Below, one piece after another: positions 1 to 64,000 of a stretch of DNA of 64,000 nucleotides. Under the pieces are notes generated by a model. The model was given only the letters and a program-made list of their open reading frames with translations, was not told the DNA's origin and did not search any database. The stretch lies in IMG/VR virus record IMGVR_UViG_3300037193_003384, positions 1 through 64,000 of that record; one strand, 5' to 3'. Positions within the stretch are counted from its first letter, which is position 1; each line of letters begins with the position of its first letter. Position numbers and translations under genes: made by a program. The DNA comes from a virus.

Positions 1-200
1 ACGGACCAGCCCTTCCTGATCAGGATGCCGGTGACGATGTCGTCGGCGTCCGCCATGATCGTCTCCAGCGTGGCCAGGTCAGCGTCCTCCACCAGGCCGT
101 CGCCGTCGTCATCGAACAGCTCCACCAGGCGCGATGCGGTGATGCGCTGCTCGACCGCCTGCCGGCGATCGCTGGTGGTGGCCCCCCCGTACATCACCAT
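1..200 (-). CDS. Mu gp36-like protein (DUF1320), truncated by window edge
   Basis: The first 66 residues of a protein that runs off the left edge. It has an RLVELFDDDGDG stretch followed by a helical ADADDIVTGIL segment, the usual N-terminus of the Mu gp36/DUF1320 family, about 140 residues long and thought to act in head completion or the connector. The ATG at 200 lies four bases after the stop of the upstream gene. In Mu-type genomes the next gene is gp37, and a gp37-like gene lies at the right edge of this window. Family call rests on the N-terminus and gene order. Confidence 0.75.
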   Translation of the reverse strand, partial: MVMYGGATTSDRRQAVEQRITASRLVELFDDDGDGLVEDADLATLETIMADADDIVTGILIRKGWS

Positions 201-204
201 GGGC

Positions 205-558
205 TCAGCCCTGCGGGGTTTCCGGCTGCTGCGTGAGGTTCACGATCCCCACTGCCGGGCCCGGCGGGGCGAGGCCGAGCTCCTCGTATGTGATGCGACC
301 GATCTCGATGCCGCTGGCGCGGACCGCCTTCCGCACCTCCGCCGGCAGCGCTGCATCGGGAGCGCCGCGGTAGACGCGCACGCTGCGGCCGCAGACCATT
401 CCGATCCACGCTTCCTTCACCACGCTGCCCGCCTGCGCCAGGTGCACGCCGGGTCTCATGCGGTACTCCACGGGCCCGCTTCCCGGCGGCATCTCCACCG
501 CACCCTTCGGCTTCGGATCCTGCTCCTTCGTCGTCGTCGCTTCTTTCGCTTGCGCCAT
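205..558 (-). CDS. Hypothetical protein in the Mu gp35 position
   Basis: A 117-residue protein between the capsid region and the gp36-like gene, where Mu carries gp35. The first 25 residues are charged and proline-rich (KEQDPKPKG), and the rest looks like a small folded domain with a VVKEAWIGMVCGRSVRVYRG strand region. No catalytic motif is visible. Its stop is four bases from the next ATG, so it belongs to the head operon. A head-tail joining or accessory role is inferred from position only. Confidence 0.65.
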   Translation of the reverse strand: MAQAKEATTTKEQDPKPKGAVEMPPGSGPVEYRMRPGVHLAQAGSVVKEAWIGMVCGRSVRVYRGAPDAALPAEVRKAVRASGIEIGRITYEELGLAPPGPAVGIVNLTQQPETPQG

Positions 559-570
559 GCCGGTGCCTCC

Positions 571-888
571 CTACTTCTTCGGCAGGGTACCAGGTTTCGG
601 GCGACCTGGGCGCACCGTGCTGGCGTTGCGATTGACGGGTGGACCGAAGCCGCTGCACACGCCCTCGGCGCAGCGATCGCACATCGCCGGATCGTGGGGC
701 TCCGTCGCGCTGCGGATCTGCGCCTGCTGGTGCGCCACGTCCTTGTGGCTCAGCGGCTGCGGCGGGTCGGTGACCTTCACGTCCACCCACTCGTCGCGGG
801 CCTTGCCCCGCAGCGCGCGCGCGATGGCCGTTGCTGCTGCCCTGCCGCCCGCGATGAGCAGCTCCTTGACGATGGTTCCGAGTGCCAT
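571..888 (-). CDS. Hypothetical protein with a CxxC motif, head operon
   Basis: A 105-residue protein starting at MALGTIVKEL; an in-frame ATG 54 bases upstream is possible but a GGGGG tract precedes the chosen start. An amphipathic alanine-rich helix (about residues 3-25) is followed by a polar middle, a CDRCAEGVC metal-binding-like motif near residue 75 and a basic proline-rich tail. Located just downstream of the major capsid gene. Function unknown. Confidence 0.55.
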   Translation of the reverse strand: MALGTIVKELLIAGGRAAATAIARALRGKARDEWVDVKVTDPPQPLSHKDVAHQQAQIRSATEPHDPAMCDRCAEGVCSGFGPPVNRNASTVRPGRPKPGTLPKK

Positions 889-978
889 GCTGACCCCCAA
901 ATAAACGAGAGGGCCGCCGGCGTTGACTCCAGCGACCCTCACGAATCCCCCCGGGCGACCCCCCCGGGTCCCCGTGGC

Positions 979-2073
979 TCAAGCCTGCAGCGTGTCGAAG
1001 ATGGCACCGCCCACGGTGCCGCTGATCATCTTGATCACCTCGGCGTGACCGCTGGCCATGAACGTGCCGCCGTGCAAACCCCTGCGCTCGAGGTTGAACT
1101 CGCGCGTGGTGTAGCCGGTGCCCGAAGGCCCGCGCCGGCGGAACGTCTTGCACGTCATGATGTCCTCGCCACTCGTCTCCGAGCCCGGGGGCTGGCTCAC
1201 CAGCACCACCGTGTCGTTGAGGATGTAGTCGAGCGCGCCGGTGCTTTCGTTGAGCACCTTGCTGGCGCAGACGTGGAAGGGCGGCAGCCCGGGCACGCTG
1301 AAGTCCACGTTCACGTTCGACGCGCTGGCAGTGGCGTCCACGATATCGCGGCTGAGCGCGCCCGCGTCACCGCCCATCGCGCGAATGTACGCGAGCGTGT
1401 TCTTGTTGAGGATCATCGCGTGAGCCACGGGCGGCTGCAGCCAGATGCCGGTGACCTGCTGCGCGCTCGCCTCGATGCGGTCCATGATGTCGCGGATCGG
1501 GTTGCCGTTGTCCGGGTCATTCCACTCGGCCCCGCCCGCCACCGTCGCACGGTTGTTTGCGTTCCAGCTGCCCGAGGTGGTCAGCATCGTCCACACGCGC
1601 ACCTCACGATCGAGCGCCAGCCCGGCCTCGATGCGCTTCGCGAGCTGGGCTTTGATGTCCCAGTTCATGGTGCTGTTGTCGAGGTTGTGCTGGGTCACCG
1701 TGGGGATGAAGCCGCCCAGCGCGCGCTCCTGGACCTGGTAGTCCTTCAGCGACGTATCGATGTCGACTTCGGGGATGTCCGCCTGGATGCTGCTGAGCAC
1801 GTTCACCAGCCGGAAGGCGTTGTTCAAACCGAACTCGCGGTATTTGCCGAGGTCCACGTCCACCAGGTGGATCGGGCAGACCTCATCGGCGCGCATGCCG
1901 ATGGGCTTGTAGCCGACGATCAGCGAGTCCATCTCCTCGCTGTTGATCACGTCCTGCGGTGAGAGCGTGAACTGGACGGTATCGCCGGCGCGGCCGACGC
2001 CAGGCAGGTCGTGCACCAGCTTCACGACGTAGGCGGCTGCACGCGCGCCCGACATTGCTGTTAGACCGAGCAT
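979..2073 (-). CDS. Major capsid protein
   Basis: A 364-residue HK97-fold-type major capsid protein, the icosahedral shell subunit. Visible features are an N-terminal strand region with DVINSEEMDSLIVGYKP, a central block with LTTSGSWNANNRATVAGG and DPIRDIMDRIEA, then PGLPPFHVCASKV and a C-terminal RRRGPSGTGYTTREFNLERR. These are typical of capsid proteins in Mu-like and related myovirus and siphovirus head operons. It follows the decoration protein and the protease/scaffold gene. The ribosome-binding site GAGGGGAAG lies 6 bases before the ATG. Confidence in role is high from sequence style and order; the exact subfamily is not certain. Confidence 0.88.
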   Translation of the reverse strand: MLGLTAMSGARAAAYVVKLVHDLPGVGRAGDTVQFTLSPQDVINSEEMDSLIVGYKPIGMRADEVCPIHLVDVDLGKYREFGLNNAFRLVNVLSSIQADIPEVDIDTSLKDYQVQERALGGFIPTVTQHNLDNSTMNWDIKAQLAKRIEAGLALDREVRVWTMLTTSGSWNANNRATVAGGAEWNDPDNGNPIRDIMDRIEASAQQVTGIWLQPPVAHAMILNKNTLAYIRAMGGDAGALSRDIVDATASASNVNVDFSVPGLPPFHVCASKVLNESTGALDYILNDTVVLVSQPPGSETSGEDIMTCKTFRRRGPSGTGYTTREFNLERRGLHGGTFMASGHAEVIKMISGTVGGAIFDTLQA

Positions 2074-2100
2074 TGCTGCTTCCCCTCTCGAGCTGCCGCG

Positions 2101-2493
2101 TTACGCGGGCAGCACGCCCTTCACGATGTTGAGCTCGAACACGTCACCATCAGCGGCGGCAGCACTGCCTGCCTCGCCGATGATCCAGTTCGCAGCCGAT
2201 GCGACCGCGGCTTTCCCGCCAGCGGCGCCGGTGATCTTCTGCCCGATGGTGATCGGGCCCGAGGCTTCGCAGAGCGCCACGCCCTCGGTCTGCACGTCAC
2301 CCGCGAAGCCGTCGAGGATGGCTGCCATGGTCACGCCATACGGCAGCGTGCTGCCATCGACGGCGGGCGTGATGGAGTCCACCGCGGTGGTGGCCTTCTT
2401 GACGATGCGATATTTCGCGATCGTGCTGCCGGTTGCATTGAGCCCCGGCTTGATCCCGCCCTGGTCTTTTACGAACGCTCGAGGTTGAGGCAT
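2101..2493 (-). CDS. Capsid decoration/cement protein (DUF2190-like)
   Basis: A 130-residue glycine- and alanine-rich beta protein: PYGVTMAAILDGFAGDVQTEG, then GPITIGQKITGAAGGKA and a C-terminal DGDVFELNIVKGVL. This layout matches DUF2190-type small capsid proteins that trim or stabilise the shell. It sits between protease/scaffold and major capsid, the standard location. Good ribosome-binding site (GGGGGAA) before the ATG. Confidence 0.72.
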   Translation of the reverse strand: MPQPRAFVKDQGGIKPGLNATGSTIAKYRIVKKATTAVDSITPAVDGSTLPYGVTMAAILDGFAGDVQTEGVALCEASGPITIGQKITGAAGGKAAVASAANWIIGEAGSAAAADGDVFELNIVKGVLPA

Positions 2494-2520
2494 CTCGATT
2501 CCCCCTGTCTGGTGTTGCCG

Positions 2521-3978
2521 CTACTCGAGCTTCAGCTCGACGGTGGGGCGCAGCTGGCTCGCCCGCTTGATCTGCGCCGCGTACGGCAGCGACGCGAAGG
2601 TCTTGTCGGTGGCCCGCAGGTGCTGCACGAAGCGCAGCGTCGGGTTGGGCCCCGGCACGTTCGTGAGATCGACCACGGGCTTATCGCCGTCGCTGCGCGG
2701 TTCGATGACGAGCGGCGCGCCGCCCTTCGGCGGCTCGAGCTGCTGGCCACCAGGGCCCGCCACGAACGACTGCGTGAGATGCACCTTGTCCGGGTCCACG
2801 CCGTATTTCGACAGGAACGCCTTCCGTCCCTTCGCCATCGCATCGCGCTTCTCGCTGAGCGACATCACCTCGCCGGGCTTCTTCGAGGCCTTCACCTTCT
2901 GCACCTCGGTCTCGACGAGATGGCTGCGGTGCACGGCCAGCGCTTCCTCTGCGCCGGTGCCGGTGAGTTTGCCAGCGCGCATCGCGGCGCCCACGTCGGC
3001 CTTGCTCACGGCAGCGTCCGCGGTGGCTTCCTGCGCCATCAGCGCGTCCAGCTCACTCAGCAGACCCGCCAGCTTCTCGCGCGCGTTGCGCAGCTCGGGG
3101 ATCGCCTTCAGCGCGTCGTCCACCTGCGGGACGCCCAGCGCCTCGAGCAGGCTCTTGAGACTGCCGCCGCTCTTGACGGCTTCCTCGACTGCATCGCCTA
3201 CCGCGGCATCGTCAGCGAGGGCTTGAATCTTGAGCGCCCGGCAGATGCGCTCGCGTAGCTTAACGTCCATGTCGGCACCCGTGGATGTAGGTTCACGCTT
3301 ATCGCCGGGCGCCTCCGACGGGTTGCCCGGTGAGGGTACCGCGCCCGGCGCGGGTTGGCTAGTCCGTCGGCTGGCAGCGATCGGTTCCAGGTCGAGCATG
3401 AAGGGATGGTTGGTGATCGCGATGCTGGTAAGCATCGGTCCGATCTCCTCACCGGTGATCCAGTGTACGCCCGAGAGGGTGAAGGCGATGGACACCCAGC
3501 GCTGCGTGCGGGCTTTGATCTGCTTCCGCAGGTCATCCAGCAGCTCGGCGAACGCCCAGAGCGCGACCTTCCCGTCGGGCAGTTTGCGCAGCTCGAGCTC
3601 GAGCGCCCAGGCGCAGGCGGGCGCGCCGTCCTTCGGGATCGAGCCTTCCCAGGGCGGGCACTCCGAGGCGTGCTCGTAGTCGAACTGCAGCACCGGTGCG
3701 ATGCCGCCGGTGTAGGTTTGCCCGGCGCCGAGCTGCAGGGCGCCGGCCTTGTACTGCGGGTGCGAGCGGAAATTCCGGACGAACGCCTCGAGCACGGCGG
3801 GCGTCATGTTGAACGCGCCCTGGTGGTGGCCGCGGTATTCGCCCTCGTTGCAGCAGTGGATCCACTTGTATTGAGGGACGTCGATCGCTGCCGTGTCGTT
3901 CGCGGGCGGCGCCTCGGCGTCCAGCAGGACGACGCCCGGCATGAAATGCGTTGCCCAGTTGCGCGCTGGTTCCCCCAT
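2521..3978 (-). CDS. Head maturation protease with C-terminal scaffold (Mu gpI-like)
   Basis: A 485-residue protein. Residues 1-215 match the Mu gpI protease family: NEGEYRGHHQGAFNMTP, AWALELELRKLPDGKVALWA and WVSIAFTLSGVHWITGEEIG followed by LTSIAITNHPFMLDLEP. Residues 240-485 are charged and helical with LLEALGVPQVDD and a long Ala/Glu/Lys coil, as expected of scaffold. Mu makes its scaffold (gpZ) from an internal start in gene I. Here an internal ATG at 3270 begins MDVKLRERICRALK and could give a 249-residue scaffold, though its ribosome-binding site is weak. The main ATG at 3978 has no Shine-Dalgarno but a TAGACT box 7 nt upstream. Confidence 0.85.
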   Translation of the reverse strand: MGEPARNWATHFMPGVVLLDAEAPPANDTAAIDVPQYKWIHCCNEGEYRGHHQGAFNMTPAVLEAFVRNFRSHPQYKAGALQLGAGQTYTGGIAPVLQFDYEHASECPPWEGSIPKDGAPACAWALELELRKLPDGKVALWAFAELLDDLRKQIKARTQRWVSIAFTLSGVHWITGEEIGPMLTSIAITNHPFMLDLEPIAASRRTSQPAPGAVPSPGNPSEAPGDKREPTSTGADMDVKLRERICRALKIQALADDAAVGDAVEEAVKSGGSLKSLLEALGVPQVDDALKAIPELRNAREKLAGLLSELDALMAQEATADAAVSKADVGAAMRAGKLTGTGAEEALAVHRSHLVETEVQKVKASKKPGEVMSLSEKRDAMAKGRKAFLSKYGVDPDKVHLTQSFVAGPGGQQLEPPKGGAPLVIEPRSDGDKPVVDLTNVPGPNPTLRFVQHLRATDKTFASLPYAAQIKRASQLRPTVELKLE

Positions 3979-3985
3979 GCGCGGA

Positions 3986-4015
3986 AGTCTACGGGCCGGG
4001 ATCCGCTGCGTGCAA
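3986..4015 (-). promoter_or_regulatory. Candidate promoter for a leaderless gpI transcript
   Basis: On the minus strand TTGCAC, an 18-base spacer and TAGACT are followed after 7 nt by the gpI ATG. That spacing puts transcription start at or next to the start codon. Four other genes here show the same TANACT-to-start spacing. Confidence 0.5.
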
Positions 4016-4042
4016 TGCGAGCGCGCACGCGCGCGGTCGATT

Positions 4043-4062
4043 ACCGATCCATATGGATCGGT
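4043..4062. promoter_or_regulatory. 20-bp perfect palindrome, candidate operator (site A)
   Basis: ACCGATCCATATGGATCGGT is its own reverse complement. It lies in the 88-base gap upstream of the gpI gene and about 30 bases upstream of the candidate -35 box. Related sequences occur at 7425-7443, 29861-29907 and 32826-32841, all in intergenic gaps. Confidence 0.6.
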
Positions 4063-4066
4063 TTGC

Positions 4067-4597
4067 TCACGCCGCGACGCACGGCTTGGTGAGCTCCTCG
4101 ATCTCGCGATCGAGCCAGCTGGCGAAGTTGCGCGGGCTGCGCCACTCCTTGCGCGCTTCGATCAGCGTCTCCAGGCGGATCTCCGCGCGCCGGTCCCGCT
4201 GCCGTTGCAGGTTGAGCGCCACGCGCGCGCCCTCATCGCGCTCGGCCACGCCCTGCCCAGCGGTGCCGTTCTCGGCGCGCGCCTGCGCGTTCGGACGCCA
4301 CCGCGTATTCATGCGCTCGCGGCAGGTGGCGCACATCATGTGGGGCTTGCCCTTGTGCCGGCCCCGTTCGACGATCGCGCCGTCGAGGTTGCGACCGCAG
4401 GCGCACCTGCCCTCGGCGTGCAGTGCAGCAACCCGCGCGCGCTTCTTCCGTGCGCAGTAGAGGCGCACGGCCTTGGTGCGTGCCTGCTCTTCGTCGGCGG
4501 CGCTGACCACGATCCACTCGTCGTGGCCCGGGCCCTCGATCTCGCGGACGGTGTAGAGCTTCCCGTCCTCGGTGAACGTGACACGCCAGTATCGCAT
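4067..4597 (-). CDS. Hypothetical zinc-finger-like protein between gpF and gpI
   Basis: A 176-residue protein with a beta-rich N-terminus (RYWRVTFTEDGKLYTVREIE), a Cys pair set (CxC near residue 66 and CxxC near residue 90) likely to bind zinc, and a long basic helix towards the C-terminus. It occupies the place of Mu gpG (gp31) but does not resemble it. A TATAGT hexamer lies about 16 bases upstream of the ATG, just after the gpF stop. Role in head assembly or DNA binding is open. Confidence 0.6.
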   Translation of the reverse strand: MRYWRVTFTEDGKLYTVREIEGPGHDEWIVVSAADEEQARTKAVRLYCARKKRARVAALHAEGRCACGRNLDGAIVERGRHKGKPHMMCATCRERMNTRWRPNAQARAENGTAGQGVAERDEGARVALNLQRQRDRRAEIRLETLIEARKEWRSPRNFASWLDREIEELTKPCVAA

Positions 4598-4621
4598 GGC
4601 CCCCCCGGCGGGGACTATACA

Positions 4622-5641
4622 TCACGCAGCCAGCAGCTGCTCGATGCCGCTGGTGAAGCCCTCATCGGGCATGCGCGAGAAGATGCCGCCCGTGCCCTCC
4701 TGCACCATCGGCGCGCCCTGGGTGAGGGACAGCGAGCGCACGCGGCACCTGCAGTTGTACCCTGCGGGTGGGTAGCAGCGCTGCCAGAAGGGATCGTTCG
4801 CGCGCAGCACGATGCCGTGCATGGCCTGGTGCGTGGGGCGCTGCCGGGGCGGGCCGTCGCCCACGCCGAGCCACTGCCAGAAGGGCCGCAGCTCGAGCAC
4901 CTCGGGCTGGGTCATCTGCCGCGCGCGCCCGCCGTTGTAGGCGCCCACCACGTTGGTGCGGAACACGGTCTCGACGTGGCTCGGGTTCGCGGGCGTCCAC
5001 CCGGCGCTCTCGAAGCGGGCTGCCGCGTGTTTGCCGAACTCAGCCAGGTCCGCGCCCACCGCGATCTGCCGCAGCAGCTCACGCTTGACGGTGCGCACCA
5101 TCTCCTCGCTGGCTGCGTTCGCTACCGTGAAGGCGCGCTTCTTCGCCGCCGCCTCCATCTGATCGAACACGTCGCGGGTGACGGTCTCGCGCTCGAGGAA
5201 CCGCTTGATGGCTTCCGCCAGCGGGCGCGCGGCGAACTGGGTGTCGGTCTGAGCCAGCAGCCGCGGGTGCGCGTGCAGCGCGCCGAAGGCTTCGACCTTC
5301 ACCTGCGCGTCGTTCTCGCCCTCGTACCAGCTGTCCAGGGCGCCCAGCATGGAGCCCTGCAGGAGCTCACGCCGGACGGGGGCCTCGATGCGGCGGGTGC
5401 CGAAGCGATCGGCAGCCCCGTCGATCGCGCTGCGGATCGTGGTGGCGCTGGTCTTGCCGCGCACGGCGCTCACGATGGCGTCGGCGAGCGCGCTGGTGGC
5501 CGCCAGCGTCTCGTCCACGCCGCGCTCCACCATCAGGTCCGGCGTGCCGAAGACCGACGCGGGCTGCGCCGCCAGGCAGATGTGGCGGGCGGCGGCGATC
5601 ACGGCGCTGCGGGGGGAGGCGCCAGGCGGATCGGGCGCCAT
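4622..5641 (-). CDS. Head morphogenesis protein, Mu gpF/SPP1 gp7-like
   Basis: A 339-residue minor head protein of the gpF family, which sits near the portal and is packaged or ejected in several phages. Diagnostic features are the helical middle and the C-terminal block HVETVFRTNVVGAYNGGRAR, FWQWLGVGDGPPRQRPTHQA, then CYPPAGYNCRCRVRSLS, the classic F-domain signature. The start at MAPDPPGASP has a GGAAG ribosome-binding site; the gene overlaps the end of the portal gene by 43 bases in another frame. Confidence 0.85.
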   Translation of the reverse strand: MAPDPPGASPRSAVIAAARHICLAAQPASVFGTPDLMVERGVDETLAATSALADAIVSAVRGKTSATTIRSAIDGAADRFGTRRIEAPVRRELLQGSMLGALDSWYEGENDAQVKVEAFGALHAHPRLLAQTDTQFAARPLAEAIKRFLERETVTRDVFDQMEAAAKKRAFTVANAASEEMVRTVKRELLRQIAVGADLAEFGKHAAARFESAGWTPANPSHVETVFRTNVVGAYNGGRARQMTQPEVLELRPFWQWLGVGDGPPRQRPTHQAMHGIVLRANDPFWQRCYPPAGYNCRCRVRSLSLTQGAPMVQEGTGGIFSRMPDEGFTSGIEQLLAA

Positions 5642-7362
5642 TCGATCTTCCACACGGTCTCGCCGTTCACCACCTCGAAGTCCCGCACGCGTTCGATGCC
5701 GCAGAGCAGGCAGCGGTTGAGGCGCCCGTGTTCGCACCGCTCCACCTGCGCCTCGGTCATCTTCTGCGCCAGCGACGCGATGGCGTCGGGCTCATCCTCA
5801 TCGGGGCCCTGCGGCGCCGGCGGCACCTCACCCTCGGGTAAGGCACCGGCAGGCGGTGTCGCACGAGGAGGCCCCTCATCACCGCCTGCCGGAACGTTGA
5901 ACGCTGGCACGGGCACCTCGGCGAGCTCACCCGGCGTGGGCGCTTTGCCCGTCGGATAGACGATCTCGGGCGCGGGCGGCGGAGCGAGCTGCCCGAAGCC
6001 AGCCGGGCGCTGCACCTTCACGAGGTACGGCTGCCCGTCACGGATCTCCTGCACGCCCAGCTTCTCCTGCGCCTCCTCCACGCTCACGCGCAGCCCCAGG
6101 TCCAGCGCCTTCTGCAGCCGGTTGCCCTCCTCCTCGCGGCTCACGGGGGGCTCGGTGCGGAAGAGGAAGCGCGGCGCGTGGTCGACTTCCTGCGGCCCGA
6201 AGTTCACGGCGATGATCGCATCGGTCACCGCGTCCTCGATCGCCTCCGCCAGGCGCAGCGCGTCGGTGGCGATGATCAGATCCTCCTCGCTGAGATGCGC
6301 ATCGCCAATGCTCGAGCCGAGGCCCGTGCTCACCGCGTCCGTGGTGCCGGTGCTGCCGAGCACCAGCTTGCTCTGCACCTTCTCGGAGTGGCTGATGATG
6401 TCGCCGCTCACCTGCCCCGCGCCGCTGAATGGCTGGATGACGTCCAGGTCCCAGCCCTGCGGCAGCTTCGCGGTGTTGTGGTGGCCGAGCCGCTGGACCG
6501 CTTCATAGGCGGCCTTGCCCGTGTCGTCGTTGAAGGAGACCGCGCTCTCAGGGATGGGCTTCACCACGCGCCACGGGCGCCCGAAGACCTCCTGCAGCAG
6601 GTTGCGTTCACGCACGCCGCAGCGCCCGAAATACGACCAGTAGAGCGTGCGCGTCGCGAGCCCCTCGCGCTCGGGGTAGTCGCAGAAAAGCTGCGGCGTG
6701 TAGATGACGAACTTGTAAGGCACCTCCCCGATCGGGAAGCCCACGTCGCGGAACTCACCCACGTCCTGCCGGGTGTCGATGACGCGCAGATCGCGGTGCC
6801 GCCCGAAGCTGAGCCGGCGCGGGTGGATCCAGTTCAGGCCGATGACGTTCCAGCAGCCGCGGTAGTATTGCCAGTCGAGCTCACTCGCGGCGCGCCCATC
6901 GAAGACCGCCCACGCCAGCTTGGTGAGCGCATCGCGGAAGTGTGGGATGGCCTCGAGCTGCGCGCGCACGAAGGAGGCGTACAGCTCTGCCGTGTCCTGG
7001 TTGATGGCCTCACCCGTCGCGGGCACGACGTCCCAGCCCAGCGCCGCCACGCGGTTGATCCGCTTCTGCAGCACCGCCGAGAGGTGCCCGTCATAGGTGA
7101 GCTGTTCCCTGGCGATGTCCGTGAGCAGCATCATCCGCCCGCGCTCAGCGCTGCGCAGGGCGAAGTCGATGCGCTGCAGGTCGAGTAGCTTCCCGTGGTG
7201 CGGGCGCTCGTTTTCCGCCTGCGGGATCAGATCGGCGAAGAGGTGCTTCCCCAGGACACCTGCCTTCACGGGCGCCAGCGGTGCCGTGGTGGTCGCCTGA
7301 ATCGCTGCCCCTGCCGCAGCGTGCGCCGCGCGCCGGGGCCCCGCCCGCCCTCGCTTTTTCAC
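5599..7362 (-). CDS. Portal protein, Mu gp29-like (DUF935)
   Basis: A portal subunit of about 587 residues forming the dodecameric DNA gate and packaging docking site. It shows the DUF935 pattern: RSAERGRMMLLTDIAREQLT, HLSAVLQKRINRVAALGWDV, ASELDWQY, WIHPRRLSFG, FGRCGVRERNLLQEVFGRPW and a C-terminal IEDAVTDAIIAVNFG helix, then a proline-rich tail with HGRLNRCLLC. I chose the GTG at 7362 (VKKRGRAGPRR), because the in-frame ATG at 7473 overlaps the divergent gene and lacks a ribosome-binding site; the true start is uncertain. Confidence 0.85.
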   Translation of the reverse strand: MKKRGRAGPRRAAHAAAGAAIQATTTAPLAPVKAGVLGKHLFADLIPQAENERPHHGKLLDLQRIDFALRSAERGRMMLLTDIAREQLTYDGHLSAVLQKRINRVAALGWDVVPATGEAINQDTAELYASFVRAQLEAIPHFRDALTKLAWAVFDGRAASELDWQYYRGCWNVIGLNWIHPRRLSFGRHRDLRVIDTRQDVGEFRDVGFPIGEVPYKFVIYTPQLFCDYPEREGLATRTLYWSYFGRCGVRERNLLQEVFGRPWRVVKPIPESAVSFNDDTGKAAYEAVQRLGHHNTAKLPQGWDLDVIQPFSGAGQVSGDIISHSEKVQSKLVLGSTGTTDAVSTGLGSSIGDAHLSEEDLIIATDALRLAEAIEDAVTDAIIAVNFGPQEVDHAPRFLFRTEPPVSREEEGNRLQKALDLGLRVSVEEAQEKLGVQEIRDGQPYLVKVQRPAGFGQLAPPPAPEIVYPTGKAPTPGELAEVPVPAFNVPAGGDEGPPRATPPAGALPEGEVPPAPQGPDEDEPDAIASLAQKMTEAQVERCEHGRLNRCLLCGIERVRDFEVVNGETVWKIEWRPIRLAPPPAAP

Positions 7363-7424
7363 GACCAGAGAGTACCTGGCCGGGCACGCTAGCGCACCAC
7401 TGTCCGCTGGTGGTGTCAACGGGA

Positions 7425-7443
7425 AACCTGTATATGGATCACC
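7425..7443. promoter_or_regulatory. Candidate operator (site B) in the divergent head/early gap
   Basis: The 19-mer AACCTGTATATGGATCACC lies in the 101-base gap between the portal gene (minus) and the plus-strand operon. It is identical at all but one position to the reverse complement of 29862-29880, and it shares TATGGATC with sites A and D. Confidence 0.5.
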
Positions 7444-7463
7444 TTTGACGGGGACGACGACGA

Positions 7464-7691
7464 ATGACCACACCAGGGGTACCAGGCCACGGCCTGGCTG
7501 ATGGCGACGGGATCGCTGCGGAGGAGCTGCGCACGGCGCGGTTCATCCTGGTGGCGATGCGCGGGCAGATCTTCCGCCAGCACATCGACGCCCACCACGC
7601 GCCGCACCGAGCCAGATGCGAAGAGCTCAGCCTCAAAGCGCTGCCGCCCGAGTGGCGCGAAGCCTGGCAGTGGGGCTTCAGGTGGGGATGA
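7464..7691 (+). CDS. Hypothetical protein, first gene of plus-strand operon
   Basis: A 75-residue protein with a helical AEELRTARFILVAMRGQIFR segment and a His-rich middle, ending in WREAWQWGF. It opens the plus-strand operon, 20 bases after candidate operator site B, and overlaps the next gene (ATGATG). No known domain recognised. Composition fits a small regulatory or anti-host protein, but there is no direct evidence. Confidence 0.55.
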   Translation: MTTPGVPGHGLADGDGIAAEELRTARFILVAMRGQIFRQHIDAHHAPHRARCEELSLKALPPEWREAWQWGFRWG

Positions 7692-8251
7692 TGGAGGACA
7701 TCGAGCGGCTCTGCGCAGCCGGCGGCTGGATCGTCGATCCCGCGCAAGAGATCGAGACGCTGGCGCTGCCCGGGCCCGAGACGGAGTGCTCGAAGCAGTG
7801 GCCAGACGGGCTCCTCATCAAAGGCAAATGGGGCGACGGCCCGTGGATCCTAGAGCCCGACTTCGTGGTGTTCCGGGCGAAGGCCGAGCCGCACTATCGC
7901 TGCTGCGTGTGGCGGCAGAACATGCACGGCCAGCTCAACGGCTATGTGCTGGTACCGAGCGGGCACCCCGCGCACGGCGCCGGCTACGATGCCGTCCAAG
8001 GGCTCGGAGTGAGAGGGCACCGCGGGCTCACGTTCGGTGGCCCCGCGCCTGGCGGTGGCTGGCTGGTGGGCTTCCACACCGGGCATGCCTTCGATTTCCA
8101 GCCGGCGCTCGAAGCGCGCTCGCCGAGGCACCTGCGCATCGGGCTCAACAATGCCTTCGCAATCATAGATTGTGGCTACCGCGATCTCGCGTACGTGCGC
8201 GGTGAGCTCGAGCAGGCGGCAGCGGACCTAGCTGCCATGGAGTCACGATGA
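7688..8251 (+). CDS. Conserved-type phage hypothetical protein
   Basis: A 187-residue protein starting at tandem ATG codons (MMEDIERL) behind a GGTGGGG ribosome-binding site. The middle has GYVLVPSGHPAHGAGYDAV, then HRGLTFGGPAPGGGWLVGFH and a HAFDFQP stretch. This arrangement (a VPxGHP motif, a GGLTFxG motif, WxxGFDxxH) recurs in many phage accessory proteins of unknown function. The C-terminus is helical. Translationally coupled to both neighbours. Confidence 0.7.
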   Translation: MMEDIERLCAAGGWIVDPAQEIETLALPGPETECSKQWPDGLLIKGKWGDGPWILEPDFVVFRAKAEPHYRCCVWRQNMHGQLNGYVLVPSGHPAHGAGYDAVQGLGVRGHRGLTFGGPAPGGGWLVGFHTGHAFDFQPALEARSPRHLRIGLNNAFAIIDCGYRDLAYVRGELEQAAADLAAMESR

Positions 8252-9138
8252 GCCAGAGCCGTAAGTTCCGCAGGCAGTACCGCGCCGCCGCGCGCAAGGA
8301 TCCGATGCCGCCCGGGTGGGACAAGGTCGAGTCCCGTGAGCGCGAGCGCGTGAATGAAGCGATGAAGGCTGTGCAGAAGATGCTACCCGACCGCGGGCTC
8401 GTCCTGCTGGCAGCCCCGCAGGGCACCAGCACGCAGGACGTGGACGCCATCGCATGCGTGCACAACCTCACGGATCGCGCCCAGGTCGCGAGCCTGTTCG
8501 AGGCCATGCTGGAGTGGTGGAGCGGATCGGTGATCACGGCGCAGCCCGACCGTGCGTGCGTGGCCGCGCTGCGTGAGGGCGTGGGCGCGGTGAGCGACAT
8601 CCCGCGGCCAGAGGTGGCGCGCCAGCTCGGGGCCGCCACGATGCGCGTGCTCGAGGCGATGGCCCAACGGCGAGCGCCCGATAGCCAGGACTGCCTGATG
8701 CTGGCGACGATCGCGCTCACGCTTTTCGGTGACCAACACGAGCCCGAGCAGCACCAGGCACCGGGCGGCAGCGCTGACGGGAGCGGCGCGCCGCCGCCTG
8801 CGCCGTTGCCGCCGCCGCGGCAGTGGCCGAAGGGCAACACGAAGGAGACGCTATACGCTGACCTGCTCGAGCGGCCGCAGTCTGAGCACCGCGATCAGCT
8901 GATCGAGATGGCGAGGGCGGGCAAATTCCACGACTACGAGAGCGAGGTGTCCAACCCGAAGGCGCTGCTCATCGACATCCTGGCGCGCTTCGGCTTCCCC
9001 GATCTGGCGGGCAAGGCACGCGACGGCGGTTACAACGATGAGCACGCGACGCTCGAGCAAACAGAGGAGCTGCGCGCGGAGGTGGGCGCTGAGCGATACG
9101 ACGACATGATGGGAGGCAAGCCCCGCGGCACGGCATGA
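8248..9138 (+). CDS. Hypothetical protein, 296 aa
   Basis: The N-terminus is basic (SRKFRRQYRAAARK), then a helical region, a proline-rich linker near residues 175-195, and a C-terminal domain containing ALLIDILARFGFPDLAGKAR and EELRAEVGAERYDDMMGG. No enzyme motif seen. It starts with ATGA overlapping the preceding stop and ends with an ATGA overlap into the next gene, so it is a regular operon member. Confidence 0.65.
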   Translation: MSQSRKFRRQYRAAARKDPMPPGWDKVESRERERVNEAMKAVQKMLPDRGLVLLAAPQGTSTQDVDAIACVHNLTDRAQVASLFEAMLEWWSGSVITAQPDRACVAALREGVGAVSDIPRPEVARQLGAATMRVLEAMAQRRAPDSQDCLMLATIALTLFGDQHEPEQHQAPGGSADGSGAPPPAPLPPPRQWPKGNTKETLYADLLERPQSEHRDQLIEMARAGKFHDYESEVSNPKALLIDILARFGFPDLAGKARDGGYNDEHATLEQTEELRAEVGAERYDDMMGGKPRGTA

Positions 9139-9512
9139 CAACAACGGATCCCAAGACCAAGGCAGCCACCGTCGAGATGCTGCGCACGAGGAGCGTGACC
9201 GCGGTCTCTGATGACACTGGCTTTTCGACGGCGACGCTGTGGAATTGGGCGAAGGCCGCAGGCATCAAGCCGCCCGACGGGCGGGCGAACTGGCGGGCGA
9301 ACAGGGTCGAAAAACCACGAGCAACGGCAGCACCACCACAGGACGAACCAATGGCGAAGAAGAAGGCGAAGAAGAAGCGCCGGCGCAAGGCCGCGCCCAC
9401 TGCGAAGGCAGCAGCGGCCCCGTTGCTGGATGCAGCGCTGGCCGATATCGAGCGCGCCGGCAAAAGCATCCGCGCCCTCCAAGAGGCTTACCGCAAGGTG
9501 TTTGGCGGATGA
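9135..9512 (+). CDS. Small basic HTH-like protein
   Basis: A 125-residue protein with a helix-turn-helix-like N-terminus (MLRTRSVTAVSDDTGFSTAT followed by LWNWAKAAG, about residues 14-42) and a lysine/arginine-rich linker (KKKAKKKRRRK) before a C-terminal helix. It resembles small phage DNA-binding proteins. A regulatory or nucleoid-binding role is inferred. ATGA overlaps at both ends. Confidence 0.6.
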   Translation: MTTTDPKTKAATVEMLRTRSVTAVSDDTGFSTATLWNWAKAAGIKPPDGRANWRANRVEKPRATAAPPQDEPMAKKKAKKKRRRKAAPTAKAAAAPLLDAALADIERAGKSIRALQEAYRKVFGG

Positions 9513-9703
9513 CCCCCGAGCTGGTGCTGAGCTTCGAGCCACCGCTCGGGATGGTGCCGCAGGTCACGCGGGTGACGAACGCGTCGCGGCAGCTGCGCAC
9601 CACCGTGTGCGACGCGGATGGCCGCGAGCACACGCTCGGGCCCGGCGAGACCGTCGAGGGCCGCTTCGTCATCGGTGCCGTAGCCATGGGGCTGCGGCGA
9701 TGA
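9509..9703 (+). CDS. Small hypothetical protein, 64 aa
   Basis: Starts with MTPELVLSFEPPLGMVPQV at an ATGA overlap and stops in a GATGAG overlap with the next gene. Contains a beta-rich stretch VCDADGREHTLGPGETVEGR. No recognisable family. Supported by coupling on both sides and protein-like composition. Confidence 0.55.
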   Translation: MTPELVLSFEPPLGMVPQVTRVTNASRQLRTTVCDADGREHTLGPGETVEGRFVIGAVAMGLRR

Positions 9704-9939
9704 GCCGTTACATGCCGGAGATCGTGGAGCTCGGGATGCGGACCGAAGCGAAGGCGGTCTATGCGTTCGTGCTCGACGGCAACAAGGGGACCGGCGGCTG
9801 CCCGCTGGTGATGGGCATGGAGGCGCTGGATCGGCGCACGTATAACGAACGCTGCCGTGAGCTGATCGCCATGATGCGCCGGAGCGCTGACCTGCTGGCG
9901 GCGGATCTGCTGCGGCAGGGATTCGGAGGTGAGGGGTGA
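9700..9939 (+). CDS. Small hypothetical protein, 79 aa
   Basis: Starts MSRYMPEIVELGMRTEAKAV and ends with a helical ADLLAADLLRQGFGG. A tyrosine/arginine-rich mid-section (DRRTYNERCRELIAMMRRS) is present. ATGA-type overlap with the previous gene and GTGA overlap with the next. Function unknown. Confidence 0.55.
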   Translation: MSRYMPEIVELGMRTEAKAVYAFVLDGNKGTGGCPLVMGMEALDRRTYNERCRELIAMMRRSADLLAADLLRQGFGGEG

Positions 9940-10370
9940 GCCATCAGTTCAAGCCGTGGGAGAAGCCCACGCGCGCGAAGCCCACGGCGGACAGCTTCAC
10001 CGCGCCGCTCGAATCGGGGGAACTGCTGGCGGCCAAGCTGCTGGGCATCGCCGCCTATCAGTCGCCGTTCGAACGCGACCGGAAGGACCCGGACGGCATC
10101 TGGTACCTGCACCGGCGTGAGCTCGACGACGGCCGCGTGCTGTACCTCGAGCCCATGCTCGGCGGCACGGTGAGCCTCTGCATCGCGACGGACCAATGGA
10201 ACATCTCGGACCGCTACTGCTACCACGATCACGATGCGGGCTGGCGTGCGGTGCTGGGCTGGAATGGCAAAGGGGATCCGGAGGGCTGGTATCGGCACTC
10301 GCCCAGCATGCGGCGCCGGCCCGACTTCACGATCGAGAGTGAGTACATCAACGCGAGTGAGGGCGGATGA
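9936..10370 (+). CDS. Hypothetical protein, 144 aa
   Basis: GTG start overlapping the preceding TGA. Contains IWYLHRRELDDGRVLYLEPM, then WNISDRYCYHDHDAGWRAVL and GDPEGWYRHSPSMRRRPDF, a Trp/Tyr/His-rich composition typical of compact phage accessory proteins. No known domain recognised. ATGA overlap into the next gene. Confidence 0.6.
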   Translation: MSHQFKPWEKPTRAKPTADSFTAPLESGELLAAKLLGIAAYQSPFERDRKDPDGIWYLHRRELDDGRVLYLEPMLGGTVSLCIATDQWNISDRYCYHDHDAGWRAVLGWNGKGDPEGWYRHSPSMRRRPDFTIESEYINASEGG

Positions 10371-10557
10371 AGCTGGCACCACTGCTCGAGCAGGCGGTCG
10401 CTGCTGGGCTGATGAAGCCGAGGCCGCCGATCGGTGGGCGGAGGACCTGGCGAAGGCAAAGACGGCTGGGCGCATCACCGAGACCGAAGCACACCAGCAG
10501 ATCATGGAGCGCGCCCTGCGCGACGCACGGGCGGCCCGGAAACGCAGGGCGAACTGA
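10367..10557 (+). CDS. Small gene split across two frames (apparent -1 frameshift)
   Basis: The start ATG (10367) overlaps the previous stop and reads MKLAPLLEQAVAAG. The stop TGA (10555-10557) overlaps the next ATG and ends a natural-looking helical stretch in the -1 frame (EAADRWAEDLAKAKTAGRIT, then a basic C-terminus). Both ends are coupled like every other gene in the operon, yet they lie in different frames, with the switch needed near 10403-10414. Either a one-base indel, a broken gene or a recoding event; there is no clear slippery heptamer. Product would be about 63 residues. Confidence 0.45.
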
Positions 10558-11375
10558 TGAACCGACACGAACGGAGGAAGCAGCGCGCGCAGGAACGGAA
10601 GGCGCGCCGCCACGGGGACACGATGGGCGCGGGCTACACGGTGACGAATGAGCCGCCGCGGTGGATGCAAGAGCACCCAGCCTTCATCGAGGGGCAGAGG
10701 GCAGCGAAGAGTGGTGAGCTGCCGCCGCGCTACTACGAGGACATCCAGCAGGCGGCGCGGCTGATCTACGAGTGGTATCAGGCGCAGCCCGAGCCGCCGG
10801 AGCTGCGCTGGGTCGAGGAGCGCGACGACGGCACGTTCATGATCGCGGCGCTGGATGCGCCCCACCTGCTGGCGGACAGCCCGGATGCGTTCCGCCTGCT
10901 GGCGTGGCTCGATGAGCAGACGGGTCGGAAGCTCACCATCTATCAGGCGCGCTGGGCGCTGCGGCTCTGCCGCGCGCTGCCGATGCAGGACGGCAGCTAC
11001 TACGGCGTGGAGACGAAGTTCGAGAGCAAAGCGCTGCAGGCGCTGCGGGCCTTCGCCAATGACGTGAAAAACGAGGGCACCACCGCGCTGGCGATCGCCT
11101 CGCCCTGCGGGCACTGCGGCAAGGAGCTCGATGCCGCGTCGGCCGCGCCCGGGGAACGCCCGGAGCCGGGCTGCTACAGCATCTGCACCGCGTGCGGCGG
11201 GCTCAGCCGGTTCGATGACGAGATGCGCCTGGTGCGCGTGAGCGACGAGGAGCTGGCTGAGATGCCGGAGTACTTCCAAGCCCAGGCGCAGGAGATGAAG
11301 GCGTTGATACTGCAGGGCAAGGCCCGCCATCAGATGGAAGGGCTGCCCGGAAAGAAGACGGTGATCGAGGCATGA
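10557..11375 (+). CDS. Hypothetical protein with zinc-ribbon-like motif, 272 aa
   Basis: The start MNRHERRKQRAQERKARR overlaps the preceding stop (TGATG). The N-terminus is basic, the middle helical (RYYEDIQQAARLIYEWYQ), and two CxxC pairs (CGHC near residue 185 and CTAC near residue 213) suggest one zinc ribbon. The acidic tail contains SDEELAEMPEYFQAQAQEMK. No catalytic motif is seen. Possibly nucleic-acid binding. Confidence 0.62.
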   Translation: MNRHERRKQRAQERKARRHGDTMGAGYTVTNEPPRWMQEHPAFIEGQRAAKSGELPPRYYEDIQQAARLIYEWYQAQPEPPELRWVEERDDGTFMIAALDAPHLLADSPDAFRLLAWLDEQTGRKLTIYQARWALRLCRALPMQDGSYYGVETKFESKALQALRAFANDVKNEGTTALAIASPCGHCGKELDAASAAPGERPEPGCYSICTACGGLSRFDDEMRLVRVSDEELAEMPEYFQAQAQEMKALILQGKARHQMEGLPGKKTVIEA

Positions 11376-11674
11376 CGGACGACGACGGCCGCGAGATGAA
11401 GCTGGTGGATGCGCCGCCCGATCTGCCCTCGGGGCTGCTGCTGAAGGCCTGCCAGGAGCTGCACCAGGGCCACTCGCCGTTCACGATGGTGATGGCGATC
11501 GGCTGCTATAAGCTCGTGGATCCACGGACCGGCACGCAGTACCCGCAGATCGCGGTGGCCTCTCACCTGCGCAAGGATATGCCTGAGGAGCTGGCGCGGC
11601 TGGCAGACAAGCTGCGGCAGGTCGTGGCGGACCTGGACGCCATCCTGGCCACGCAGGGACAGCCGGCATCGTGA
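11372..11674 (+). CDS. Hypothetical protein, 100 aa
   Basis: An acidic N-terminus (MTDDDGREMKLVDAPPDLP), a central hydrophobic patch (HSPFTMVMAIGCYKLVDP) and a C-terminal coiled helix (ELARLADKLRQVVADLDAIL). ATGA overlap with the preceding gene and GTGA overlap with the next. No family recognised. Confidence 0.55.
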   Translation: MTDDDGREMKLVDAPPDLPSGLLLKACQELHQGHSPFTMVMAIGCYKLVDPRTGTQYPQIAVASHLRKDMPEELARLADKLRQVVADLDAILATQGQPAS

Positions 11675-11970
11675 TCACCGTGCCCTGGCTGCCCTGGCTG
11701 GCGCCGCACGAGGAGGTGCCCGGCGAGGTGATCCTGGTGCTGTACCTGATCCTCGCGATCTCCTGCACGAGGGGGATCATCACGGGCACCGCCATGCTGC
11801 AGGAGCTCAGCGCGCGCACGGAGATGGCGGAGGACGACCTGGTGTTTTACCTGCACATGGCGATGGAGCTGGGCATGCTGGGCGGCATCGACATCGCCAC
11901 GGGCGGGGAAGTGACCGTCGAGCACGTCACCGCCGCCGAGCTGGCCGCGCTGGATCTGAGCGTGAACTGA
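11671..11970 (+). CDS. Small protein with one hydrophobic segment, 99 aa
   Basis: The GTG start overlaps the preceding TGA. Residues 17-38 (PGEVILVLYLILAISC and following) form a likely membrane segment or buried helix. The rest is helical with ELSARTEMAEDDLVFYLHMA, which could be a small winged-helix-like domain. Function unknown. Confidence 0.5.
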   Translation: MITVPWLPWLAPHEEVPGEVILVLYLILAISCTRGIITGTAMLQELSARTEMAEDDLVFYLHMAMELGMLGGIDIATGGEVTVEHVTAAELAALDLSVN

Positions 11971-12200
11971 TGAGCCCCGAGCGCGAGCGCCTGCTGGACC
12001 TGCTGGTGGTGAGGACCTTTCTTCTCGCTGCCGACGAACGGCTGGCGGTGGCGGTGATGATCGCTGAGATCGAATCAGACGGGCGAAGCGCCGTCTTCGA
12101 GCGCCACCTGGACTATGCCGCGCACCTGGAGAACTTCGCGATGATGGTGCATCGCAACGTGATCCAGTTCCCTAAGACACGCGGGCACCTGTTCGACTAG
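11970..12200 (+). CDS. Small helical protein, last gene of plus-strand operon
   Basis: A 76-residue all-helical protein (MSPERERLLDLLVVRTFLLA, then EIESDGRSAVFERHLDYAAH). It starts at the last base of the preceding stop. Its TAG stop overlaps the TAG of the convergent gene in a shared CTAG, with no terminator hairpin between the two operons. Confidence 0.55.
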   Translation: MSPERERLLDLLVVRTFLLAADERLAVAVMIAEIESDGRSAVFERHLDYAAHLENFAMMVHRNVIQFPKTRGHLFD

Positions 12201-12526
12201 CGCGCGCCGCGCCAGCCCGCCCGAGCCGCTCGATACGTCGCCACCAGCCGCCGCGCCAGCACCGCGCCCGGGTGCTCGATCTCGGTCATCAGCTCCTCGG
12301 CGCGCTGCTTCGCGCTCACCGCCAGGCGCTCGTACACGGGGATCGCCTCGAGCTGGCTCTTCGCGTGGGCATCCATCAGCTCGGCCAGCTTCGTCTCGCC
12401 GGCTTCGCGGGCCGCGCTCGCGGTGCGCGTGCACTGGGCTGCCAGCAGCCGGGCCTCATCCAGCGCGCCCAGCGCGCGGCCTTGCTCGATGAGCAGCCCC
12501 GCCGCGTCACGGACCTTGCTGCGCAT
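12197..12526 (-). CDS. Helical hypothetical protein, 109 aa
   Basis: Starts MRSKVRDAAGLLIEQGRALG with a GGGAGC sequence upstream. Almost wholly helical and Ala/Glu/Arg-rich (EARLLAAQCTRTASAAREAG), consistent with a coiled coil. It ends the long minus-strand chain of small genes at the shared CTAG. Function unknown. Confidence 0.5.
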   Translation of the reverse strand: MRSKVRDAAGLLIEQGRALGALDEARLLAAQCTRTASAAREAGETKLAELMDAHAKSQLEAIPVYERLAVSAKQRAEELMTEIEHPGAVLARRLVATYRAARAGWRGAR

Positions 12527-12668
12527 GCGCGGGCTCCCGGCGCCAGGATGGCGGGTTGGTCCCGCAGCCGTTGCAGACACGCTCCTGCCCGGTGCTGGTG
12601 GTGAGGTCTGCCGGCTGGAACCACTGCCCGCAGCCGTCGCACCGCTCGCGCTCGTCGTCATCGTCCAT
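12507..12668 (-). CDS. Zinc-ribbon mini-protein, 53 aa
   Basis: MDDDDERERCDGCGQWFQPA carries a CxxC, and a second pair follows (VCNGCG near residue 32), giving a four-Cys zinc ribbon. It lies 2 bases after the stop of the 30-residue membrane peptide gene and overlaps the next gene by 20 bases. Likely nucleic-acid or protein binding. Confidence 0.5.
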   Translation of the reverse strand: MDDDDERERCDGCGQWFQPADLTTSTGQERVCNGCGTNPPSWRREPAHAQQGP

Positions 12669-12670
12669 CG

Positions 12671-12763
12671 TCACCACCCCGGGCTGCACCCGCCCAACCG
12701 TATCATGATCGCGGTGAGGGCTGCGACCATGAACCACCAGGTTGCCCAGCGCTGCCAGCTCAT
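12671..12763 (-). CDS. 30-residue membrane peptide
   Basis: A very short ORF whose ATG overlaps the stop of the preceding gene (ATGA). The peptide, from MSWQRWATWWFMVAALTAIM to a short LGGCSPGW end, is a single hydrophobic segment rich in Trp. Support comes from the exact coupling on one side and the 2-base gap on the other. It may be a small membrane effector, but function is unknown. Confidence 0.4.
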   Translation of the reverse strand: MSWQRWATWWFMVAALTAIMIRLGGCSPGW

Positions 12764-12966
12764 TGGGACTGCAGCGCCTCCACGATCGCCTTCAGGCACG
12801 CCGGGCATGGCAGCAGGCGGCCGCCCTGCAGACGGTGCGCCGCGACGTGATCGATGCTTCTGAAATCCCATCGCAGGAGATCGCGCTGCGCGCCGCACCA
12901 GACGTCGGTGATCCCGTGCTGCGGCTTCCGCACGTGCGCCTCCCACTCCTCGAGCGCGCGGTTCAC
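12760..12966 (-). CDS. Small CxxC protein, 68 aa
   Basis: GTG start (VNRALEEWEAHVRKPQHGIT) overlapping the upstream stop. Contains DVWCGAQRDLLRWDFRSIDH and a C-terminal LLPCPACLKAIVEAL. The single Cys near residue 24, HVAAH and CPAC could form a zinc site of treble-clef or HNH-like style, but I cannot confirm that. Confidence 0.5.
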   Translation of the reverse strand: MNRALEEWEAHVRKPQHGITDVWCGAQRDLLRWDFRSIDHVAAHRLQGGRLLPCPACLKAIVEALQSQ

Positions 12967-13169
12967 TCCGCACCCTTCGCTTTCTCAATTTGGATGCGCC
13001 TCTGGCGACGCTGCCAGCGTTCGAGATCCCGCGCCGCCAGGCGCAGAGCCTGCGCGTAACCCTGCGCCTCACCAAGCGCGCGGTCGCTGTAGAGCCTGGG
13101 ATTATTGCGCGCCCGCCGCTCAGCCTCGTCCGCCAACATTCGCCACTGCCGCACGAGCGCACCGCTCAC
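12963..13169 (-). CDS. Small basic helical protein, 68 aa
   Basis: GTG start in a GTGA overlap. Sequence is arginine-rich and helical: RQWRMLADEAERRARNNPRL and LAARDLERWQRRQRRIQIEK. Probably DNA- or RNA-associated by charge; no family recognised. Confidence 0.45.
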   Translation of the reverse strand: MSGALVRQWRMLADEAERRARNNPRLYSDRALGEAQGYAQALRLAARDLERWQRRQRRIQIEKAKGAE

Positions 13170-13411
13170 GACGGCCCCTCGATGCTGGCGATGGCGTGGC
13201 TCTGCAGATCGGGAAGCCAGCCGCGCGCCAGCGCGTAGCCCAGCGACGGCAGGCCGAGGAAGCGCGCCGCGCGGGTGAGCTCGACCAATGCCTCCATGCT
13301 GGGCAGCACGCCGCTGGGTCTCATCAGGGTGCCGTGCCGCAGCCGCAGGTACCGCAGCTCGATCGACACCTCGGTGGAGCGATCGCAGATCGAGCCGTAG
13401 TACTCCGTCAC
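13166..13411 (-). CDS. Hypothetical protein, 81 aa
   Basis: GTG start (VTEYYGSICDRSTEVSIELR) overlapping the preceding stop, GTGA overlap into the next gene. Mixed strand/helix composition with ALVELTRAARFLGLPSLGYA. No family recognised. Confidence 0.5.
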   Translation of the reverse strand: MTEYYGSICDRSTEVSIELRYLRLRHGTLMRPSGVLPSMEALVELTRAARFLGLPSLGYALARGWLPDLQSHAIASIEGPS

Positions 13412-13533
13412 CGGTAGGCTCCGACGAACTCAGCCACGATGGGCGCCAGCGCCCAGAGCACGAAGGCCACGCCCACCAGCACCAGCAGCGCACGCAGCGC
13501 GGGGTGCAGCGGCTTCTCTTCGTCCGAGCTCAT
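13408..13533 (-). CDS. Small single-pass membrane protein, 41 aa
   Basis: Starts MSSDEEKPLHPALRALLVLV behind GGAGGG at good spacing. A 20-residue hydrophobic segment (about 14-34) follows a charged N-terminus. It sits with two more membrane proteins in a row, so this may be a small membrane module; holin-like or superinfection roles are only guesses. Confidence 0.5.
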   Translation of the reverse strand: MSSDEEKPLHPALRALLVLVGVAFVLWALAPIVAEFVGAYR

Positions 13534-13793
13534 CGCGCCCTCCATGGCAGCAGCAGGCAGCGCGAGCACCGGCAGTCGCCCGGGTGCGGCCACTCACGGC
13601 GCAGGGCCACGCGGTAGCGCTCGCTGGCGAAGAAGGCGAGCCAGGCGAACGCCGCGCCCGCGTAGGCCAGCGGCCGAGCCGATTGCCACACCGTCCTAGA
13701 GGCGCCCCAGATCATCGCGACGAACGCCAGCATCGTGGCGATGTGGATGATGGACACCACCACCGTGATGCGCTTCCAACACTGCGCGGTCAT
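13530..13793 (-). CDS. Two-pass membrane protein, 87 aa
   Basis: Hydrophobic segments at about residues 9-31 (ITVVVSIIHIATMLAFVAMI) and 40-56 (ARPLAYAGAAFAWLAFFA), then a basic Cys-containing tail (CRCSRC). Overlaps the next gene by 4 bases. Function unknown; the tail could bind metal on the cytoplasmic side. Confidence 0.55.
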   Translation of the reverse strand: MTAQCWKRITVVVSIIHIATMLAFVAMIWGASRTVWQSARPLAYAGAAFAWLAFFASERYRVALRREWPHPGDCRCSRCLLLPWRAR

Positions 13794-14161
13794 TGGACCT
13801 CACCGCGGCTGCGTGCCGTGCCCGCCTCGATCTCGGCAGTCTCACGCCGGATGCGCCGCGTCTCGTGCTCGATGTCCTGCGCCTCACGATGCACGCGCTG
13901 CGTGTACTCTGCAATCTCTGCCGTGGCCAGGCGGATGCGCGCCGTCTGGTATTTCGCAGCCTGCACCCACAGGATGAACAGCGCGATCCCGGAGCCCAGC
14001 GTGCGCGCGATCCACTCCGAGGGCACGTGCACGATGTAGCCGGCGAGGCACGCGCCCAGCGCCACGATCACGCAGGTCTGGCTGGCGTAGTAGCCCACGC
14101 GGATCGCGCGGTCGTAGCGCGCCACCCACTCATCGCTGACCTGGTGGCGGAGCTCGGTCAT
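13790..14161 (-). CDS. Membrane protein with C-terminal coiled coil, 123 aa
   Basis: The start at MTELRHQVSDEWVARYDRAI follows an ATGA overlap. Two membrane segments (about 26-46 and 52-72) precede a long charged heptad-like helix (EIAEYTQRVHREAQDIEHET and on). Topology resembles small phage spanin- or holin-accessory proteins, but position far from the amidase argues against a simple lysis role. Confidence 0.55.
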   Translation of the reverse strand: MTELRHQVSDEWVARYDRAIRVGYYASQTCVIVALGACLAGYIVHVPSEWIARTLGSGIALFILWVQAAKYQTARIRLATAEIAEYTQRVHREAQDIEHETRRIRRETAEIEAGTARSRGEVQ

Positions 14162-14472
14162 AGCAGTCCGAAGCTGAGCAGGGTCTTCCACTGCGCGGTG
14201 GTGACCATGCGGGTTTTGCCCGGGCTATCGCACGCGATCTCGCCGTGTGCGCAGCTCGAGGAGAAGCACGCGGTGCAGATCTTCACCAGCAGCTCCTTGC
14301 CCGACCGCGCGTGAGGCGGGCAGAAGCGATCGGGGCCCGCGCACGTCCTGCACATGCGGCGGTTGCACATGCATTGCCGCCCGCTGCGCGTCACCGGGTA
14401 TCGGCAGAAATGGACCGCGTCACCGCGGCAGCCCGTGGTCTCGCACCGCACGCGGGTGTAGCAGACCGACAT
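14158..14472 (-). CDS. Cysteine-rich zinc-binding-like protein, 104 aa
   Basis: About eleven Cys and several His residues in the first 80 positions (CETTGCRGDAVHFCRYPVTR, CMCNRRMCRTCAG, CPPHARSG), a pattern like a small treble-clef or phage zinc-finger host-interaction protein. ATGA overlap into the next gene. Function unknown. Confidence 0.55.
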   Translation of the reverse strand: MSVCYTRVRCETTGCRGDAVHFCRYPVTRSGRQCMCNRRMCRTCAGPDRFCPPHARSGKELLVKICTACFSSSCAHGEIACDSPGKTRMVTTAQWKTLLSFGLL

Positions 14473-14651
14473 CAGCGCTCCACCACCTTCAGCGCGTACT
14501 CCTCGAGCAGCCGGATAAGCGGCTGCGGCAGCGGTTCGTGCTCGCGCGAACGGGACAGACGGCGGCCGATCCAGACGACGGGCGCGCCGGTCTCGTAGAC
14601 CTCCACCGTGATGGTGATCGCGCCCAGCCGCTTGCCGCCTTCCCCTGCCAT
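14472..14651 (-). CDS. Small hypothetical protein, 59 aa
   Basis: Reads MAGEGGKRLGAITITVEVYE then a basic WIGRRLSRSREHE and a helical LIRLLEEYALKVVE. It is linked by TGATG overlaps at both ends, which supports it strongly despite its size. No family recognised. Confidence 0.55.
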   Translation of the reverse strand: MAGEGGKRLGAITITVEVYETGAPVVWIGRRLSRSREHEPLPQPLIRLLEEYALKVVER

Positions 14652-14995
14652 CAGTCCCGCTCCCGTTCGAAGTCGATCACGGTGACGATGCGATCAGGCT
14701 GGCACTTGTTGGCCTTGCAAAACAGCTCGATGAACGCGCGTGGCGTCATGCCCGCGAAGCCCTCCGCACGCACGTCCTCGGGCGTGATGGCATCGAGCCG
14801 TTCGCGCCGCACGCGCCGCACGCGGATGAGACCGAGCGACTGCTGGTGCTCACCGCGGCGCAGCCCCATCGCCTTCCGGACGGCGTTGAGAACCTCACCC
14901 TTCTGCAGGTCAGTCCAGCCCAGCCGGCGCGTCTGGGTCTTCGTGCCGTCCAGCACCTGCTGCTGGGTGAGCATGAAGGACATCGCGCGGGGCAT
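14651..14995 (-). CDS. ASCH-domain protein
   Basis: A 114-residue protein of the ASCH fold (RNA-binding, PUA-like). Signature parts are MLTQQQVLDGTKTQTRRLGW near the N-terminus, AMGLRRGEHQ, LGLIRVRRVRRERLDAITPE, and EDVRAEGFAGMTPRAFIELF near the C-terminus. Small ASCH proteins of this type are common in phages and are proposed to bind RNA or modified nucleotides. TGATG overlaps at both ends. Confidence 0.78.
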   Translation of the reverse strand: MPRAMSFMLTQQQVLDGTKTQTRRLGWTDLQKGEVLNAVRKAMGLRRGEHQQSLGLIRVRRVRRERLDAITPEDVRAEGFAGMTPRAFIELFCKANKCQPDRIVTVIDFERERD

Positions 14996-15378
14996 CAGCC
15001 GAACGCCTCCACCGGCTTCACGGGGAAGCCCCGCAGCACGAGCGCCGTGAGCAGGTCGCGTTTGCGCTGCCAGACGACGCTGCCGTACAGCATGCAATCG
15101 AGCTCAGCCAGCGTGGCTGCGCGCTTGCCCGTGGTGGCGAAGGCCCGCCACGCATCCAGGAACTCGTCGCGGATTGGATCGGGCCCGGGCGCGATGGGGA
15201 TCACGAACCGCTTACCCGCCCGGTGCAGCTGCACGGTGATGCACGGGTCGATGGCCACGCCGCGCACGATCGTGGGCTGGATGACCACGTCGATCTCCTC
15301 GGCGTCATAGCCCAGGGTCATCAGGATCTGATGGGCGGCATACGTCTCCCGCACCAGCTCCTCCACCTCGGTGCTCAC
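14995..15378 (-). CDS. Hypothetical protein, 127 aa
   Basis: GTG start overlapping the upstream stop. Contains DVVIQPTIVRGVAIDPCITV and GKRFVIPIAPGPDPIRDEFL, beta-rich, and a C-terminal VVWQRKRDLLTALVLRGF. No domain recognised. Confidence 0.55.
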   Translation of the reverse strand: MSTEVEELVRETYAAHQILMTLGYDAEEIDVVIQPTIVRGVAIDPCITVQLHRAGKRFVIPIAPGPDPIRDEFLDAWRAFATTGKRAATLAELDCMLYGSVVWQRKRDLLTALVLRGFPVKPVEAFG

Positions 15379-15704
15379 AGCTCACCCGCCGCGCGCAGCT
15401 GGTGAGCTGCATCCTGCAGGTCCTCCAGCGAGCCGTCGCCAGCGGACCAACCCACGGCAGCCACCACCAGGTTCCGGATGAGCACGTCGCAGACCCGCTC
15501 GTATTCGGAAGGCACCGCGTGCAGCAGCCAATGGTCGATGCGGTGGCTGAGCTCCACGGGCACCGCGTGCCCGCGCAGGCGGGTGAAGATCTGGCGCGCG
15601 CTGTCCAGCTTGATGCGCGCATCGTTGAGCTCCTTCGTGAGCTGGACGCCCAGCTCGGTCTGCGTGGCGATGAGCCCGCGCACGTCCGGCTGGTGCTCAT
15701 TCAC
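15375..15704 (-). CDS. Helical hypothetical protein, 109 aa
   Basis: GTG start at a GTGA overlap. Predicted mainly helical, with a coiled-coil-like segment (QLTKELNDARIKLDSARQIF) and SEYERVCDVLIRNLVVAAVG. Function unknown. Confidence 0.5.
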   Translation of the reverse strand: MNEHQPDVRGLIATQTELGVQLTKELNDARIKLDSARQIFTRLRGHAVPVELSHRIDHWLLHAVPSEYERVCDVLIRNLVVAAVGWSAGDGSLEDLQDAAHQLRAAGEL

Positions 15705-15934
15705 GATGGCCTCCGGTCTTCAATCGTGGTCTGGTCAGTGACCAACCCGCGGCTGCGGAGCTCGGCTTCGATGGCGCCCTCGGTCTCCCCGCCCATGATC
15801 ACGATGGTGACGCCAGGCAGCCCGATTGCTGGATCGTCGCCAGAGATGCGCATCGGCTGGCCCTGCAACAGCCGCTCGCAGTTGGCGCGGCTGAGCCCAA
15901 GGAGCACGAAGCTGCCAGCGCGCGCTCGGATCAT
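15701..15934 (-). CDS. Hypothetical protein, 77 aa
   Basis: MIRARAGSFVLLGLSRANCE followed by LLQGQPMRISGDDPAIGLPG and TIVIMGGETEGAIEAEL. The GLSRxNxERLLxGxPMRI pattern recurs in small conserved phage proteins of unknown function. Coupled at both ends. Confidence 0.55.
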   Translation of the reverse strand: MIRARAGSFVLLGLSRANCERLLQGQPMRISGDDPAIGLPGVTIVIMGGETEGAIEAELRSRGLVTDQTTIEDRRPS

Positions 15935-16758
15935 CCGATGGTCTCCTCGTCGCGCCAGGCATCGTCATCGGTAGTGGGTGGGGCGCCGGCTGCGGATGGC
16001 ACGCCGAGCGGTCGCGACTCCACCTCGGCTTTACTGGCGTCTTCGTGTGGTGGCGCCGGCGCCCCTGGCCCGGCTTCTGCTGTTGGGTAACCATGCTGAG
16101 CCAGCAGCGAGTCGATGACTTCGCGCGGCCCCTCGAATAGCGCCCAGTTCCCAGGCGGCGGGTCGTGCCCGCTGAGCTCCACGGGGCCCACCGTGGCGAG
16201 GGCGATGGGCGCGTTCCAGTTGCCTGCCCGCTCCACCATGCGCTGCTCGACCTCGCGTGCCTCGGCGGCCAGCGCGCCGCTGATTCGGCGCTGCACGCGC
16301 ACGCGCGGGTCGTTCGGCGAGATGGGCTTGACGCCCGTCAGCGGGCGTCGCTGGGCACTGCGCCGCAGCCACCCGCGCAGCAGCGCCTGCCAGTCCAGCC
16401 GCGGCTCGGGGCGGACGTCGGTGTAGAAGCCGACGAACTTCCGCACCTCCTGCTGCGTGCGCTGCTCATCGAAGCCCAGCGCCTGCGCTACCTCGAGCGT
16501 GTGCTCGGTGGGCTGCAGGTCTTGCGGGCATGGCGTGAGCTCCCCTGCCCGATTGAGCTCGGCCACATGGGCTCGCTGCTGCGGGTCCAGGGTGCACGCC
16601 TCACCGCCCAGCAGCAGGGCCCGCAGCTCCTCGCCATCCCCTTTGCCCACGCAGAGCGTGCCCACGCTCTGGTGCCGGATCCAGATGGTGACGTAGTCGT
16701 GGGCGGGTCCCTGCCGCACCTCTACGCTGCTAATGAATGGTTCTGATCTCGTCGTCAT
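15931..16758 (-). CDS. Hypothetical protein with O-like C-terminal motif, 275 aa
   Basis: An N-terminal beta region (HDYVTIWIRHQSVGTLCVGK), then FVGFYTDVRPEPRLDWQALL followed by RGWLRRSAQR, which resembles the DNA-binding tail seen in phage replication O-type proteins (compare DWQATLRNRLRRE in the gene at 31318). The C-terminal quarter is proline-rich and disordered. It starts a transcription unit after the terminase: GAGG lies before the ATG and a TTACAC box 14 nt upstream. Function unsure. Confidence 0.55.
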   Translation of the reverse strand: MTTRSEPFISSVEVRQGPAHDYVTIWIRHQSVGTLCVGKGDGEELRALLLGGEACTLDPQQRAHVAELNRAGELTPCPQDLQPTEHTLEVAQALGFDEQRTQQEVRKFVGFYTDVRPEPRLDWQALLRGWLRRSAQRRPLTGVKPISPNDPRVRVQRRISGALAAEAREVEQRMVERAGNWNAPIALATVGPVELSGHDPPPGNWALFEGPREVIDSLLAQHGYPTAEAGPGAPAPPHEDASKAEVESRPLGVPSAAGAPPTTDDDAWRDEETIG

Positions 16759-16807
16759 ACCGGCGCCTCGGTGTAACGGACGGCCCCGCCGTCAGAAATG
16801 GTTGCTC

Positions 16808-18328
16808 TCAGAATGGAGAGCTAGCCCACTCGGACTCACCCCCCGTTTCCGCCCCGGCGATGGACGCCAGCGCAGCCCCGGCATAATCATAGAGCTGGGT
16901 GAGCGCGTCAACCCGGTTGTCTTTGCCACCCGGTTTGCCCGTGAACCGCTGCACCTCACGGTGGAAGTCGGGGACCCAGGGCCCGTCGTACATGCCCCCG
17001 AAGGGCGTCCGGATGAAGCCGTCATTCCAGGCCTGCCCGGTCGGGTGGCTGCGGATCAGCTTGCTGCCGCGCGGCGTGACGCGCACCAGGCGCAGCTTGG
17101 GGTTGAGCCGCCGGGCGACTTGGGATAGCGCTTTGAACGCGCTCACCTCCTCGAGCAGCACCGGCGCGCCGCGGAAGCGCTCGCGCTGTAGGAGCTCGAG
17201 GTAGTCCAGCAGGTCGGGGATATCGCGCCACTGATCCTCCGCGTGCAACACGTCGATGCGCAGGTCCAGCTGCGGCTTATCGCGCGTGTGGTGCGGGCCC
17301 GGGCGGCGGTAGCAGGCGCCCACCACGATGCCCGATGAGTCTTTCATCTTGTCGTCTTCGATGCCGGGATCGCAGCTGATGACCACCACGGCCCCGTTGA
17401 TCTCGGGCACCTGGTAGCGCGCGGGCTCACCGAAGACGCGGTCCCCGCGGGGCCGCCGATCGTTGGTGTACTGCGAGAACCAGTTGTAATCCTTGACGTC
17501 GTATTTCTTCCGGGCCAGCGCTTCGAGGCTCCACCGCGCAGGCCATAGCGGCGTGCCGCCGATCAGCTCACCCGTGTCCTCGTCATACTCGGCGTCGAGC
17601 ACCGCGGGCAGCGAGATGAGCTCCCACCCCTGCCCGTGCGGCGCCGTGCCCACGTCGGCCTTCAGCTGCGCGACGATGTCGATGTCGTTCCACGCCTGGT
17701 GCGTGATGAACATGGAGCCGCCGGGCTCGATGCGATTGCCGAGCGTGCCGCGCCACGTCTCCATCACCGCCTCCTGAATCACCGGTGATTCGGCCTCGGC
17801 GCGGTTCTTATAGGGGTCGTCATAGACCCCCATGTTGTAGCCCTCACCCGTGAACGAGCCGCCGCGCCCGCCGGCGGTGAAGCTGCCGCCCTCGACCGTC
17901 TGCCAGTAGCTCACGGCGCTGGCGGGATCCTGGCGGCCCTTGCTGATGATCTTCTCGTCGCCAGCCCAGACGCCCGCGCGCGCTGCCATCGTGCGCGCCC
18001 TGCGGCTCTTGCGCAGCGCGAGGCTGGCGGCATACGAGCAATAGAAGATGTGGTCCTCGGGGCGGTAGCGCAGCCGCCGCGCGCAGCCCGCCAGGATCGT
18101 CTCGGTCTTGCCGTGCCGCGGGGCCACCTCCACCAGCGCGTACACGGGCTCGGTCATCGACCGATCGAGCGCATCCAGCAGCGGCGCCAGGTGATCGGGC
18201 CGCTGATACTGCGGCGAATGCATCTCGATGAACAGCCCGAGGTCCCGCTCCGCCAGCTCCACGTGCGCCGACCAGCGCGCCATCGCGCGGGCGTGAGCCT
18301 CCTCGGGATCAACGCGGGGTGCCGCCAT
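16808..18328 (-). CDS. terL: Terminase large subunit
   Basis: A 506-residue packaging motor ATPase-nuclease. Walker A is APRHGKTE (about residues 69-76), and the GYNMGVYDDPYKNRAEAESP block near 165-184 holds the Walker B/coupling acidic residues. The C-terminal RNase H-like nuclease shows VVVISCDPGIEDDK, PVLLEEVSAFKAL and GGKDNRVDALTQLYDYA with the expected acidic residues. The ATG at 18328 has GGAGCCCG upstream and overlaps csrA by 20 bases. The order csrA-terL is unusual. Confidence 0.92.
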   Translation of the reverse strand: MAAPRVDPEEAHARAMARWSAHVELAERDLGLFIEMHSPQYQRPDHLAPLLDALDRSMTEPVYALVEVAPRHGKTETILAGCARRLRYRPEDHIFYCSYAASLALRKSRRARTMAARAGVWAGDEKIISKGRQDPASAVSYWQTVEGGSFTAGGRGGSFTGEGYNMGVYDDPYKNRAEAESPVIQEAVMETWRGTLGNRIEPGGSMFITHQAWNDIDIVAQLKADVGTAPHGQGWELISLPAVLDAEYDEDTGELIGGTPLWPARWSLEALARKKYDVKDYNWFSQYTNDRRPRGDRVFGEPARYQVPEINGAVVVISCDPGIEDDKMKDSSGIVVGACYRRPGPHHTRDKPQLDLRIDVLHAEDQWRDIPDLLDYLELLQRERFRGAPVLLEEVSAFKALSQVARRLNPKLRLVRVTPRGSKLIRSHPTGQAWNDGFIRTPFGGMYDGPWVPDFHREVQRFTGKPGGKDNRVDALTQLYDYAGAALASIAGAETGGESEWASSPF

Positions 18329-18506
18329 CGGGCTCCGGTTCGTCACCGCCATCGTCGGCGGCAGCCACCTCGGCGCGCAGCACCAGCACATGTTGCGGTG
18401 CTCTGATCGCCAGCTTCACCGAGCTGCGATGGGTCGCGGTGACCATGATCTCGATGCTGTCCCCGATCAGGATGCGCTGGCCCTTGCGGCGGGTGATGAT
18501 CAGCAT
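18309..18506 (-). CDS. csrA: CsrA/RsmA carbon storage regulator
   Basis: A 65-residue protein reading MLIITRRKGQRILIGDSIEI and then VKLAIRAPQHVLVLRAEV. It keeps T5, R6, R7, G9, I14, G15, D16, A36, P37, V40, V42 and R44, the residues that form the RNA-binding surface of CsrA (GGA-binding translational regulator). The last 18 residues are acidic and glycine-rich. It overlaps the upstream gene by 7 bases and the large terminase downstream by 20 bases. It may control phage late messages or host GGA-containing messages; targets are not known. Confidence 0.93.
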   Translation of the reverse strand: MLIITRRKGQRILIGDSIEIMVTATHRSSVKLAIRAPQHVLVLRAEVAAADDGGDEPEPDGGTPR

Positions 18507-18877
18507 CGCGGCGCATGCTCACACATCCGGTGGTGCTCACCCGGCTCGGGGTGGTCGGTCCAATACTGGCAGCCGCAGCACTCGGGATCGGGATGCAGCG
18601 CCAGCGCGTGGAAGCCGCTCTCCTTCGGCGGCTCGCTGGGCACGGCGCCCACGGCGTGGAGCTCAGCTTCGAGGTCCATCACGCGCTGCCGCCACGCCAG
18701 CAGCTGGTACCGCGATGAGGCGGGGAACGGTGGGTCGATGGGCTGCCGCGCGATCACCTCGATCTGCTCCACCTCGAGCTGGATCCGGATGGAGATGTCC
18801 TCGTCGGTGACGCCCTGCTCTTTCCATTCGTGGATCAGGCGCCGGCGCGCATCGATGTAGTCGGGCCACGCGGTCAT
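18500..18877 (-). CDS. Hypothetical protein with HTH-like N-terminus and Cys tail
   Basis: A 125-residue protein. Residues 8-45 (RRRLIHEWKEQGVTDEDISI, then RIQLEVEQIEVIARQP) look like a small helix-turn-helix. The C-terminal third carries ECCGCQYWTDHPEPGEHHRM and CEH, likely a zinc site. It lies directly upstream of csrA with a 7-base overlap. Possibly a regulator; family not recognised. Confidence 0.55.
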   Translation of the reverse strand: MTAWPDYIDARRRLIHEWKEQGVTDEDISIRIQLEVEQIEVIARQPIDPPFPASSRYQLLAWRQRVMDLEAELHAVGAVPSEPPKESGFHALALHPDPECCGCQYWTDHPEPGEHHRMCEHAPRC

Positions 18878-19260
18878 GATAGGCTCGCTGCGCCCGGGGC
18901 GGGCTGCCCGTCGTCAGTGTCCAGCCTGCCGCCTGCCCCGGGCATCTGTTGCGCGCGCAGGCGGTGTTCCCAGCGGCTCACGCAGGGGTCGCACCCCTGC
19001 CCGTCGCCGCTCAGAATCTCCATGTCCTCCAGGTCAAAGTAACGCTGGCAGAAGTCGCACCGCCACCAGGTGAGCTCACCGTCGTGATAGGTGTCCCCGT
19101 AGGCTTCCGAGCTCACCGCGCTGAGCCTGCCGCGGCAGTTGAAGCAGTTGCACGGGTACTCATTGAGGTGATCGATGCAGCCGCCGCAGCCCACCGCCGC
19201 GCACTCGGGATCGACCGTCGGTGCCCACTCACCCGCGGGGACCTCCGGACCCAGGTCCAC
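18874..19260 (-). CDS. Multi-CxxC zinc-finger-like protein, 128 aa
   Basis: GTG start with a strong GGGGGAGGG just upstream, straight after the stop of the previous gene. CGGC, NCFNC, CDFC and CDPC pairs spread over residues 23-92 suggest two zinc ribbons. Acidic overall. Likely a protein- or nucleic-acid-binding module; function unknown. Confidence 0.55.
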   Translation of the reverse strand: MDLGPEVPAGEWAPTVDPECAAVGCGGCIDHLNEYPCNCFNCRGRLSAVSSEAYGDTYHDGELTWWRCDFCQRYFDLEDMEILSGDGQGCDPCVSRWEHRLRAQQMPGAGGRLDTDDGQPAPGAASLS

Positions 19261-19262
19261 GG

Positions 19263-19490
19263 TTACCCTCCCCCGAGCCGGCGCGCGGGTGGCGTGATGT
19301 CGCGCCGGTTGGTCATCAGCGCGGGTGGCGTGCCGCGCGGATAGAAGAGCCCCTGGTGCTCGATCCAGTTGCGGTGCCGCGTCGTGCGCTCCCACTCGCG
19401 CGTAAACGCCGTCTCGGTGAACTGCCCACGCCCATAGGGATTGAGCTCGATCACCCGCGCAGGCTGCTGCTGCGGATTCGCCTTCATCAT
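19263..19490 (-). CDS. Small hypothetical protein, 75 aa
   Basis: Begins with tandem ATG codons behind GGAGGG. Sequence MMKANPQQQPARVIELNPYG continues into FTETAFTREWERTTRHRNWI. No domain recognised. The first ATG overlaps the stop of the sigma factor gene. Confidence 0.5.
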   Translation of the reverse strand: MMKANPQQQPARVIELNPYGRGQFTETAFTREWERTTRHRNWIEHQGLFYPRGTPPALMTNRRDITPPARRLGGG

Positions 19491-20089
19491 GCCGGCCCTC
19501 CTCGTCGTGACAGAGCATGCCGCGTCTCGCCCGGAACCACCAGGGGCGGCGCCTGCCCGGTGAGGTGGCTTCGCATGCCGATGAGTGAGCGCGACACTCG
19601 CTGGCTGATCCGCGCTTCGCTCACGCCCTCGTCCACACCGATGTCGCGCCACTTGCGCCCGCGCTGGTAGGCGGCCTCCATGATGCGCGCATCGCGCGGG
19701 CTGAGCGGCGCGCCCCACGCCTTCGCCGCATCGATCTGGCGGATGGCCACGTCCTCCGGTGACTCGTCATCCGTGGCGAATTGGGCGGGGCTGCCGCCGT
19801 CGCTCACGTCCTCCATGTGCACCACGGTGGCGCGCGCCTGCCCGCCCCGGCGCCGGCTCGACCAGTCCTGCCGCCGGAGCTCATCGAGCACGGAGCCGCG
19901 CACGCGCGCCGCCAGGTACCATTCGAAGCCCGGGCCCTGCCCGCCCTCCGGGTGCCGCGTCAACGCGTCCACCAGCCCGAGCAGCGCCGCCTGCTCGAGG
20001 TCCTCCCGCAGCACGTTGCACGGCATCCGGCGCATAATCGCGCGGGCGATCTTCAGCGCCATGCCGTACTGCGCCTTCGTGATCTTCAC
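19487..20089 (-). CDS. Sigma-70 family factor, FliA/WhiG-like
   Basis: A 200-residue alternative sigma factor. Region 2 is clear: RRMPCNVLREDLEQAALLGL (about 20-39), then FEWYLAARVRGSVLDELRRQ followed by DWSSRRRG, which is the FliA-type 2.4 region. Region 4 lies at about 130-176 (LSPRDARIMEAAYQRGRKWR and SEARISQRVSRSLI). It could direct host RNA polymerase to phage promoters, most simply the late genes near it. GTG start overlaps the upstream stop (GTGA). Confidence 0.85.
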   Translation of the reverse strand: MKITKAQYGMALKIARAIMRRMPCNVLREDLEQAALLGLVDALTRHPEGGQGPGFEWYLAARVRGSVLDELRRQDWSSRRRGGQARATVVHMEDVSDGGSPAQFATDDESPEDVAIRQIDAAKAWGAPLSPRDARIMEAAYQRGRKWRDIGVDEGVSEARISQRVSRSLIGMRSHLTGQAPPLVVPGETRHALSRRGGPA

Positions 20090-20277
20090 CGCTGCGCCTT
20101 CCCCTCGAGCCCGGTGCAGTGCGGGCAGTGCTCGGTCGCGTGCACCCGGAAGCAGTTCGTGCAGACGACCGTGCGCGTTGCATCGTACAACGCCCGGGCC
20201 AGCGCGGCGATGAGAAGCTCAGCGCGGTCTAACCGCTCACGGAGGACGGCCTCCCGGAGCTCAACCGAACCGGACAC
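20086..20277 (-). CDS. Small zinc-ribbon protein, 63 aa
   Basis: GTG start (VSGSVELREAVLRERLDRAE), a helical N-terminal half, then TVVCTNCFRVHATEHCPHCT, a compact CxxC...CxxC ribbon. It precedes the sigma gene with a GTGA overlap, so the two are coupled. It might act with the sigma factor, but only position suggests it. Confidence 0.5.
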   Translation of the reverse strand: MSGSVELREAVLRERLDRAELLIAALARALYDATRTVVCTNCFRVHATEHCPHCTGLEGKAQR

Positions 20278-20455
20278 CGTCGGTGCGCCGCGCGCGCAGC
20301 TGGGCTGCCTGCTCGAGCAGGCGCCGGGCGCGTTTGCGATAGCCCTCGGCGAGTTTGGGTTTGCCTTCGCTGGCGCAGCGATCGGCATCGGCCTGGCACT
20401 GGCGCGCCGTGGCTTCGAGCGATTCGACGGTGGCGGGTGGCGCGACGATCAGCAT
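20261..20455 (-). CDS. Small helical protein, 64 aa
   Basis: MLIVAPPATVESLEATARQC followed by helical, charged sequence (KLAEGYRKRARRLLEQAAQL). Starts in a TGATG overlap and overlaps the next gene by 17 bases. Function unknown. Confidence 0.48.
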   Translation of the reverse strand: MLIVAPPATVESLEATARQCQADADRCASEGKPKLAEGYRKRARRLLEQAAQLRARRTDGVRFG

Positions 20456-20643
20456 CAGCTGGCCCTCGCACGCCGCAGCTCGGCAGCGCGATCACGCAGG
20501 CGCCCGGCGGCTTCCATCTTCAGATGCGCGTCGAGCTCTGCCTTCGTGCCGGGGATGGGCTTGCTGCGGATGAGCATGCGCGCTTCTTCCTCGAGCACGT
20601 TCGCGCGCGCTTCGAGCTGCACCGGATCATCCGCAGCGATCAT
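20455..20643 (-). CDS. Small coiled-coil protein, 62 aa
   Basis: MIAADDPVQLEARANVLEEE and LKMEAAGRLRDRAAELRRAR: helical and heptad-like. Same style as its downstream neighbour, so the two may have arisen by duplication or act together. Coupled by overlaps at both ends. Confidence 0.48.
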   Translation of the reverse strand: MIAADDPVQLEARANVLEEEARMLIRSKPIPGTKAELDAHLKMEAAGRLRDRAAELRRARAS

Positions 20644-21035
20644 AGGTTGAAGCCCACCCCGCCCGTCTTACTGCAGTCGATGGTGCCGCCTGCCCCGGTG
20701 TAAGTCACGCTGGATTCGCCCACGTGCACGCTGCCGCCAGCCTCCTGCAGCACGCGCTCGAACTCACGCGCCGCATCCTGAAGGCCCGCGCGCGCGCAGA
20801 CATCACGCGCCTGCCGAACCTGCGCCGGCGTGAAGACGTAGACGTGCGGTTGCATCGCTGGCCTCGCGAGCGCTGCGCGCAGGTCATCGAGCGGGTCGCT
20901 GGTGTTCGTCCAGGTGAGCTGAGAAATGCGCAGGTGCAGCAGCCTGATCAGCTGCACGCGCGCCGCGCAGGTCTGCACGTGCAGCTGCAGCCGTTGACGC
21001 GCCCAGCGAATCCGTGCCCGCGACGTTGCGCCCAT
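20640..21035 (-). CDS. Hypothetical protein, 131 aa
   Basis: An arginine-rich helical N-terminal half (RARIRWARQRLQLHVQTCAA) followed by PHVYVFTPAQVRQARDVCAR and a glycine-rich C-terminus (GESSVTYTGAGGTIDCSKTG). No family recognised. The ATG overlaps the stop of the membrane protein gene upstream. Confidence 0.5.
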   Translation of the reverse strand: MGATSRARIRWARQRLQLHVQTCAARVQLIRLLHLRISQLTWTNTSDPLDDLRAALARPAMQPHVYVFTPAQVRQARDVCARAGLQDAAREFERVLQEAGGSVHVGESSVTYTGAGGTIDCSKTGGVGFNL

Positions 21036-21214
21036 CAGCTCACCCGAATGGTCGGGCCCCAGCCGCCCAGCGCAGCCAGCACCCAGAGCAGGAAGACCAC
21101 GGCCACCACGATCTGCAGGATGGTGCGGATGCGCGGCTCCATGGGGATCATCCCCAGCACCCAGCAGATGACCGCCACCAGCAGCACCGCGACCAGCAAC
21201 CCCACCAGCGACAT
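21035..21214 (-). CDS. Two-pass membrane protein, Thivi_2564-like
   Basis: A 59-residue protein: MSLVGLLVAVLLVAVICWVL, a short MIPMEPRIRT loop, then ILQIVVAVVFLLWVLAALGG. This hairpin with an IPMxxxxRT loop resembles the small phage-borne Thivi_2564-type membrane proteins. Role unknown; holin-like size and topology make that one option. It sits 54 bases after the possible small terminase gene. Confidence 0.62.
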   Translation of the reverse strand: MSLVGLLVAVLLVAVICWVLGMIPMEPRIRTILQIVVAVVFLLWVLAALGGWGPTIRVS

Positions 21215-21268
21215 ACCGCTACGGTAGCATGGGGCTGGGCGCAACGCGCGCGGCGCTATGCCCCTGGA

Positions 21269-21856
21269 TCAGTGCATCGATTCGGCATCGGGATCGGCGC
21301 CGTTGGTTTCGCCAGCCGCGAACTCACCCGCCAGCCGTCGCATCGCGCGCTTCGGCTTCGTGCCGTCATTCGCGAACGCCAGCTTCTCCTCCACCGACCA
21401 GCCCTCGAACGGATCGGTGTTCTCCTTGATCGCCAGCTTCTGAGCGGGCTCGACGCCCATGTAAAAGCCGAACGCGCGGGTGGCGTCCAGCGCGACGCGC
21501 AAACCCTGCTCGCTGTTCTTGGCCATGGCCTTCGCCCGGATGACTTCGAACGTCTGCAGGATCTGCGCGAGCGCTTCCTTCTGCGCCTCCGGGTCCATGC
21601 GCAGCTGGCGGCGCAGCAGGCGCGATGCCTCCGCCGCAAATTTCCGGACGGTGTTCGGCGCGCAGTCCCACTGCTCAGCCAGCGCCCGATCGCTCACGCC
21701 GCTGAGCCACGCGCCACTCTGCATCTTCGCGGCGATCTCCTCGATGCGCCGCTCCTTCTCGCTGAGCTCCGCCCAGTAGTGCGCGTTCGATCCCGGGCGC
21801 GGGCCGCGCTGCTTTGGCTTCTTCGGCTTCGGCAGGCGCTTCCGCGGTGAGCTCAC
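21269..21856 (-). CDS. HTH protein, possible terminase small subunit
   Basis: A 195-residue protein with a basic N-terminus (RKRLPKPKKPKQRGPRPG), a helix-turn-helix (GVSDRALAEQWDCAPNTVRK, about residues 53-72), a long helix (EAQKEALAQILQTFEVIRAK) and an acidic C-terminus. Size and domain order fit small terminases that bind the packaging site. It is 3 kb from terL with sigma and csrA between, so a regulator is also possible. Confidence 0.5.
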   Translation of the reverse strand: MSSPRKRLPKPKKPKQRGPRPGSNAHYWAELSEKERRIEEIAAKMQSGAWLSGVSDRALAEQWDCAPNTVRKFAAEASRLLRRQLRMDPEAQKEALAQILQTFEVIRAKAMAKNSEQGLRVALDATRAFGFYMGVEPAQKLAIKENTDPFEGWSVEEKLAFANDGTKPKRAMRRLAGEFAAGETNGADPDAESMH

Positions 21857-22020
21857 GCAGCCACCTCGTCATCCTCGTCGCTGTTGTCAGCGCAGCCGAG
21901 CGCGCAGATATGCGCAGCCTCGTTCCCCTGCCCGTCGAATAGCGGTCGCAGCAGTGCGACCCGGCTGCACCAGAAGTTGTCGCATAGCCCGATCACGAGC
22001 GCGTGTTCACGGCTTGGCAT
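21853..22020 (-). CDS. Small acidic-tailed protein, 55 aa
   Basis: MPSREHALVIGLCDNFWCSR, then AALGC-like Cys positions and a DNSDEDDEVAA tail. Too short for easy detection but linked by TGATG and GTGA overlaps to both neighbours. Function unknown. Confidence 0.5.
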   Translation of the reverse strand: MPSREHALVIGLCDNFWCSRVALLRPLFDGQGNEAAHICALGCADNSDEDDEVAA

Positions 22021-23366
22021 CACGCAGCCACCGCCATCGGGATGCGCTGCGGCTCCTCACCGGTGAGTTTGCGCCAGCGCTCCACGGTCACGTCGCAATA
22101 GGCGGGCTCCACATCGATGGCGAAGCAGCGGCGCCCCAGCTTCTGCGCGGCGATCAGCGTGGTGCCCGAGCCCACGAACGGATCGTACACGTCACCCTTG
22201 TGATTGCGGATCGGGCGGGCCATGCACTCGAGCGGCTTTTGCGAGCCGTGCGTGGTGTCCATGTCCTCGGTGCCCTTCTGGGTGAAGCCCACCTTCGACT
22301 GGATCGTCCAGAGCGTCGTCTGTTTGCGCCCGCCGATCCAGCCCGCGGTCTCCCCCTTGCGCACCACGTACCAGCAGGGCTCGTGCTGCCAATGGTAGTT
22401 GCCCCGGCTCATCACCAGCGCGGCCTTGCCCCAGATGATCTGCTGCCGCACGAGCAGCTTGGTGCGCGCCAGGTGCGCGGCCACCTCGGCGCCGTAGACG
22501 CCCGCGTGCCAGACGTATCCCACGGGCCCGTTGAACAGCGCGTAGGCTTCGGTCCAGTCGCGGCGGTTATCGTTGCGGATCGTGCCCGTGTGCTTCTGCT
22601 TCACGGGTGAGAACTCGTCGCGCCAGGTGCTGTCCAGGCTCACGCCGTAGGGCGGGTCCGTCACCATCAGCCGGGGCTTCGCGCCGTCCAGCACCAGCTG
22701 CACGACGTCAGCGCGCGTGCAGTCCCCGCACACCAGCCGGTGCTGCCCCAGGATCCAGAGATCGCCGGGCTGCGTGACGGGCACCGCCGGCGGCTCCGGC
22801 ACATCGTCATCGTCCATCTGCTGGTTGCCGCTCAGCGCCTGCAGCTCGGCCGCGCTGAAGCCGGCGATGTCCAGGTCGTTGGCGGTGAGCTCACCCGCGC
22901 CGATGATGCGCCCGAGCTCATCCGGGTCCCAGTCGCTGATCTCACCCAGCTTGTTGTCGGCGAGCGCCAGTGCGTGCGCGGCCGCGGGCTCCATCCGCCG
23001 CACGCGCACGGGCACCTGCGTGAGCCGCAGCTGCTGCGCCGCCTGCCAGGCGGTGTGCCCGATGATCAGCTCGCCCTCGCACCGGGGCCAGACGTTGACC
23101 ACCAGCGGGCGGCCCCACCCCCATTTGCGAATCGAACGCGCCACGGGCGCCACGGCCTTGGCGTTCTTACGCGGGTTCTGCACCCACGGCTTCACGCGTT
23201 CGATCGGCCACCAGGCGAAGTCGGGCAGCGTAGGATCGAGGCTGGGCTCGAGCCCATCCACCGTGCCCAGCACCACCGATTCAGGCTCGGACGGCGGTGA
23301 GCTCGAGCGCGCAGTGCGCCGCGAACGCGATCCCCCATCTGCCGCTCCCACCTTGCGCGCAGCCAT
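22020..23366 (-). CDS. ParB-domain DNA methyltransferase
   Basis: A 448-residue fusion. Residues 45-130 form a ParB/Srx nuclease-like domain (WVQNPRKNAKAVAPVARSIR and LIIGHTAWQAAQQLRL). Residues 200-440 form an amino-methyltransferase with DPPYGV (about 237-242) before DPFVGSGTT (394-402), the order of beta-class N6-adenine or N4-cytosine enzymes. Such phage enzymes protect DNA from host restriction or change regulation. The ParB-like part is the SAM-MTase-associated type, not a partition ParB with HTH. Confidence 0.88.
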   Translation of the reverse strand: MAARKVGAADGGSRSRRTARSSSPPSEPESVVLGTVDGLEPSLDPTLPDFAWWPIERVKPWVQNPRKNAKAVAPVARSIRKWGWGRPLVVNVWPRCEGELIIGHTAWQAAQQLRLTQVPVRVRRMEPAAAHALALADNKLGEISDWDPDELGRIIGAGELTANDLDIAGFSAAELQALSGNQQMDDDDVPEPPAVPVTQPGDLWILGQHRLVCGDCTRADVVQLVLDGAKPRLMVTDPPYGVSLDSTWRDEFSPVKQKHTGTIRNDNRRDWTEAYALFNGPVGYVWHAGVYGAEVAAHLARTKLLVRQQIIWGKAALVMSRGNYHWQHEPCWYVVRKGETAGWIGGRKQTTLWTIQSKVGFTQKGTEDMDTTHGSQKPLECMARPIRNHKGDVYDPFVGSGTTLIAAQKLGRRCFAIDVEPAYCDVTVERWRKLTGEEPQRIPMAVAA

Positions 23367-23518
23367 GTACCTGCCGTTATGGCATGATCAATTGCGCCTG
23401 GACAGCCGCGCGTGCGCGCGTGAGGGCCGCAGCAGGTGAGCGCCCGCTACCCCTCACCCCCCGAAACCGATCCAGGTCCGCCTGCACGCAGGTCCCCCCG
23501 TCCCCCCCCGGACGTGGA

Positions 23519-23815
23519 TCACGCTGCGCTGGACAGCATCTGCCGGATGATGTGTGGGTGCTTCGCCGCGATCCGCAGCAGGGCCAGGCCGGGGCCTTCG
23601 GGCATGCGCCGGTCCTGTTCCCAGTTCCGCAGCGTGTGCACGCTGATGCCCAGCGCCTCGGCGAACTGCGCCTGGGTGAGGTCCACGAAGCGCCGCAGGG
23701 CGGCCACGTCGCCCGGCTCGAGCTTGCCGGCGATGATGCGTTTGCGCTGGCTCATCCGCAGCGCCCGGGCGAAGTCGGCTGCGGTCCATTCGGGGGGATC
23801 ATGGGGGTCGTTCAT
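23519..23815 (-). CDS. XRE-family HTH antitoxin
   Basis: A 98-residue protein starting MNDPHDPPEWTAADFARALR behind AAAGGA. The HTH is VDLTQAQFAEALGISVHTLR (about 44-63) followed by NWEQDRRMPEGP and LALLRIAAKHP, the NadS/HigA-type antitoxin pattern. It is coupled (ATGA) downstream of a BrnT-like toxin gene. Expected to neutralise the toxin and repress the operon, probably through the palindrome at 24097. Confidence 0.8.
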   Translation of the reverse strand: MNDPHDPPEWTAADFARALRMSQRKRIIAGKLEPGDVAALRRFVDLTQAQFAEALGISVHTLRNWEQDRRMPEGPGLALLRIAAKHPHIIRQMLSSAA

Positions 23816-24102
23816 GGGGGGGTTCCTTTCAGGTGAGCGCGGTAGGCGCGCCGTTGTGCGGGGCTGGCGGGCCACGCGCTGATGATGTGCACCACGTCCT
23901 CAGCCGGCTCGGTCCACACCACCAGCAGCACGCGGCGGCTGCTGGCGCCGATCGCGTGGAAGCGGTATTCGCCTTCACTGTGCGCGTGGTCGGGCAGGAT
24001 GAGCGGGTCGCCAGCGAAAACCTCGCTGGCTTCTTCGAACGTGACGCCCTGGTGCCGTGCCGGGTTGGCGGCTGCTTTTGGCGGGTCCCAGGTGATGCGC
24101 AC
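23812..24102 (-). CDS. brnT: BrnT-family ribonuclease toxin
   Basis: A 96-residue protein, GTG start (VRITWDPPKAAANPARHQGV), then TFEEASEVFAGDPLILPDHA, YRFHAIGASSRRVLLVVW and a C-terminal VVHIISAWPASPAQRRAYRA. This is the BrnT/COG2929 pattern, a RelE-like fold ribonuclease whose active-site region includes the RxxxAxRRE-type C-terminus (here SPAQRRAY). Paired with an XRE antitoxin instead of the classical BrnA, as also seen elsewhere. On a plasmid-like phage it would act as an addiction module. Confidence 0.82.
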   Translation of the reverse strand: MRITWDPPKAAANPARHQGVTFEEASEVFAGDPLILPDHAHSEGEYRFHAIGASSRRVLLVVWTEPAEDVVHIISAWPASPAQRRAYRAHLKGTPP

Positions 24103-24116
24103 AATAGACTGTGCGC
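24097..24116. promoter_or_regulatory. Inverted repeat over the toxin start codon, candidate autoregulatory operator
   Basis: Arms GCGCACA (24097-24103) and TGTGCGC (24110-24116) are perfect, with a 6-base spacer, and overlap the GTG start of the toxin gene. A TTGACT hexamer lies upstream on the minus strand. Position fits antitoxin autoregulation. Confidence 0.5.
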
Positions 24117-24200
24117 CGTGGGCTTAGTAGAGTCAAGCCGCGTGCCGGCGTGGTGAGGCGCCCATTTCGGCAGGGAAATCGACCACGGGAGCACCGGCAT

Positions 24201-24309
24201 GGTACGCAATTCTGCAGCGTGGCGGGTGCGTCCACGGCGGACCCGAGCCAGTCTTATAGGGTGGTCACGCCGCAGCCAAACCTGGCGGGCCACGGAAAGA
24301 GAACGCCCC
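24201..24309 (+). repeat. Leader/promoter repeat, copy 1
   Basis: The most diverged of three copies of a leader about 110 bases long. It keeps GAGCCAGTCT followed by TATAGGG, then GCAGCCAAACC and a GGAAAGAGAACGCCCC ribosome-binding region before the ATG at 24310. The other full copies are at 25461 and 26511; shorter versions precede 24772 and 27077. Confidence 0.55.
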
Positions 24310-24690
24310 ATGTCAAAGCCCCTCACGATCCACGCTGACGTCACCACGCACCACGGCCCGCTGGGCTGGGTGGCGGTCGCTAAGCTCACCACCCCGGCGG
24401 GCAGCACCCGCACCACGCAGCGCCAGCTGAGCGCCGCTATGTACCGCGTGGCGGCCGAGCTGGAGACCGCCCTGGCTGACGGCGCCGCGCCCGATGGCGA
24501 CTGCCTGGGCTACACGGTGGACGTGCGCGGCCCGCAGCTGGAGATGGGGCTCAGCGCTACCGTGCGCCTGGTGCTGACCGATGGCGACATGCCGGTGGAC
24601 GTGGCGTACGCCGAGGAGATGGTGATCGATGCCTGCGTGGCCTGCGGGCTCGAGCCCGAGCACGCGGGCAGCGGCCCGCTGGATCGCTGA
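24310..24690 (+). CDS. Hypothetical protein, 126 aa
   Basis: MSKPLTIHADVTTHHGPLGW opens a beta-rich protein with a helical centre (TQRQLSAAMYRVAAELETAL) and VDVRGPQLEMGLSATVRLVL. No motif identified. First gene of the repeated-leader cluster. Confidence 0.55.
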   Translation: MSKPLTIHADVTTHHGPLGWVAVAKLTTPAGSTRTTQRQLSAAMYRVAAELETALADGAAPDGDCLGYTVDVRGPQLEMGLSATVRLVLTDGDMPVDVAYAEEMVIDACVACGLEPEHAGSGPLDR

Positions 24691-24740
24691 CCCGCCCATA
24701 CGGCGCAGCGCCTGGCAACGGGCGCCGCGCCGCAGGGTGC

Positions 24741-24771
24741 GCCAGCCAAACCAGCACCGAGGAGAAAGCCA
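24741..24771 (+). repeat. Short leader repeat (CCAAACC...GGAGAAAGCC), copy 2
   Basis: CCAAACCAGCACCGAGGAGA then AAGCC immediately before a GTG start. It shares the conserved end of the longer leaders, including the GGAGAAAGCC ribosome-binding site. Confidence 0.5.
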
Positions 24772-25452
24772 GTGACGAAATCAGAAGCCGCCAGCCTGCA
24801 GATCGGTGACATCGTGATCGTGATCCGCAGCGGCAAAATCTACCGCGTGGATCACCCCGCCTACAGCGACGGCAGCATCCAATCCACGCAGCTGCGGGAC
24901 GGCAAACCCTACGGCCCGATCCGCTACCTCAAGCCCGCCGCCGTGCAGCGGCTCAGCACCGCCGATGACCGGCACCCGGCGAGCCGCGCGCTCACCGCCG
25001 CCCTTCAGCCGCCAGCGCAGGATGCGTGGAAGGCGATCCCCGCGCCGCAGCCCGCGCGCCGTGAGCGCACGCCGCGCAACGACGGCGATGAGGGGGACCG
25101 CCTGGCGCGCAAAGTCGTGCGCTACGCTGAGCGCTGGCAGCGCAAATTCCCCTGCCCCGAAGCCGCCAGCGATCCCGAGCTGGCCGCCATTTGGCGGGCG
25201 GTGGAGCAGCTGCTGGCGCACGATAGCGGCCGCACCCCGGAGCCGCGTGCGGTGACCCTGCAGCGGGTGCAGTCCGCCATCCCGCTGCCGCCGATGGCCC
25301 TCACCGATCACGGGGACCGGATCACCACCACCGCCGATGCGCTCACGGATCGGCAGGCGGACGACGCCACGGCGGCGCTGCAGCGGCGCGGCTTCCACGT
25401 GGAGCGCCTGCGGGATCCGGATGGGCGCTGGGGTCTCACCGTCTGGATCTGA
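24772..25452 (+). CDS. Hypothetical protein, 226 aa
   Basis: GTG start (VTKSEAASLQIGDIVIVIRS). The first 50 residues look like a small beta-barrel (GDIVIVIRSGKIYRVDHP), followed by a helical region with KVVRYAERWQRKFPCPEA, and a C-terminal TDRQADDATAALQRRGFHVE with RDPDGRWGLTVWI. No known family. Confidence 0.55.
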   Translation: MTKSEAASLQIGDIVIVIRSGKIYRVDHPAYSDGSIQSTQLRDGKPYGPIRYLKPAAVQRLSTADDRHPASRALTAALQPPAQDAWKAIPAPQPARRERTPRNDGDEGDRLARKVVRYAERWQRKFPCPEAASDPELAAIWRAVEQLLAHDSGRTPEPRAVTLQRVQSAIPLPPMALTDHGDRITTTADALTDRQADDATAALQRRGFHVERLRDPDGRWGLTVWI

Positions 25453-25460
25453 GCCGCCCC

Positions 25461-25573
25461 GGTTCGATGGAGCAAAATGCGCGGCGTGTACCAGCTTCAC
25501 GCCGCGCGCCGAGGCAGTCTGAAGGGACGGGCGCTGCACGCCAAACCGCGGCGCCCGAGGAGAAAGCCCCCCA
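25461..25573 (+). repeat. Leader/promoter repeat, copy 3, with strong hairpin
   Basis: Begins GGTTCGATGGAGC, contains a 24-base block (25503-25526, including GAGGCAGTCTGAAGGG) identical to copy 4, then ACGCCAAACC and GAGGAGAAAGCCCCCCA before a TTG start. It holds a perfect 10-bp inverted repeat, GCGCGGCGTG (25479-25488) with CACGCCGCGC (25498-25507). Confidence 0.6.
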
Positions 25574-26452
25574 TTGATCCCCGCCGTCACCACCCCGCCC
25601 GTCCACCGCTTCGAAGCCGCCGGCCTCGGCAAGGCCCCGTTCGAAGTCGAGTCATTCCAGATCTGCAAATACCAGGCGTGCCAGGGCGCGCCGATCCAGC
25701 CCGGCGCCAGCTGCGACTTCTGCGGCACCGGGATCATGCTGGTGTATGTGATCCGCAGCGCTGACAACCGGCGCTTCAAGGTGGGTTGCGACTGCGTGGA
25801 GAAGACCGGCGATGCCGGGCTCATCAACGCGGTCCGGCGCCAGCGCGCGGCACACACCAAGGAGCTCACGGTGGCCCGCCGGGAGCGCGCGCGCGCAGCG
25901 AAGCGCCGCACCCGTGAGCAGGCAGCCCGCGCGCGGCGCGCACGCACCCGCCGCGATGCCTGCACGTTCGCACGCGAGCACGGCCTGATCGATGCCTTCC
26001 GCGTGGCCGTGCGCGGCTCGAAGCGCGCGCTGGCGCGTGACCTGCTGCAGCGCCTGCTGGCGATGGGCACGCTGAGCCCGGCGCAGGTGCGGCTGGTGCA
26101 GACGCTGGGCATGCGCCTGCGGCCTGCGCCCGCTGGACGCGTGACCTTCGCCGCCGTGATCGATTCGGTGAGCGCCCGCGATAGCGTGCACGGCACGCAG
26201 TACAAGATGACCGTCACCGCCGATGACGGCTTCCGCGCGTGGATGACGGCCCCCCGGACGCTCTGGCTCGAGCTGCTACGGAACACCACCAGCCTGGCCG
26301 ACTTCCGCGGGCTGCGGGTGCAGGTCACCGCCACGCTGACACCCAGCGCTGACGACCCGGGTTTCGCCTTCGGCAAGCGCCCCACCGTGCGGGCGCTCGA
26401 GGGCGCGCCCCAGCCCGCCGCTGGCAGCCTGCGCCCGCCGGCAGCGGGCTGA
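25574..26452 (+). CDS. Cys-motif phage protein, 292 aa
   Basis: TTG start directly behind a strong GGAGAAAG site. A zinc-site-like block, SCDFCGTGIMLVYVIRSADN and RRFKVGCDCVEKTGDAGL, lies at about residues 44-78. It is followed by a very Arg/Ala-rich coil (ARAAKRRTREQAARARRART) and a C-terminal beta domain (VTFAAVIDSVSARDSVHGTQ, YKMTVTADDG). This CxxCGTGI/VGCDCVxKTGD pattern occurs in other phage proteins of unknown function. Possible nucleic-acid interaction. Confidence 0.65.
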   Translation: MIPAVTTPPVHRFEAAGLGKAPFEVESFQICKYQACQGAPIQPGASCDFCGTGIMLVYVIRSADNRRFKVGCDCVEKTGDAGLINAVRRQRAAHTKELTVARRERARAAKRRTREQAARARRARTRRDACTFAREHGLIDAFRVAVRGSKRALARDLLQRLLAMGTLSPAQVRLVQTLGMRLRPAPAGRVTFAAVIDSVSARDSVHGTQYKMTVTADDGFRAWMTAPRTLWLELLRNTTSLADFRGLRVQVTATLTPSADDPGFAFGKRPTVRALEGAPQPAAGSLRPPAAG

Positions 26453-26510
26453 GCACCCCGCCGGCAGCCGGGCCCTGCAGCACCCCGCCAGGGCCCGGCG
26501 CAGGCGTGCC

Positions 26511-26622
26511 GGTTCGATGGAGCGAAATCGACCTGGTGTGCCGGCTTTGCTCCGCGCGCCGAGGCAGTCTGAAGGGTGGCCGGCGAACGCCAAACCCGGC
26601 GGCCACGAAGGAGAAAGCCCCA
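26511..26622 (+). repeat. Leader/promoter repeat, copy 4
   Basis: Starts GGTTCGATGGAGC as in copy 3 and shares the identical 24-base block (26553-26576) with it, then AACGCCAAACC and GAAGGAGAAAGCCCCA before the ATG at 26623. The part between the two blocks differs from copy 3 and lacks its 10-bp hairpin. Confidence 0.6.
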
Positions 26623-26961
26623 ATGCCCCGTACCCGTACCCCTGCCCCCCCCGCCACCCGCGCCGTGGTGTACACCCGCGCCGGCTACCACGTTCGCGCC
26701 TGCATCGTGATCGAGCGCATCGGCACCCGCGACCAGCAGCCCGCCGACAAGGCTCACCGAGCCGCGGCCGCCTACCGCCTCGCAGCCCAGATCGCGCTGA
26801 TGAACGTGGACGTGGGCGCCTGCATCGCGATCGACGTGGATGCCCACGAGGGCCACCTCACACTGGAGATGGGTGAGCACACCGACACCTCGGTCGTGCA
26901 GTGCCTGATGGGTGACGCGCTGACCGCCCTGCGGCTGCCCTTCGAACACCGCGCCGGCTGA
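26623..26961 (+). CDS. Hypothetical protein, 112 aa
   Basis: Proline/threonine-rich start (MPRTRTPAPPATRAVVYTRA), then a beta-helix mix: YHVRACIVIERIGTRDQQPA, AAAYRLAAQIALMNVDVGAC and HLTLEMGEHTDTSVVQCLMG. No family recognised. Confidence 0.52.
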   Translation: MPRTRTPAPPATRAVVYTRAGYHVRACIVIERIGTRDQQPADKAHRAAAAYRLAAQIALMNVDVGACIAIDVDAHEGHLTLEMGEHTDTSVVQCLMGDALTALRLPFEHRAG

Positions 26962-26980
26962 GCCGCGCTGCCCTGCCGCC

Positions 26981-27076
26981 GCGTACCTGGGTCCCTGGGT
27001 ACGCAGCGCCGGGGTGCGCAGCACCAGCAACCCAAACCGCCCGCACGCCAAACCGCGGGCACCAGGAGAAAGCCCC
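26981..27076 (+). repeat. Leader region, copy 5, with GTACC inverted repeat
   Basis: Carries arms GCGTACC (26981-26987) and GGTACGC (26998-27004), then CGCCAAACCGCGGGCACCAG and GAGAAAGCCCC before the ATG at 27077. The TGGGTACGC part recurs near the partition locus (39387) as TGGGGTACGC. Confidence 0.5.
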
Positions 27077-27643
27077 ATGATCCAGTCCACGATCCGCCCC
27101 ACCCGCTCGTCCGGTTACCGCCCCTGCGCCTGCCGCGACTGCTTCGAGATCGCCATCGGTGAGCCCGGCGCCATGTGCCACGCCTGCGCCGATGCCGGCT
27201 GCACCGGCGATGGCGAGTGCCAGGCGCCCGGCGCCTACGGCGGCGATGAGGAGCCCGAGTCCCAGCCCGATCCCGAACCGAGCGAAGCGCTCACGGTGCC
27301 GCCCACGGTCACCACCGCCGAGCAGATCCGTGAGGCGTGCCTGCAGCAGGGCTTCTTCTTCGTGAGCACCGGCACCTATCAGCCGGGCATCGTGCTGCCG
27401 CGCCTGCTGGCAGCGCTCGAGGTGCTGGCCCCGCACGTGCACGCGCAATACGTCGGCCCCACCGGGATCATGGCGCGCGTGCCTGCCGAAGCGATGCAGG
27501 ATCTCAATCACTACTATTGGGACGGCGCCGAGGGTGAGCGCCTGGTCGCTTACCTCATGATGGCCCTGGATGCGGCGGCACCGCCGGGGTGCATGTTCTC
27601 GGCCGAGGGCGCCTTCCACAACCTGGGCTTCTTCCGCAAGTGA
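27077..27643 (+). CDS. Hypothetical protein with N-terminal zinc-binding region, 188 aa
   Basis: Residues 15-55 have Cys pairs (CACRDC, MCHACADAGCTGDGEC) suggesting a zinc site. An acidic linker (DEEPESQPDPEPSE) follows, then a domain with TTAEQIREACLQQGFFFVST, ALEVLAPHVHAQYVGPTGIM and NHYYWDGAEGERLVAYLMMA. Unknown family. Confidence 0.58.
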   Translation: MIQSTIRPTRSSGYRPCACRDCFEIAIGEPGAMCHACADAGCTGDGECQAPGAYGGDEEPESQPDPEPSEALTVPPTVTTAEQIREACLQQGFFFVSTGTYQPGIVLPRLLAALEVLAPHVHAQYVGPTGIMARVPAEAMQDLNHYYWDGAEGERLVAYLMMALDAAAPPGCMFSAEGAFHNLGFFRK

Positions 27644-27855
27644 TCGCCACCCTGCCGCTGGGCACCGAGCTGGTGCTGACCTGCGCCGACTGCGGTGAGC
27701 CCTCCACCGCCAGCCTGCACGGCACCAACGGCTGGGTGCTGCGCCGCGTGCCCGGGCGCGGCCACCTGCAGGACGTCTGCCCCTGCTGCGCGCCACAGCG
27801 GCACGCGGTGCGGATGCCGAATACTGGTCCCCGCCAACCGGGATCGCGTACATAG
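27640..27855 (+). CDS. Zinc-ribbon-like small protein, 71 aa
   Basis: GTG start in a GTGA overlap. VIATLPLGTELVLTCADCGE then CPCC near residue 52 form two Cys pairs. Last gene of the plus-strand cluster, followed by two hairpins. Confidence 0.55.
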   Translation: MIATLPLGTELVLTCADCGEPSTASLHGTNGWVLRRVPGRGHLQDVCPCCAPQRHAVRMPNTGPRQPGSRT

Positions 27856-27864
27856 ATCACGGGC

Positions 27865-27939
27865 GCCCAGCGTGGGGAGGCTTTCTCCGCTGGGCTGCCC
27901 CGATGGGCTGGGTCGGTTTGGCGATTGACCCAGCCCATC
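27865..27939. terminator. Two hairpins between convergent operons
   Basis: Hairpin 1 has 8-bp arms, GCCCAGCG (27865-27872) and CGCTGGGC (27888-27895). Hairpin 2 has perfect 13-bp arms, GATGGGCTGGGTC (27902-27914) and GACCCAGCCCATC (27927-27939), with a 12-base loop. No long T tract follows, so Rho-assisted or processing hairpins are possible. The site separates two convergent operons. Confidence 0.65.
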
Positions 27940-27945
27940 ACCTAA

Positions 27946-28374
27946 TCAGCGGCCGCTGAAGGCACCGCCGCGCGCGCGCTCGACGAGCGCATCGCGGACC
28001 TTGCCCGCGCCCTCGTCTTCGAACTGCAGCGCCTGCAGGTCAGCCGCGAGCTGCTCGGCGGGCACGGTGCGGTAGTAGCCTGCCTGCGCGTTCGCCTTCA
28101 GCGAATCGAGCTGGCTCACCTGCGGCAGCGCGCCGAGCTCAGCCAGCAGGTCCCCGCCGCCCCGGTTGCCTGCGGCAGCGCTGATGCGCGCCTGCGCCAT
28201 CGGATCGGGTTTGCCCTCGTCAGCCTTCCGCTGCGCGTCGGCTTCGACCTGCGGCAGCGCGGCTGCAGGCGCCGGCACCTCATCGTCAGGCGCTGGCGTG
28301 GCGCGGGCCTCGGCCTGCGCATCGCGGGATGTGGTGGTGGTTTCGTGTTCGGACTGTGGGTGTTTGCGAGTCAT
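27946..28374 (-). CDS. Disordered hypothetical protein at end of replication operon, 142 aa
   Basis: A polar, alanine- and proline-rich first half (RKHPQSEHETTTTSRDAQAE) and a helical second half (LPQVSQLDSLKANAQAGYYR, LAADLQALQFEDEGAGKVRD). An upstream in-frame GTG at 28389 is an alternative start. Function unknown; located after RuvC. Confidence 0.5.
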   Translation of the reverse strand: MTRKHPQSEHETTTTSRDAQAEARATPAPDDEVPAPAAALPQVEADAQRKADEGKPDPMAQARISAAAGNRGGGDLLAELGALPQVSQLDSLKANAQAGYYRTVPAEQLAADLQALQFEDEGAGKVRDALVERARGGAFSGR

Positions 28375-28405
28375 GCGGTGATCGTCCACCGCGAACCGAA
28401 GCCCG

Positions 28406-28975
28406 TCAATGGATCAGCGAGACGTGCGCCTGCAGCGTGGCAAGCTGCCGCCGGTGCCGCACGCTGGTACCGAGCGCGATGGCCAGCGCATCCGCTGCGT
28501 GCTCACTCAAACGCTCCACCCCGAAGATGGCGCGCACGCGCGCCTTCACTGCGCCCTTCTTCGCGCGCCCGCCGCCCTTCCCCAGCACCGCCACCTTCAC
28601 GCTGCTCGGCGCCAGGCAGTAGCAGGGCACGTCGAAGCAGCGCGCGGCGCAGCGGATGATGCCCGCCACCTCGTGCACGCGGCTGCTGGAGAAGTTGCTA
28701 TCGGCATCGGCACCGCCCGCCTCCTGCAGCTGCCGGCGGATGCGGTGCTTGCCCGCCTCCACGATGGCCTGGTTCTCGTAGCCCAGGGCGTCGACCTCGT
28801 AGTGCTCGAGCAGGTCCAGCAGGTGCTCGGCGATCGCGTCCAGCCGCGTGGCATCTTCGTCCTTCGCCAGCGTGGCGAAGGTGGAGTGATGCAGCACGCG
28901 CGTGCTCGAGGGCTGCAGCTCGATCACGCCCACCCCCATGAACGCGTACCCGGGATCGACGCCGACGATGATCAT
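28406..28975 (-). CDS. ruvC: RuvC-like Holliday junction resolvase
   Basis: A 189-residue RNase H-fold endonuclease. Catalytic residues are visible as D7 in MIIVGVDPGYAFMGVG, E67 in ALGYENQ, and H159/D162 in SEHAADALAIAL. A central PSSVKVAVLGKGGGRAKKGA contacts DNA in the family. It resolves branched DNA before or during packaging. It lies in the replication operon, overlapping the gene upstream by 4 bases. Confidence 0.9.
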   Translation of the reverse strand: MIIVGVDPGYAFMGVGVIELQPSSTRVLHHSTFATLAKDEDATRLDAIAEHLLDLLEHYEVDALGYENQAIVEAGKHRIRRQLQEAGGADADSNFSSSRVHEVAGIIRCAARCFDVPCYCLAPSSVKVAVLGKGGGRAKKGAVKARVRAIFGVERLSEHAADALAIALGTSVRHRRQLATLQAHVSLIH

Positions 28976-29403
28976 GGCGGCAGCAGAGCCCGCACCTCGC
29001 CGGTGGTGTACACCTCCGCCAGGCGCGGGGCGAGCTCAGCGCCGACGGTGGATCCGTTCGGCAGCACGACGTGCGCCAGGAACTCGGTCTCCGCGTTCGT
29101 CATGCCCGCGGCGATGTACTCGAGCTTTCCCTTCACCAGCAGCAGCAGCGCGCGCCACTGCTCGCGCTCCACCTGCTCGGCGTTGCGGTTGCGTCCATCC
29201 TGCCGCGATAGCAGCGGGATGCGAAACTGACGGCCGTCCATCGTGAAGCCCACGAAGCCCGAGCGCCGCTGATGATCGATGCCGGACAGGATCTGCCCGG
29301 CGCCATGCTTCGTCAGCAGCGCCTCGATCTCCCCGCGTGTCTTCGAGACGGGTACCTCGGTGCCCTCGGCGTAGCGACGCCGTGGCCTGCGGCTGATGCT
29401 CAC
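28972..29403 (-). CDS. Conserved-type phage hypothetical protein in replication operon
   Basis: A 143-residue protein with GTG start. EGTEVPVSKTRGEIEALLTK and HGAGQILSGIDHQRRSGFVG, then GRQFRIPLL and EQWRALLLLVKGKLEYIAAG. This layout (VPVSKTRxEIExLLxKHGA, a beta strand pair, RxxWRALLLxIKAKLE) is a recurrent small phage protein found beside replication and recombination genes. Molecular role unknown. Confidence 0.7.
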   Translation of the reverse strand: MSISRRPRRRYAEGTEVPVSKTRGEIEALLTKHGAGQILSGIDHQRRSGFVGFTMDGRQFRIPLLSRQDGRNRNAEQVEREQWRALLLLVKGKLEYIAAGMTNAETEFLAHVVLPNGSTVGAELAPRLAEVYTTGEVRALLPP

Positions 29404-29411
29404 CGCACCCG

Positions 29412-29777
29412 TTACGCGTCGGCGCCAGCAGCCTCGGCAGCAGCAGCACCGTTTGCACGGCGCCCGCGACGGCGGCGGCCACGCGGCGCTTCCTCTGCCG
29501 CCGGCTCATCCTCATCGTTCGCCGCGCCACCACCGGGCAGCAGCGACTGCTGCGCGGGCACCCACGCCATCCGCGTGTTCACCTCTTCGGTGAGCTGCCG
29601 GATACCGTCACGCAGCTGGATCAGCTCCTCGTTCCACTTGCGATTGTGCGTGCGCTTCTTGTCGATCAGGTCGAACCGCGCCTGCTCATCTTCCGCCAGC
29701 TTCGCAGACCGCTGCTCCCACTCCTCTTGAGTGAGTTCGACCTGCACCATCCCCGTCCGATCCTGCTGCTCGCCCAT
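29412..29777 (-). CDS. Coiled-coil protein with basic tail, 121 aa
   Basis: ATG at 29777 behind GGAGG. A helical charged body (LTQEEWEQRSAKLAEDEQAR, HNRKWNEELIQLRDGIRQLT) ends in a disordered acidic stretch and a basic RGRRRRGRR patch. Candidate operator sequences lie 84-130 bases upstream. Possibly nucleic-acid associated. Confidence 0.55.
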   Translation of the reverse strand: MGEQQDRTGMVQVELTQEEWEQRSAKLAEDEQARFDLIDKKRTHNRKWNEELIQLRDGIRQLTEEVNTRMAWVPAQQSLLPGGGAANDEDEPAAEEAPRGRRRRGRRANGAAAAEAAGADA

Positions 29778-29860
29778 CGTGCGCCTCCGTTGGTGAAGCC
29801 CAGAGGGTACGGGATCGGAACGCACGGGCGCAACGCTCACGCGCGCCAGGCCTGCACGTT

Positions 29861-29907
29861 GGGTGATCCATATGCAGGTTCCGATCGAGGATCATGGATC
29901 GCGTTTG
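29861..29907. promoter_or_regulatory. Candidate twin operator (site C)
   Basis: The first half (29862-29880) read on the minus strand is AACCTGCATATGGATCACC, one base different from site B at 7425. The second half contains ATCATGGATCGCGTTTGC, which resembles site A and its flank (ATATGGATCGGTTTGC). Both lie in the 147-base gap after the helicase gene. Confidence 0.5.
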
Positions 29908-29924
29908 CTGGCGCGTGGCGGGCG

Positions 29925-31349
29925 CTAGGACAGCTCGCGGCTCTCGGGGCCGTCGTAGTCGGTGGGGCCGTAGTCGAAGCCGCCCTGCGCGCCCTCGGTG
30001 AAGCGCACGCACCACGGCTCCCACGTCACGCGCACGCGCCCGGTCCCCGCGTTCCGTCCCTTCGCCAGGATCAGCGCCGCCTCCCCGCGCTCATCGCCCT
30101 CGGCCTCCTCGCGGTGCACGAACAGGACCTTGTCCGCATCCTGCTCGAGCGCGCCCGATCCCCGCAGGTCCATCAACGTGGGCTCACCCGATGCGCGATC
30201 GCTCGGGCGCTTCAGCTGCGATAGCGCCACCACCGTGATGCCCAGCTCGCCAGCGAGGATCTTCAGCGCTCGGCTGATCCGCTCGAGCTGATCGTTGCGG
30301 TTGCCTTCGGTGGAGTCGTCGGCCATCAACTGCACATAGTCCACCACCAGCAGCCCGGGCCGCGCGTGCGGATGGCGCTGGCGCAGGGCCGCGAAGTGTT
30401 TGCGCGCGCGTGACCGCAGCCGCGCCGGCGTGAGCGTGCTCCCGTCGTCGAGATACATCGGGTAGCGCCCGATCTGCGCGGCCGTCGCGATGGCGCGCTC
30501 GTAGTGCTCCATCGAGAGCCGGCGCGTGAGCAGCGGCTTGTAAGGCACGCCGCTCGACCACGAGATGAGCCGCTCACCCAGCTCCTTCCGCTTCATCTCG
30601 AGCGAGAAGAAACACGCGCTCCGTGCGCCCGTGGCGGCCACCGCCGCGGCCATCCCCAGCGCCAGCGCCGTCTTGCCCTTGCCCGGGCGCGCCGCGATGT
30701 ACCAGAGCTCCCCGGGGCAGAAGCCGAGGCTCAGCTCGTTGAGATCCACGAAGCCCGTAGTGAGCCCGCGCGGCTCGCTCGGGCGGCTGGGATCCAGATC
30801 CACTGCGGCGCTGCTCATCACGTCGCAAAGCGGACTGCCCGTGTCGACGTCGGTCCTGCCGCTGGCGTTGATCGCGAACACCACCGATTCGCATCGCTCG
30901 ATGAAGCCCTGCACGTTCGCGCGGGTCTCGACGAAGTTCGCCTGCGTGCTGAGCTCGGCGAGTGCTTTGCCCATGCGCCGCAGCCGCGCCAGGCGGTGCA
31001 CGATCCGCGCGTGCTCGAGCACGTTCGCCACCGACGGCGTCGCGTCCACGATCTGCGAGATGTAGGGCGCGCCACCGATCTGCTGCAGCCGTGCCGTGTC
31101 CCGCAGGTGCGCCGCCAGCGTGACCGCATCGCACTCGCGTCCAGCGTCGGTGAGCTCGAGTATCCCCTCGTACATGGTGCGGTTCGCGCCGCTGTAGAAG
31201 TCGCTGGGCTCGAGCAGGTCGCGCACCTCATCGCGCGCCGTCACGGACAGCATGATCGATGAGAGCACCGCTGCCTCGGCGTCGAGCTCAGCGTGCGGCT
31301 GCGGCTGCTGCCGTCGCTCAGTTGCCAAAGAGCCCCCCGATCGCTGCAT
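29925..31349 (-). CDS. dnaB: DnaB-like replicative helicase
   Basis: A 474-residue hexameric helicase. The N-terminal DnaB domain (residues 20-125) has LDAEAAVLSSIMLS, DFYSGANRTMYEGILEL and GAPYISQIVDATPS. The RecA-like domain has GLTTGFVDLNELSLGFCPGE, Walker A ARPGKGKTA (220-228), FFSLEM, Walker B LLVVDYVQLM (333-342), and the late DKVLFVHREE block. Glycine at Walker A position 1 is replaced by alanine (AARPGKGKT). It overlaps the O-like gene and drives lytic replication. Confidence 0.92.
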   Translation of the reverse strand: MQRSGGSLATERRQQPQPHAELDAEAAVLSSIMLSVTARDEVRDLLEPSDFYSGANRTMYEGILELTDAGRECDAVTLAAHLRDTARLQQIGGAPYISQIVDATPSVANVLEHARIVHRLARLRRMGKALAELSTQANFVETRANVQGFIERCESVVFAINASGRTDVDTGSPLCDVMSSAAVDLDPSRPSEPRGLTTGFVDLNELSLGFCPGELWYIAARPGKGKTALALGMAAAVAATGARSACFFSLEMKRKELGERLISWSSGVPYKPLLTRRLSMEHYERAIATAAQIGRYPMYLDDGSTLTPARLRSRARKHFAALRQRHPHARPGLLVVDYVQLMADDSTEGNRNDQLERISRALKILAGELGITVVALSQLKRPSDRASGEPTLMDLRGSGALEQDADKVLFVHREEAEGDERGEAALILAKGRNAGTGRVRVTWEPWCVRFTEGAQGGFDYGPTDYDGPESRELS

Positions 31350-32301
31350 CGAATCCCGCCGGCGGTGGCACCGCGTCGGGGATCGGTTCGTTCGCTTTGC
31401 GCAGCTGCTGCTGGTAGCGAGCCCAGCTCGCGTCGCGTGGCTTACGCGGTTTGAGCGCGAGCCGCTCGGCTTCGCGCCGCAGTCGGTTGCGCAGCGTGGC
31501 TTGCCAGTCCGCGCCGAGATCCCCGCGGCCGCGCCAGTAGTCGATGAACTCGGCGACGGTTCGATCGAGCAACGCCTGCGTGAATCCGAGCTCCCACGCC
31601 GTCGAAGCGCTGGTCGGGTCGGGTTTCAGGTCTGCGGGGCATTGGCTTCGAGCTCGAGGTTTCGAACGCTTACCGCGTCCCGCCGAGCCTGTCGAGGCGG
31701 TTTGCGCCGGCGGCTCGGAGGTGGGGGGTAAGGGGGGATCCTGATCAGCTAAGCTAGGATCAGCTAGGCTAGGAGTGACAGCGCGTGATGCCGCGTGACC
31801 GCTCGTGAGCCCGCGTGTCGGTTGCGACACGGCGCGTGTCTCCGATGCCACGGGCCGCGATGGTGGCGACACGCCGATCGGCTCGGGCGTGCTGAGCGTG
31901 ACGGCGTCCTCCACTGGTCCCACCTCATCGTCCAGCGGCGTGTCTGAGTCACCCGAGCGGGCCAGATCGCGACGTCGCTTCCGTAACTCCGCCGACCGCA
32001 GCCGGTCACTTTTGATCGCCGTCTGCGCCTCCACGTAGCGGGGCCCGACCAGCCGCGAGCCGCGGTGCTCGACGACGCCGAGCTGCAGCATGCGCTCGAT
32101 GCCCACGCGCACCACGTCCTCGGGCATGCGCGTGATCAGCGCCACGTCGGCAACGGGATCGGTCACGTCGTCCAGCACGCCCGCGCGATCTAGCTTGCGC
32201 CAGAGCAGGCAGAACACCGACTGCCCTTCCCACCCCAGCCGCAGCCATGTCTTCGTGTCGCGGATGTAGATCCGCACGTAGGGCTCGTCTTCGAAGTTCA
32301 T
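31318..32301 (-). CDS. O-like phage replication protein
   Basis: A 327-residue protein. The first 100 residues form a winged-helix-like region (MNFEDEPYVRIYIRDTKTWL, LDRAGVLDDVTDPVADVALI, RMPEDVVRVGIERMLQLGVV). A disordered Ser/Pro-rich linker follows, then a C-terminal block FIDYWRGRGDLGADWQATLR and NRLRREAERLALK, typical of phage O/DnaD-type initiators that load the helicase. It is immediately upstream of the helicase gene. The start at 32301 has a weak ribosome-binding site. Confidence 0.7.
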   Translation of the reverse strand: MNFEDEPYVRIYIRDTKTWLRLGWEGQSVFCLLWRKLDRAGVLDDVTDPVADVALITRMPEDVVRVGIERMLQLGVVEHRGSRLVGPRYVEAQTAIKSDRLRSAELRKRRRDLARSGDSDTPLDDEVGPVEDAVTLSTPEPIGVSPPSRPVASETRAVSQPTRGLTSGHAASRAVTPSLADPSLADQDPPLPPTSEPPAQTASTGSAGRGKRSKPRARSQCPADLKPDPTSASTAWELGFTQALLDRTVAEFIDYWRGRGDLGADWQATLRNRLRREAERLALKPRKPRDASWARYQQQLRKANEPIPDAVPPPAGFDAAIGGLFGN

Positions 32302-32317
32302 CGCGACGAGGCCCCGT

Positions 32318-32497
32318 TCAAAGAGCTGCAGCCTGCGCGGGTTCGCGCGCACTGGGCGGCGCGATGATGTCGATCTTGTACTCACGAATGATGCGCCGCG
32401 CGGCTTCCGCCATGCTCACGCCGTCGCGTGCGCTCAGCGCCTCGAGTATCTGGCGCTCACGCTTGTCGAGGTAGATGGGAAAAACTTTCTTCGCCAC
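32318..32497 (-). CDS. Small ribbon-helix-helix protein, first gene of replication operon
   Basis: A 59-residue protein, GTG start. VAKKVFPIYLDKRERQILEA followed by LSARDGVSMAEAARRIIREY matches the RHH (MetJ/Arc) fold: one beta strand and two helices. Such proteins are dimeric repressors. It borders the 450-base divergent region with candidate operator site D and may control the replication switch. Confidence 0.65.
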   Translation of the reverse strand: MAKKVFPIYLDKRERQILEALSARDGVSMAEAARRIIREYKIDIIAPPSAREPAQAAAL

Positions 32498-32949
32498 TGG
32501 TGGAATCCCTTCCCTGGGGTTTCAGCGGTGCAACGCGCAGCACCAGCAGGAGCGGATGAGATAGGTGCTGCTGCGAACCCTCTCATCGCGCCGTGCCGGA
32601 CGAGCACGAGACCGCACCCCAGCGGTGCAATGTACAGGCGCGATCCATGACTTGGTACACATTTCGACGCCATCGATTTGCGTCGCCCGGAACAGCCTTT
32701 ACGCTGCGGTTCGCCGCAGCAGCGGATGACGCACCAGCATCAAAACGGCTTCGCTTCGCGTTGCCGTGGTGCGGGGCGACAGTGTGTGCACGCCACTCAC
32801 GAGCCACACGAACAGTCCGACGGAACCGATCTATGGATCGGCAAATCGACATCGCCACCCCATCGGGTGTCTTCCCATGCTGCGGCGCGATCACGTAAAC
32901 CAGGCGGGTCATGAGTGGGGCTCGCCATCGCGATAGCGAGGCAAGAAGC
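32498..32949. promoter_or_regulatory. 450-bp divergent control region
   Basis: The longest gene-poor stretch, between the replication operon (minus) and the recombination operon (plus). It is visibly less GC-rich than its surroundings around 32640-32900. It contains candidate operator site D at 32826-32841, and several short open frames with poor composition that I do not accept as genes. Promoters for both directions should lie here. No iterons were seen. Confidence 0.55.
32826..32841. promoter_or_regulatory. Candidate operator (site D)
   Basis: CCGATC-TATG-GATCGG has perfect 6-bp arms around a 4-base centre. It matches the arms of site A (CCGATCCATATGGATCGG) with two central bases removed. 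Confidence 0.5.
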
Positions 32950-34074
32950 ATGGCTGGACGAGGCGCCGTCTCAGCCTTCGGTGACCACTGCGTGTGGACC
33001 GGGGCGAGTGCGAACAATAGGCAAAAATGGCTGCGAACGCGACGCTCGGGCGTCGGCGGCAGTGATGCTGCAGCGATCATGGGCGTGAGCCCGTTCAAGA
33101 GCGAGCTGGCGCTCTATGTGGAAAAGATCCACGAGGGCGATCCCGATGAGGATTCCAGCGAGATCGCGGAGTGGGGCCGCGTGTTCGAGCCGATCATTCT
33201 GAAGGAATATTCGCGGCGCGCGGCGCGGCGCGTGGTGAAGGGCGGGCAGCTGCTGCGCTCGAAGCATGCGCCTCACCACCTGGTGACGCTGGACGGCGTG
33301 CAGCTCACGCGGCCGCCCGAGTGGGCGCGCGGCGCGGGCGTGGCCGAGGTGAAGACCACCGGCTACGGCGCGCGCTACGACGAGGACCTGCCGGTGGAGG
33401 TGCAGGTGCAGATCCAATGGGAGCTGTTCGTGTCGCGTGCGGCGTGGGCGACTTGCATCTGGTTGCCCTTCCCCGAGCGGCGCCTGCGCTGGATCGACGT
33501 GGCGCCCCACCCGGCATTTCAGGCGGTGCTCGCTGAGCGCGTGGACCGCTTCTGGGACCGGGTGCAGAAGCGCTTACCGCCCGATCCCGATGGCAGCGAG
33601 TCCAGTGAGATGGCGCTGCGGCACCTGTACCCCGAGGACAACGATGAGGTGATCCGCATCCTCGACGCCACGCGCATCGCCGATGAGTACGAACGCAACA
33701 AGGCCGCGATCGCGCTGCTCACCACCCGCAACCAGCTGATCAAGAACACGCTGGCGGCCACCATCCGGAGCGCCAAATACGCGCTGCTGGACGACGGCCG
33801 CTACTGGGGAACGGCGTACTATCAGCCGCGGGAAAACCGCTGCCGGCACTGCAACGAGGTCCTGTCGCGCACGGACTCCTACCGCACGTATACGCTGCGG
33901 GCGCCGCGCAAGAAGCCCTTCCACGTCATCGGCGAATCGCGCCGGCTGGTGGTGGAGCTCGAGCACGGCCACGAGCACGAGCTGGGCGCGTGCGGCGATC
34001 TCACGCAGCAGCTCACCGAGTCCATCGTGGGCGCGGGGCAGCCCGCGAACGATGACCGGGGGGCCGCGGAATGA
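32950..34074 (+). CDS. YqaJ-family exonuclease
   Basis: A 374-residue protein (start at MAGRGAVSAFGD; an upstream ATG at 32911 is possible). The YqaJ/lambda-exonuclease core is seen as RRSGVGGSDAAAIMGVSPFK, EWGRVFEPIILKEYSRR, LVTLDGVQ and VAEVKTTGYGARYDEDLPVE followed by VQVQIQWELF, giving the catalytic D and ExK motifs. The C-terminus has a CRHC pair. It makes 3-prime single strands for recombination and probably partners the annealing-like protein at 35507. Confidence 0.87.
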   Translation: MAGRGAVSAFGDHCVWTGASANNRQKWLRTRRSGVGGSDAAAIMGVSPFKSELALYVEKIHEGDPDEDSSEIAEWGRVFEPIILKEYSRRAARRVVKGGQLLRSKHAPHHLVTLDGVQLTRPPEWARGAGVAEVKTTGYGARYDEDLPVEVQVQIQWELFVSRAAWATCIWLPFPERRLRWIDVAPHPAFQAVLAERVDRFWDRVQKRLPPDPDGSESSEMALRHLYPEDNDEVIRILDATRIADEYERNKAAIALLTTRNQLIKNTLAATIRSAKYALLDDGRYWGTAYYQPRENRCRHCNEVLSRTDSYRTYTLRAPRKKPFHVIGESRRLVVELEHGHEHELGACGDLTQQLTESIVGAGQPANDDRGAAE

Positions 34075-34439
34075 GCGCGCCGATCACCGGCTACGCGAAG
34101 GCCACCGAGCTGCTGTACCGCTGGCTGCGCCATGACGCGGGCCATCACGACGACCCCACGCTGGACGATGAGACGAACGACTACCTGCAGGCGTACGCGC
34201 TGCCGCGCGTGGAGCGCGACCAGGCGGTGCTGCAGGCGTGCGCTCGGCTGGCCATCATCGAGCACCCAACCGGCAGCATCACGCTGATGGCTGGCGCGGT
34301 GAACGTGACCAAGGCCGAGTGGGAGCGGCGGCGGTTCCAGCAGGCGGTGGCCGAGATGAAGCAGACGCTGGGCGGGGCCAACCCCGAAGCGCAGCGCCTG
34401 ATACTCGAGGGGTGGCGTCGACTGGAGAGCCTCCGGTGA
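34071..34439 (+). CDS. Hypothetical protein, 122 aa
   Basis: Helical protein with ATELLYRWLRHDAGHHDDPT, LQACARLAIIEHPTGSITLM and RRFQQAVAEMKQTLGG. ATGA overlap with the exonuclease gene and a one-base overlap with the next. No family recognised. Confidence 0.55.
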   Translation: MSAPITGYAKATELLYRWLRHDAGHHDDPTLDDETNDYLQAYALPRVERDQAVLQACARLAIIEHPTGSITLMAGAVNVTKAEWERRRFQQAVAEMKQTLGGANPEAQRLILEGWRRLESLR

Positions 34440-34777
34440 TGCCTGCGGGGGGGGTGCTGGCGGTGGCCGGCAGCGTGGGGATGGACACGCTGCCGGCGCA
34501 GTACCGCGAGCCCATGCGGCTGTACCTGGCGGAGGGCGTGCTGCCCGAGTGCGAGCTGCGTGAGCTGCTCGAGGGCGCGCTCGCGTGCGCCATCCACCGC
34601 AACGACGCCCGCCCTGGGCAGCGCCCGGTGAGCGACGTGCTGCTGGCTGCGCGCTGGATCGAGCAGCAGCTGCCCGCGTGCGCGCACGGCAACCGCGACC
34701 AGGTGGGGCTCTGGACGGTCTACGTTCGGCGGGCGCGCGGGCGCGCGCTGCTGGCTGCCCTCGGCGAGGTGGCGTGA
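34439..34777 (+). CDS. Hypothetical protein, 112 aa
   Basis: MPAGGVLAVAGSVGMDTLPA then REPMRLYLAEGVLPECELRE and SDVLLAARWIEQQLPACAHG. TGATG overlap with the preceding gene and GTGA overlap with the methylase. Mostly helical; function unknown. Confidence 0.52.
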   Translation: MPAGGVLAVAGSVGMDTLPAQYREPMRLYLAEGVLPECELRELLEGALACAIHRNDARPGQRPVSDVLLAARWIEQQLPACAHGNRDQVGLWTVYVRRARGRALLAALGEVA

Positions 34778-35370
34778 GCTTCGCCGGCTTCCGCTGCATC
34801 AGCGCCGACCCGCCGTGGCCGTTCAAAGACGCGCTGCCCGGCGGTGGCCGCGGCGCGGCGAAGCACTATGCGACGATGACCGTCGGGGCGATCTGCGCGT
34901 ACCGGCTGCCGCCGCTGCATCCGGATTGCTGGCTCTTCCTTTGGCGCCCAGCCACGCACCAGCAGGCGGCGATCGACGTGGCGGGCGCGTGGGGATTCGA
35001 TCGCCCACCCGCCGAGCTCATCTGGCGCAAGACCACGAAGGACGGGCGCCCGTGCATGGGGATGGGCCGCAGCGTGCGCAACGCGCACGAGACCTGCCTG
35101 GTCTTCCGGCGCGGCAAACCCACGCGGCTGAGCGCCAGCATCCTGTCCGTCTTCGATGCGCCGCGCGCTGAGCACTCGCGCAAGCCCGACGCGTTCTACA
35201 GCCTGGTGGATGCGCTGGTGCCGGGCCCGCACGTGGAGCTGTTTGCCCGCCGGCAGTGGCCCGGCTGGACGTGCCTGGGCGCCGAGATGGGCGCAGCCCT
35301 GCTGCCCCCGAAGCCTGCCCGCGGTGCCGCAAAACGTCTGCCCGCAACGGCCGAGACTGCGCCGATCTAG
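34774..35370 (+). CDS. MT-A70 family adenine methyltransferase
   Basis: A 198-residue protein with GTG start (VSFAGFRCISADPPWPFKDA). It carries the DPPW motif at residues 12-15, GGRGAAKHYATMTVGAICAY, WLFLWRPATHQQAAIDVAGA, AELIWRKTTKDGRPCMGMGR, and RNAHETCLVFRRGKPTRLSA followed by EHSRKPDAFYSLVDAL. These are the hallmarks of MT-A70 (N6-adenine) enzymes in phages. It is the second DNA methylase of this genome, likely a restriction escape or timing mark. Confidence 0.9.
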   Translation: MSFAGFRCISADPPWPFKDALPGGGRGAAKHYATMTVGAICAYRLPPLHPDCWLFLWRPATHQQAAIDVAGAWGFDRPPAELIWRKTTKDGRPCMGMGRSVRNAHETCLVFRRGKPTRLSASILSVFDAPRAEHSRKPDAFYSLVDALVPGPHVELFARRQWPGWTCLGAEMGAALLPPKPARGAAKRLPATAETAPI

Positions 35371-35506
35371 CGCACGATTCGCCGCTGCCGCGGGTGCTCG
35401 GGCAGCGCGGATTTGGTAGTGTCCAGGTGCCAAGACCGACACCCCGATGGCCGCGATCCGCGCGGGCCATGCTGGGCGAGGTCCACCTCACCGAAAGGAA
35501 GCCCCC

Positions 35507-36724
35507 ATGGCTACACGCCGATCCCCGCAGCCACCTCAGCGCGCGCCCGCGCAGCGCCGCCAGCAGCCCGCGCAGCGGCCAGCACCTGCGCCCGCGCGGC
35601 AGTCGAACCTGGCGCGCCGCGAGCCCGATCCATTCGACGACGCTGAAGATGACGTCGTCTCGATCGTGAAGCCCGATAGCGCTGCGCTCGAGGCGCTGAC
35701 GAAGAGCGAGGTGTCGATGCAGCTCGACGCCGCTCACCGCTGGCCACGCGACACGCGGGGCTTCGTGGAGGAGGCGGTCGCCCTCTCCTGCTACCAGCGC
35801 GAGACCGCTGAGTCCTGCACGTTCACCCTGTTCCGGAAGGAGAAGGATGAGAAGGGCGCCTGGGTTGATAAGCCCATCACGGGCCCCAGCGTGCGGCTGG
35901 CTGAGATCGTAGCGCCCACGTGGGGCAACCTGCACATCGCCTCACGCATCATCGATGAGGGCCCGCGCACCGTCACCGCGCAGTCCATCGCCTGGGATCT
36001 GGAGAAGAACCTGCGCCTGGGCGTGGAGGTGCAGCGCGGCATCGTGACGAAGAAGGGGGACCGCTACGGCGACGACATGATCCGCGTGACCATGATGGCA
36101 GCGATGAGCATCGCGTTCCGCAACGCGGTGTTCCGCGTGATCCCGCGTGCGCTGGTGAACGCCATCTGGGAAGACACGAAGGCGTATGTTCGCGGTGACG
36201 GCAAGGATCTGCCCGAGCGCCGCGACCGCGCGCTGGCCTGGTTCGCAAAGCGCGGCCTGCCGATCGAACGCCTTCTGGTGCGCATGGGCGTGGGCTCGAT
36301 CGAGGAGCTCACCGATGAGCATTGCGACATCCTCTCGGGGCTCTGCCAGTCGCTAAAGCAAAACATCGTGACGATGGACGAGGCCTTCCCCGTGGTGCAG
36401 GCAGTGCCGCCGGCGGGCGCGCAGCAGCAGCGCAGCAAGGGCGCCGCGCTCGATGCGCTGGCGAACGCGCATAAGAAGAGCGAACCGCCGCCCGCGAATT
36501 CAGACCTGCCGCTCACGCCCGAGGCAGTGCATCGCGCGCTCGCCGATGCCGATGAAGCGTGGGAGCCAGCGCATCTGATCGAGAAGGTGCGGGGCTGGAC
36601 GCCCGAGGCGCAGCGCATCGCGTACGACTGGGCGATGGCGTTCATCGACACGCCGCAGGATGAGCCGCCACCCGAGCAGCCCGAGTTCACCCTGCTGCCG
36701 CGTGAGATGGGCGAGGAAGGCTGA
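35507..36724 (+). CDS. Putative single-strand annealing (RecT-like) recombination protein
   Basis: A 405-residue protein. After a proline/glutamine-rich N-terminus there is SCTFTLFRKEKDEKGAWVDK, PSVRLAEIVAPTWGNLHIAS, DLEKNLRLGVEVQRGIVTKK, MIRVTMMAAMSIAFRNAVFR, then LPERRDRALAWFAKRGLPIE and GVGSIEELTDEHCDILSGLC. The body is conserved-looking and resembles phage proteins found beside YqaJ nucleases, where RecT/Redbeta-type annealing proteins sit. The annealing role is inferred from context; the fold was not confirmed. Confidence 0.58.
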   Translation: MATRRSPQPPQRAPAQRRQQPAQRPAPAPARQSNLARREPDPFDDAEDDVVSIVKPDSAALEALTKSEVSMQLDAAHRWPRDTRGFVEEAVALSCYQRETAESCTFTLFRKEKDEKGAWVDKPITGPSVRLAEIVAPTWGNLHIASRIIDEGPRTVTAQSIAWDLEKNLRLGVEVQRGIVTKKGDRYGDDMIRVTMMAAMSIAFRNAVFRVIPRALVNAIWEDTKAYVRGDGKDLPERRDRALAWFAKRGLPIERLLVRMGVGSIEELTDEHCDILSGLCQSLKQNIVTMDEAFPVVQAVPPAGAQQQRSKGAALDALANAHKKSEPPPANSDLPLTPEAVHRALADADEAWEPAHLIEKVRGWTPEAQRIAYDWAMAFIDTPQDEPPPEQPEFTLLPREMGEEG

Positions 36725-36727
36725 GCC

Positions 36728-36994
36728 ATGACGATCCCCCGGAATCCCCCCCCCGAATACCTCGGCGATGGCGTGTATGCGTCGTTCGATGGCTATCACC
36801 TTTGGCTGACCACCGGCTCCCACGAGGAGCGCGACGCGTCGAACCGCATCGCGCTCGAGCCCAGCGTCTACGCGGCCCTCGTGCGCTACCAGGCGCGCGC
36901 GGCTGCCGCCATGGCGGACCCGGGTCCCGAGGATCCAGGGCCGCAGGTCCCCGCGGACCCAGGGCCCGAGCCCAAGGAGCCGCGCGATGGCTGA
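36728..36994 (+). CDS. Conserved-type phage hypothetical protein, 88 aa
   Basis: Contains PPPEYLGDGVYASFDGYHLW and LTTGSHEERDASNRIALEPS, a motif set (YLGDGVYASFDGxxIWL, ASNxIALEPxV) seen in many small phage proteins of unknown role. The C-terminal 30 residues are a DPGPEDPGPQ-type repeat. Overlaps the next gene by 8 bases (ATGGCTGA). Confidence 0.7.
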   Translation: MTIPRNPPPEYLGDGVYASFDGYHLWLTTGSHEERDASNRIALEPSVYAALVRYQARAAAAMADPGPEDPGPQVPADPGPEPKEPRDG

Positions 36995-37358
36995 TGCGAT
37001 CCAGCCCAACTGCTCGCGGGCGCCAAGCCTGTGCATCAACAACGGCGAAGGCCGCTGCATCTGGTGCGGGCAGGCCGTCGGCGAGCGCGCCAGGCTGCCC
37101 ACGCCGGTGGAGAACCTGGTCCCGCTCGAGCTGCGGCGCGCGCTCAACGTGGATGCCACGGTGAACGCGATCGTGCGCAATGCCTGCTACAACAACCACA
37201 CGCGGGAGCAGGCATTGATCGACATGGTGGTGGCGCTGGTGGAGGACAAGGAGCGCCTGCTGCGGGCGCTCAGCGACGCCGAGCTGCGGCGCCCCAACGT
37301 CATCCACCTCGATGGCGACGCCACGATGCTGGTGCAGAAGGAGCCCACCGATGGCTGA
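36987..37358 (+). CDS. Hypothetical protein, 123 aa
   Basis: MADAIQPNCSRAPSLCINNG is followed by GRCIWCGQAV, giving a Cys set for a small zinc site, then a helical body (LELRRALNVDATVNAIVRNA, LIDMVVALVEDKERLLRALS). Ends in EPTDG with an 8-base ATGGCTGA overlap to the next gene. Confidence 0.55.
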   Translation: MADAIQPNCSRAPSLCINNGEGRCIWCGQAVGERARLPTPVENLVPLELRRALNVDATVNAIVRNACYNNHTREQALIDMVVALVEDKERLLRALSDAELRRPNVIHLDGDATMLVQKEPTDG

Positions 37359-37524
37359 CGTGGATCCCCCCAAACGCGATCCCGAGATCGAAGCGATCGG
37401 GATCTGCCTGCGCGTGCTGCTGCCGCTCGACATGGCGGCGCGCAGTCGCGTGCTGGAGTACCTCGACCAACGCCTGCAGCGCGATGGCGACGCCACCCAA
37501 GACGAGGAGCCCACCGATGGCTGA
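37351..37524 (+). CDS. Small hypothetical protein, 57 aa
   Basis: MADVDPPKRDPEIEAIGICL then RVLLPLDMAARSRVLEYLDQ and the same EPTDG ending as its upstream neighbour. The helical repeat-like end resembles small phage proteins of unknown role. 8-base ATGGCTGA overlaps at both ends. Confidence 0.52.
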   Translation: MADVDPPKRDPEIEAIGICLRVLLPLDMAARSRVLEYLDQRLQRDGDATQDEEPTDG

Positions 37525-38248
37525 TGAAACCACCGTGCACATCCTCTTCGCGGGCGGCGCGTTGTGCATGAAGCCCGGGGTGCCGGGCGACTGGGGTGAC
37601 GACGACCGCTGGGTGGGCTACGGCGATCACGACTCGGCCACCTGCCGCGACTGCCTGATCGAAGCCCGCATCGCAGATGCCGTGAGCACCGGGCTCCGTG
37701 AGCACCAGGAGCACGCGCTGCTGCAGCTGCTGCGGCGGGCCGTGGCCTGGCGCACGCAGGGCCACATCAGCGCGTGGAAGACACCGCCCAGCCGCGCGCT
37801 GGCGCTCGAGGTGGACAAGCTGTTCGAGACCCTGCCGGCGCTGGTGGCGGCCGTGGCGCCCGAAGCCTGGGCGAAGCATCAGGCAGCGTTCGGTGGGGCA
37901 GCGAAGCCCCCTGCCCTCGCGTGCGGTCCCCTCACCATCGCTGAGCACGAGCCGCCCACGTTCACGCTCAGCCAATGGTCCCTGGCGGTGGGCTCGCGCT
38001 GGGGTCGGGTGCTGCATTTCGCCGACTGGCTGGCGCGCGCCGCAGGCGTGGAGCTCGAGCGCGCCGAGCTGACGGACGCGGCCGCTACGCTGCACCTGCG
38101 CCTGGGCACACGCGACGTGAGCCACACCGTCGCGTGGGCGGTGGTGGAGGCAGCCATCATCGACGATGACTGGCGGCGGGGCATCGCAACGGCGGTGCAC
38201 GATCTGCAGCGCGCGGACCGGGCGCCGACGGCCGACCCCTACCGGTGA
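37517..38248 (+). CDS. Hypothetical protein, 243 aa
   Basis: MADETTVHILFAGGALCMKP, then HDSATCRDCLIEARIADAVS with a CxxC, helical LREHQEHALLQLLRRAVAWR and a C-terminal WRRGIATAVHDLQRADRA. No family recognised. Upstream overlap ATGGCTGA; GTGA overlap into a small downstream frame. Confidence 0.58.
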   Translation: MADETTVHILFAGGALCMKPGVPGDWGDDDRWVGYGDHDSATCRDCLIEARIADAVSTGLREHQEHALLQLLRRAVAWRTQGHISAWKTPPSRALALEVDKLFETLPALVAAVAPEAWAKHQAAFGGAAKPPALACGPLTIAEHEPPTFTLSQWSLAVGSRWGRVLHFADWLARAAGVELERAELTDAAATLHLRLGTRDVSHTVAWAVVEAAIIDDDWRRGIATAVHDLQRADRAPTADPYR

Positions 38249-38385
38249 ACAGCGAAGGTTGGACGACATGGCTGGCTGCACGGCGAAGGGCTGGAACGTA
38301 CCCAGCCAGCCCGAGGAGCCCGGCGACTGATACGCCGAGCGGCGCCTGCCGCCCTCGAGCGCTGGCCCGCAGTGAGGTTGATTGA
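38245..38385 (+). CDS. Possible small protein, 46 aa
   Basis: GTG overlapping the preceding stop, reading VNSEGWTTWLAARRAGTYPA and a Pro/Arg-rich end. Accepted weakly because of the GTGA coupling; composition alone is not convincing. It is convergent with the partition genes, with a GATCGG-GGAT-CCGATC hairpin in the gap (38384-38399). Confidence 0.3.
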   Translation: MNSEGWTTWLAARRRAGTYPASPRSPATDTPSGACRPRALARSEVD

Positions 38386-38449
38386 TCGGGGATCCGATCG
38401 GTCTTGGCCCCTCGCTACGGGCTGGCTTTCGGGGGCGGCGGGTGGCTGC

Positions 38450-38689
38450 TCACGCAGGGCGGCGGGTACGCGGGGACCTGGGTACGGCGGCGGACCCAGG
38501 CTTCAGGCCGTCCTTCGCCAGCAGATCGAGCAGGTATTCGCGGATCTGGATCCCGCGCTCGAAGCAGCGGGCCTTCACCTTCTGATGCAGGTCCGCCGGG
38601 ATGTCAGCGTGCAGTCGCTTCTCCCCTACCCCGAATCTGTCCGCGCCCCGAGCCGCCGTGCGGCTTGGCCTTTCTGCCGTGTATGCCAT
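38450..38689 (-). CDS. Ribbon-helix-helix partner of ParA (candidate centromere-binding protein)
   Basis: A 79-residue protein starting [20 protein letters not shown] behind AAAGGA. Residues 24-60 ([20 protein letters not shown] and [16 protein letters not shown]) fit an RHH fold; N- and C-termini are basic and unstructured, as in ParG/ParR-type partition proteins. The gene overlaps the end of parA by 86 bases in another frame. With the short ParA this suggests a type Ib-style partition module. Function inferred from fold and neighbour. Confidence 0.7.
38464..38482 (+). repeat. 19-bp repeat flanking the partition genes, copy 1
   Basis: GGGTACGCGGGGACCTGGG, identical to 39388-39406. This copy lies inside the 3-prime end of the RHH gene, the other upstream of parA, so the pair brackets the locus in the same orientation. 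Confidence 0.55.
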
Positions 38690-39338
38690 GCGATCCTTTC
38701 TCCACTGCGCGCCAGATGCGCTTGATGTCCAGCCCTGCCGACTTGGCAGCGGCCACGGTGAGCACTGACTCGCCCACCTCCATTGAGGCCGGGAATGCAG
38801 CGCGCTGGCGCACGCACCCGGCATAGTGATCGGCCATCTGCAGCAGGCCGCTCTCGGCCTTGCCCGTCGCCAGCGCGCCGGTGATGGCGCGGTTCACCAC
38901 GAACGTGCGGCGCACCGGGCGGCGCCCGAGCTGCTCGCGGATCTGGTCCGCCTGGTCCAGTGACTCGAGCGTCTCGGCCAGCGCCCAGAAGTCGGCGGGC
39001 CCCGGCGCCACGGGTAGCACCACCACGTCGGCCGCGACGGCTGCGCTGAGCGTGATATCGCCGCGGCGCGCCGGGCCGTCCAGCAGCACCACGTCGTAGC
39101 CCCGGGACATGTCCTGGATGCGGGGCAGGGGCAGGGGCTTGGGCGCCTGCACGACGGTGAGCCCGGCGAGCAGCGATGGCTCCCCACGCTTCGCGCTCCA
39201 ATCGAGCGCGGTGCCCTGGGGATCCATGTCGATGATGAGCGTGCGGCGCCCGGCGAGGTGAGCAGCAGCGGCGAAGTTGACGGCCAGCGTCGTCTTCCCG
39301 CTGCCGCCCTTCTGTTGGAGGACGGCGACGGTGAGCAT
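38604..39338 (-). CDS. parA: ParA partition ATPase
   Basis: A 244-residue deviant Walker ATPase that moves plasmid copies on the nucleoid. [20 protein letters not shown] holds KGGSGKTT (10-17), [14 protein letters not shown] holds the A-prime motif (35-47), and [14 protein letters not shown] the Walker B region. It lacks the N-terminal HTH of type Ia ParA proteins. The ATG at 39338 has AAGGAG 10 bases upstream; an in-frame ATG 87 bases earlier lacks one. It is followed by an overlapping RHH gene, and a parS-like palindrome lies 106 bases upstream. Confidence 0.93.
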
Positions 39339-39380
39339 GGGGGGATGCTCCTTTTGGGGGGTAGGGGGGGAGGGCCGCGC

Positions 39381-39414
39381 GGACCTGGGGTACGCGGGGA
39401 CCTGGGGACCCCTA
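39381..39414 (+). repeat. Partition-locus repeat, copy 2, with GGACCTGGGG direct repeats
   Basis: Contains the 19-mer GGGTACGCGGGGACCTGGG (39388-39406) shared with 38464-38482, embedded between GGACCTGGGG copies, just upstream of the parA ribosome-binding site. Candidate operator or centromere for the RHH protein. Confidence 0.5.
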
Positions 39415-39441
39415 TAGCGCAGCACGAATCGTCGCGGTCAA

Positions 39442-39457
39442 GTTTTCACGTGAAACG
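39442..39457. promoter_or_regulatory. parS-like palindrome
   Basis: GTTTTCACGTGAAACG contains the perfect 12-bp palindrome TTTCACGTGAAA (39444-39455). It matches 13 of 16 positions of the widely conserved chromosomal ParB site TGTTTCACGTGAAACA. It lies between divergent parA (106 bases away) and the gp46-like gene. I saw no second copy. Confidence 0.7.
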
Positions 39458-39460
39458 GGT

Positions 39461-39471
39461 TACAATGCGCC
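39461..39471 (+). promoter_or_regulatory. TACAAT box 5 nt before a start codon (candidate leaderless promoter)
   Basis: TACAAT (39461-39466) lies 5 nt before the ATG at 39472, with no ribosome-binding site between. The parS-like palindrome is 5 bases upstream, so binding there could block this promoter. Confidence 0.45.
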
Positions 39472-39915
39472 ATGCCCCTACCACCCGCCGGCATCTCGCC
39501 AGCCTCCGATCCCGTCACCAGCACCATCGGCGCGCAGTCCCCAGCGCCCGCCATTCTCGCCGACCGGATCGACCCGCTCACGGGTGACTTCGAGTCGCTG
39601 TTCACCGGGCGCCCACTCGCCGACGCGTTCGTGCTCGAGGCGCTGACGGTGCAGCGCGGCACCGGCGCGGCGGTGCGTGACCTGGGCAACCGGTTCCGTG
39701 AGCTCACGCACGTGGAGCAGGGCACGGCCGAGCTCATCGAGAGCATGGCGGCGGAGGCGTTCGCTGATGCTGAGCGGGCAGGGGTGGCGCAGCTCACGCG
39801 CGTGGTGGTGACCGAAGACCCGAGCGATGGTTCGCAGATCGAGACCGTGCTCGAGTTCCGCGACCTGCTGGCGCCACCCGAGTCCGCGCAGCGCCGATTG
39901 GTCTTCCCGCGCTGA
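39472..39915 (+). CDS. Baseplate protein, Mu gp46-like
   Basis: A 147-residue protein: ILADRIDPLTGDFESLFTGR, then FVLEALTVQRGTGAAVRDLG and EQGTAELIESMAAEAFADAE. The DPxTGDxxxL, ALxxxRGSGxAVxxxGxRFR pattern belongs to small baseplate wedge proteins (Mu gp46/T4 gp25-like group). It directly precedes the gp47-like gene, as in Mu. Confidence 0.72.
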   Translation: MPLPPAGISPASDPVTSTIGAQSPAPAILADRIDPLTGDFESLFTGRPLADAFVLEALTVQRGTGAAVRDLGNRFRELTHVEQGTAELIESMAAEAFADAERAGVAQLTRVVVTEDPSDGSQIETVLEFRDLLAPPESAQRRLVFPR

Positions 39916-39920
39916 GCCGT

Positions 39921-39933
39921 TACACTCGCACGG
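39921..39933 (+). promoter_or_regulatory. TACACT box 7 nt before a GTG start (candidate leaderless promoter)
   Basis: TACACT (39921-39926), 7 nt, then the GTG of the gp47-like gene. TTGGTC lies 17 bases upstream of the box. The same TACACTCG-N5-GTG arrangement occurs at 47403. Confidence 0.5.
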
Positions 39934-41517
39934 GTGACATACGCAACGGAGCGCGAGTGGGCGGTCTTCCGGCGGGGTGAGCAGCGGGAGGCGATGCTTC
40001 GCGACTACCGCGAAGGGCTGCGCCTGCAGGTCAACCCGGAGACGGGGACGTTCTTTACCGAGGACGAGATCCGCCGCGCCACCGCGAAGGGCGGGCGGTT
40101 CTGGAAAGACTTCGACGGCCTGGACCTGGTGCTGCTGGGCATCCAGAAGCGCGACGAGTTCCTCGCCAACCAGATCCGCGTCGATCGCGCGGGCTCGGCG
40201 TTCCTGCGGAACTATCACTTCCCGCTCTGGGGTGAGGAGTACCTGCCCGCGTTCGGCGGCTCGGGCACCGTGCTGGCCACGGGCAACCCAGGCGTTATCT
40301 GGCAGGGCTCCACCGAGGTGCCGGACCCGGGCGCCGTCTACGGCACGGACCCGGCGGGGCTGCGCTACCAGGTGCTCGCGTCGGGGGAAGCCGATGGCGA
40401 TGGTGAAGCGCAGCTGCTGCTCATCGGGATCGATGGGGGAGACGAAACCAACATCGAGGTGGGGACGGTCATCACCTGGGCGAACGCGCCCATCGGATCC
40501 ATCGGCACCGCGACGGTGATCGGGGACAAGTTCACGGGCGGCTCAGACGCGGAGACCGATGCCGATGCTGCCCGGCGCCTGGCGGACCGCATCCGCCACA
40601 AGCCGGCCTCGGGGAACTGGGCACACATCCGGGCCTTCGCCAGGAAGGCCAGCGTTAGCGTCGAGGACGCGTTCGTCTACTGCTGCGCCTTCCACGCGGG
40701 CAGCGCCCTGGTGGCGGTGGTGCAGAAGCGCGGCACCATCGCGGGGCCGCTGGCGCGCATCCCTTCCATTGGCGTGCTCACGCGCGTGAGGGCTGCGCTC
40801 GTGCCGCCCGCCTCCACGAACATGCCCGGCGTGCAGCACCTGGTGGTCGTGCCGCCCGTGGCGGTGAGCTCGAACGCGACCGTGCTGCTGCTGCAGCCCG
40901 TCGATTCGGGCGTGGGCTGGCGCGACCTGCAGCCCTTCCCGCCCATCAACGCGGGCTCGGCCGTGGCCGTCAGCACGGTGACCACCCAGCAGGACATCCG
41001 GATCACCGCGCAGACGGCGGGGCTGCTGCCCGATGGCGTGAGCTCCTCCGCCGAGGTGCACCTGATGGTTTGGGACGTGCCCACGAGCGCGTTCCTCTCG
41101 ATCCCCGTGCAGACGGTCACGGACCTGGGCGCCGGCATCTACCGCGTGCAGCTCTCGGCGCCGCTCGCCGGCCACACCTTCGCGGTGGGCGACTGGGTGT
41201 CGCCCGATATGCTGCGCCGCGATACCCTGGCGGCAGCCGTGGTGCGCTACTACGACGGGCTCGGGCCCGGCGAGGTGATCGATCTCACCACCGACGATCG
41301 CGCTGGGCGCGCCTACCGCAACCCGGTGCCGAGCGAGCAGTCGCCATCGCGCGGCGGGCAGAGCATCGTGGGCGTGATCACCGAGGCGCTGGGCTCGAGC
41401 GTGACCGACGCGGCGATGGTGTCGCTGTCTCCATCGGTGCCGGCGGTGCCCGCGGATCCGATCACGGGGCCATCGCTGCTCGTGCCGGGTAAGTTCGCGG
41501 TGTATCCTCAGACCTGA
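39934..41517 (+). CDS. Baseplate J-like protein, Mu gp47-like
   Basis: A 527-residue baseplate wedge protein. Early residues include NPETGTFFTEDEIRRATAKG and the central part shows DAETDADAARRLADRIRHKP followed by SGNWAHIRAFARKASVSVED, the typical Baseplate_J signature. A C-terminal region with SPSRGGQSIVGVITEALGSS continues the family pattern. GTG start without ribosome-binding site. It forms the inner baseplate with gp46 and gp48. Confidence 0.88.
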   Translation: MTYATEREWAVFRRGEQREAMLRDYREGLRLQVNPETGTFFTEDEIRRATAKGGRFWKDFDGLDLVLLGIQKRDEFLANQIRVDRAGSAFLRNYHFPLWGEEYLPAFGGSGTVLATGNPGVIWQGSTEVPDPGAVYGTDPAGLRYQVLASGEADGDGEAQLLLIGIDGGDETNIEVGTVITWANAPIGSIGTATVIGDKFTGGSDAETDADAARRLADRIRHKPASGNWAHIRAFARKASVSVEDAFVYCCAFHAGSALVAVVQKRGTIAGPLARIPSIGVLTRVRAALVPPASTNMPGVQHLVVVPPVAVSSNATVLLLQPVDSGVGWRDLQPFPPINAGSAVAVSTVTTQQDIRITAQTAGLLPDGVSSSAEVHLMVWDVPTSAFLSIPVQTVTDLGAGIYRVQLSAPLAGHTFAVGDWVSPDMLRRDTLAAAVVRYYDGLGPGEVIDLTTDDRAGRAYRNPVPSEQSPSRGGQSIVGVITEALGSSVTDAAMVSLSPSVPAVPADPITGPSLLVPGKFAVYPQT

Positions 41518-42179
41518 TGGCTGAGCCCACGCGCGAAGACCTGATCTATAACGCATGGCGATCAGCGGTCGGGAAGGGCGGAAGCGCCTCGAGCCCGAGC
41601 GCGATCGAGGCCCTGTTCCGCCGCGTGCGGGCGCGCGCCGTGGCGGCCGTGGCGGACATGGGGGAGCGCGCGGCGCTGCAGGCGTTCCCCAATCTGGCGA
41701 CGGATCTGCTGCCCTATTACGAGCGCCTGCTCGGGCTCACCGACGATCCGGACCTCACCGAAGATCAGCGCCGCGCCGTGGCCGCAGCGCAATACACGCT
41801 CGAGATCGCCAGCGATGTGCCGGGCATCCAGGACTCCCTGCAGCAGCTGGACGAGCGCTTCGCCGTCGTGATCCCCGATCCGAACCGCACGCTCACCACC
41901 ATGATGGGCCGCGCCTTCGAGGACATGGCGGGCGCCGAGCCCTTCGGCGGCGGGCGGCTGAGCACGAGCCTGCCCAATTACAGCGGGCTGCTGGTGCTGC
42001 GCGTGGTGCTCGAGCTCGGCGACGGCGTGCAGCCGGATGCGGACGAGCGCCGCGCGATGCGCCAAGCGCGGCAGCTGCTGCACGATGTGCTGCCCGCCGC
42101 GAATGACTTACAGATCGTCACGCACCGCGGCTTCAAGCTTGACGTGTCGAGACTCGACCTCACAAGCTTCGACACATAG
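41517..42179 (+). CDS. Baseplate protein, Mu gp48-like (DUF2313)
   Basis: A 220-residue protein. DMGERAALQAFPNLATDLLP, YYERLLGLTDDPDLTEDQRR and DIASDVPGIQ-like helices, then DPNRTLTTMMGRAFEDMAGA, are consistent with the Mu gp48/YmfQ group linking baseplate to fibres. It starts one base before the end of the gp47-like gene. Confidence 0.8.
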   Translation: MAEPTREDLIYNAWRSAVGKGGSASSPSAIEALFRRVRARAVAAVADMGERAALQAFPNLATDLLPYYERLLGLTDDPDLTEDQRRAVAAAQYTLEIASDVPGIQDSLQQLDERFAVVIPDPNRTLTTMMGRAFEDMAGAEPFGGGRLSTSLPNYSGLLVLRVVLELGDGVQPDADERRAMRQARQLLHDVLPAANDLQIVTHRGFKLDVSRLDLTSFDT

Positions 42180-42192
42180 GGGAGGCTGAGCC

Positions 42193-43113
42193 ATGCCGCT
42201 ACCGCCGATCAAACCCGGAGGCTGGGATCCGGAAGACATCTTCACGTCGGACGAGGCGAACGCCTTCCAGGACGGGCTGCTCGGGATCTCCGCGGATCTG
42301 GAAACAGCCGAGGCCGCCATCGTTGCGGCGCAGGCAGATGCCGACAACGCGCAGGCCGTCAATGCGCTGCAGGCATCGCAGCTGGGGCTGCACGAGGATT
42401 GGATCCTGCGGCCCGACGCATACATCGACTTCGTCGAAGACTGGTTCGGCGCCATCCACAACAGCGGCGGGTCGCGCATCGATGCGCAGCTGCCCTGGCG
42501 CTGCGGCGGCACCAGCGGATCGGTCGCGGTCAACGCGCGCGCGGGCAATTCACGGCACCCCGGGCTGCTCGAAGTCGCGCTGCCGGGCAACGGCGTGAGC
42601 GACCAGGATTTCCATTTCGAGCTCATCGGCGCGACCGCGGGCATGTTCCTGTTCAGCCAGATCGAGCAGTTCATCTGCGCGGTGAAGATCGCCGATCACG
42701 CCTCCAACGTGACGAGCCGCATCCGCATCGGCTTCGCCCAGGACAACTCCGTCTATGGCGGCGGCACCGACGCGCTGAGCCTGCACCATGTCAAAAACGC
42801 CGGCGCGTCGAAATGGTGGCTCTGGCGAAAGCGCGCGGGCGTCGAGCAGCAGTACGATCTGGGCAACCAAACCGTGGGTGAGTACGCGCAGGTCCGCTTT
42901 TTGAAACCGCAGGGCACTAGCAACCTGGAGGTCTATTTCGGTTCCCCCGGGACGACACCGATCGTCACGCTCACCAGCGGTCAGCTCCCCACGGGGCTCT
43001 GCACCTTCGGCGCTTACATCGGGACCGGCTCATCCGACGCCAACGTCTTCACGCCATCCATCGATCTGATGGCTGTACGCTTCGGCTTCGGTGGCAACCG
43101 CGTCGGTGTCTGA
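42193..43113 (+). CDS. Fibre-type virion protein with lectin-like C-terminal domain
   Basis: A 306-residue protein. MPLPPIKPGGWDPEDIFTSD and a helical stalk segment (AEAAIVAAQADADNAQAVNA) precede a beta-rich region (EDWFGAIHNSG, NSRHPGLLEVALPGNG, FICAVKIADHASNVTSRIRI). That region resembles the last 220 residues of the 1215-residue fibre at 49755 (shared HPG-L, F-IG and fold order), probably a concanavalin-like carbohydrate-binding domain. RBS GGGGAGG. Confidence 0.68.
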   Translation: MPLPPIKPGGWDPEDIFTSDEANAFQDGLLGISADLETAEAAIVAAQADADNAQAVNALQASQLGLHEDWILRPDAYIDFVEDWFGAIHNSGGSRIDAQLPWRCGGTSGSVAVNARAGNSRHPGLLEVALPGNGVSDQDFHFELIGATAGMFLFSQIEQFICAVKIADHASNVTSRIRIGFAQDNSVYGGGTDALSLHHVKNAGASKWWLWRKRAGVEQQYDLGNQTVGEYAQVRFLKPQGTSNLEVYFGSPGTTPIVTLTSGQLPTGLCTFGAYIGTGSSDANVFTPSIDLMAVRFGFGGNRVGV

Positions 43114-43502
43114 TGGCTGACTTCGGCGCACGCTTTACCGCCGGCGCCACGCTGGAGAACTGGGCGGACCCAGCGCTCGGCGAGCGCCCGAGCCGCATCC
43201 ATGCGCTGCCCGAGCTGCCGCTGAAACGACGGCTGGCGCTCACCGACGATCCCGTGGAGATCAGCGCGGTGGTGGCGGGCGTGGAGGGCCCGCTCGATGC
43301 CGCGCTCAGCGGGCGCACCTTCTTCGGTTGGTTCACCGAGTACCCAGGGACCTCTGCACCCGCGGTCTCGAGTCCGCCGGGGCAGTCGAGCGTGCGCAGC
43401 TTCACGCCCACGGAGCCCGGGCATTACACCTATGTCCTGCGGCGCAAGGGCGGCGGAGGCATCGTCCTACACGTGGACGCAATCGACTTCGTGGGGGGCT
43501 GA
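43113..43502 (+). CDS. Virion-associated beta protein, 129 aa
   Basis: MADFGARFTAGATLENWADP, then LPLKRRLALTDDPVEISAVV and EPGHYTYVLRRKGGGGIVLH. Looks like an Ig-like or beta-sandwich domain. Head-to-tail overlaps (TGATGGCTGA) with both neighbours in the fibre operon. Likely a small fibre or baseplate accessory protein. Confidence 0.55.
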   Translation: MADFGARFTAGATLENWADPALGERPSRIHALPELPLKRRLALTDDPVEISAVVAGVEGPLDAALSGRTFFGWFTEYPGTSAPAVSSPPGQSSVRSFTPTEPGHYTYVLRRKGGGGIVLHVDAIDFVGG

Positions 43503-43852
43503 TGGCTGAGTTCATCGACGAGATCTCACCGCGCTACTACGGCGAGGACCGCCTGCGGCTCACGCTGAGCGAGCCCAACCAGCTGCTGCGTGCATTCGAG
43601 CCCGTGCTCATCAGCATCGACTATTCCGCGGCTCTGCCGGAGGGAATCGTGCTGCCGCTGGAGATGGCCGTCACCGCGCCGAGCGACGTCAATTCGACGC
43701 GCACCGTGTACCGGCGCTTCGTGCCGCAGCAGGTGGCGTTCACGCCGCGCGAAGGCGGCAGCCACCTCGTGCGCATCGGGGAGCTCTGGCATGACGGCTA
43801 CTGGGGTCGGCTCGTTCTCCAAATCGACGGCGATCGTCTGAGCGCCGCGTGA
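43502..43852 (+). CDS. Virion-associated beta protein, 116 aa
   Basis: MAEFIDEISPRYYGEDRLRL, PVLISIDYSAALPEGIVLPL and a C-terminal SHLVRIGELWHDGYWGRLVL. Beta-rich, no known family. Same overlap style as the gene before, so the pair may work together on fibres. Confidence 0.55.
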   Translation: MAEFIDEISPRYYGEDRLRLTLSEPNQLLRAFEPVLISIDYSAALPEGIVLPLEMAVTAPSDVNSTRTVYRRFVPQQVAFTPREGGSHLVRIGELWHDGYWGRLVLQIDGDRLSAA

Positions 43853-43895
43853 TACGCTCGCCGGCAGGGCGCGGCCGCTTTCGAAGGAAAGCCGG

Positions 43896-46514
43896 ATGGC
43901 AATCCCTGCCCTTTTCGATATCAACCTCGACGGCGAAGACCGCGGGTACGAGGCGGCGAACAGTGAGGTGCTCAGCCTCAAGCTGCGGGATCCTAGCGTG
44001 GCCAGCACGGTGCTGTTCCAGGTGTACGATCCGAACGGGCCCAACCCGGACCTGGGGATCGCCGCCAACCCGCCGCGCGCCAGCGGCGGCGCGCCCACGC
44101 TCACGCTCGTAGGCGCCACCAGCGGGCAGGCGGTGATGCCCACGGCGCCTAACCAGGCCGTCACCGTGACGATGCCGGGCTCGGGCAGCCACTCGTGGAT
44201 CGTCCGCTGCGTGGTGAATGGCGGCCAGCGCCAGCTGCCCAGCGGGCGCGTGGTGGTGGACCCGTCGCTCGTCTACGAGCGCGGCGTGTGGATCCCGACG
44301 GGCTTCGACACCCGCAAGATCGTGGCCACCGAGAGCCAGCAGTTCAGCACGGAGGGCTGGGCTGATGCGATCAACGCGATGATCGAGGTGGGCGTCTCCC
44401 CAGGCATCTACACGCCGGCAGGCACCGGCGCCGTGGTGCGGGCCATCGTCGACTGGCTCGCAGACGACGTGAAGGTCACCGACTTCATGACGTCCGCGGA
44501 GAAGGCCGCCGCCTACAACTTCACGTGGGACACCGACCACCAGCCGGCGGTGCAGAAGGCGGTCAACCACGCGCTGTATAAGAACGCCTTCGGCATCTCG
44601 AGCGGTCGCAAGGTGATCGTGCCGGGCGGCGGCTTGCGATTCAACACCACGCTGCACCTCGGCTATGGCACCGACTTCCGCAGCATCATCTTCGAGGGGC
44701 AGGGCAAGCGCGAGGGCGGCACGTACGAGGCCGGCGGCTGCGGCACGGTCATCCGGCAGTTCTTTAACGAGGGCCCGCTCATCGCGATCCAGGGCGCGCG
44801 CTCGACCGTGGTGCGCGGGATGACGCTGTTCGGCAACAACTTCGACCACGTCGTGGCGCTCATCCAGGGCAGCGCGTCCATGAACGACCTCAACGCCTCG
44901 GCGTGGGTGGACCCGGCGCTGCCCGCTGCAGCGAGCTCCCGCTACTCGGTGAGCGCTGCCATCGCGATCGATCCGTACACGGGCCCCGCGCCGACGCCGA
45001 GCTACCCGGCAGTTCCCTATCCCGCCTTTCTGGGCGTCACGCCGCAGTACAACAAGGGCCAGAGCCGCGACGTCTTGATCGAGGACGTGCTCATCAAAGG
45101 CTTCGTCTGCGGCATCGTGCAGCACCCTGGCGATGCCGATGGCAACGGGGATTTCACGAAGCTGTCGCGGGTGGCGATGTGGTTCTGCGCCTTCGGGTTT
45201 TCATGGGGAAACTCTCAGGCCCGGGTCAACCGGATGGACCATTGCATGTTCGCCTATTGCCACACGTGCATCGCGAGCAGCGTGCACGGGCTGCAGGCGG
45301 GCAACCCAATGATCACGGTGATCTCGACTGCATTCGAGACATCGATCCAGCTGTTCGAGACGATGAACCTCGGCTACGGCGTGGGGCCAACGTTCATCGG
45401 CTGCTTTGCAGAGGCCATCTACCGCCTCGGCAAATGCAACGGCGTGAGCCAAAACGCCGGCGCGCTGAGCTTCAAGAACTGTGAGTTCGGCTTCTCCTGG
45501 TGGGCGCGCTACGGCGTGCCGACGTGGGTGCTCGAGATGGAGGGCTCCATGGAGGTGAGCTTCGAGCAGGTCTTCTTTTACATGTCGGGCGCTGGCCGCG
45601 GCCTGCTGAACTTCCGCTGCGCCGGCAGCGCCATCGACGCGCAGCCCGCGCTGCAGTTGGCGTTCCAAGGCTGCCAGACCCAGGGCGATGCCTGGACGGC
45701 GGGCGCGCTGTACGAGAAGGCCGCCTACAACGCGACGCTGGGCATCACCATCAGCCAGGGATCAACGGGGCTCGCGCGCTTCGGCATGCGGTCGGGCTAC
45801 CTGCACAACCTCAACACCGGAGCGCTGCTGGGCACCGGAGCGCTCTACACGGAGAAGGCGATCGCGCCGCGGCATCTCTGCGGGCCGATCTACGCGAAGC
45901 GGTGGAAGTCGCTCGTCGGTGCAAACGATCCAGGGGTGGACGTGAGCTGGCAGACGTTCGGCTTCTCCATCACCAGCGTGACGTCCACCGTGGGCCGCCT
46001 CGTGACCATTGTCCTCGACTACGTCACCACGGCGAGCCTGATGCATTTCGGTGGCGACGTCGGCGACTGCATGGTCTCTGCGGCAACGGGCGCCGTGTTC
46101 ATGGTCAAGTCGCGCACGGGCACCAGCATCGTGCTCGAGGCGATGAGCGGCTACGACAAGGACGGCAACATTCTGAGCGGCATCGTCGCGGCCGGCGTGA
46201 TGCACCCGATCAACTGCCGGCGCTACTGCATCCCCGCAGTGCTCTATGGTGACACCACCGCGGGCAATCCGACGGTAACGAACCTAACGCTGGGCAACGG
46301 GGGCACGCCGACGCTGGCGGACATCCTCACCGCGGACGACTACCTCTACGTCGATCAGGAGGTGGACCAGTTGCTCAACCCGTTCGATGGCGGCGCGCGG
46401 CTCGTGTCTTTCAACCAGGGTGCGCGCACGATGACCTTCGCCGGCAACTGCAATTACACGCAGGCGCGCCGCCGATTTGCGATCTTCGTCCGCCCCGCGT
46501 TCCCCAACGCATGA
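43896..46514 (+). CDS. Tailspike with pectate-lyase-like beta-helix
   Basis: An 872-residue protein with AAGGAAAG before the ATG. Residues 1-130 form an attachment region; residues 200-600 show the pectate-lyase-type pattern (TDHQPAVQKAVNHALYKNAF, GRKVIVPGGGLRFNTTLHLG, RSIIFEGQGKREGGTYEAGG, STVVRGMTLFGNNFDHVVAL), a parallel beta-helix. The last 250 residues hold receptor-binding-like repeats. Such spikes cut or bind host surface glycans. Confidence 0.82.
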   Translation: MAIPALFDINLDGEDRGYEAANSEVLSLKLRDPSVASTVLFQVYDPNGPNPDLGIAANPPRASGGAPTLTLVGATSGQAVMPTAPNQAVTVTMPGSGSHSWIVRCVVNGGQRQLPSGRVVVDPSLVYERGVWIPTGFDTRKIVATESQQFSTEGWADAINAMIEVGVSPGIYTPAGTGAVVRAIVDWLADDVKVTDFMTSAEKAAAYNFTWDTDHQPAVQKAVNHALYKNAFGISSGRKVIVPGGGLRFNTTLHLGYGTDFRSIIFEGQGKREGGTYEAGGCGTVIRQFFNEGPLIAIQGARSTVVRGMTLFGNNFDHVVALIQGSASMNDLNASAWVDPALPAAASSRYSVSAAIAIDPYTGPAPTPSYPAVPYPAFLGVTPQYNKGQSRDVLIEDVLIKGFVCGIVQHPGDADGNGDFTKLSRVAMWFCAFGFSWGNSQARVNRMDHCMFAYCHTCIASSVHGLQAGNPMITVISTAFETSIQLFETMNLGYGVGPTFIGCFAEAIYRLGKCNGVSQNAGALSFKNCEFGFSWWARYGVPTWVLEMEGSMEVSFEQVFFYMSGAGRGLLNFRCAGSAIDAQPALQLAFQGCQTQGDAWTAGALYEKAAYNATLGITISQGSTGLARFGMRSGYLHNLNTGALLGTGALYTEKAIAPRHLCGPIYAKRWKSLVGANDPGVDVSWQTFGFSITSVTSTVGRLVTIVLDYVTTASLMHFGGDVGDCMVSAATGAVFMVKSRTGTSIVLEAMSGYDKDGNILSGIVAAGVMHPINCRRYCIPAVLYGDTTAGNPTVTNLTLGNGGTPTLADILTADDYLYVDQEVDQLLNPFDGGARLVSFNQGARTMTFAGNCNYTQARRRFAIFVRPAFPNA

Positions 46515-46528
46515 TAACGTCTGCACTC

Positions 46529-46582
46529 GCCGGGTGCCTGTTTCACCTTGGCCGCGCCTGGTTGAGGGAATAGGCGCCCGGC
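46529..46582 (+). promoter_or_regulatory. Hairpin upstream of the amidase start
   Basis: GCCGGGTGCCT (46529-46539) pairs with AGGCGCCCGGC (46572-46582), 11 pairs with one G-U in RNA, around a 32-base loop. TCGTTT follows and the amidase ATG starts 7 bases later. It could be an attenuator or a structure hiding the start; a proper terminator T tract is missing. Confidence 0.5.
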
Positions 46583-46588
46583 TCGTTT

Positions 46589-47395
46589 ATGCAGCTTCGA
46601 GCGGATGAGTGGCGGTCACCGATGCAGCTCGGTGACGTGGGCAGCGATGTGGAGCAGTGGCGCTCCGTGCTCAGCGACGATGGCTACGAGCTCAACGGTG
46701 AGCCCCGCACCTTCAACGCCAGCGTCCACAACGCCACGCTCGCATGGCAGAAGGCGCACGGGCTGCGCGGCGATGGCGTGGTGGGCCCGAAGACGCGAGC
46801 CGCGCTGAACGCCCCTGTGGTGCCGCGGCCGCCGCCGCGCTTCGATCCCGACGCCATCCCCTACGTGGAGGCGGTGCACTGGTCCCGCCATCTGCCGGCG
46901 GGGCCCAAGAGCGTGATCGTGCTGCATTGCATGGAGTGGCCCGAGACCGCGACCAGCGCCGAGTGGTGCGCCGGATTCTTCGCCGGCAAGCAGGGTGCGG
47001 CGCCTCGAGCGAGCGCGCACTACTGCGTGGACGACGAATCGGTCATCTGCTCCGTGCCGCCGGACCGCATCGCCTGGCACGCGCCGGGCGCAAACACCAG
47101 CGGCATCGGCATCGAACACGCGGGCTATGCCAGGCAGAGCCGCGCGCAGTGGCTGGACGACTACTCGCTCCGGATGCTGCTGCTGTCTGCCGAGCTCACC
47201 GGCTGGCTCTGCAAACGGTTCGCCATCCCCGTGCAGTTCATCATGGCGGACCACCTGAAGCGCGGCGCGCGCGGGATCACCACGCACGCCGAGGTGAGCC
47301 GCGCCTTCGGCAAGAGCACGCACTTCGATCCCGGGCCATTCTTCCCGATCACCGACTACATCCGCTTCATCGTCGAGGCGGGACAGCAGCGCTAG
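46589..47395 (+). CDS. Endolysin: N-acetylmuramoyl-L-alanine amidase with peptidoglycan-binding domain
   Basis: A 268-residue protein. Residues 15-75 form a peptidoglycan-binding domain (QLGDVGSDVEQWRSVLSDDG, FNASVHNATLAWQKAHGLRG and DGVVGPKTRAAL). Residues 95-250 form an Amidase_2 zinc hydrolase: VIVLHCME, SAHYCVDDESVICSVPPDRI, WHAPGANTSGIGIEHAGYA and GITTHAEVSRAFGKSTHFDP, with zinc ligands at the H positions in LHCME, ITTHAEV and THFDPG. Cleaves peptidoglycan at lysis. An internal ATG 33 bases downstream is an alternative start. Confidence 0.9.
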   Translation: MQLRADEWRSPMQLGDVGSDVEQWRSVLSDDGYELNGEPRTFNASVHNATLAWQKAHGLRGDGVVGPKTRAALNAPVVPRPPPRFDPDAIPYVEAVHWSRHLPAGPKSVIVLHCMEWPETATSAEWCAGFFAGKQGAAPRASAHYCVDDESVICSVPPDRIAWHAPGANTSGIGIEHAGYARQSRAQWLDDYSLRMLLLSAELTGWLCKRFAIPVQFIMADHLKRGARGITTHAEVSRAFGKSTHFDPGPFFPITDYIRFIVEAGQQR

Positions 47396-47402
47396 CGCGC
47401 GC

Positions 47403-47415
47403 TACACTCGCGAGC
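47403..47415 (+). promoter_or_regulatory. TACACT box 7 nt before a GTG start (candidate leaderless promoter)
   Basis: TACACT (47403-47408), CGCGAGC, then GTG at 47416. Identical in layout to the box before the gp47-like gene. No ribosome-binding site. GGGACA lies 16 bases upstream of the box. Confidence 0.48.
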
Positions 47416-47901
47416 GTGGGCAAGGACGACCGCGAGAAGACTCCGCCGACGGGCACCGCCATCCCGCGGCCGCGGCTGAAGGCGGTGGAGGCTGAGCCGA
47501 CGGTGCCGGTGGTAGACTTCGCCAGGCTGCCCAGCTCACCGCCGCCGCCGCCGTCACCGCTGCCGTCGCGCCCGGCAAACCCCACGCTCAAAGAGCTCTA
47601 CGATCTGATCGACCAGCGCATCACGCCCCAGATCGTCGAGCGCATCTCGAGCACACCGCCGGCAGCGCCGACAGTCGAGCCCGCGCCGCGCCCGAGCCTG
47701 CCCGTGCGCGTGGCGAAGGGCAGCCCCAAGTGGGTGGCATACCTGATCAGCGCGCTGATGATCGCCGGCCAGGCCATCGCGGCCGCGTCGCAGGAAGAGT
47801 ATCGCGGCCCGATCGTGCAGGGCGTGAAGCTCATCGCGTGGGGCGTCGCTGAGTTCTTCTCCGAGGACCCGGCAGCGCCGCCCGAAACCACACCCGAGTG
47901 A
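47416..47901 (+). CDS. Membrane-anchored protein downstream of amidase (holin or spanin candidate)
   Basis: A 161-residue protein with a proline-rich charged N-terminal half (PSSPPPPPSPLPSRPANP, then LKELYDLIDQRITPQIVERI) and one membrane segment (WVAYLISALMIAGQAIAAAS, about residues 104-123) followed by a short acidic tail. Position after the amidase suggests a lysis partner, but topology does not clearly match a known holin class. Confidence 0.55.
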   Translation: MGKDDREKTPPTGTAIPRPRLKAVEAEPTVPVVDFARLPSSPPPPPSPLPSRPANPTLKELYDLIDQRITPQIVERISSTPPAAPTVEPAPRPSLPVRVAKGSPKWVAYLISALMIAGQAIAAASQEEYRGPIVQGVKLIAWGVAEFFSEDPAAPPETTPE

Positions 47902-48110
47902 AGCGCGTTCGCATCAGCCTCAAAGGGCTGACCTGCGTGGACTGCCCGAGCTGCGGCGCGCCCTGCTGGCTGCACGCTGAGCTCGGCTGGGTGCACCGGC
48001 TGCCGCTCTGCCGGTGGTTCTCCTCACGCGAGCACCGGACTCCAAAAAGCAACGGGCCCGAGGGGGACGCCCCGGGCCCGTCGAACCGACGATACCAATC
48101 AGCGGGGTGA
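47898..48110 (+). CDS. Cys-rich small protein, 70 aa
   Basis: GTG start in a GTGA overlap. VKRVRISLKGLTCVDCPSCG and CWLHAELGW, then CRWFSSREH: a plausible zinc ribbon in the first 45 residues. The last 20 codons run through the hairpin at 48052, which serves as terminator for the opposite strand. Confidence 0.48.
   Translation: MKRVRISLKGLTCVDCPSCGAPCWLHAELGWVHRLPLCRWFSSREHRTPKSNGPEGDAPGPSNRRYQSAG
48052..48081 (-). terminator. Rho-independent terminator of the fibre operon
   Basis: On the minus strand ACGGGCCCG and CGGGCCCGT (9-bp arms, 12-base loop) are followed by TTGCTTTTTGG. It lies 31 bases after the stop of the gene at 48113. The plus strand side lacks a T tract. Confidence 0.75.
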
Positions 48111-48112
48111 GC

Positions 48113-48685
48113 TTAGCGCTCCCAGCCTTCCGGTTCAACGATCAACACGCCGACGCCGCTGGCGCCCATCAGGATCTCGTTGCGCACGAGCAGCCCCTCG
48201 TTCGCTTCGAGGATGATGGGATGATCGTCACGCGGCTCGTAGACTGCATCCATCACGGGCAGCGTCGCGTGCGACGATCCGCAGCGGAAGATGGGCGTCG
48301 CGACCAGCGTGTGCGTGCCGGCGGTCAGCGCACCCGTGTCGCCGATGCGCGCCGTGGCCACCGTGGCCTTGCTCGAGCTCGTGAGGCGCTTCTGCGGCGT
48401 GACCGCGTTGCCGCCCGTGTGCGCCGCGCTGTAGCCGGTGAGCTTGAACAGGGCGAAGGACAGAGCCTGCGCCGCGCCGAACGCAGTCGTCGGAATGAAC
48501 GCCAGACGCACGCGCGAGATGTAGAGCTTCTTCGCGCTGCTCGGGTTGCGCAGCGCATAGACGTGGCCGGCGCTGGCGGTGCCTGCGGCGACGCCCGTGA
48601 GCAATCCCGTGGGCGATCCGTAGTGGAAATGGGCGGCGCCGATGAGGCGCTTCTTGTCGATGAATGGACTGGGTGTAGCTGGCAT
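48113..48685 (-). CDS. Virion/fibre-region hypothetical protein, 190 aa
   Basis: Beta-rich: SPTGLLTGVAAGTASAGHVY, KKLYISRVRLAFIPTTAFGA and HTLVATPIFRCGSSHATLPV, ending in GLLVRNEILMGASGVGVLIV. This looks like a jelly-roll capsid-appendage or fibre-tip protein. Last gene of the minus fibre operon, before the terminator. Ribosome-binding site AAGGGGGG. Confidence 0.6.
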   Translation of the reverse strand: MPATPSPFIDKKRLIGAAHFHYGSPTGLLTGVAAGTASAGHVYALRNPSSAKKLYISRVRLAFIPTTAFGAAQALSFALFKLTGYSAAHTGGNAVTPQKRLTSSSKATVATARIGDTGALTAGTHTLVATPIFRCGSSHATLPVMDAVYEPRDDHPIILEANEGLLVRNEILMGASGVGVLIVEPEGWER

Positions 48686-48752
48686 GACCTCGACCCCCCT
48701 TGCTGGTGTTTAGAGGTACCGCTCATCTGAGCGGGCGCGCGGCTCTCGAGCT

Positions 48753-49076
48753 TTAGTCGAGCGGGCAGAACAGGTCCGGCAGCTCGGCGTCGAACGGGAT
48801 CTCGGGCAGCGCCGGCAGCGGCAGCGCGAAGCCCGGCGCCGTCAGCGCCGGCAGCCCCGGCAGGTCGATCCCAATGTCTACGGTCGGCACCACCACGCTG
48901 AGCGGCAGCGCCGGCAGCGCCGGCAGCGGCAGGCCGAAGCCGGGCGCCGTCAGCGCCGGCAGCCCCGGCAGCGCGACGGCGTAGCTGGGCAGCACCACGC
49001 TGAGCGGCAGCGCCGGCACCGCGAGCCCGGGCAGCGTGAAGCCCAGCACGGGCGGCTCGGGCAGCGAGCAGCTCAT
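48753..49076 (-). CDS. Pro/Leu-rich tandem-repeat protein, 107 aa
   Basis: About 35 percent of residues are Pro or Leu. Two copies of a unit of about 36 residues carry ALPLSVVxP and, 7-9 residues later, LPGLPALTAPGF-LPLPALP; a partial third unit ends the protein (PEIPFDAELPDLFCPLD). It begins MSCSLPEPPV and has a second Cys at the far end. Such PxxP/LP periodicity suggests an extended fibrous or polyproline structure. Located among fibre genes. Confidence 0.55.
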   Translation of the reverse strand: MSCSLPEPPVLGFTLPGLAVPALPLSVVLPSYAVALPGLPALTAPGFGLPLPALPALPLSVVVPTVDIGIDLPGLPALTAPGFALPLPALPEIPFDAELPDLFCPLD

Positions 49077-49729
49077 TGCCCCGGGCGCGCGATCTGGTCG
49101 ATGGTGACGCGCGCCATCCCCATCGCCGCGGTGGCTGCCGCGACGCCCAGCTTCAGCACCTGCAGCTGCACGCGGATGCGATCACCCGCGTTGCATTGGA
49201 AGGTGATCCCGCTGCCGAAGAGCTGGGGCTCCTGCTGGTTCCAGCCGTGCGACCACGTTCGCGCCACGCTCGAGGCGCCGCGGATGCGGGTCAGCGTGAT
49301 GATGCCCTTCACGCCCGTGTTCGCCACCGTGGCCACCATGCCCACGAGCGCATCCCACATCACCTGATAGGTGCCCGCGTCCAGCGGCTGCGTGGTGAAG
49401 TCGATCTTGTCGACGGGCGTCACCGTGTCCGTGGTGGTGGTGGTGCCCAGGCTCTCGAGCTCGATCGGCGCGCTGGTAGTGGTCACGCCAACGATCGTCG
49501 GGACCAATGCCGTGACGGCGGCCACGTCCGCTGAGCTCGGCAGGCCTGCCCAGTCCACGATCAACGCCGCGCCACCGAGCGCGAGCCGTGTCTCGTTCAC
49601 TGGCAGGCTGAGCGGTGGAACTATCGCTGCCAGTGCGGCATCGATGATGGGCTTGTTCTCCGCCAGGCTGCCGCCGCCGAGCGCCACGAACTCGTGCGCG
49701 TAGTAGGTCTTCGTGTGGTTCTCTGACAT
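49073..49729 (-). CDS. Fibre-region hypothetical protein, 218 aa
   Basis: An Ala/Val/Thr-rich beta protein: EFVALGGGSLAENKPIIDAA, AVTALVPTIVGVTTTSAPIE, TTTTTDTVTPVDKIDFTTQP and GITFQCNAGDRIRVQLQVLK. The C-terminal part resembles a virion beta-sandwich that binds a receptor or attaches to a fibre. RBS AAGGG. Confidence 0.58.
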   Translation of the reverse strand: MSENHTKTYYAHEFVALGGGSLAENKPIIDAALAAIVPPLSLPVNETRLALGGAALIVDWAGLPSSADVAAVTALVPTIVGVTTTSAPIELESLGTTTTTDTVTPVDKIDFTTQPLDAGTYQVMWDALVGMVATVANTGVKGIITLTRIRGASSVARTWSHGWNQQEPQLFGSGITFQCNAGDRIRVQLQVLKLGVAAATAAMGMARVTIDQIARPGQ

Positions 49730-49754
49730 TGCTTTTACCCTTCAGATTCCGGCG

Positions 49755-52700
49755 CTAAGCCGCAGCGCGGTTGAGTTCGAACGTGTCGAGGATGATCTCG
49801 TCGACCAGCAGGTTGCGTCCCGCCGCACCCGCACCGCGGATCATGCCGATGGCGAGGTAGGCGATGCCGCTCGTGTTCGCCAGCGTCGCGGTCGTAAACA
49901 GAGTGCCGTTGATGTAGCAGCGCCAGCTGCCGCTGCCGGGCGTTGTCTGCTCAGCTCGAAAGGTCGCCCAGGTGCCCGCGACCACCGTAACGCCCGAGCT
50001 CACCGCCGCTCCGCTGCCGGCGTTCTCACGGCGCACGAGCCAGTTGCCCGCGCTCGCTCCACCCGAGCGATGAAGGAAGACCAGATTGTTGTCCGTCCAC
50101 ACCCCGCCGCTGGTGCTCACATCCATGTCGGTCGGGTCGGACACGATCCCAAAGCCCATCGCGCAGTTCAGAAGCTCATTGCCGCCGTCGGCTGGGATCA
50201 TGATCGTCGCCCCGAAGGTTGCGATGTTCGCGAAGTCGTACGGGCCTCGGTAGATGGCGCACTCGTCGGCGAGCGCTGCATCGTCCTGCATGTGCAAAAT
50301 GCCGGGATGGTTGCTCGAGTGATACCCCGACGTCGCGGTGTCGGCTTGCGCGATGGTGGGCGAATCCCAAGCGATCCACGGCGAGCGCGCGAGCACGCCT
50401 GCAGCATCACACTGCCCGTCGAAGTCCTCGCGAACGACCGACGTGATCTGCGGGTCGGCTCGTTTGCTAACGCTGACGAATCGATGGCGGTTGAAGAAGT
50501 GGCAGGTGGTGACGCTCTCACCTGCGCGGATCGTGACCTGCCGCTGCGTGTGCGTGCGGAAGCGCTCCTGCGTGATGGTCGGCGCGCCATCGTTCATGAA
50601 GGTCACGACGACCGTCGCATTGACGTCGACCGTCCAGGTGATCTCTTTGCCGGCGATGATGGTGGCGCCCTCGAGCTGGATCGTCCCCGAGCCGGTGAAG
50701 ATCACCTGCGTGAGGTCCTCCGTCAGCGTGTATGTGGCAACGACTCCCGTCGTCAGCGCATCGGTGATGCTGGTTGCGCGGCGCAGGTTCTGGCCTTGCT
50801 GCAGCCCCGTCAGCGCACCGGGCACGCCAGTCCCCGTGAGCACGGCGCGGCCGACCGCCGTGCCTTGCGCCATCGTCGCCATGTCAGCGAGCGGCACCGG
50901 CGCGCGCACCAGCTTGTGATCGACGTTGGTGTCGTCGCGAAACATGGGCGTGTTGGGCGTGTCATTGCGCGCGAAGAACTGCGCCTGCCCAGCCGCCAGA
51001 GTGTCGCCAGCCGCGCGCTCGACGAGCTTGAGATAGTCGAACTGATCGCGTCCGATCGCCACGACATTCACGCGCGCTTCGGAATTGTAAAGGATCGCGC
51101 CTTCGCCTGCGCGGAGCGTGAGCGGCACGTTACCCGGCGTGTTGAACTGCTCACCTGCCGTCGCGAGCGCGTCTTCGTGATTGAAGGTGAAAGTGTTGGC
51201 AGCCGCTGCAGAGCGGCCAATGCGGAAGACCAGCATCGCGTTCGCTGGCAACGCCATGCCGCGCACGATGACGGGGCCCGCGGGCGTGCAACGGATGTAG
51301 TTGACGAGCCCGCTGACGTATCCCGTCGGCGCATAGCTCACGATCGTCCCGGTGCTCGTCGTATCGAGCAGCAGATTCCATCGGAGATTCTGGACCTGCT
51401 GAAAGCCGCTCAGATCGGTGAGCGTGCCCGCGACGCCGTTGAGCGGGACGCCCTTTGTCGTGCCGAGCCCGCCGCCCGCGATGTCAGCATTCGGGGCGGG
51501 CGCGGTGAGGATCTTCCGATCGACGTTGGTGTCGTCGCGAAAGTAGGGGTTATTGGGAGCGTCGTTCTTCGCGAAGAACTTTGCCTGCCCAGGCGCCAGC
51601 GTCTGCGGTGTCGCCTCTTCGACCAGCACGGGGCCGCTCGCCGGCACACCGATGAAGCGATGGCGGTTGGCCCAATAAGTCGTCTGGCAGCAATCACCCG
51701 CTTTCAGGCGGTAGGGCACACCGCCCGGCGTGCGGAACCGTTCGCCGCTGGCTCCCGCGCTGCCGCTCTCGTTCACGAAGTCGACGATGACGGCGGCACC
51801 TGCATCGACGGCCCACTCGACTGTCTTGCCGAACGTGGCTGCCGTAGCTGTTGCACCGTGCAGCGTGAGCGATCCCGAGCCGCTAAAGAGCACCTGGCAG
51901 AGGTCTGCGGTGAGCGTGTATGTCGCGACGACGCCAGTCGATGCAGCATCAGTGGCGAACGTACCGCGCCGCAGGTTCTCACCCTGCTGCAGACCGCTGA
52001 GCGCGATGGGCACGCCCGTGCCGCCGAGCGCGGTCCGCCCGAGCGCGGTGCCTTGCGCCATCGTCGCCATGTCAGCGAGCGGCACCGGCGCGGTGACGAT
52101 CTTCCGATCGACGTTGGTGTCGTCGCGAAAGTAGGGGTTGTTCGGCGTGTCGTTCTTCGCGAAGAAGACCGCCTGCCCAGCGGCAACCGTGAGGCCCGCG
52201 GCGCGTTCGGTTAGGACGGCATGCTCACGGGTGTCGAGGAACCAGCGCGTTCCGCTGTGTGTTATCAGGACGCTGTCGTTGTAGGCCGTCAGCGCGAAAT
52301 CGACTGAGCCAGGCGTCCAGAGGCTGTTGGCGCTCGCATTGCCGTCACGGAGCAGTACGCGACCCGTTGTCTGCTGTTTGACGATGAGCACCCGCGCACC
52401 CGTGTTGCTCGATCCATGAACGATCTGGTCAATGATCACGTCGCCCGGTGCACTCGGCGAGATGAACGCGATGCACGTGCGGGCGTCGAGCGTGAGAGTC
52501 TGGACTCCTGGCGCGAGCGAGAAGTTCTGAAAGAAGTCGAAGCGTGCTAGCTGTCCAACCTGGCTGCCCGATCCTGCGCTGGGCACGCCGGCACCCGCGC
52601 CCAGCGCACGCAGGAGCACCGTGCCTTCTGCCTGCGTGGCGAAGTCGGTGAGCGCCGCTGGCGCCGTGAGCAGCTTCCGATCGACGTTGGTGTCGTCGCG

Positions 52701-53402
52701 AAAGTAGGGGTTGTTCGGCGCGTCGTTTTTGGCGAAGAACAGCGCCTGCCCAGCCGCGAGCGCCACGCCTGCAGCGCGCTCGATCAGGCGGATGAGACCG
52801 CTATCGATGCGCACGGGCTGGTTGGCGCCGGGGCTCAAGTCGATGCCGGCAGAGGCCGCGATCTCGGCAGCGCCCGCGGTGGCCTCGAGATCGAGCGACG
52901 TGCCGTGCAGGGATCCCGGGCCCGCGACGGCGGTGATGGCAACGCCACCAGCGCCGAGCGACCCGAGCTCCACGGTACCGTTGCCGACGATCGCGAAGGG
53001 GCCGTCGCCGCGGATGTCACCGACGGGCACGCCTGCAGGGTTGGAACCGAAGCCGAGGTACTGCGTGAGGTGCAGCGCGATCGAGCCCACGATGGCGTTG
53101 AGCTCCGCCGGCGTGAGCGGGTGCGCTACGTTCGGAGTGCCCGCGTCGAGCTCATTGCCGAGCACCTGCCCGGGGTTGGCGGTCACCTCGACCCCTTCGT
53201 TCACCGCGATGGCGATGGGGGCGGCGATGGCGCGCGCCAGCTTCGCCAGGCTCTCCTGCGCGCCCGGCGTGTTCGGAGCCGGCAGCTGGTTGGGGAACGC
53301 GTCATGCTCATCGGCGAGCGCATCGTAGAGCAGCTTCGCCAGGCCAGTGCCTGTCGCCACACCATCGAGCCCGATGGTGACGTCCCCTGTATCCAATGGC
53401 AT
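49755..53402 (-). CDS. Large repetitive tail fibre, 1215 aa
   Basis: Residues 1-200 form an attachment domain. Four repeats of about 190-200 residues follow, each with GQAxFFAKNDAPNNPYFRDD then TNVDRK at the joint and an internal LADMATMAQGT and QGxNLRR block. The last 220 residues form a lectin-like domain (FDGQCDAAGVLARSPWIAWD, TIMIPADGGNELLNCAMGFG, WRCYINGTLFTTATL). Built for receptor binding and adjustable by repeat number. Confidence 0.82.
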   Translation of the reverse strand: MPLDTGDVTIGLDGVATGTGLAKLLYDALADEHDAFPNQLPAPNTPGAQESLAKLARAIAAPIAIAVNEGVEVTANPGQVLGNELDAGTPNVAHPLTPAELNAIVGSIALHLTQYLGFGSNPAGVPVGDIRGDGPFAIVGNGTVELGSLGAGGVAITAVAGPGSLHGTSLDLEATAGAAEIAASAGIDLSPGANQPVRIDSGLIRLIERAAGVALAAGQALFFAKNDAPNNPYFRDDTNVDRKLLTAPAALTDFATQAEGTVLLRALGAGAGVPSAGSGSQVGQLARFDFFQNFSLAPGVQTLTLDARTCIAFISPSAPGDVIIDQIVHGSSNTGARVLIVKQQTTGRVLLRDGNASANSLWTPGSVDFALTAYNDSVLITHSGTRWFLDTREHAVLTERAAGLTVAAGQAVFFAKNDTPNNPYFRDDTNVDRKIVTAPVPLADMATMAQGTALGRTALGGTGVPIALSGLQQGENLRRGTFATDAASTGVVATYTLTADLCQVLFSGSGSLTLHGATATAATFGKTVEWAVDAGAAVIVDFVNESGSAGASGERFRTPGGVPYRLKAGDCCQTTYWANRHRFIGVPASGPVLVEEATPQTLAPGQAKFFAKNDAPNNPYFRDDTNVDRKILTAPAPNADIAGGGLGTTKGVPLNGVAGTLTDLSGFQQVQNLRWNLLLDTTSTGTIVSYAPTGYVSGLVNYIRCTPAGPVIVRGMALPANAMLVFRIGRSAAAANTFTFNHEDALATAGEQFNTPGNVPLTLRAGEGAILYNSEARVNVVAIGRDQFDYLKLVERAAGDTLAAGQAQFFARNDTPNTPMFRDDTNVDHKLVRAPVPLADMATMAQGTAVGRAVLTGTGVPGALTGLQQGQNLRRATSITDALTTGVVATYTLTEDLTQVIFTGSGTIQLEGATIIAGKEITWTVDVNATVVVTFMNDGAPTITQERFRTHTQRQVTIRAGESVTTCHFFNRHRFVSVSKRADPQITSVVREDFDGQCDAAGVLARSPWIAWDSPTIAQADTATSGYHSSNHPGILHMQDDAALADECAIYRGPYDFANIATFGATIMIPADGGNELLNCAMGFGIVSDPTDMDVSTSGGVWTDNNLVFLHRSGGASAGNWLVRRENAGSGAAVSSGVTVVAGTWATFRAEQTTPGSGSWRCYINGTLFTTATLANTSGIAYLAIGMIRGAGAAGRNLLVDEIILDTFELNRAAA

Positions 53403-53452
53403 GCGATCCCGCCCTCACTCGAGTGCGGCCGCGCCTGGTGCGGGTCAGCGTA

Positions 53453-54199
53453 TCACACGGGGGAGACGAAGACGCTGGCGCTGGGCGGCGACAACGGGCC
53501 ACCCAGCAGCTGCACGCCGGCCTCTGCAGCGCGCCCGAGGAACACGTTGCCCTTCAGCAACACGCGCTCCGCCTGCAGCGTGAGCTCGCCCTCCGTCATC
53601 CGCAGGAACGTGGAGCTGCCGACGGAGGCCACGAGCCCGGGCCCGGTGCCGGTCTCCTCGCTCAGCGTGAGAAAGACGCCATCGGCGTGCACCAGGGTGA
53701 TCGAGCTGTTGCCGTCGCTCGGATCGATGATGATCGCGTGCGCCTTCTGCGGCACGCCGGCGCCATCGAAGGAGTGCGGCACATAGAGCGTGGTCACGTT
53801 CGCGCGCTTCGAGCCCGAGGGATCGGCCGTCATCGAGTGCCCGACGAACGCCCCGCCGTAGCCGGCGAAGACGAACTGGCCCTCGCGCGGCGTGGTGCCG
53901 TTGCCGCTGGGGTTGAGCGCTCGGTGCAGCCGCAGGTCGCGGAAGGCGAAAGGCACCAGCCCGTCCTCGGTGCGCACCGTCAGCGCCTCGGCAAACAGAT
54001 CGCCCTCCGGAGGCAGCGGGCGCCCGATGATCCCCAGCGATTGGAAGACCTCCTGCTCGTGCGCCTGCTCGCCCTCGTCCTCATCGGCGCCGTCGAAGCC
54101 GCTGATGCCCGCCACGTTGAACAACGTCGCGCCACTGCGCCCGGCCACGCTCGAGGCGATGACCTTACAGAACTCGACGACGTGGTTCGCGAAGCTCAC
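53453..54199 (-). CDS. Baseplate assembly/spike protein, Mu gp45/gpV-like
   Basis: A 248-residue protein with GTG start (VSFANHVVEFCKVIASSVAG). Residues 95-180 hold an OB-like region (EGQFVFAGYGGAFVGHSMTA) and the C-terminal half has a spike-like beta pattern (AIIIDPSDGNSSITLVHADG, GELTLQAERVLLKGNVFLGR). Matches the membrane-piercing spike class of contractile phages. It is coupled (GTGA) to the replication initiator gene upstream. Confidence 0.68.
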   Translation of the reverse strand: MSFANHVVEFCKVIASSVAGRSGATLFNVAGISGFDGADEDEGEQAHEQEVFQSLGIIGRPLPPEGDLFAEALTVRTEDGLVPFAFRDLRLHRALNPSGNGTTPREGQFVFAGYGGAFVGHSMTADPSGSKRANVTTLYVPHSFDGAGVPQKAHAIIIDPSDGNSSITLVHADGVFLTLSEETGTGPGLVASVGSSTFLRMTEGELTLQAERVLLKGNVFLGRAAEAGVQLLGGPLSPPSASVFVSPV

Positions 54200-54993
54200 G
54201 CGCCGGGGAGTGTATCACTGCCGCGGGCTTCGATCCGGACGACATCGTTCTCCAGCTGCCATCCGCTGAGCACGCGGGTGCGAGTGAGCTCGAGTAGGGC
54301 TCCTTTCACCGCCTGGCGGAAGCGCCGCAAGCTGCGCGTTTGCGTATCCGACAGGCGGCGGATCTCAGCGAGAGAGACTGGCGCGGTCGTGGCGCAGAAA
54401 TAGTGCTGCAGCCAGCGCGCCAGGTTGCCGCGGATCTTCGCGCGCTGGTCCCAATCGAACGTGACATGGCGCTCGTGGAATAGGTGGACGATGTCCTCGG
54501 GCACGGTCACCTCGTAGGTTTCGTCCGCCCTCCACCGCAGCGTCATCAGCCCGCCGATGAACAGCTCGCCCGTCCCCATGTGCTGCACGGTGACGTGCGC
54601 CTTCGCCAGGTCCTCGAGCAGATGGAAGAGCTGATCGTACTGCGCGCCGCCGATCGACTTTCGAGCGCCGCCCGCCAGCTCGATCAGCATGGAGCGCGCG
54701 CGGAAGCTCACGCGGTTGGTCTCAGCGATGCGGCAGCGATACATCAGCCGCTCCCACACGTCCGCGTGCTCCTGCGTGAGCAGGCGCCCCTCGTATTCGA
54801 TGACCACCCCCTTCACGCTGGCGATGATCTGCCGCCGCACGTCGGGCGCGTCACGGCCGTGGCGCGCCGTGAACAGGGCGGACATGACGAAGTCGGTCGG
54901 TATCGCGTGCTTGAGCTCGGGCCAGAGCGGCAGCTGCGGCGGGCGCTGAGCGCGCTTCGCCTCGATGGCGAGCTGATTGATTGTTTTTGCCAT
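54196..54993 (-). CDS. trfA: TrfA-family plasmid replication initiator
   Basis: A 265-residue protein from MAKTINQLAIEAKRAQRPPQ. It follows the TrfA layout: LPLWPELKHAIPTDFVMSAL followed by FTARHG, GVVIEYEGRLLTQEHADVWE, VSFRARSMLIELAGG, GELFIGGLMTLRWRADETYE, RAKIRGNLARWLQHYF and a C-terminal FRQAVKGALLELTRTRVLSG. TrfA proteins bind iterons and load helicase for theta replication of IncP-type plasmids. Iterons begin 26 bases upstream of the ATG. No virion gene would need this protein. Confidence 0.88.
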   Translation of the reverse strand: MAKTINQLAIEAKRAQRPPQLPLWPELKHAIPTDFVMSALFTARHGRDAPDVRRQIIASVKGVVIEYEGRLLTQEHADVWERLMYRCRIAETNRVSFRARSMLIELAGGARKSIGGAQYDQLFHLLEDLAKAHVTVQHMGTGELFIGGLMTLRWRADETYEVTVPEDIVHLFHERHVTFDWDQRAKIRGNLARWLQHYFCATTAPVSLAEIRRLSDTQTRSLRRFRQAVKGALLELTRTRVLSGWQLENDVVRIEARGSDTLPGA

Positions 54994-55018
54994 TTGGCAC
55001 CGGGGGGGCACCGCCGAC

Positions 55019-55134
55019 GATACGGCATTGCTGGTACGTTTGGAGGGCCCGATGCGGCAGGGCTGGTACGCTTCGGGGGGTCGATGCGGCAGGGCTGGTA
55101 CGCTTGGAGGGCCCGATGCGGCAGGGCTGGTACG
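55019..55134 (+). repeat. Four 32-bp iterons, candidate plasmid origin
   Basis: Copies begin at 55019, 55051, 55083 and 55115, exactly 32 bases apart. The core is GATGCGGCAGGGCTGGTACG; copy 1 differs at three core positions, copies 2-4 share the full core. The spacer CTTGGAGGGCCC is shared by copy 3 and nearly by copies 1 and 2. The 32-base period is close to three helical turns. They lie directly upstream of the TrfA-like gene, where Rep binding and autoregulation are expected. Confidence 0.85.
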
Positions 55135-55207
55135 GCCCGCGAACCATGTTGCGTGCGGCCGGCGATCCGATCTAGAGCCTGCCGCGCGGCAGGCGCGCGC
55201 GCGATCG

Positions 55208-55265
55208 ATCTTTAGCACCAGCGCCTTCTGAGGTAGCGGCGAGCCGCTGCGGCTCCGCTAAAGAT
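55208..55265. promoter_or_regulatory. Inverted repeat in the replicon divergent region
   Basis: ATCTTTAGC (55208-55216) and GCTAAAGAT (55257-55265) are perfect 9-bp arms around 40 bases that contain a smaller AGCGG/CCGCT hairpin. It lies between the iterons and the small plus-strand genes. It might be an operator, part of the origin, or a terminator. Confidence 0.5.
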
Positions 55266-55327
55266 GAAAACCAAAGGCGTGGCGGCGAACTGCTTGGATC
55301 CCGCGCGCGATCCCCCCTGGCAACAGC

Positions 55328-55543
55328 ATGCAAACGAACGGCCCCGGCAAATACGATCGCGAATGCACCGAGCTGCGTGAGCGCCTGAAGGCGCGCGGCG
55401 TGGTGCTCATCGTGGATGGCGGCGAGAAGGGTGACGGCTTCGAGTGCCAGCTGGACGCGCACGCGCTGGTGGCGTTCCCCTCGGTGCTGCGGGACATGGC
55501 CGACCAGATCGAGGCGCAATTGCTCGCCAACCCGCCAGCCTAG
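55328..55543 (+). CDS. Small hypothetical protein, 71 aa
   Basis: RECTELRERLKARGVVLIVD and a following HALVAFPSVLRDMADQIEAQ region give a small alpha-beta protein. ATG start without clear ribosome-binding site. It is divergent from the replication initiator. Role unknown; a copy-number or regulatory function is possible. Confidence 0.5.
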   Translation: MQTNGPGKYDRECTELRERLKARGVVLIVDGGEKGDGFECQLDAHALVAFPSVLRDMADQIEAQLLANPPA

Positions 55544-55562
55544 CGCTGCGCCCGGCCGTGAT

Positions 55563-55574
55563 TACACTTCGGCA
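55563..55574 (+). promoter_or_regulatory. TACACT box 6 nt before an ATG (candidate leaderless promoter)
   Basis: TACACT (55563-55568), TCGGCA, then ATG at 55575. No ribosome-binding site. Confidence 0.42.
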
Positions 55575-55766
55575 ATGCAGCGGTACCGGTACCGCCCGTG
55601 CTGCGGCAGCTGCCGCGGGGAACGGCTCACGGAGGTGGATGACACCCGCCCGGCGGGGGAGCACCTGCTGCGGTGCCTGGACTGCGGCGCGCGCTGGGAT
55701 GGCGCCGAGCTCAGCCCCGCCGAGGCCGCGCAGCGCCCCACGCCCGTGCCGGCGGTAGCGCCGTGA
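55575..55766 (+). CDS. Zinc-ribbon-like protein, 63 aa
   Basis: MQRYRYRPCCGSCRGERLTE and LRCLDCGARWDGAELS give four Cys in two pairs. GTGA overlap into the next gene. Function unknown. Confidence 0.52.
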   Translation: MQRYRYRPCCGSCRGERLTEVDDTRPAGEHLLRCLDCGARWDGAELSPAEAAQRPTPVPAVAP

Positions 55767-55933
55767 GGTTCCCCTCCACGACCTGCCTCGTCTGCGGCCG
55801 TGCCCGGATCGCCGGCAGCGGGGTGTGCCCGGGCTGCGGACGGCCCCGCCCAGCTCGAGCCAGGCTGCGCGCGCCGGCTCGCGCCGCTACCCTGGGGCCA
55901 TGCCGGCGCCCGGCGCGTCTACGAGGCGATTAG
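55763..55933 (+). CDS. Small Cys-pair protein, 56 aa
   Basis: GTG start (VRFPSTTCLVCGRARIAGSG) overlapping the upstream stop, then CPGCGRPRPARARLRAPARA, a zinc ribbon followed by a basic tail. Second of a coupled pair of zinc-ribbon proteins beside the replicon. Confidence 0.48.
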   Translation: MRFPSTTCLVCGRARIAGSGVCPGCGRPRPARARLRAPARAATLGPCRRPARLRGD

Positions 55934-56169
55934 GCGGGCTGGCGGCGATGTCGCTTTTCCCGCCCCGGCGTGAGGGATTTTCCCGCTGGCGCTACATAGG
56001 AGCGGGTACCCTGGCCCGCGGCAGTCTCTGGGGGCCGTCCCGGAATATAACCCCGCCCGGGGCGGCCACCGCTCTCCCCCCCGGCCTGCGCCGCCGTCAG
56101 CGATGACCGCGAGGCGCCTTTGCTGGTGTCTGTGCAGCAGCGCGCCGCTCCGACGCCTCGGGTCATCTG
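55934..56169. other. 236-bp gap between small genes and the tRNA
   Basis: GC-rich, with several short inverted repeats (for example CCCGCCCGGGGCGG near 56055) and GCGGCAGTCT at 56020 that resembles the leader repeats. A 68-codon frame at 55900 has a TACCCT box before its ATG but poor composition. I do not call a gene. Confidence 0.4.
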
Positions 56170-56243
56170 TTGCGCGGGCTGGATTTGAACCAGCGACCTC
56201 CGGGTTATGAGCCCGATGGGGTACCGTGCTCCCCTACCGCGCA
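56170..56243 (-). tRNA. tRNA-Met (CAT), initiator-like
   Basis: A 74-nt cloverleaf. Acceptor TGCGCGG pairs with CCGCGCA; D arm GGGG/CCCC; the anticodon stem has G29-G30-G31 with C39-C40-C41 around CTCATAA; T loop TTCAAAT. The three G-C pairs and a purine-11:pyrimidine-24 pair (G11-C24) are marks of initiator tRNA. Position 1-72 is T-A, weak but paired. The 3-prime CCA is not encoded (A73 is followed by CAG). It lies between the gpP-like gene and the plasmid replicon. Confidence 0.9.
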
Positions 56244-56367
56244 GTTGGTTGGCACGCCGACGGTGGACGGTGAGGCTGCTGGCGCGTGGGGAATACCGCT
56301 TCTCCCCGTGCAACCCAGCCCCAGCCTTAGCGGAGACCTTGGTCCGCCGCCGACGCGCCGCGATCAG

Positions 56368-57516
56368 TCATAGCACCCAGACGCCCTGCTTCACCATCGT
56401 GATCCGCGAGACGTCACCCTCCCCTGCGCTGCGGCTGAGCTCGGCTTCTTCAAGGTAGTAGTTGCCCAGCGCGCCGCCCAGGTGCGTGGCGACCACATCG
56501 AACACCGTATCGGGTGACCACGGAAACAGGTGGCTGCCCTCGGTGTAGCTGAGCCCGTCCACGGTGACCGTCAGTCGATCGAGACCGCGGTTGCGCGTGG
56601 CCAGCTCACGGCGGGCCCGGGCCTCGGCGAGCGAGCGCGACTTCATCGCCTCGTCGTTGATGATCACCTGCCGGCTGAAGCCGCGATCGATCAGGTCCTG
56701 GTTGAGCTGCTCACCGAACAGCCGCGTCTTCGAGGTGTCCTTGCCCGAGCTCACCCCGAAGACGCCCAGCCGCGTGGGCGCCTGGCTGACGTCGTTGGTG
56801 CGTTCGATGCTGAGCACGTTGTTCATCTGCCCCGAGGGATGGCGGTAGCAGCAGAGCATGCCCATCGCCTCCTGCTGGTCGTCGGGCGCGCCCACCACGA
56901 TGCGCCCGTCGGGCCCATCCCAATGCAGCATGCCGTGCCGGCGCAGGTGCCGATCGACGGCGCTGAAGATGGACTCGGGTGGGTTGACCTTCGCCTGCTC
57001 CTCCTTCAGCGGCTCGAGCGGGCGCGCCGGTGTGGCGCCCTTCGAGGGCTTGCCCGTCATCAGGTCACGCGAGACGTCGACTTGGAAATCGAAGTCACCT
57101 TCGTCCAGCCCGATCCCCGCGTAGCACGCGAGCACGAAGTCTTTGATGCTGGCGTTTTTGAGCTGCACCTTCTGCGGCGCGCTGGAGATGACCGCGTCGC
57201 TCATCTTCGTGCGCACCACGAACGACTGCACCGTGCCCTGCTCAGCGTCGCACGGCGAGCTCAGCGCCTCCACGCGTCCGAGCATGCGCGCCCGGTCATT
57301 CACCACCACGCAAAACACGGCGCCCAGCCCGCAGAGGGTTTGGATGCGCTGCCAGCCGGTCTCATCGCCCAGCTCGAACGCGGCCTCCGCCGGGGCCACG
57401 ATGCTGTTCGTGACGCGGAAGCTGGTCCAGTCTTGGAAGTTGAAGTCGAAGAGCGTCGTGTTCTGCGTCGTGCCGACGGCATTGATCCGCACCACGTCCA
57501 GCGGTGAGCGGCTCAT
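56368..57516 (-). CDS. Baseplate hub protein, Mu gpP (gp44)-like
   Basis: A 382-residue protein of the gp27/gpP hub family. N-terminus SRSPLDVVRINAVGTTQNTT, then RVTNSIVAPAEAAFELGDE, AMLGRVEALSSP-type first barrel, IKDFVLACYAGIGLDEGDFD and a central SIFSAVDRHLRRHGMLHWDG and RIVVGAPDDQQEAMGML, matching gpD/gpP hubs. It sits under the tail tube and anchors the spike. Stop 125 bases from the tRNA. Confidence 0.78.
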   Translation of the reverse strand: MSRSPLDVVRINAVGTTQNTTLFDFNFQDWTSFRVTNSIVAPAEAAFELGDETGWQRIQTLCGLGAVFCVVVNDRARMLGRVEALSSPCDAEQGTVQSFVVRTKMSDAVISSAPQKVQLKNASIKDFVLACYAGIGLDEGDFDFQVDVSRDLMTGKPSKGATPARPLEPLKEEQAKVNPPESIFSAVDRHLRRHGMLHWDGPDGRIVVGAPDDQQEAMGMLCCYRHPSGQMNNVLSIERTNDVSQAPTRLGVFGVSSGKDTSKTRLFGEQLNQDLIDRGFSRQVIINDEAMKSRSLAEARARRELATRNRGLDRLTVTVDGLSYTEGSHLFPWSPDTVFDVVATHLGGALGNYYLEEAELSRSAGEGDVSRITMVKQGVWVL

Positions 57517-58466
57517 TGCGGCGCGCTCTCGAAGATCAGGATCACCTGCCCGCGGGTGAGGTAAAACGGGTCCGCGATGCGGGCGCTGTTCAGATCCATC
57601 AGCTCATCGACGGGCTGCCCCACGCGCGCGGCCACCTCGTAGAGGCTGGTAACCTCCACGTCGATGACGAAGCTCTTCGGGCGCGGCCGCGCGCTGGTGC
57701 GCTCGTTCTCCGCCAGCGACTCGCGGTCGAGCAGGATGCGCAGCTGCCGCTGAGTCTCGCTGCCCTTCGGCTCGGAGAAGAGCCCGCCCGTGTCGTTCGC
57801 CGCGGTGGTGGCCGCGTCCACCATCCGCTGGATCGCGCGCCGGTGAGCTTTGATCACCGAGCCCAGGTCACTCACGGCGCGGCCCGGCGCCAGCAGCAGG
57901 CCTTCAACCTGGGATGCGAACTCGGTGAGCGAGATCAGCTCGGGCGTGTGTAGGCCCTGCCGCTGCGCGGTGAACTCGGTCTGCTCAGCCAGCTTCACCA
58001 GCGTGGCCACCACGCTCGGCGGATTGAGCGCAGCGCGCTCGAGCGACTCCTCGTTGTCTTCGATCCACGTGCACACCAGCGTGGCGGTGTCGCGCTCGGC
58101 GGAGGTCTCCCTGCGCTCGTAGGCATCGGGCCGCGCCCGCACCTTGCCCGTGGTGGGCAGCACCAGGGTGCCGGTCTCGGGCACCTTGAAGCTGCGCAGC
58201 AGCTGGCGCAGGCGCTGCGGGTAGAGCGGCACGCCATCGACGACGCCCTCGGTCAAGCTGTTGTTGAACAGCAGCGTGACGTTCCACGTGCGCTCCTTCT
58301 CGCCGGTGGACTCGAGCTTCGCGCCCGGGCGGTGCGGGCGGCGGTGCGGCACGATGCGCTGCCCGCCGGACTCCGTGATGTCCACCACGGCGAACTCGAT
58401 CACGTCGCCGCCAGGCACCTGCCAGCTGCCGATCGGGTATTGCTCGAAGACGGGTCTCATCGTCAT
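57513..58466 (-). CDS. Tail/DNA circularization protein, Mu gpN (gp43)-like
   Basis: A 317-residue protein, start MTMRPVFEQYPIGSWQVPGG in an ATGA overlap with the tape measure gene. N-terminal VVDITESGGQRIVPHRRPHR and LYPQRLRQLLRSF resemble the DNA-circulation N-domain. The C-terminus has YEVAARVGQPVDELMDLNSA then RIADPFYLTRGQVILI, a LysM-like fold. Works with gpP at the baseplate. Confidence 0.72.
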   Translation of the reverse strand: MTMRPVFEQYPIGSWQVPGGDVIEFAVVDITESGGQRIVPHRRPHRPGAKLESTGEKERTWNVTLLFNNSLTEGVVDGVPLYPQRLRQLLRSFKVPETGTLVLPTTGKVRARPDAYERRETSAERDTATLVCTWIEDNEESLERAALNPPSVVATLVKLAEQTEFTAQRQGLHTPELISLTEFASQVEGLLLAPGRAVSDLGSVIKAHRRAIQRMVDAATTAANDTGGLFSEPKGSETQRQLRILLDRESLAENERTSARPRPKSFVIDVEVTSLYEVAARVGQPVDELMDLNSARIADPFYLTRGQVILIFESAPQ

Positions 58467-60667
58467 ACGCCACCACCTGGACCCAGCTTGCCGGGCACCA
58501 TCGGGCCCGGGCGCGGCGTGAACGGGGAGCCGCCGCGGACAGTCATCTCCCCGATGTTGATGATGCGCACGTCTTGCACGCGGCTGCTGAGCGCTGCTGC
58601 CGTGGCCTGCCCAATCGCGCGCGCATCCTCCTTCGCGCGGCCGACGATGTTTTGCTCTTCGAGGCGCACGACGTGGCCGCCGCTCGAGGGAGCGGGCTGC
58701 GGCTTCTTGAGATCCTCCTGCAGTTTGAGGATCGTCTGCGTGGCATCCCAGATCGCATCGTTGCCCTGCTTCCGGGTATCGACGCCCGTCACGCCGCGCG
58801 CGAACCAGTCCATCGCACCGCCGCCGATGTCGGCCTTGGCTGCCGCATCGCGGGCCTTGCGCAGGCGGTCCAGCATGGCCTGCTTCTGCTGGCGGCTGCC
58901 GCCTCCCGCGGCCGCCGCGTTCGCGTTCTGCAGCTCCCCCATGACGTCGCCCTCGTTGCCGTAGGAGCGATTGATCCCGATGGCGCCGACGGTCCCCGCG
59001 ACGATGGCGGCCTGCACCCACGGGTTGCGGATCGCTTTCGCGGCCGAGCCGACCACGCCGTTGCCCATGAAGCCGGCGCCGAGCTTACCCTTGATCCCAG
59101 CCTTCCCGATCTCGTGCGGCAGCAGGTCATCGGTGGCGCCCAGCATCTCGCCGGTGATGCCACCGTCCATGCCGAACTGGTGGTGACGCTGGATGCCGCC
59201 GGCAGCGTCCGCCATCGCGCCCACTACACCGCCAGCTGCAGCGCCGCCCGCTTTCCTGCCGAGCATCTTCTGGATGACCGCGCCACCGCCCGCGCCGAGC
59301 CCGCCGCCGATCACCTCACCGAGCACGTTGCCCGCCAGATCCATCAGGCCGCCGCCTGCAGCCTTCGCTCCGAGCGCGCCCGCGCCCGCCAGGTACGGGT
59401 GCTCGGCGGCGAACGAAATGAACGACGCGATGTGCTCAGCCAGCTTGGGCAGGTGCTTCGCCAGATCGTTGATTGCCGAGATGATCGCCGGTTGCGACAT
59501 GGCGGTCGCCAGCGTGTTGAGAGCCGCCGTGAGCTGCGCCTCGGGCGTCTGCCGCTCGGCATCCGCCTGGCGCTGCATCTGCGCGCCGCTCATCGAGGCA
59601 CGCCCCATCGCCGCGATCCCCTGGTCGAACGTCAGCAGTGCGCGATCGATCGCAGCCTTGCCTTTGAGGCCGCTCTTCTGCGCCTCCGCCAGCGCACGTT
59701 GGAAGGGCTCGACGAAGAGGATCTTCATCGTCTCCTTCTCTTCGCCCTCGTGCATCCCGCCGAGCAGCGCATCGACGCCCTTGCTGCCGGCACCGAAGAT
59801 GCGGCGCACGCGCGCGATCGCGTCCTTCTCGTTGATCAGCTTCTTGGGATCGATGCCGATCTTTTCTGCCAGCTTCTTGAGCTCACCCTTTTCGCCGAGC
59901 CCACGCAGCACCGCCTTCAAACCCGCGACCTGCTTCGGCAGCGACTTCAGCCGGTCATCGGTGGCCACCAGCGCGCCCAGCATGAAGTCGAGGCCGCGTT
60001 TGCCGTCGAGCCCCGCCGCCAGCATCTCGGCGCCGGCGCCACTCATCACGTCGGCGAACTCACTGAACTTCGGACCGCCCTGCTTCGCGGCCCCGAACAC
60101 CTGCGCCAGCGAGTCCAGCATGCCGCTCGCGCTCACGCCGAACTTCGTGTGCAGCTGATCGGCGGCCGTCGCGATGGTGCCGAGATCCTCTCCCGTCGCC
60201 AGGGCCACGGTGCCCACGCTGGTGAGCACGCCCTTGGCAAAGTCGACGTCACCCGTCGCATCCGCCAGGTCGCGGAACGTCTTCGCCATGTCGGCGTTCT
60301 TCTGGCTCGCGGCTGCAGCCGAGCGCTCCACCACGCGCTGCACGTCAGCCGCCCGCAGCATCTGGCCGCTCGCATCCTTCACACCGAAGGCGATCTGCCG
60401 ATAGGTGCGCTGCAGCACCACGGCCTCCTTCAGCGAGGTGGCCACGGTGAACGCGCCGCCGAGCGATAGCAGGTGACGGGAGACCGTGCGTGCCACGCTG
60501 CCGATCGCCTCGACCTTCCCCTTCACCTTGTCGGCGCTGGCGCCGAAGGCATCCATGCTGCGTTTGCCCCGCAGCGCCGTCGACTGCACGCTATCGCCAG
60601 CCTGCTTCATGGAGGTGACGAACTGAGCGTTGCTCAGCGTGAGGCGAACGGCAGCTTCGCGGGCCAT
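58463..60667 (-). CDS. Tail tape measure protein
   Basis: A 734-residue ruler that sets tail length. N-terminus VRLTLSNAQFVTSMKQAGDS then helical regions, AAAASQKNADMAKTFRDLAD, LASV-like coiled parts, and LSVGASGML-type repeats. The middle has hydrophobic stretches (AGALGAKAAGGGLMDLAGNV, GGAAAGGVVGAMADAAGGIQ). The end has QTILKLQEDLKKPQPAPSSG. With about 0.15 nm per residue (known relation) the tail would be near 110 nm. Follows the assembly chaperone. Confidence 0.86.
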   Translation of the reverse strand: MAREAAVRLTLSNAQFVTSMKQAGDSVQSTALRGKRSMDAFGASADKVKGKVEAIGSVARTVSRHLLSLGGAFTVATSLKEAVVLQRTYRQIAFGVKDASGQMLRAADVQRVVERSAAAASQKNADMAKTFRDLADATGDVDFAKGVLTSVGTVALATGEDLGTIATAADQLHTKFGVSASGMLDSLAQVFGAAKQGGPKFSEFADVMSGAGAEMLAAGLDGKRGLDFMLGALVATDDRLKSLPKQVAGLKAVLRGLGEKGELKKLAEKIGIDPKKLINEKDAIARVRRIFGAGSKGVDALLGGMHEGEEKETMKILFVEPFQRALAEAQKSGLKGKAAIDRALLTFDQGIAAMGRASMSGAQMQRQADAERQTPEAQLTAALNTLATAMSQPAIISAINDLAKHLPKLAEHIASFISFAAEHPYLAGAGALGAKAAGGGLMDLAGNVLGEVIGGGLGAGGGAVIQKMLGRKAGGAAAGGVVGAMADAAGGIQRHHQFGMDGGITGEMLGATDDLLPHEIGKAGIKGKLGAGFMGNGVVGSAAKAIRNPWVQAAIVAGTVGAIGINRSYGNEGDVMGELQNANAAAAGGGSRQQKQAMLDRLRKARDAAAKADIGGGAMDWFARGVTGVDTRKQGNDAIWDATQTILKLQEDLKKPQPAPSSGGHVVRLEEQNIVGRAKEDARAIGQATAAALSSRVQDVRIINIGEMTVRGGSPFTPRPGPMVPGKLGPGGGV

Positions 60668-60675
60668 GGTCTACG

Positions 60676-61328
60676 CTACGGCTTCACGCCGAGGATGGCT
60701 GCGAGCTGGGCTGGGGTGAGGAGGCCTGTCGCGATGTCGCGGGCGGCGGCAGCCACGAGGGCCGGTTCGGAGAGAGCAGTGCCTGGGACGCCATAGCAAC
60801 AATGCAGGTGTGCTGCGCGTACCCAGGCATAGCGACTAAAGGGGTTATGGTTTTCTCCTTCGCGATGCGTGCGATGGCCTGCCAGAGCTGATCGTCGGTG
60901 AGCTCACCGAAGCGCGGATCCAGCATCTCGACCCATGCGTTATAGACGCCCCACACCTCGGCCAGCGATTGGGCATCGTACAGCGTCACCAGCTCCACCA
61001 CGCTCGGGACGTGCTGATCGAACGTCTTCGGCTCGCGGATCGCGTAGGCAAGGAGCGAGTAGTTCTCGATCTCGCTGACGTAGTCGGCGTCGCGGTCCAG
61101 GTCGAGGCCGAGCTGCGACGCGTACTGCCGCGCCGCCTGCCGGCATTTGAAGCGGTGATCGTTGGTGACGTTCCGCAGCATCACGGCGCGGTCGCTCGAG
61201 CTGCCGTCGACCGCGCGCCGGCGGATCTTCGCCGGCATGTGCAGCACGCCCGCGTGCTCCTGGATGCCGAGGCCGTCCCAGTTCTCGAGCGTGAACGCGA
61301 CGGCCCTCTGGACCGGATCATCTGCCAT
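60676..61328 (-). CDS. Tail assembly chaperone with programmed -1 frameshift
   Basis: ATG at 61328 behind GGAGG. The 0-frame part MADDPVQRAVAFTLENWDGL and on is a typical gpG-like chaperone up to the CCCTTTA heptamer (60837-60843). There the 0-frame continues to a low-complexity end at 60684. In the -1 frame the sequence becomes SRYAWVRAAHLHCC and ALSEPALVAAAARDIATGLL followed by TPAQLAAILGVKP, ending at 60676, nine bases before the tape measure ATG. The -1 product of 217 residues looks like the genuine gpGT-type chaperone. Slippage site fits X XXY YYZ exactly. Confidence 0.72.
60837..60843 (-). promoter_or_regulatory. Slippery heptamer CCCTTTA
   Basis: In the zero frame this reads C CCT TTA, the canonical X XXY YYZ arrangement for -1 frameshifting, located in the tail-chaperone gene before the tape measure, the classical place. 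Confidence 0.7.
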
Positions 61329-61388
61329 CAGTGCGCCTCCTGGTGAGCGCAGGGCGCTGGCCACGCCCCGCGTCTGGCGCTCAGCCTA

Positions 61389-61775
61389 TCAGGTTTCCGG
61401 CTTCTCCATGTGGCCGATGAACGTGCAGCTCGTCTTGGTGGCGTCGTCGAGGGGCCCGTCCAGATCGCACTGCGTGAACGCGCCATTGAGAGTGAGCGTC
61501 GTGCGCCCGCCCGGCACCTTGGCGCGCAGCTGGCGGATGTTGCCTTCGATGACGTCGCGCCAGTAGTTCCGCTCGGGCCCCGTCTCCGGGATGATGGAGT
61601 CGAACGTGACCGTGGACTCCTGGTTGCCCGGGATGATGCCCGCGCCTTTCACGCGGAGCGTATGCGCCTGCTTCGATCCGTTGCCGAGGGTGACCGTGAA
61701 GTTGGTCACCAGCAGCAGGTCGCCGTTGCCCATCGCGAGATAGGCCTGCGGGAATTTCAGTTGCTCGCCAGCCAT
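61389..61775 (-). CDS. Tail tube protein, Mu gpM-like
   Basis: A 128-residue protein: MAGEQLKFPQAYLAMGNGDL, then LLVTNFTVTLGNGSKQAHTL, STVTFDSIIPETGPERNYWR and GRTTLTLNGAFTQCDLDGPL with a C-terminal strand. It forms the inner tube of the contractile tail. It comes between sheath and chaperone, as in Mu. RBS GAGGGG. Confidence 0.8.
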   Translation of the reverse strand: MAGEQLKFPQAYLAMGNGDLLLVTNFTVTLGNGSKQAHTLRVKGAGIIPGNQESTVTFDSIIPETGPERNYWRDVIEGNIRQLRAKVPGGRTTLTLNGAFTQCDLDGPLDDATKTSCTFIGHMEKPET

Positions 61776-61786
61776 GCTTCAACCCC

Positions 61787-63295
61787 TCACGCGGCCTTGG
61801 ACGCGTACATGCCGAACTTCGCCAGCGGCTTGATGATCTTCGTCGGCACGAAGATGTTGACCTGGCTCTCGTCGAGCTCATCGATCGTCACCTGCAGCTC
61901 CCCAGCCTGCACCGACTGATCCAGCGCGGGCCCCTGCACCACGCCCGCGCGCACCTGCCCGCGCAGGCGGCTCACGATGAAGGCCTCGACGTCGCGCCGC
62001 TCCACCACGCCCTCCGGCAGCGGATCGCCACCCGCAGGCAGGTCTGGCGAGATGCTGCTGTTCTTGAACTCCTGGGGTACCGCCGTACGTAGGTCCCCAA
62101 ACACGGAGTACATCGCGTCGGTGTCGCTCAGATGATAAGCGCGGTAGTCGGGCGCGCCGCCGCTGGTGGAGTGCGTGGTGATGGGCGCCACCAGGTAAGG
62201 CACGCCCGTGAGGGAATCGATGTCGAGCGGCGTGACGCCGTTGCTGAGCAGGTCCTCGATCTCGGTGGCGCTCAGCTTGTTGGTGACCACGTCGCGGGGC
62301 CCGTAGAGCTCGTGCGTGTTGCCGATGCGGTTGTAGTTGGCGCGCACCGAAGCCCAGCGCAGCGCGTCCCCAGCCTCGGCTGCTGCCAGCTCGCACGGCA
62401 GGTCATCCCAGCTTCGCCCGAGGACGTATTGCATCGCCTCGTTGTTGCGATCGATGGCGCCCGCCTTCGCGTTGCTGGTGGTGCCGGTGACGCCCACCAC
62501 GCCGACCTGCAGCAGCGCGGCAGAGCCCGTCTCGAACGTGTTGATGTGGTTCGCGAGCCGCTCGGCGTTGCTGCTCGAGCTCGTGTCCGCGGCATCGGCG
62601 TTCGAGATGCAGGGGATGATCCGCCGGTATTCGCGCGTCGAGACCGTGGTCAGCGCGGTCGCGAAGGTGGGCTCCGTGGTGCCGCCCGTGCAGTTCGCCG
62701 GGTTGACCGTGACGGCGATCCCGCCGCCGCCCTCGATGATGCCCGCCCAGAGCCGGACGTCGTTTCCCCAGGGCCCCGCCACCTTTGCGGTGAACAGGAT
62801 GGAGCCGCCCGTCGCGTCGCTCGCGGTGACGAACAGATCGGCCGCCTGCTGGTTGATGGTGGCCACGGCGCGCGTGACGAACGTCGTCGCGGCCTCGCCA
62901 TTGAGCCAGGCCACGTCGATCTGCCGCCCATGGATGCGGAAGCGGATCGTGCTGTTCTCGGTGGCGGGCCCGGTGAAGGTCTGCGTGCCCGTGGCTGCAG
63001 CGCCAGCGCTGGCCGTGGGCGCGATCACGTCCAGGCTGCCGAGCGGGTAGCGCTGGAAGAAGCGCTTGGACGCCAGGTGCCCAGGCGTGCCTGCACCGAG
63101 CGCCGTGGCGACGTCATCGGGGCCATAGCACTGGCGCACCTCCGTGTTCGCGGTGATGTTTCCAGCGCTCGACTTCGGCGCCATGATCAGCGCCCGCAGT
63201 GCAGCGAGCCCTGGATTCTGGGCGGGCCCGAGCAGGTTGATCGTGAGATAGAACCCGGGTGTCTTGACGTTACTCGCGACCGCCTTCGCCGGCAT
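61787..63295 (-). CDS. Tail sheath protein
   Basis: A 502-residue contractile sheath subunit. N-terminus NVKTPGFYLTINLLGPAQNP, AALRALIMAPKSS and GPDDVATALGAGTPGHLASK (classic gpL/FI type), a middle domain with beta strands, RRIIPCISNADAADTSSSSN, and a C-terminal block GVVERRDVEAFIVSRLRGQV with INIFVPTKIIKPLAKF-like strands. AAGGAG precedes the ATG. Contraction drives the spike through the cell envelope. Confidence 0.88.
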   Translation of the reverse strand: MPAKAVASNVKTPGFYLTINLLGPAQNPGLAALRALIMAPKSSAGNITANTEVRQCYGPDDVATALGAGTPGHLASKRFFQRYPLGSLDVIAPTASAGAAATGTQTFTGPATENSTIRFRIHGRQIDVAWLNGEAATTFVTRAVATINQQAADLFVTASDATGGSILFTAKVAGPWGNDVRLWAGIIEGGGGIAVTVNPANCTGGTTEPTFATALTTVSTREYRRIIPCISNADAADTSSSSNAERLANHINTFETGSAALLQVGVVGVTGTTSNAKAGAIDRNNEAMQYVLGRSWDDLPCELAAAEAGDALRWASVRANYNRIGNTHELYGPRDVVTNKLSATEIEDLLSNGVTPLDIDSLTGVPYLVAPITTHSTSGGAPDYRAYHLSDTDAMYSVFGDLRTAVPQEFKNSSISPDLPAGGDPLPEGVVERRDVEAFIVSRLRGQVRAGVVQGPALDQSVQAGELQVTIDELDESQVNIFVPTKIIKPLAKFGMYASKAA

Positions 63296-63632
63296 GGTGC
63301 TGCTCCTTCGCTGGCTGATCGGGCATGCCCGCTCTCAGCTTCTCGCGAGGTGCGCCTACCTCCCGAAGTTGATCTTGCTGCCTCGACCACTCGTCGGCGG
63401 TGTGCTCGACGAGCTCACCGTCCGCGATGAGCCGCCCATATTCACGGGCGTGCCGGTGGGCTTCATCATGAGGGATCGCTACGATCGCCTTCGTGTTGTA
63501 GCGAATCTTCCGCGGCTGCTCGGGATCCCGCTCAGCGCCGATCAGCACCTTGGTGCCGAAGCGCATCACGGGCTTGCCCTCGACCGAGCTCACGAACAGA
63601 CCGAACGCGGAAGCCCCCCCGGACTCACTCAT
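63270..63632 (-). CDS. Mu gp38-like protein (DUF2635 neighbourhood)
   Basis: A 120-residue protein with SAFGLFVSSVEGKPVMRFGT, KIRYNTKAIVAIPHDEAHRH and REYGRLIADGELVEHTADEW. The RxYxRLIADGEL-xxxT end and position between gp37-like and sheath match the small Mu gp38 group. Overlaps the sheath start by 26 bases. Role in tail assembly unknown. Confidence 0.6.
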   Translation of the reverse strand: MSESGGASAFGLFVSSVEGKPVMRFGTKVLIGAERDPEQPRKIRYNTKAIVAIPHDEAHRHAREYGRLIADGELVEHTADEWSRQQDQLREVGAPREKLRAGMPDQPAKEQHHAGEGGRE

Positions 63633-63642
63633 GCCGTGAAGG

Positions 63643-64000
63643 CTACGGCATCGGGTCGGTGACGTCCACCACCTCGAGATCCTGGATCGGTTCCGGATCC
63701 TCGCGCCCGGGCAGCGTCCCCTCGTAGTGCGTGCGCAGCCACGGCGCGAAGGTGCGCCCGGAGATCGTGGCCTCGAGCGTTTGGTTTACCCGCAGCTGGA
63801 CGCCGTAGATGTAGTGATTGGCGCGGCGCCCGAGCCGCGCGCGCTCGGTGATTTCCACGCCGCTGCCCACCGTCGACAGCTGCTCGCCGTCGTCATTCTG
63901 GTGGCGATCGGTGAGCAGCCGCGTGATGGCCTGCACGATGAGGTGCCCGTCCTGGCGCCTGCGCGTATCGCCGGTGAGGCGACTCACAACCACATAGAGG
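63643..64000 (-). CDS. Mu gp37-like tail protein (DUF1834-like), partial at window edge
   Basis: Open to the right edge, so the start may lie outside; an in-frame ATG is at 63993. It reads MVVSRLTGDTRRRQDGHLIV, QAITRLLTDRHQNDDGEQLS, RARLGRRANHYIYGVQLRVN and TISGRTFAPWLRTHYEGTLP. Follows gp36 in Mu order; gp36-like sequence lies at the left edge. Confidence 0.55.
   Translation of the reverse strand, partial: LYVVVSRLTGDTRRRQDGHLIVQAITRLLTDRHQNDDGEQLSTVGSGVEITERARLGRRANHYIYGVQLRVNQTLEATISGRTFAPWLRTHYEGTLPGREDPEPIQDLEVVDVTDPMP

Follow-up and report, generated by a model that had tools for sequence, protein, structure and literature searches.

A TrfA-family initiator gene and its probable iteron origin in a circular tailed-phage genome

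The repeat array and the initiator gene

The window, that is, the whole 64-kb stretch of viral DNA analysed here, contains an initiator gene and a short array of direct repeats that are enclosed by two phage genes, as follows.

53453 to 54199, minus strand: phage gene directly downstream of rep, a marker of the locus (60-80% identity in three relatives)
54196 to 54993, minus strand: TrfA-family replication initiator gene (rep, trfA; 265 aa), recognized by Pfam, tblastn and fold
54974 to 54996: AT-rich stretch TGATTGATTGTTTTTGCCATTTG, extreme in A+T and covering the rep start codon; candidate DNA unwinding element
55018 to 55049: putative iteron 1, the most diverged copy and the closest to rep, with three changes in the 20-base core
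55050 to 55081: putative iteron 2, core exact
55082 to 55113: putative iteron 3, core exact
55114 to 55134: putative iteron 4, a partial unit, core exact
56368 to 57516, minus strand: baseplate gpP-like gene upstream of the rep module (weak Pfam match below the cutoff, Mu GpP-like)

The 20-base core of the repeat, GATGCGGCAGGGCTGGTACG, is found exactly at 55051, 55083 and 55115 and with three changes at 55019, and all four cores are on the plus strand at a spacing of 32 bp. A pattern search thereby confirmed the positions given by an earlier sequence-only reading, whose description of the copies as "four exact" iterons is right for the spacing but not for the sequence, as only three of the cores are exact. 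When up to three mismatches were allowed, 4 matches to the core were found in the window, compared with 0.03 expected, and none of the shuffled sequences reached 4. Tandem Repeats Finder delineated a head-to-tail array at 55018-55134 with a period of 32, 3.7 copies and 85% matches, indicating that the repeat is the entire 32-bp unit and extends beyond the 20-base core. A CRISPR reading was rejected because the stretches separating the cores are repeated too. The spacing corresponds to approximately three helical turns, and the near end of the array is located 26 bp upstream of the rep ATG (54993, minus strand), as had been noted before. Direct repeats in helical phase thus lie beside an initiator gene, the arrangement expected of an iteron origin. 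No further copy of the repeat was found in the whole 66,144-base record. A strict array detector, requiring four or more occurrences of a 15-base word at a spacing of 15 to 60 bp, returned the 55018-55134 array as its sole hit in the 64-kb window, and five shuffled windows gave none. Neither strict nor looser settings revealed a second array in the window; a different iteron array elsewhere, which the sequence-only reading had named as one observation that would speak against it, was therefore not found there.

The product of the gene at 54196-54993 matches the Pfam family TrfA (PF07042) with an E value of 1.3e-9 and a score of 38 bits, above the curated cutoff of 22, and the closest plasmid TrfA, from a Burkholderia plasmid, is approximately 32% identical to it (tblastn; E, 9e-23). 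A structure model of moderate confidence (pLDDT 61.9) best resembles domains 2-3 of RctB (E, 3e-6), followed with weaker E values by RepE-type and Rep WH1 chains, and on the basis of this model the protein is predicted to have the winged-helix fold of initiators. A longer rep frame starting at 55218 and running through the repeats was rejected, since a period of 32 is not divisible by three; it is also disfavoured by the TrfA proteins of the relatives, which begin at the equivalent MA.

The stretch at 54974-54996 has the highest A+T content of all 23-mers of the 64-kb window (16/23), tied only with the 23-mer one base to its left. Its composition and position make it a candidate for the unwinding element that the sequence-only reading had proposed to look for near the array; as it overlaps the rep start, it may instead be conserved for translation. 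The other two signals that it had proposed to check did not appear. With up to one mismatch from TTWTNCACA, an E. coli-type consensus that may not be that of the host, the sequence near the array contains no DnaA box; DnaA boxes, which are present in RK2 oriV, are not counted here as defining every iteron origin. GC skew did not clearly point to an origin around 55 kb, and gene orientation confounds the skew. Between 54700 and 55700, neither a sigma-70-like promoter nor an intrinsic terminator was found, and a hairpin at 55195-55290 is no more stable than shuffled sequences (z, -0.41). The search for RNA families close to the array yielded a tRNA alone. This tRNA-Met (CAT; 56169-56243) adjoins the gpP-like gene, as does a tRNA-Met at 11157-11231 in each of two related phages described below, L006 and L008; none was found at the equivalent place in a third, L007.

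Arrays beside trfA in related phages and in plasmids

Relatives were retrieved using the gpP-like gene and the gene downstream of rep as queries; a viral-contig search with a single TrfA sequence confirmed no relative. Three phage contigs of 63-67 kb (L006, L007 and L008) share the locus, with trfA located between the same two tail genes. Their flanking proteins are 60-80% identical to those of the window (66-79% for the gpP-like gene), and their TrfA proteins are 26-37% identical to that of the window. All three carry their own repeat array of a different sequence just upstream of trfA, at the following positions.

L006, 12287 to 12369: array upstream of trfA
L007, 11849 to 12036: array upstream of trfA
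L008, 14100 to 14192: array upstream of trfA

Across the three arrays, four copies of the GGTGGCCCAGAAGCCCCC type, five copies of GGTGGCTCAGAAGCCCA together with two variants, and four copies of the ATTAGCGCAGGGTCCCCCC type were identified, with a spacing of mostly 21-22 bp, to which L007 adds 33-bp and longer steps. At one setting, the strict detector found a single array in the window and a single one in each of the three relatives' loci, upstream of trfA in every case. It found none in the loci fetched from four relatives whose records have no trfA match (L009, L018, L019 and L020); in two of these, L009 and L020, the flanking tail genes lie close to one another. This joint occurrence of array and initiator among the relatives provides the strongest support for reading the repeats as initiator sites. 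Counting against it, no array was found within the 7.1 kb fetched from L024, a more distant virus contig (42,735 bp) that encodes a distant TrfA at 4884-5660. The AT-rich stretches of L008 (13996-14015) and the window (54974-54996) are alike (TTGATTTTTTC and TTGATTGTTTTTG), and each precedes repeats with a GCAGGG core; the GCAGGG-core arrays of the two phages have opposite orientations relative to trfA.

Eleven TrfA plasmid loci were compared at looser settings (three copies of 14 bases). All eleven have a repeat array within approximately 2.5 kb of the trfA start, either upstream or downstream, at settings that are less specific, because they also picked one extra intragenic array in each of L006, L007 and L008. 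The usual spacing of TrfA arrays is 22 bp, and the spacings in the sampled plasmids are mostly 22, 33 or 44 bp. The 32-bp spacing of the window is compatible with the helical phasing of the plasmid arrays, and its uniformity is unusual. In the IncP-1 plasmid, the array consists of ACACTTGAGGGGC spaced at 22-23 bp, and a part of the window unit, ACGCTTGGAGGGCC, resembles this repeat (shuffle P value of 0.02, uncorrected). This resemblance in sequence is only suggestive; among the five repeat types compared with the IncP-1 repeat, low P values were obtained for that of the window and the second L007 type and not for the other three.

The IncP-1 (RK2-type) TrfA/oriV system has the initiator family (Pfam TrfA) in common with the window phage. 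RK2 oriV combines a direct-repeat array with an AT-rich element, both of which are also present in the window, and its TrfA binds both the iterons and, once the AT-rich region has melted, one of the two strands of that region (PMC4081077). The window differs from IncP-1 in its spacing (32 bp versus 22-23 bp), in that no DnaA box was found, in the location of its array directly upstream of rep and in that the genome is that of a phage. In the Burkholderia TrfA plasmids, the repeats are located 160-470 bp upstream of trfA, and ParA and ParB genes are nearby in some; unlike the window, these plasmid stretches have no annotated phage structural genes, and the phage TrfA is on a separate branch. 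A maximum-likelihood tree separated the phage TrfA proteins from the eleven plasmid proteins with a branch support of 98/97, the L008 and L024 branches being long, and this separation argues against a recent capture from any sampled plasmid. Searches of 50,697 phage records by tblastn with TrfA from the window, L007, the Burkholderia plasmid and the IncP-1 plasmid gave zero matches, and no example of a TrfA-replicating phage was seen among the papers listed by literature searches limited to open-licence papers.

The phage genome and its partition cassette

The record of 66,144 bases (approximately 66 kb) has an exact 141-bp terminal repeat and is thus circular as assembled; the corresponding repeat in the L008 record is 87 bp long, and the L006 and L007 records have none. 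Major head, portal, terminase and DnaB-like helicase genes were matched in the record, in addition to a Mu F-like head gene, and the presence of capsid, portal, terminase and tail genes identifies the element as a tailed-phage genome and not an ordinary plasmid. YqaJ, RuvC-like, amidase and BrnT-type toxin genes are also carried. The BrnT-family gene (E, 3.6e-18) and an overlapping gene for an HTH protein, at 23519-24102, are likely a toxin-antitoxin pair, and proteins with DnaT-like domains, possible helicase-loading partners, are encoded at 15931-16758 and 31318-32385. A 108-bp tandem repeat at 48805-49022 lies within a proline- and leucine-rich coding region. Among phage records, the best 10 matches listed for the terminase are all below 30% identity, and a 502-residue protein encoded at 61787-63295 has zero matches. 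Scans of genome contigs for a host, using the neighbouring gene and a phage TrfA alignment, confirmed no relatives.

No match to a tyrosine integrase, resolvase or rve-type integrase (PF00589, PF00239 and PF00665) was found in the window phage, and no lysogeny repressor was identified. Since the trfA-less relatives likewise gave no integrase match, its absence is not diagnostic of a plasmid lifestyle. The following features have the layout of a partition cassette.

38450 to 38689, minus strand: small ribbon-helix-helix (RHH)-like protein, candidate centromere-binding partner, overlapping the parA end
38465 to 38482, plus strand: candidate centromere repeat GGTACGCGGGGACCTGGG, exact copy, downstream of the par cassette
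38604 to 39425, minus strand: ParA-like partition ATPase (Pfam AAA_31 and CbiA)
39389 to 39406, plus strand: candidate centromere repeat GGTACGCGGGGACCTGGG, exact copy, upstream of the par cassette

A ParA homologue with 47-51% identity is present in all three trfA-bearing relatives, and none was detected in the records of the trfA-less relatives. In all four trfA-bearing phages, a gene for a small RHH-like protein overlaps or abuts the parA end. The small protein of the window has a weak Pfam match to ParD (E, 0.014), and its candidate ribbon-helix-helix fold is our own reading. The GGTACGCGGGGACCTGGG copies flanking the cassette may function as centromere repeats.

Origin function and lifestyle

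Taken together, we propose, with a probability of roughly 80%, that TrfA binds the repeats, starts replication and represses its own gene and that the element is a phage-plasmid with a TrfA branch separate from that of the plasmids. Considered separately, the 55018-55134 array is very probably a TrfA-bound origin array, and the window phage is likely a phage-plasmid. Among the observations that speak against the proposal, no E. coli-type DnaA box was detected near the array, and its uniform spacing of 32 bp departs from the 22 bp usual for TrfA. The steps that we infer are binding, melting, autoregulation, copy control and maintenance in a plasmid state. The array and the adjacent AT-rich stretch would constitute the replication origin of the circular phage genome. 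By analogy with RK2 oriV, TrfA produced from 54196-54993 would bind the phased 32-bp units and, once bound, would open the AT-rich stretch; the opened origin would then load the replicative helicase for theta replication, possibly with the products of the phage's DnaB-like gene and the two genes for DnaT-like-domain proteins. Bound TrfA would also repress rep, as expected from the location of the array immediately upstream of the rep start codon; with no sigma-70-like promoter found in 54700-55700, it is this position that points to autoregulation. Iteron titration or pairing would limit the copy number, and the TrfA origin and the ParA/RHH-like cassette would most likely let the phage persist as a plasmid of low copy number between rounds of lytic growth. 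The sequence-only reading of the repeats as Rep iterons at an origin is thus supported by the TrfA family assignment, the RctB/RepE-like model and the relatives' arrays, with the autoregulation it proposed being deduced from position only; its term "plasmid" origin is incomplete, as the element is a circular phage genome and most likely a phage-plasmid.

The location of the array immediately upstream of the rep start would also suit an operator at which TrfA or another regulator represses rep, with the working origin elsewhere, just as RK2 oriV lies apart from trfA; several TrfA plasmids moreover have their array downstream of trfA, up to approximately 2.5 kb from its start. However, no other array is present in the window, and its most AT-rich 23-mer adjoins the 55018-55134 array, and we regard a role as an operator only as unlikely. 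Centromeres are often repeat arrays, and the repeats could be read as a partition centromere rather than as initiator sites. The par cassette, however, is approximately 16 kb distant and has flanking repeats of its own, and all near relatives have an array beside trfA and all sampled plasmids have one in its vicinity, which makes this reading highly improbable. Chance or a recent, meaningless tandem duplication, which would leave identical cores such as the three observed here, is more improbable still, given that only 0.03 core matches are expected and that relatives with diverged TrfA proteins carry different arrays at the same place.

A more serious alternative concerns the lifestyle, as the TrfA origin could serve the lytic replication of a virulent phage that has no plasmid stage and employs its ParA-like protein otherwise. 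Consistent with this, a lysogeny repressor was not identified, integrases are absent from the trfA-less relatives too, and the phage encodes a DnaB-like helicase. On the other hand, ParA, the small RHH-like partner and the flanking repeats form a partition layout, the ParA was detected in no members other than those with TrfA at this locus, and the genome carries a BrnT-type toxin gene together with that of an HTH partner. We give this alternative perhaps a minor share of the probability and favour the phage-plasmid, whose plasmid state we infer from rep, par and circularity, as in integrase-less mycobacteriophages (PMC7157519). The genome combines structural and packaging genes with initiator and partition genes and is circular with no match to an integration enzyme. 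Like P1 and the integrase-less RepA mycobacteriophages (PMC7157519), it is a phage genome in which a plasmid-type initiator and a partition cassette are present and an integrase is missing; it differs from them in that its initiator is TrfA.

In summary, the site is of a known kind in an uncommon setting. It is conceivable, at somewhat short of even odds, that these phages represent an undescribed phage-plasmid group with its own old TrfA branch, in which initiator and iterons turn over far faster than the surrounding tail genes, possibly since members with the same iterons are incompatible in one host. If our reading is right, TrfA, the initiator family of broad-host-range IncP plasmids, would join the replication systems used by phages, and the related genomes would offer, at a single locus, four natural initiator-iteron pairs with which co-evolution and incompatibility could be tested directly.

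Follow-up and report, generated by a model that had tools for sequence, protein, structure and literature searches.

The 64,000-nucleotide stretch of viral DNA analyzed here (the window) carries an intact tRNA gene of the initiator type, located behind a tail-hub gene, whose fold has been kept by selection in three related phages. The encoded tRNA likely functions as an initiator, and we put at roughly 60% the probability that the phage gene supplies a working initiator that supplements, or takes the place of, that of the host late in infection. The simplest reason for carrying such a tRNA would be that the host initiator pool is limiting or attacked.

ARAGORN recognizes a complete 74-nt tRNA-Met (CAT) on the minus strand (Table 1), and the Rfam model RF00005 matches it from end to end (65.1 bits, E = 7.1e-12). 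Read from 5' to 3', the tRNA is UGCGCGG UA GGGG AGCACGGUA CCCC A UCGGG CUCAUAA CCCGG AGGUC GCUGG UUCAAAU CCAGC CCGCGCA A, with the anticodon at 56207-56209, the three G-C pairs of the anticodon stem formed by G29-G30-G31 and C39-C40-C41, a D stem built of G and C only (GGGG/CCCC), and A73 as the discriminator base. The DNA continues with CAG directly after A73; hence, CCA is not encoded. All of the features listed in a preliminary description of this DNA are present in the sequence: the CAT anticodon, the three G-C pairs, the purine-11:pyrimidine-24 pair, T-A at 1:72, and the lack of an encoded CCA. A second unusual acceptor-stem pair, C5:G68, was missing from that description. The match is not a chance one, given the scores and the presence of syntenic orthologs with compensatory changes (see below).

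Table 1. Features of the tRNA gene and of its genomic surroundings, in window coordinates.
Feature	Position	Strand	Evidence
tRNA gene, initiator (fMet) type, anticodon CAT, no encoded CCA	56170..56243	-	ARAGORN, Rfam RF00005, initiator profile
Anticodon arm UCGGG-CUCAUAA-CCCGG, three consecutive G-C pairs (56212-56214 with 56202-56204)	56200..56216	-	Sequence
A72, pairs with U1 at 56243; bacterial initiators mismatched there	56171	-	U:A here, A:U in both relatives
G68, pairs with C5 at 56239; reverse of the bacterial G5:C68	56175	-	Common to both relatives
Spacer from hub stop to tRNA, 124 nt, long hairpin fold (13-bp outer stem)	56244..56367	-	Fold z -2.53
Baseplate hub gene, directly upstream; tRNA next, same direction	56368..57516	-	phrog_177, E 4.5e-19
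TrfA-like plasmid replication initiator, next gene of notable size downstream, same strand	54196..55218	-	Pfam PF07042, E 2.8e-9; plasmid TrfA matches, 31% identity
ParA-like partition ATPase	38604..39425	-	phrog_164, E 1.8e-37

Three G-C pairs in the anticodon stem mark initiators in all domains (PMC4611024; PMC7949028). The preliminary description had proposed to score the tRNA as an initiator versus an elongator, and we did so with sequence profiles, rather than covariance models, built from 86 distinct bacterial initiators and 27 non-initiator CAT tRNAs; a fixed anticodon-arm motif was used to select the bacterial initiators, and the set therefore represents only tRNAs of that type. The initiator is preferred, with 52.7 bits against 38.0 for elongator-CAT (a margin of 14.7), and the copies in two relatives score 71.5 versus 44.7 and 76.3 versus 47.2 (margins of 26.8 and 29.1 bits). 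The reverse holds for nine bacterial elongator-type CAT tRNAs, which reach 11-29 bits on the initiator profile and 54-65 on the elongator profile. The G/C-only D stem, C5:G68, and U1:A72 account for the low score of the window tRNA relative to other initiators. The traits of elongator tRNA-Met and tRNA-Ile-CAT, namely Y11:R24, the usual G1:C72, and an anticodon stem without the three G-C pairs, are absent from it. An elongator or a lysidine-dependent Ile-CAT identity is rejected on the basis of the profile scores, G11:C24, U1:A72, and the three G-C pairs.

Relatives of the phage were found by searching viral contigs with the hub protein, which is 79% identical in L014, 75% in L167, 66% in L015, and 53% in L168 and L169. 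L014 and L167 each carry one tRNA per record, which is of the initiator type and lies about 7 nt past the hub stop, as opposed to 124 nt in the window phage; the ends of L167 are also identical (87 bases), and this genome is probably complete. The hairpin-forming spacer occurs only in the window phage and may represent a small insertion or serve in processing. No tRNA above threshold is present in L015, and none was found in L168 and L169, whose contigs are possibly incomplete. The gene is hence dispensable.

In the three tRNAs (window, L014, and L167), the G-C triplet of the anticodon stem and the anticodon loop are invariant, and each molecule forms 21 pairs, such that all 63 cells are paired and none is broken. 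Six of these pairs have changed on both sides, including 1:72 (A-U versus U-A) and 11:24 (A-U in both relatives versus G-C in the window tRNA), compared with zero to one such pairs in slid controls. The spacer DNA outside the tRNA could not be aligned with L014. Compensatory double changes within diverged flanks point to selection on the folded tRNA, a conclusion drawn from three sequences that rests on the pattern of double changes and not on a large sample. This bears directly on the idea that a host tRNA-fMet gene was acquired by chance and is now drifting as a neutral passenger. Such an origin would fit the absence of the gene from the more distant relatives and the lack of an obvious promoter of its own (no sigma-70-like promoter was seen near the window tRNA). 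Yet three diverged phages have all retained the gene, and their copies show six compensatory double changes and unbroken pairing next to flanks that no longer align. These changes largely refute neutral drift, which we consider very improbable.

Apart from the window tRNA, the 66,144-bp record as a whole contains no tRNA. Window positions 1-141 are repeated exactly, in direct orientation, at record positions 66004-66144; given this 141-bp terminal repeat, the record very likely represents a complete circular genome with a length of 66,003 bp. The word "lone," used for this tRNA from the outset, thus holds for the entire phage. The genome is that of a contractile-tailed virus, with genes for sheath, tape measure, two hub proteins, wedge proteins, portal, and major head protein, and it also encodes TerL, DnaB, a RecE-like nuclease, a sigma-like factor, and an endolysin. 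In addition, a ParB-like nuclease domain is fused to an adenine DNA methyltransferase at 22020-23366, and a separate MT-A70 methyltransferase lies at 34585-35370.

Many temperate phages integrate at tRNA genes, which serve as their attachment sites, and the window gene could in principle be a scar of such an event, that is, an attachment-site copy of a host tRNA. Six-frame searches of this genome and of four relatives revealed neither a tyrosine nor a serine recombinase, and no stretch of at least 14 nt of the tRNA, its 3' half included, has a second copy elsewhere in the genome. The tRNA gene is moreover full-length, and plasmid-type TrfA and ParA are present instead of an integrase. An integration remnant, which the preliminary description had named as a concern to be checked through use of the 3' end as an attachment site, is refuted on current data by the missing integrase and the missing duplicate of a 3' tRNA segment, and retains next to no probability. 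Together with the profile score, the hallmark positions, and the conservation in relatives, the lack of any sign of integration use bears out the initiator type proposed earlier.

The combination of TrfA and ParA without a recombinase makes a plasmid-like prophage plausible and tRNA-based integration not. With its TrfA-like gene beside tail genes, a ParA-like gene, and no integrase, the virus is likely a phage-plasmid. A TrfA-like gene occupies the equivalent place in L014 and L015 (detected by Pfam) and in L167 (by blastp only); it was not found in L168. The plasmid matches of TrfA and ParA weakly suggest Burkholderia-, Xanthomonas-, or Pseudomonas-like hosts, and the hub protein, used as a query against genome contigs, phages, and plasmids, returned no usable relative pointing to a host.

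The pair at 1:72 could be regarded as a flaw in the initiator assignment, as had been raised in the preliminary description. Formylation is guided by a 1:72 mismatch together with A11:U24 (PMC4611024; PMC7949028); position 1:72 is mismatched in 85 of the 86 distinct bacterial initiators and paired in one, and A11:U24 occurs in all 86. In the window tRNA, both determinants are altered, 1:72 being Watson-Crick and A11:U24 being replaced by G11:C24, which keeps the purine:pyrimidine order. U1:A72 is a weak pair, in keeping with an initiator if only a strong pair is excluded at this position, but not if the mismatch seen in nearly all of the bacterial set is required; in none of the three related phages is the position G-C.

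To place this pair, initiator-type tRNAs were collected with the same motif from viral contigs and from GTDB genomes, and a second viral sample was obtained with a different T-loop motif. Position 1:72 is paired in 19/83 and 19/92 distinct viral initiator-type tRNAs in the two samples, nearly always as U-A, A-U, or G-U, with G-C found in only 1/83 and 1/92. In viral elongators, aligned by base pairing as a control, it is paired in 375 of 384 cases and is G-C or C-G in 273 of them. The contrast between viral and bacterial initiators is pronounced in the raw counts (Fisher p = 5e-6) and weakens as similar sequences are merged (p = 0.004 at 95% identity, p = 0.047 at 92%, not significant at 90%). 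A weak 1:72 pair is a recurring state of viral initiators, and a strong pair is avoided; the near absence of G-C fits a pressure to stay formylatable. The pair noted at the outset is thus real, but with weak pairs in about a fifth of viral initiators and G-C nearly absent, U1:A72 should not disqualify the window tRNA as an initiator.

A weak 1:72 pair might alternatively lead to partial formylation, in which case the tRNA would serve both chain start and internal methionine. Human mitochondrial tRNA-Met, which has G1-U72, is partly formylated and performs both steps (PMC7949028), and a classic paper announces in its title, as cited in PMC9976931, that a single base change makes the E. coli initiator elongate in vitro. 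Pairing at 1:72 in some 20% of viral versus 1/86 bacterial initiators would also agree with such dual use. The rigid anticodon stem with its three G-C pairs is, however, fully retained, and about three quarters of viral initiators keep the mismatch. We therefore regard a dual-use methionine tRNA as unlikely.

The departures common to the three phages, at 1:72 and 5:68, both fall in the acceptor stem. C5:G68 is present in all three, whereas 84 of the 86 distinct bacterial initiators have G5:C68. Viral initiators as a group diverge more in this region: relative to the T stem, the divergence of pairs 2-7 is 0.42 (bootstrap 0.33-0.49) in viral and 0.16 (0.11-0.21) in bacterial initiators, and the G4-G6:C67-C69 block is intact in 49/83 and 48/92 viral versus 75/86 bacterial tRNAs. 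The prophages and possible host flanks in the viral collection would make this difference smaller rather than produce it. The variation could come from a relaxation of constraint, or it could be an answer to some factor that recognizes the acceptor stem. Six viral contigs (L052, L063, L072, L124, L130, and L137) carry initiator-type tRNAs with an unusual acceptor stem (a TTCAGGG-like 5' strand) and odd 1:72 combinations, several of them with an apparent 2:71 mismatch.

One way to account for these departures is that the altered acceptor stem, with its 1:72 pair and C5:G68, hides a working initiator from host toxins or nucleases directed at tRNA-fMet. The toxin AtaT reads the same acceptor-stem region: flipping one of the G4-G6:C67-C69 pairs of Met-tRNA-fMet, including to C5-G68, leaves acetylation at 25-50%, and A1-C72 leaves activity at about 20% (PMC7595197). 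Rescue from tRNA-cutting defenses by phage tRNAs is, moreover, proven (PMC11555353), and the location of both shared departures and the greater divergence of viral acceptor stems would be expected if concealment were under selection. Later work, however, suggests that AtaT toxicity in cells proceeds via elongators and not the initiator (PMC9177977), for which reason AtaT is cited here only as an example of acceptor-stem reading; as the specific toxin evaded, it is weakened as a candidate. Relaxed constraint would yield equal divergence, the standard anticodon loop would offer no protection against VapC-type cutting of tRNA-fMet, and phages generally avoid carrying tRNA-fMet, the VapC target, according to one survey (PMC10264068). 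We thus hold concealment from host defenses to be possible but doubtful. Its generalization, that phages widely carry lone initiators with rebuilt acceptor stems that are initiation-competent and unreadable to host systems disabling tRNA-fMet, is more speculative still. If true, it would amount to a counter-defense at translation initiation with the acceptor stem, and not the anticodon loop, as its point of action.

In the favored reading, late supply of initiator, the tRNA would be co-transcribed with the late tail genes, receive its CCA from the host enzyme, and be charged by host MetRS via the CAU anticodon. The host formylase would then modify it, possibly less completely than host tRNA-fMet owing to the weak 1:72 pair, and the three G-C pairs would admit it to the ribosomal P site, such that the host initiator supply is supplemented or taken over as infection proceeds. 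An extra start tRNA for the phage, the role first proposed for the gene, remains its most probable use, as judged from sequence and conservation. The accompanying rationale, that many phage starts are GTG or leaderless, finds no support: the CUCAUAA loop is that of standard bacterial initiators, which would leave start-codon choice unchanged, and both AUG and GUG are already read by the initiator of the host.

The debate on why phages carry tRNAs deals with elongators and centers on codon usage and on anticodon nucleases. Because this initiator recognizes just the start codons that the host initiator does, codon usage cannot explain why it is carried, and a conserved lone initiator isolates the other explanations, dosage or defense. 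In the pattern that the census adds, the anticodon arm of viral initiators is conserved, G-C is avoided at 1:72, and the acceptor stem is more variable than in bacterial initiators. The question of why phages rebuild the acceptor end is directly testable. Late initiator supply would be the simplest purpose, and escape from defenses that read host tRNA-fMet is a candidate purpose and, in our view, the most interesting one.

Lone start tRNAs are common in viral contigs: 141 of 224 viral stretches from two motif scans have no second tRNA, "lone" being meant locally here, for stretches of up to about 15 kb. Four contigs (L325, L328, L335, and L360) instead contain two initiator-type motifs exactly 231 bp apart and apparently form a related group with duplicate initiators, and another viral contig (L009) has a tmRNA gene at 5491-5905 among 22 tRNAs, several of them Met-CAT. 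Initiator-type tRNAs in phages are of an already known kind, as exemplified by Caulobacter phage CcrSC, whose Met-CAT tRNA is annotated as tRNA-fMet. The initiator-type motif was also confirmed in Nocardia phage P3.1, Micromonospora phage pMLP1, Bordetella phage PHB04, and Streptomyces phage Annadreamy. A literature search, mostly of openly readable papers, found none devoted to phage initiator tRNAs.

Compared with bacterial tRNA-fMet (e.g., E. coli metY/metZWV), the window tRNA shares CAU in a CUCAUAA loop, the three G-C pairs, R11:Y24, A73, G2:C71, C3:G70, and G4:C69. It differs in having U:A in place of the 1:72 mismatch, C:G in place of G5:C68, and a GGGG/CCCC D stem with G11:C24 in place of GAGC/GCUC; its best identity to the sampled bacterial initiators is 84%. 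CcrSC, P3.1, and pMLP1 resemble the window phage in carrying an initiator-type tRNA, but 1:72 is mismatched in P3.1 (T-T) and pMLP1 (A-A), unlike the U-A seen here, and no protein relatives of the present hub were found in these three phages. A possible shared role, in which a phage copy replaces a host tRNA, links the window tRNA to T5 tRNA-Tyr acting against retron-Eco7 and to the tRNAs that counter PrrC; those rescuing tRNAs are elongators with an experimentally demonstrated function (PMC11555353), whereas the window tRNA is an initiator whose role is predicted from its sequence. Human mitochondrial tRNA-Met, finally, combines a paired 1:72 with initiator duty, as does the window tRNA, but it does so in an organelle, where it alone covers both initiation and elongation (PMC7949028).
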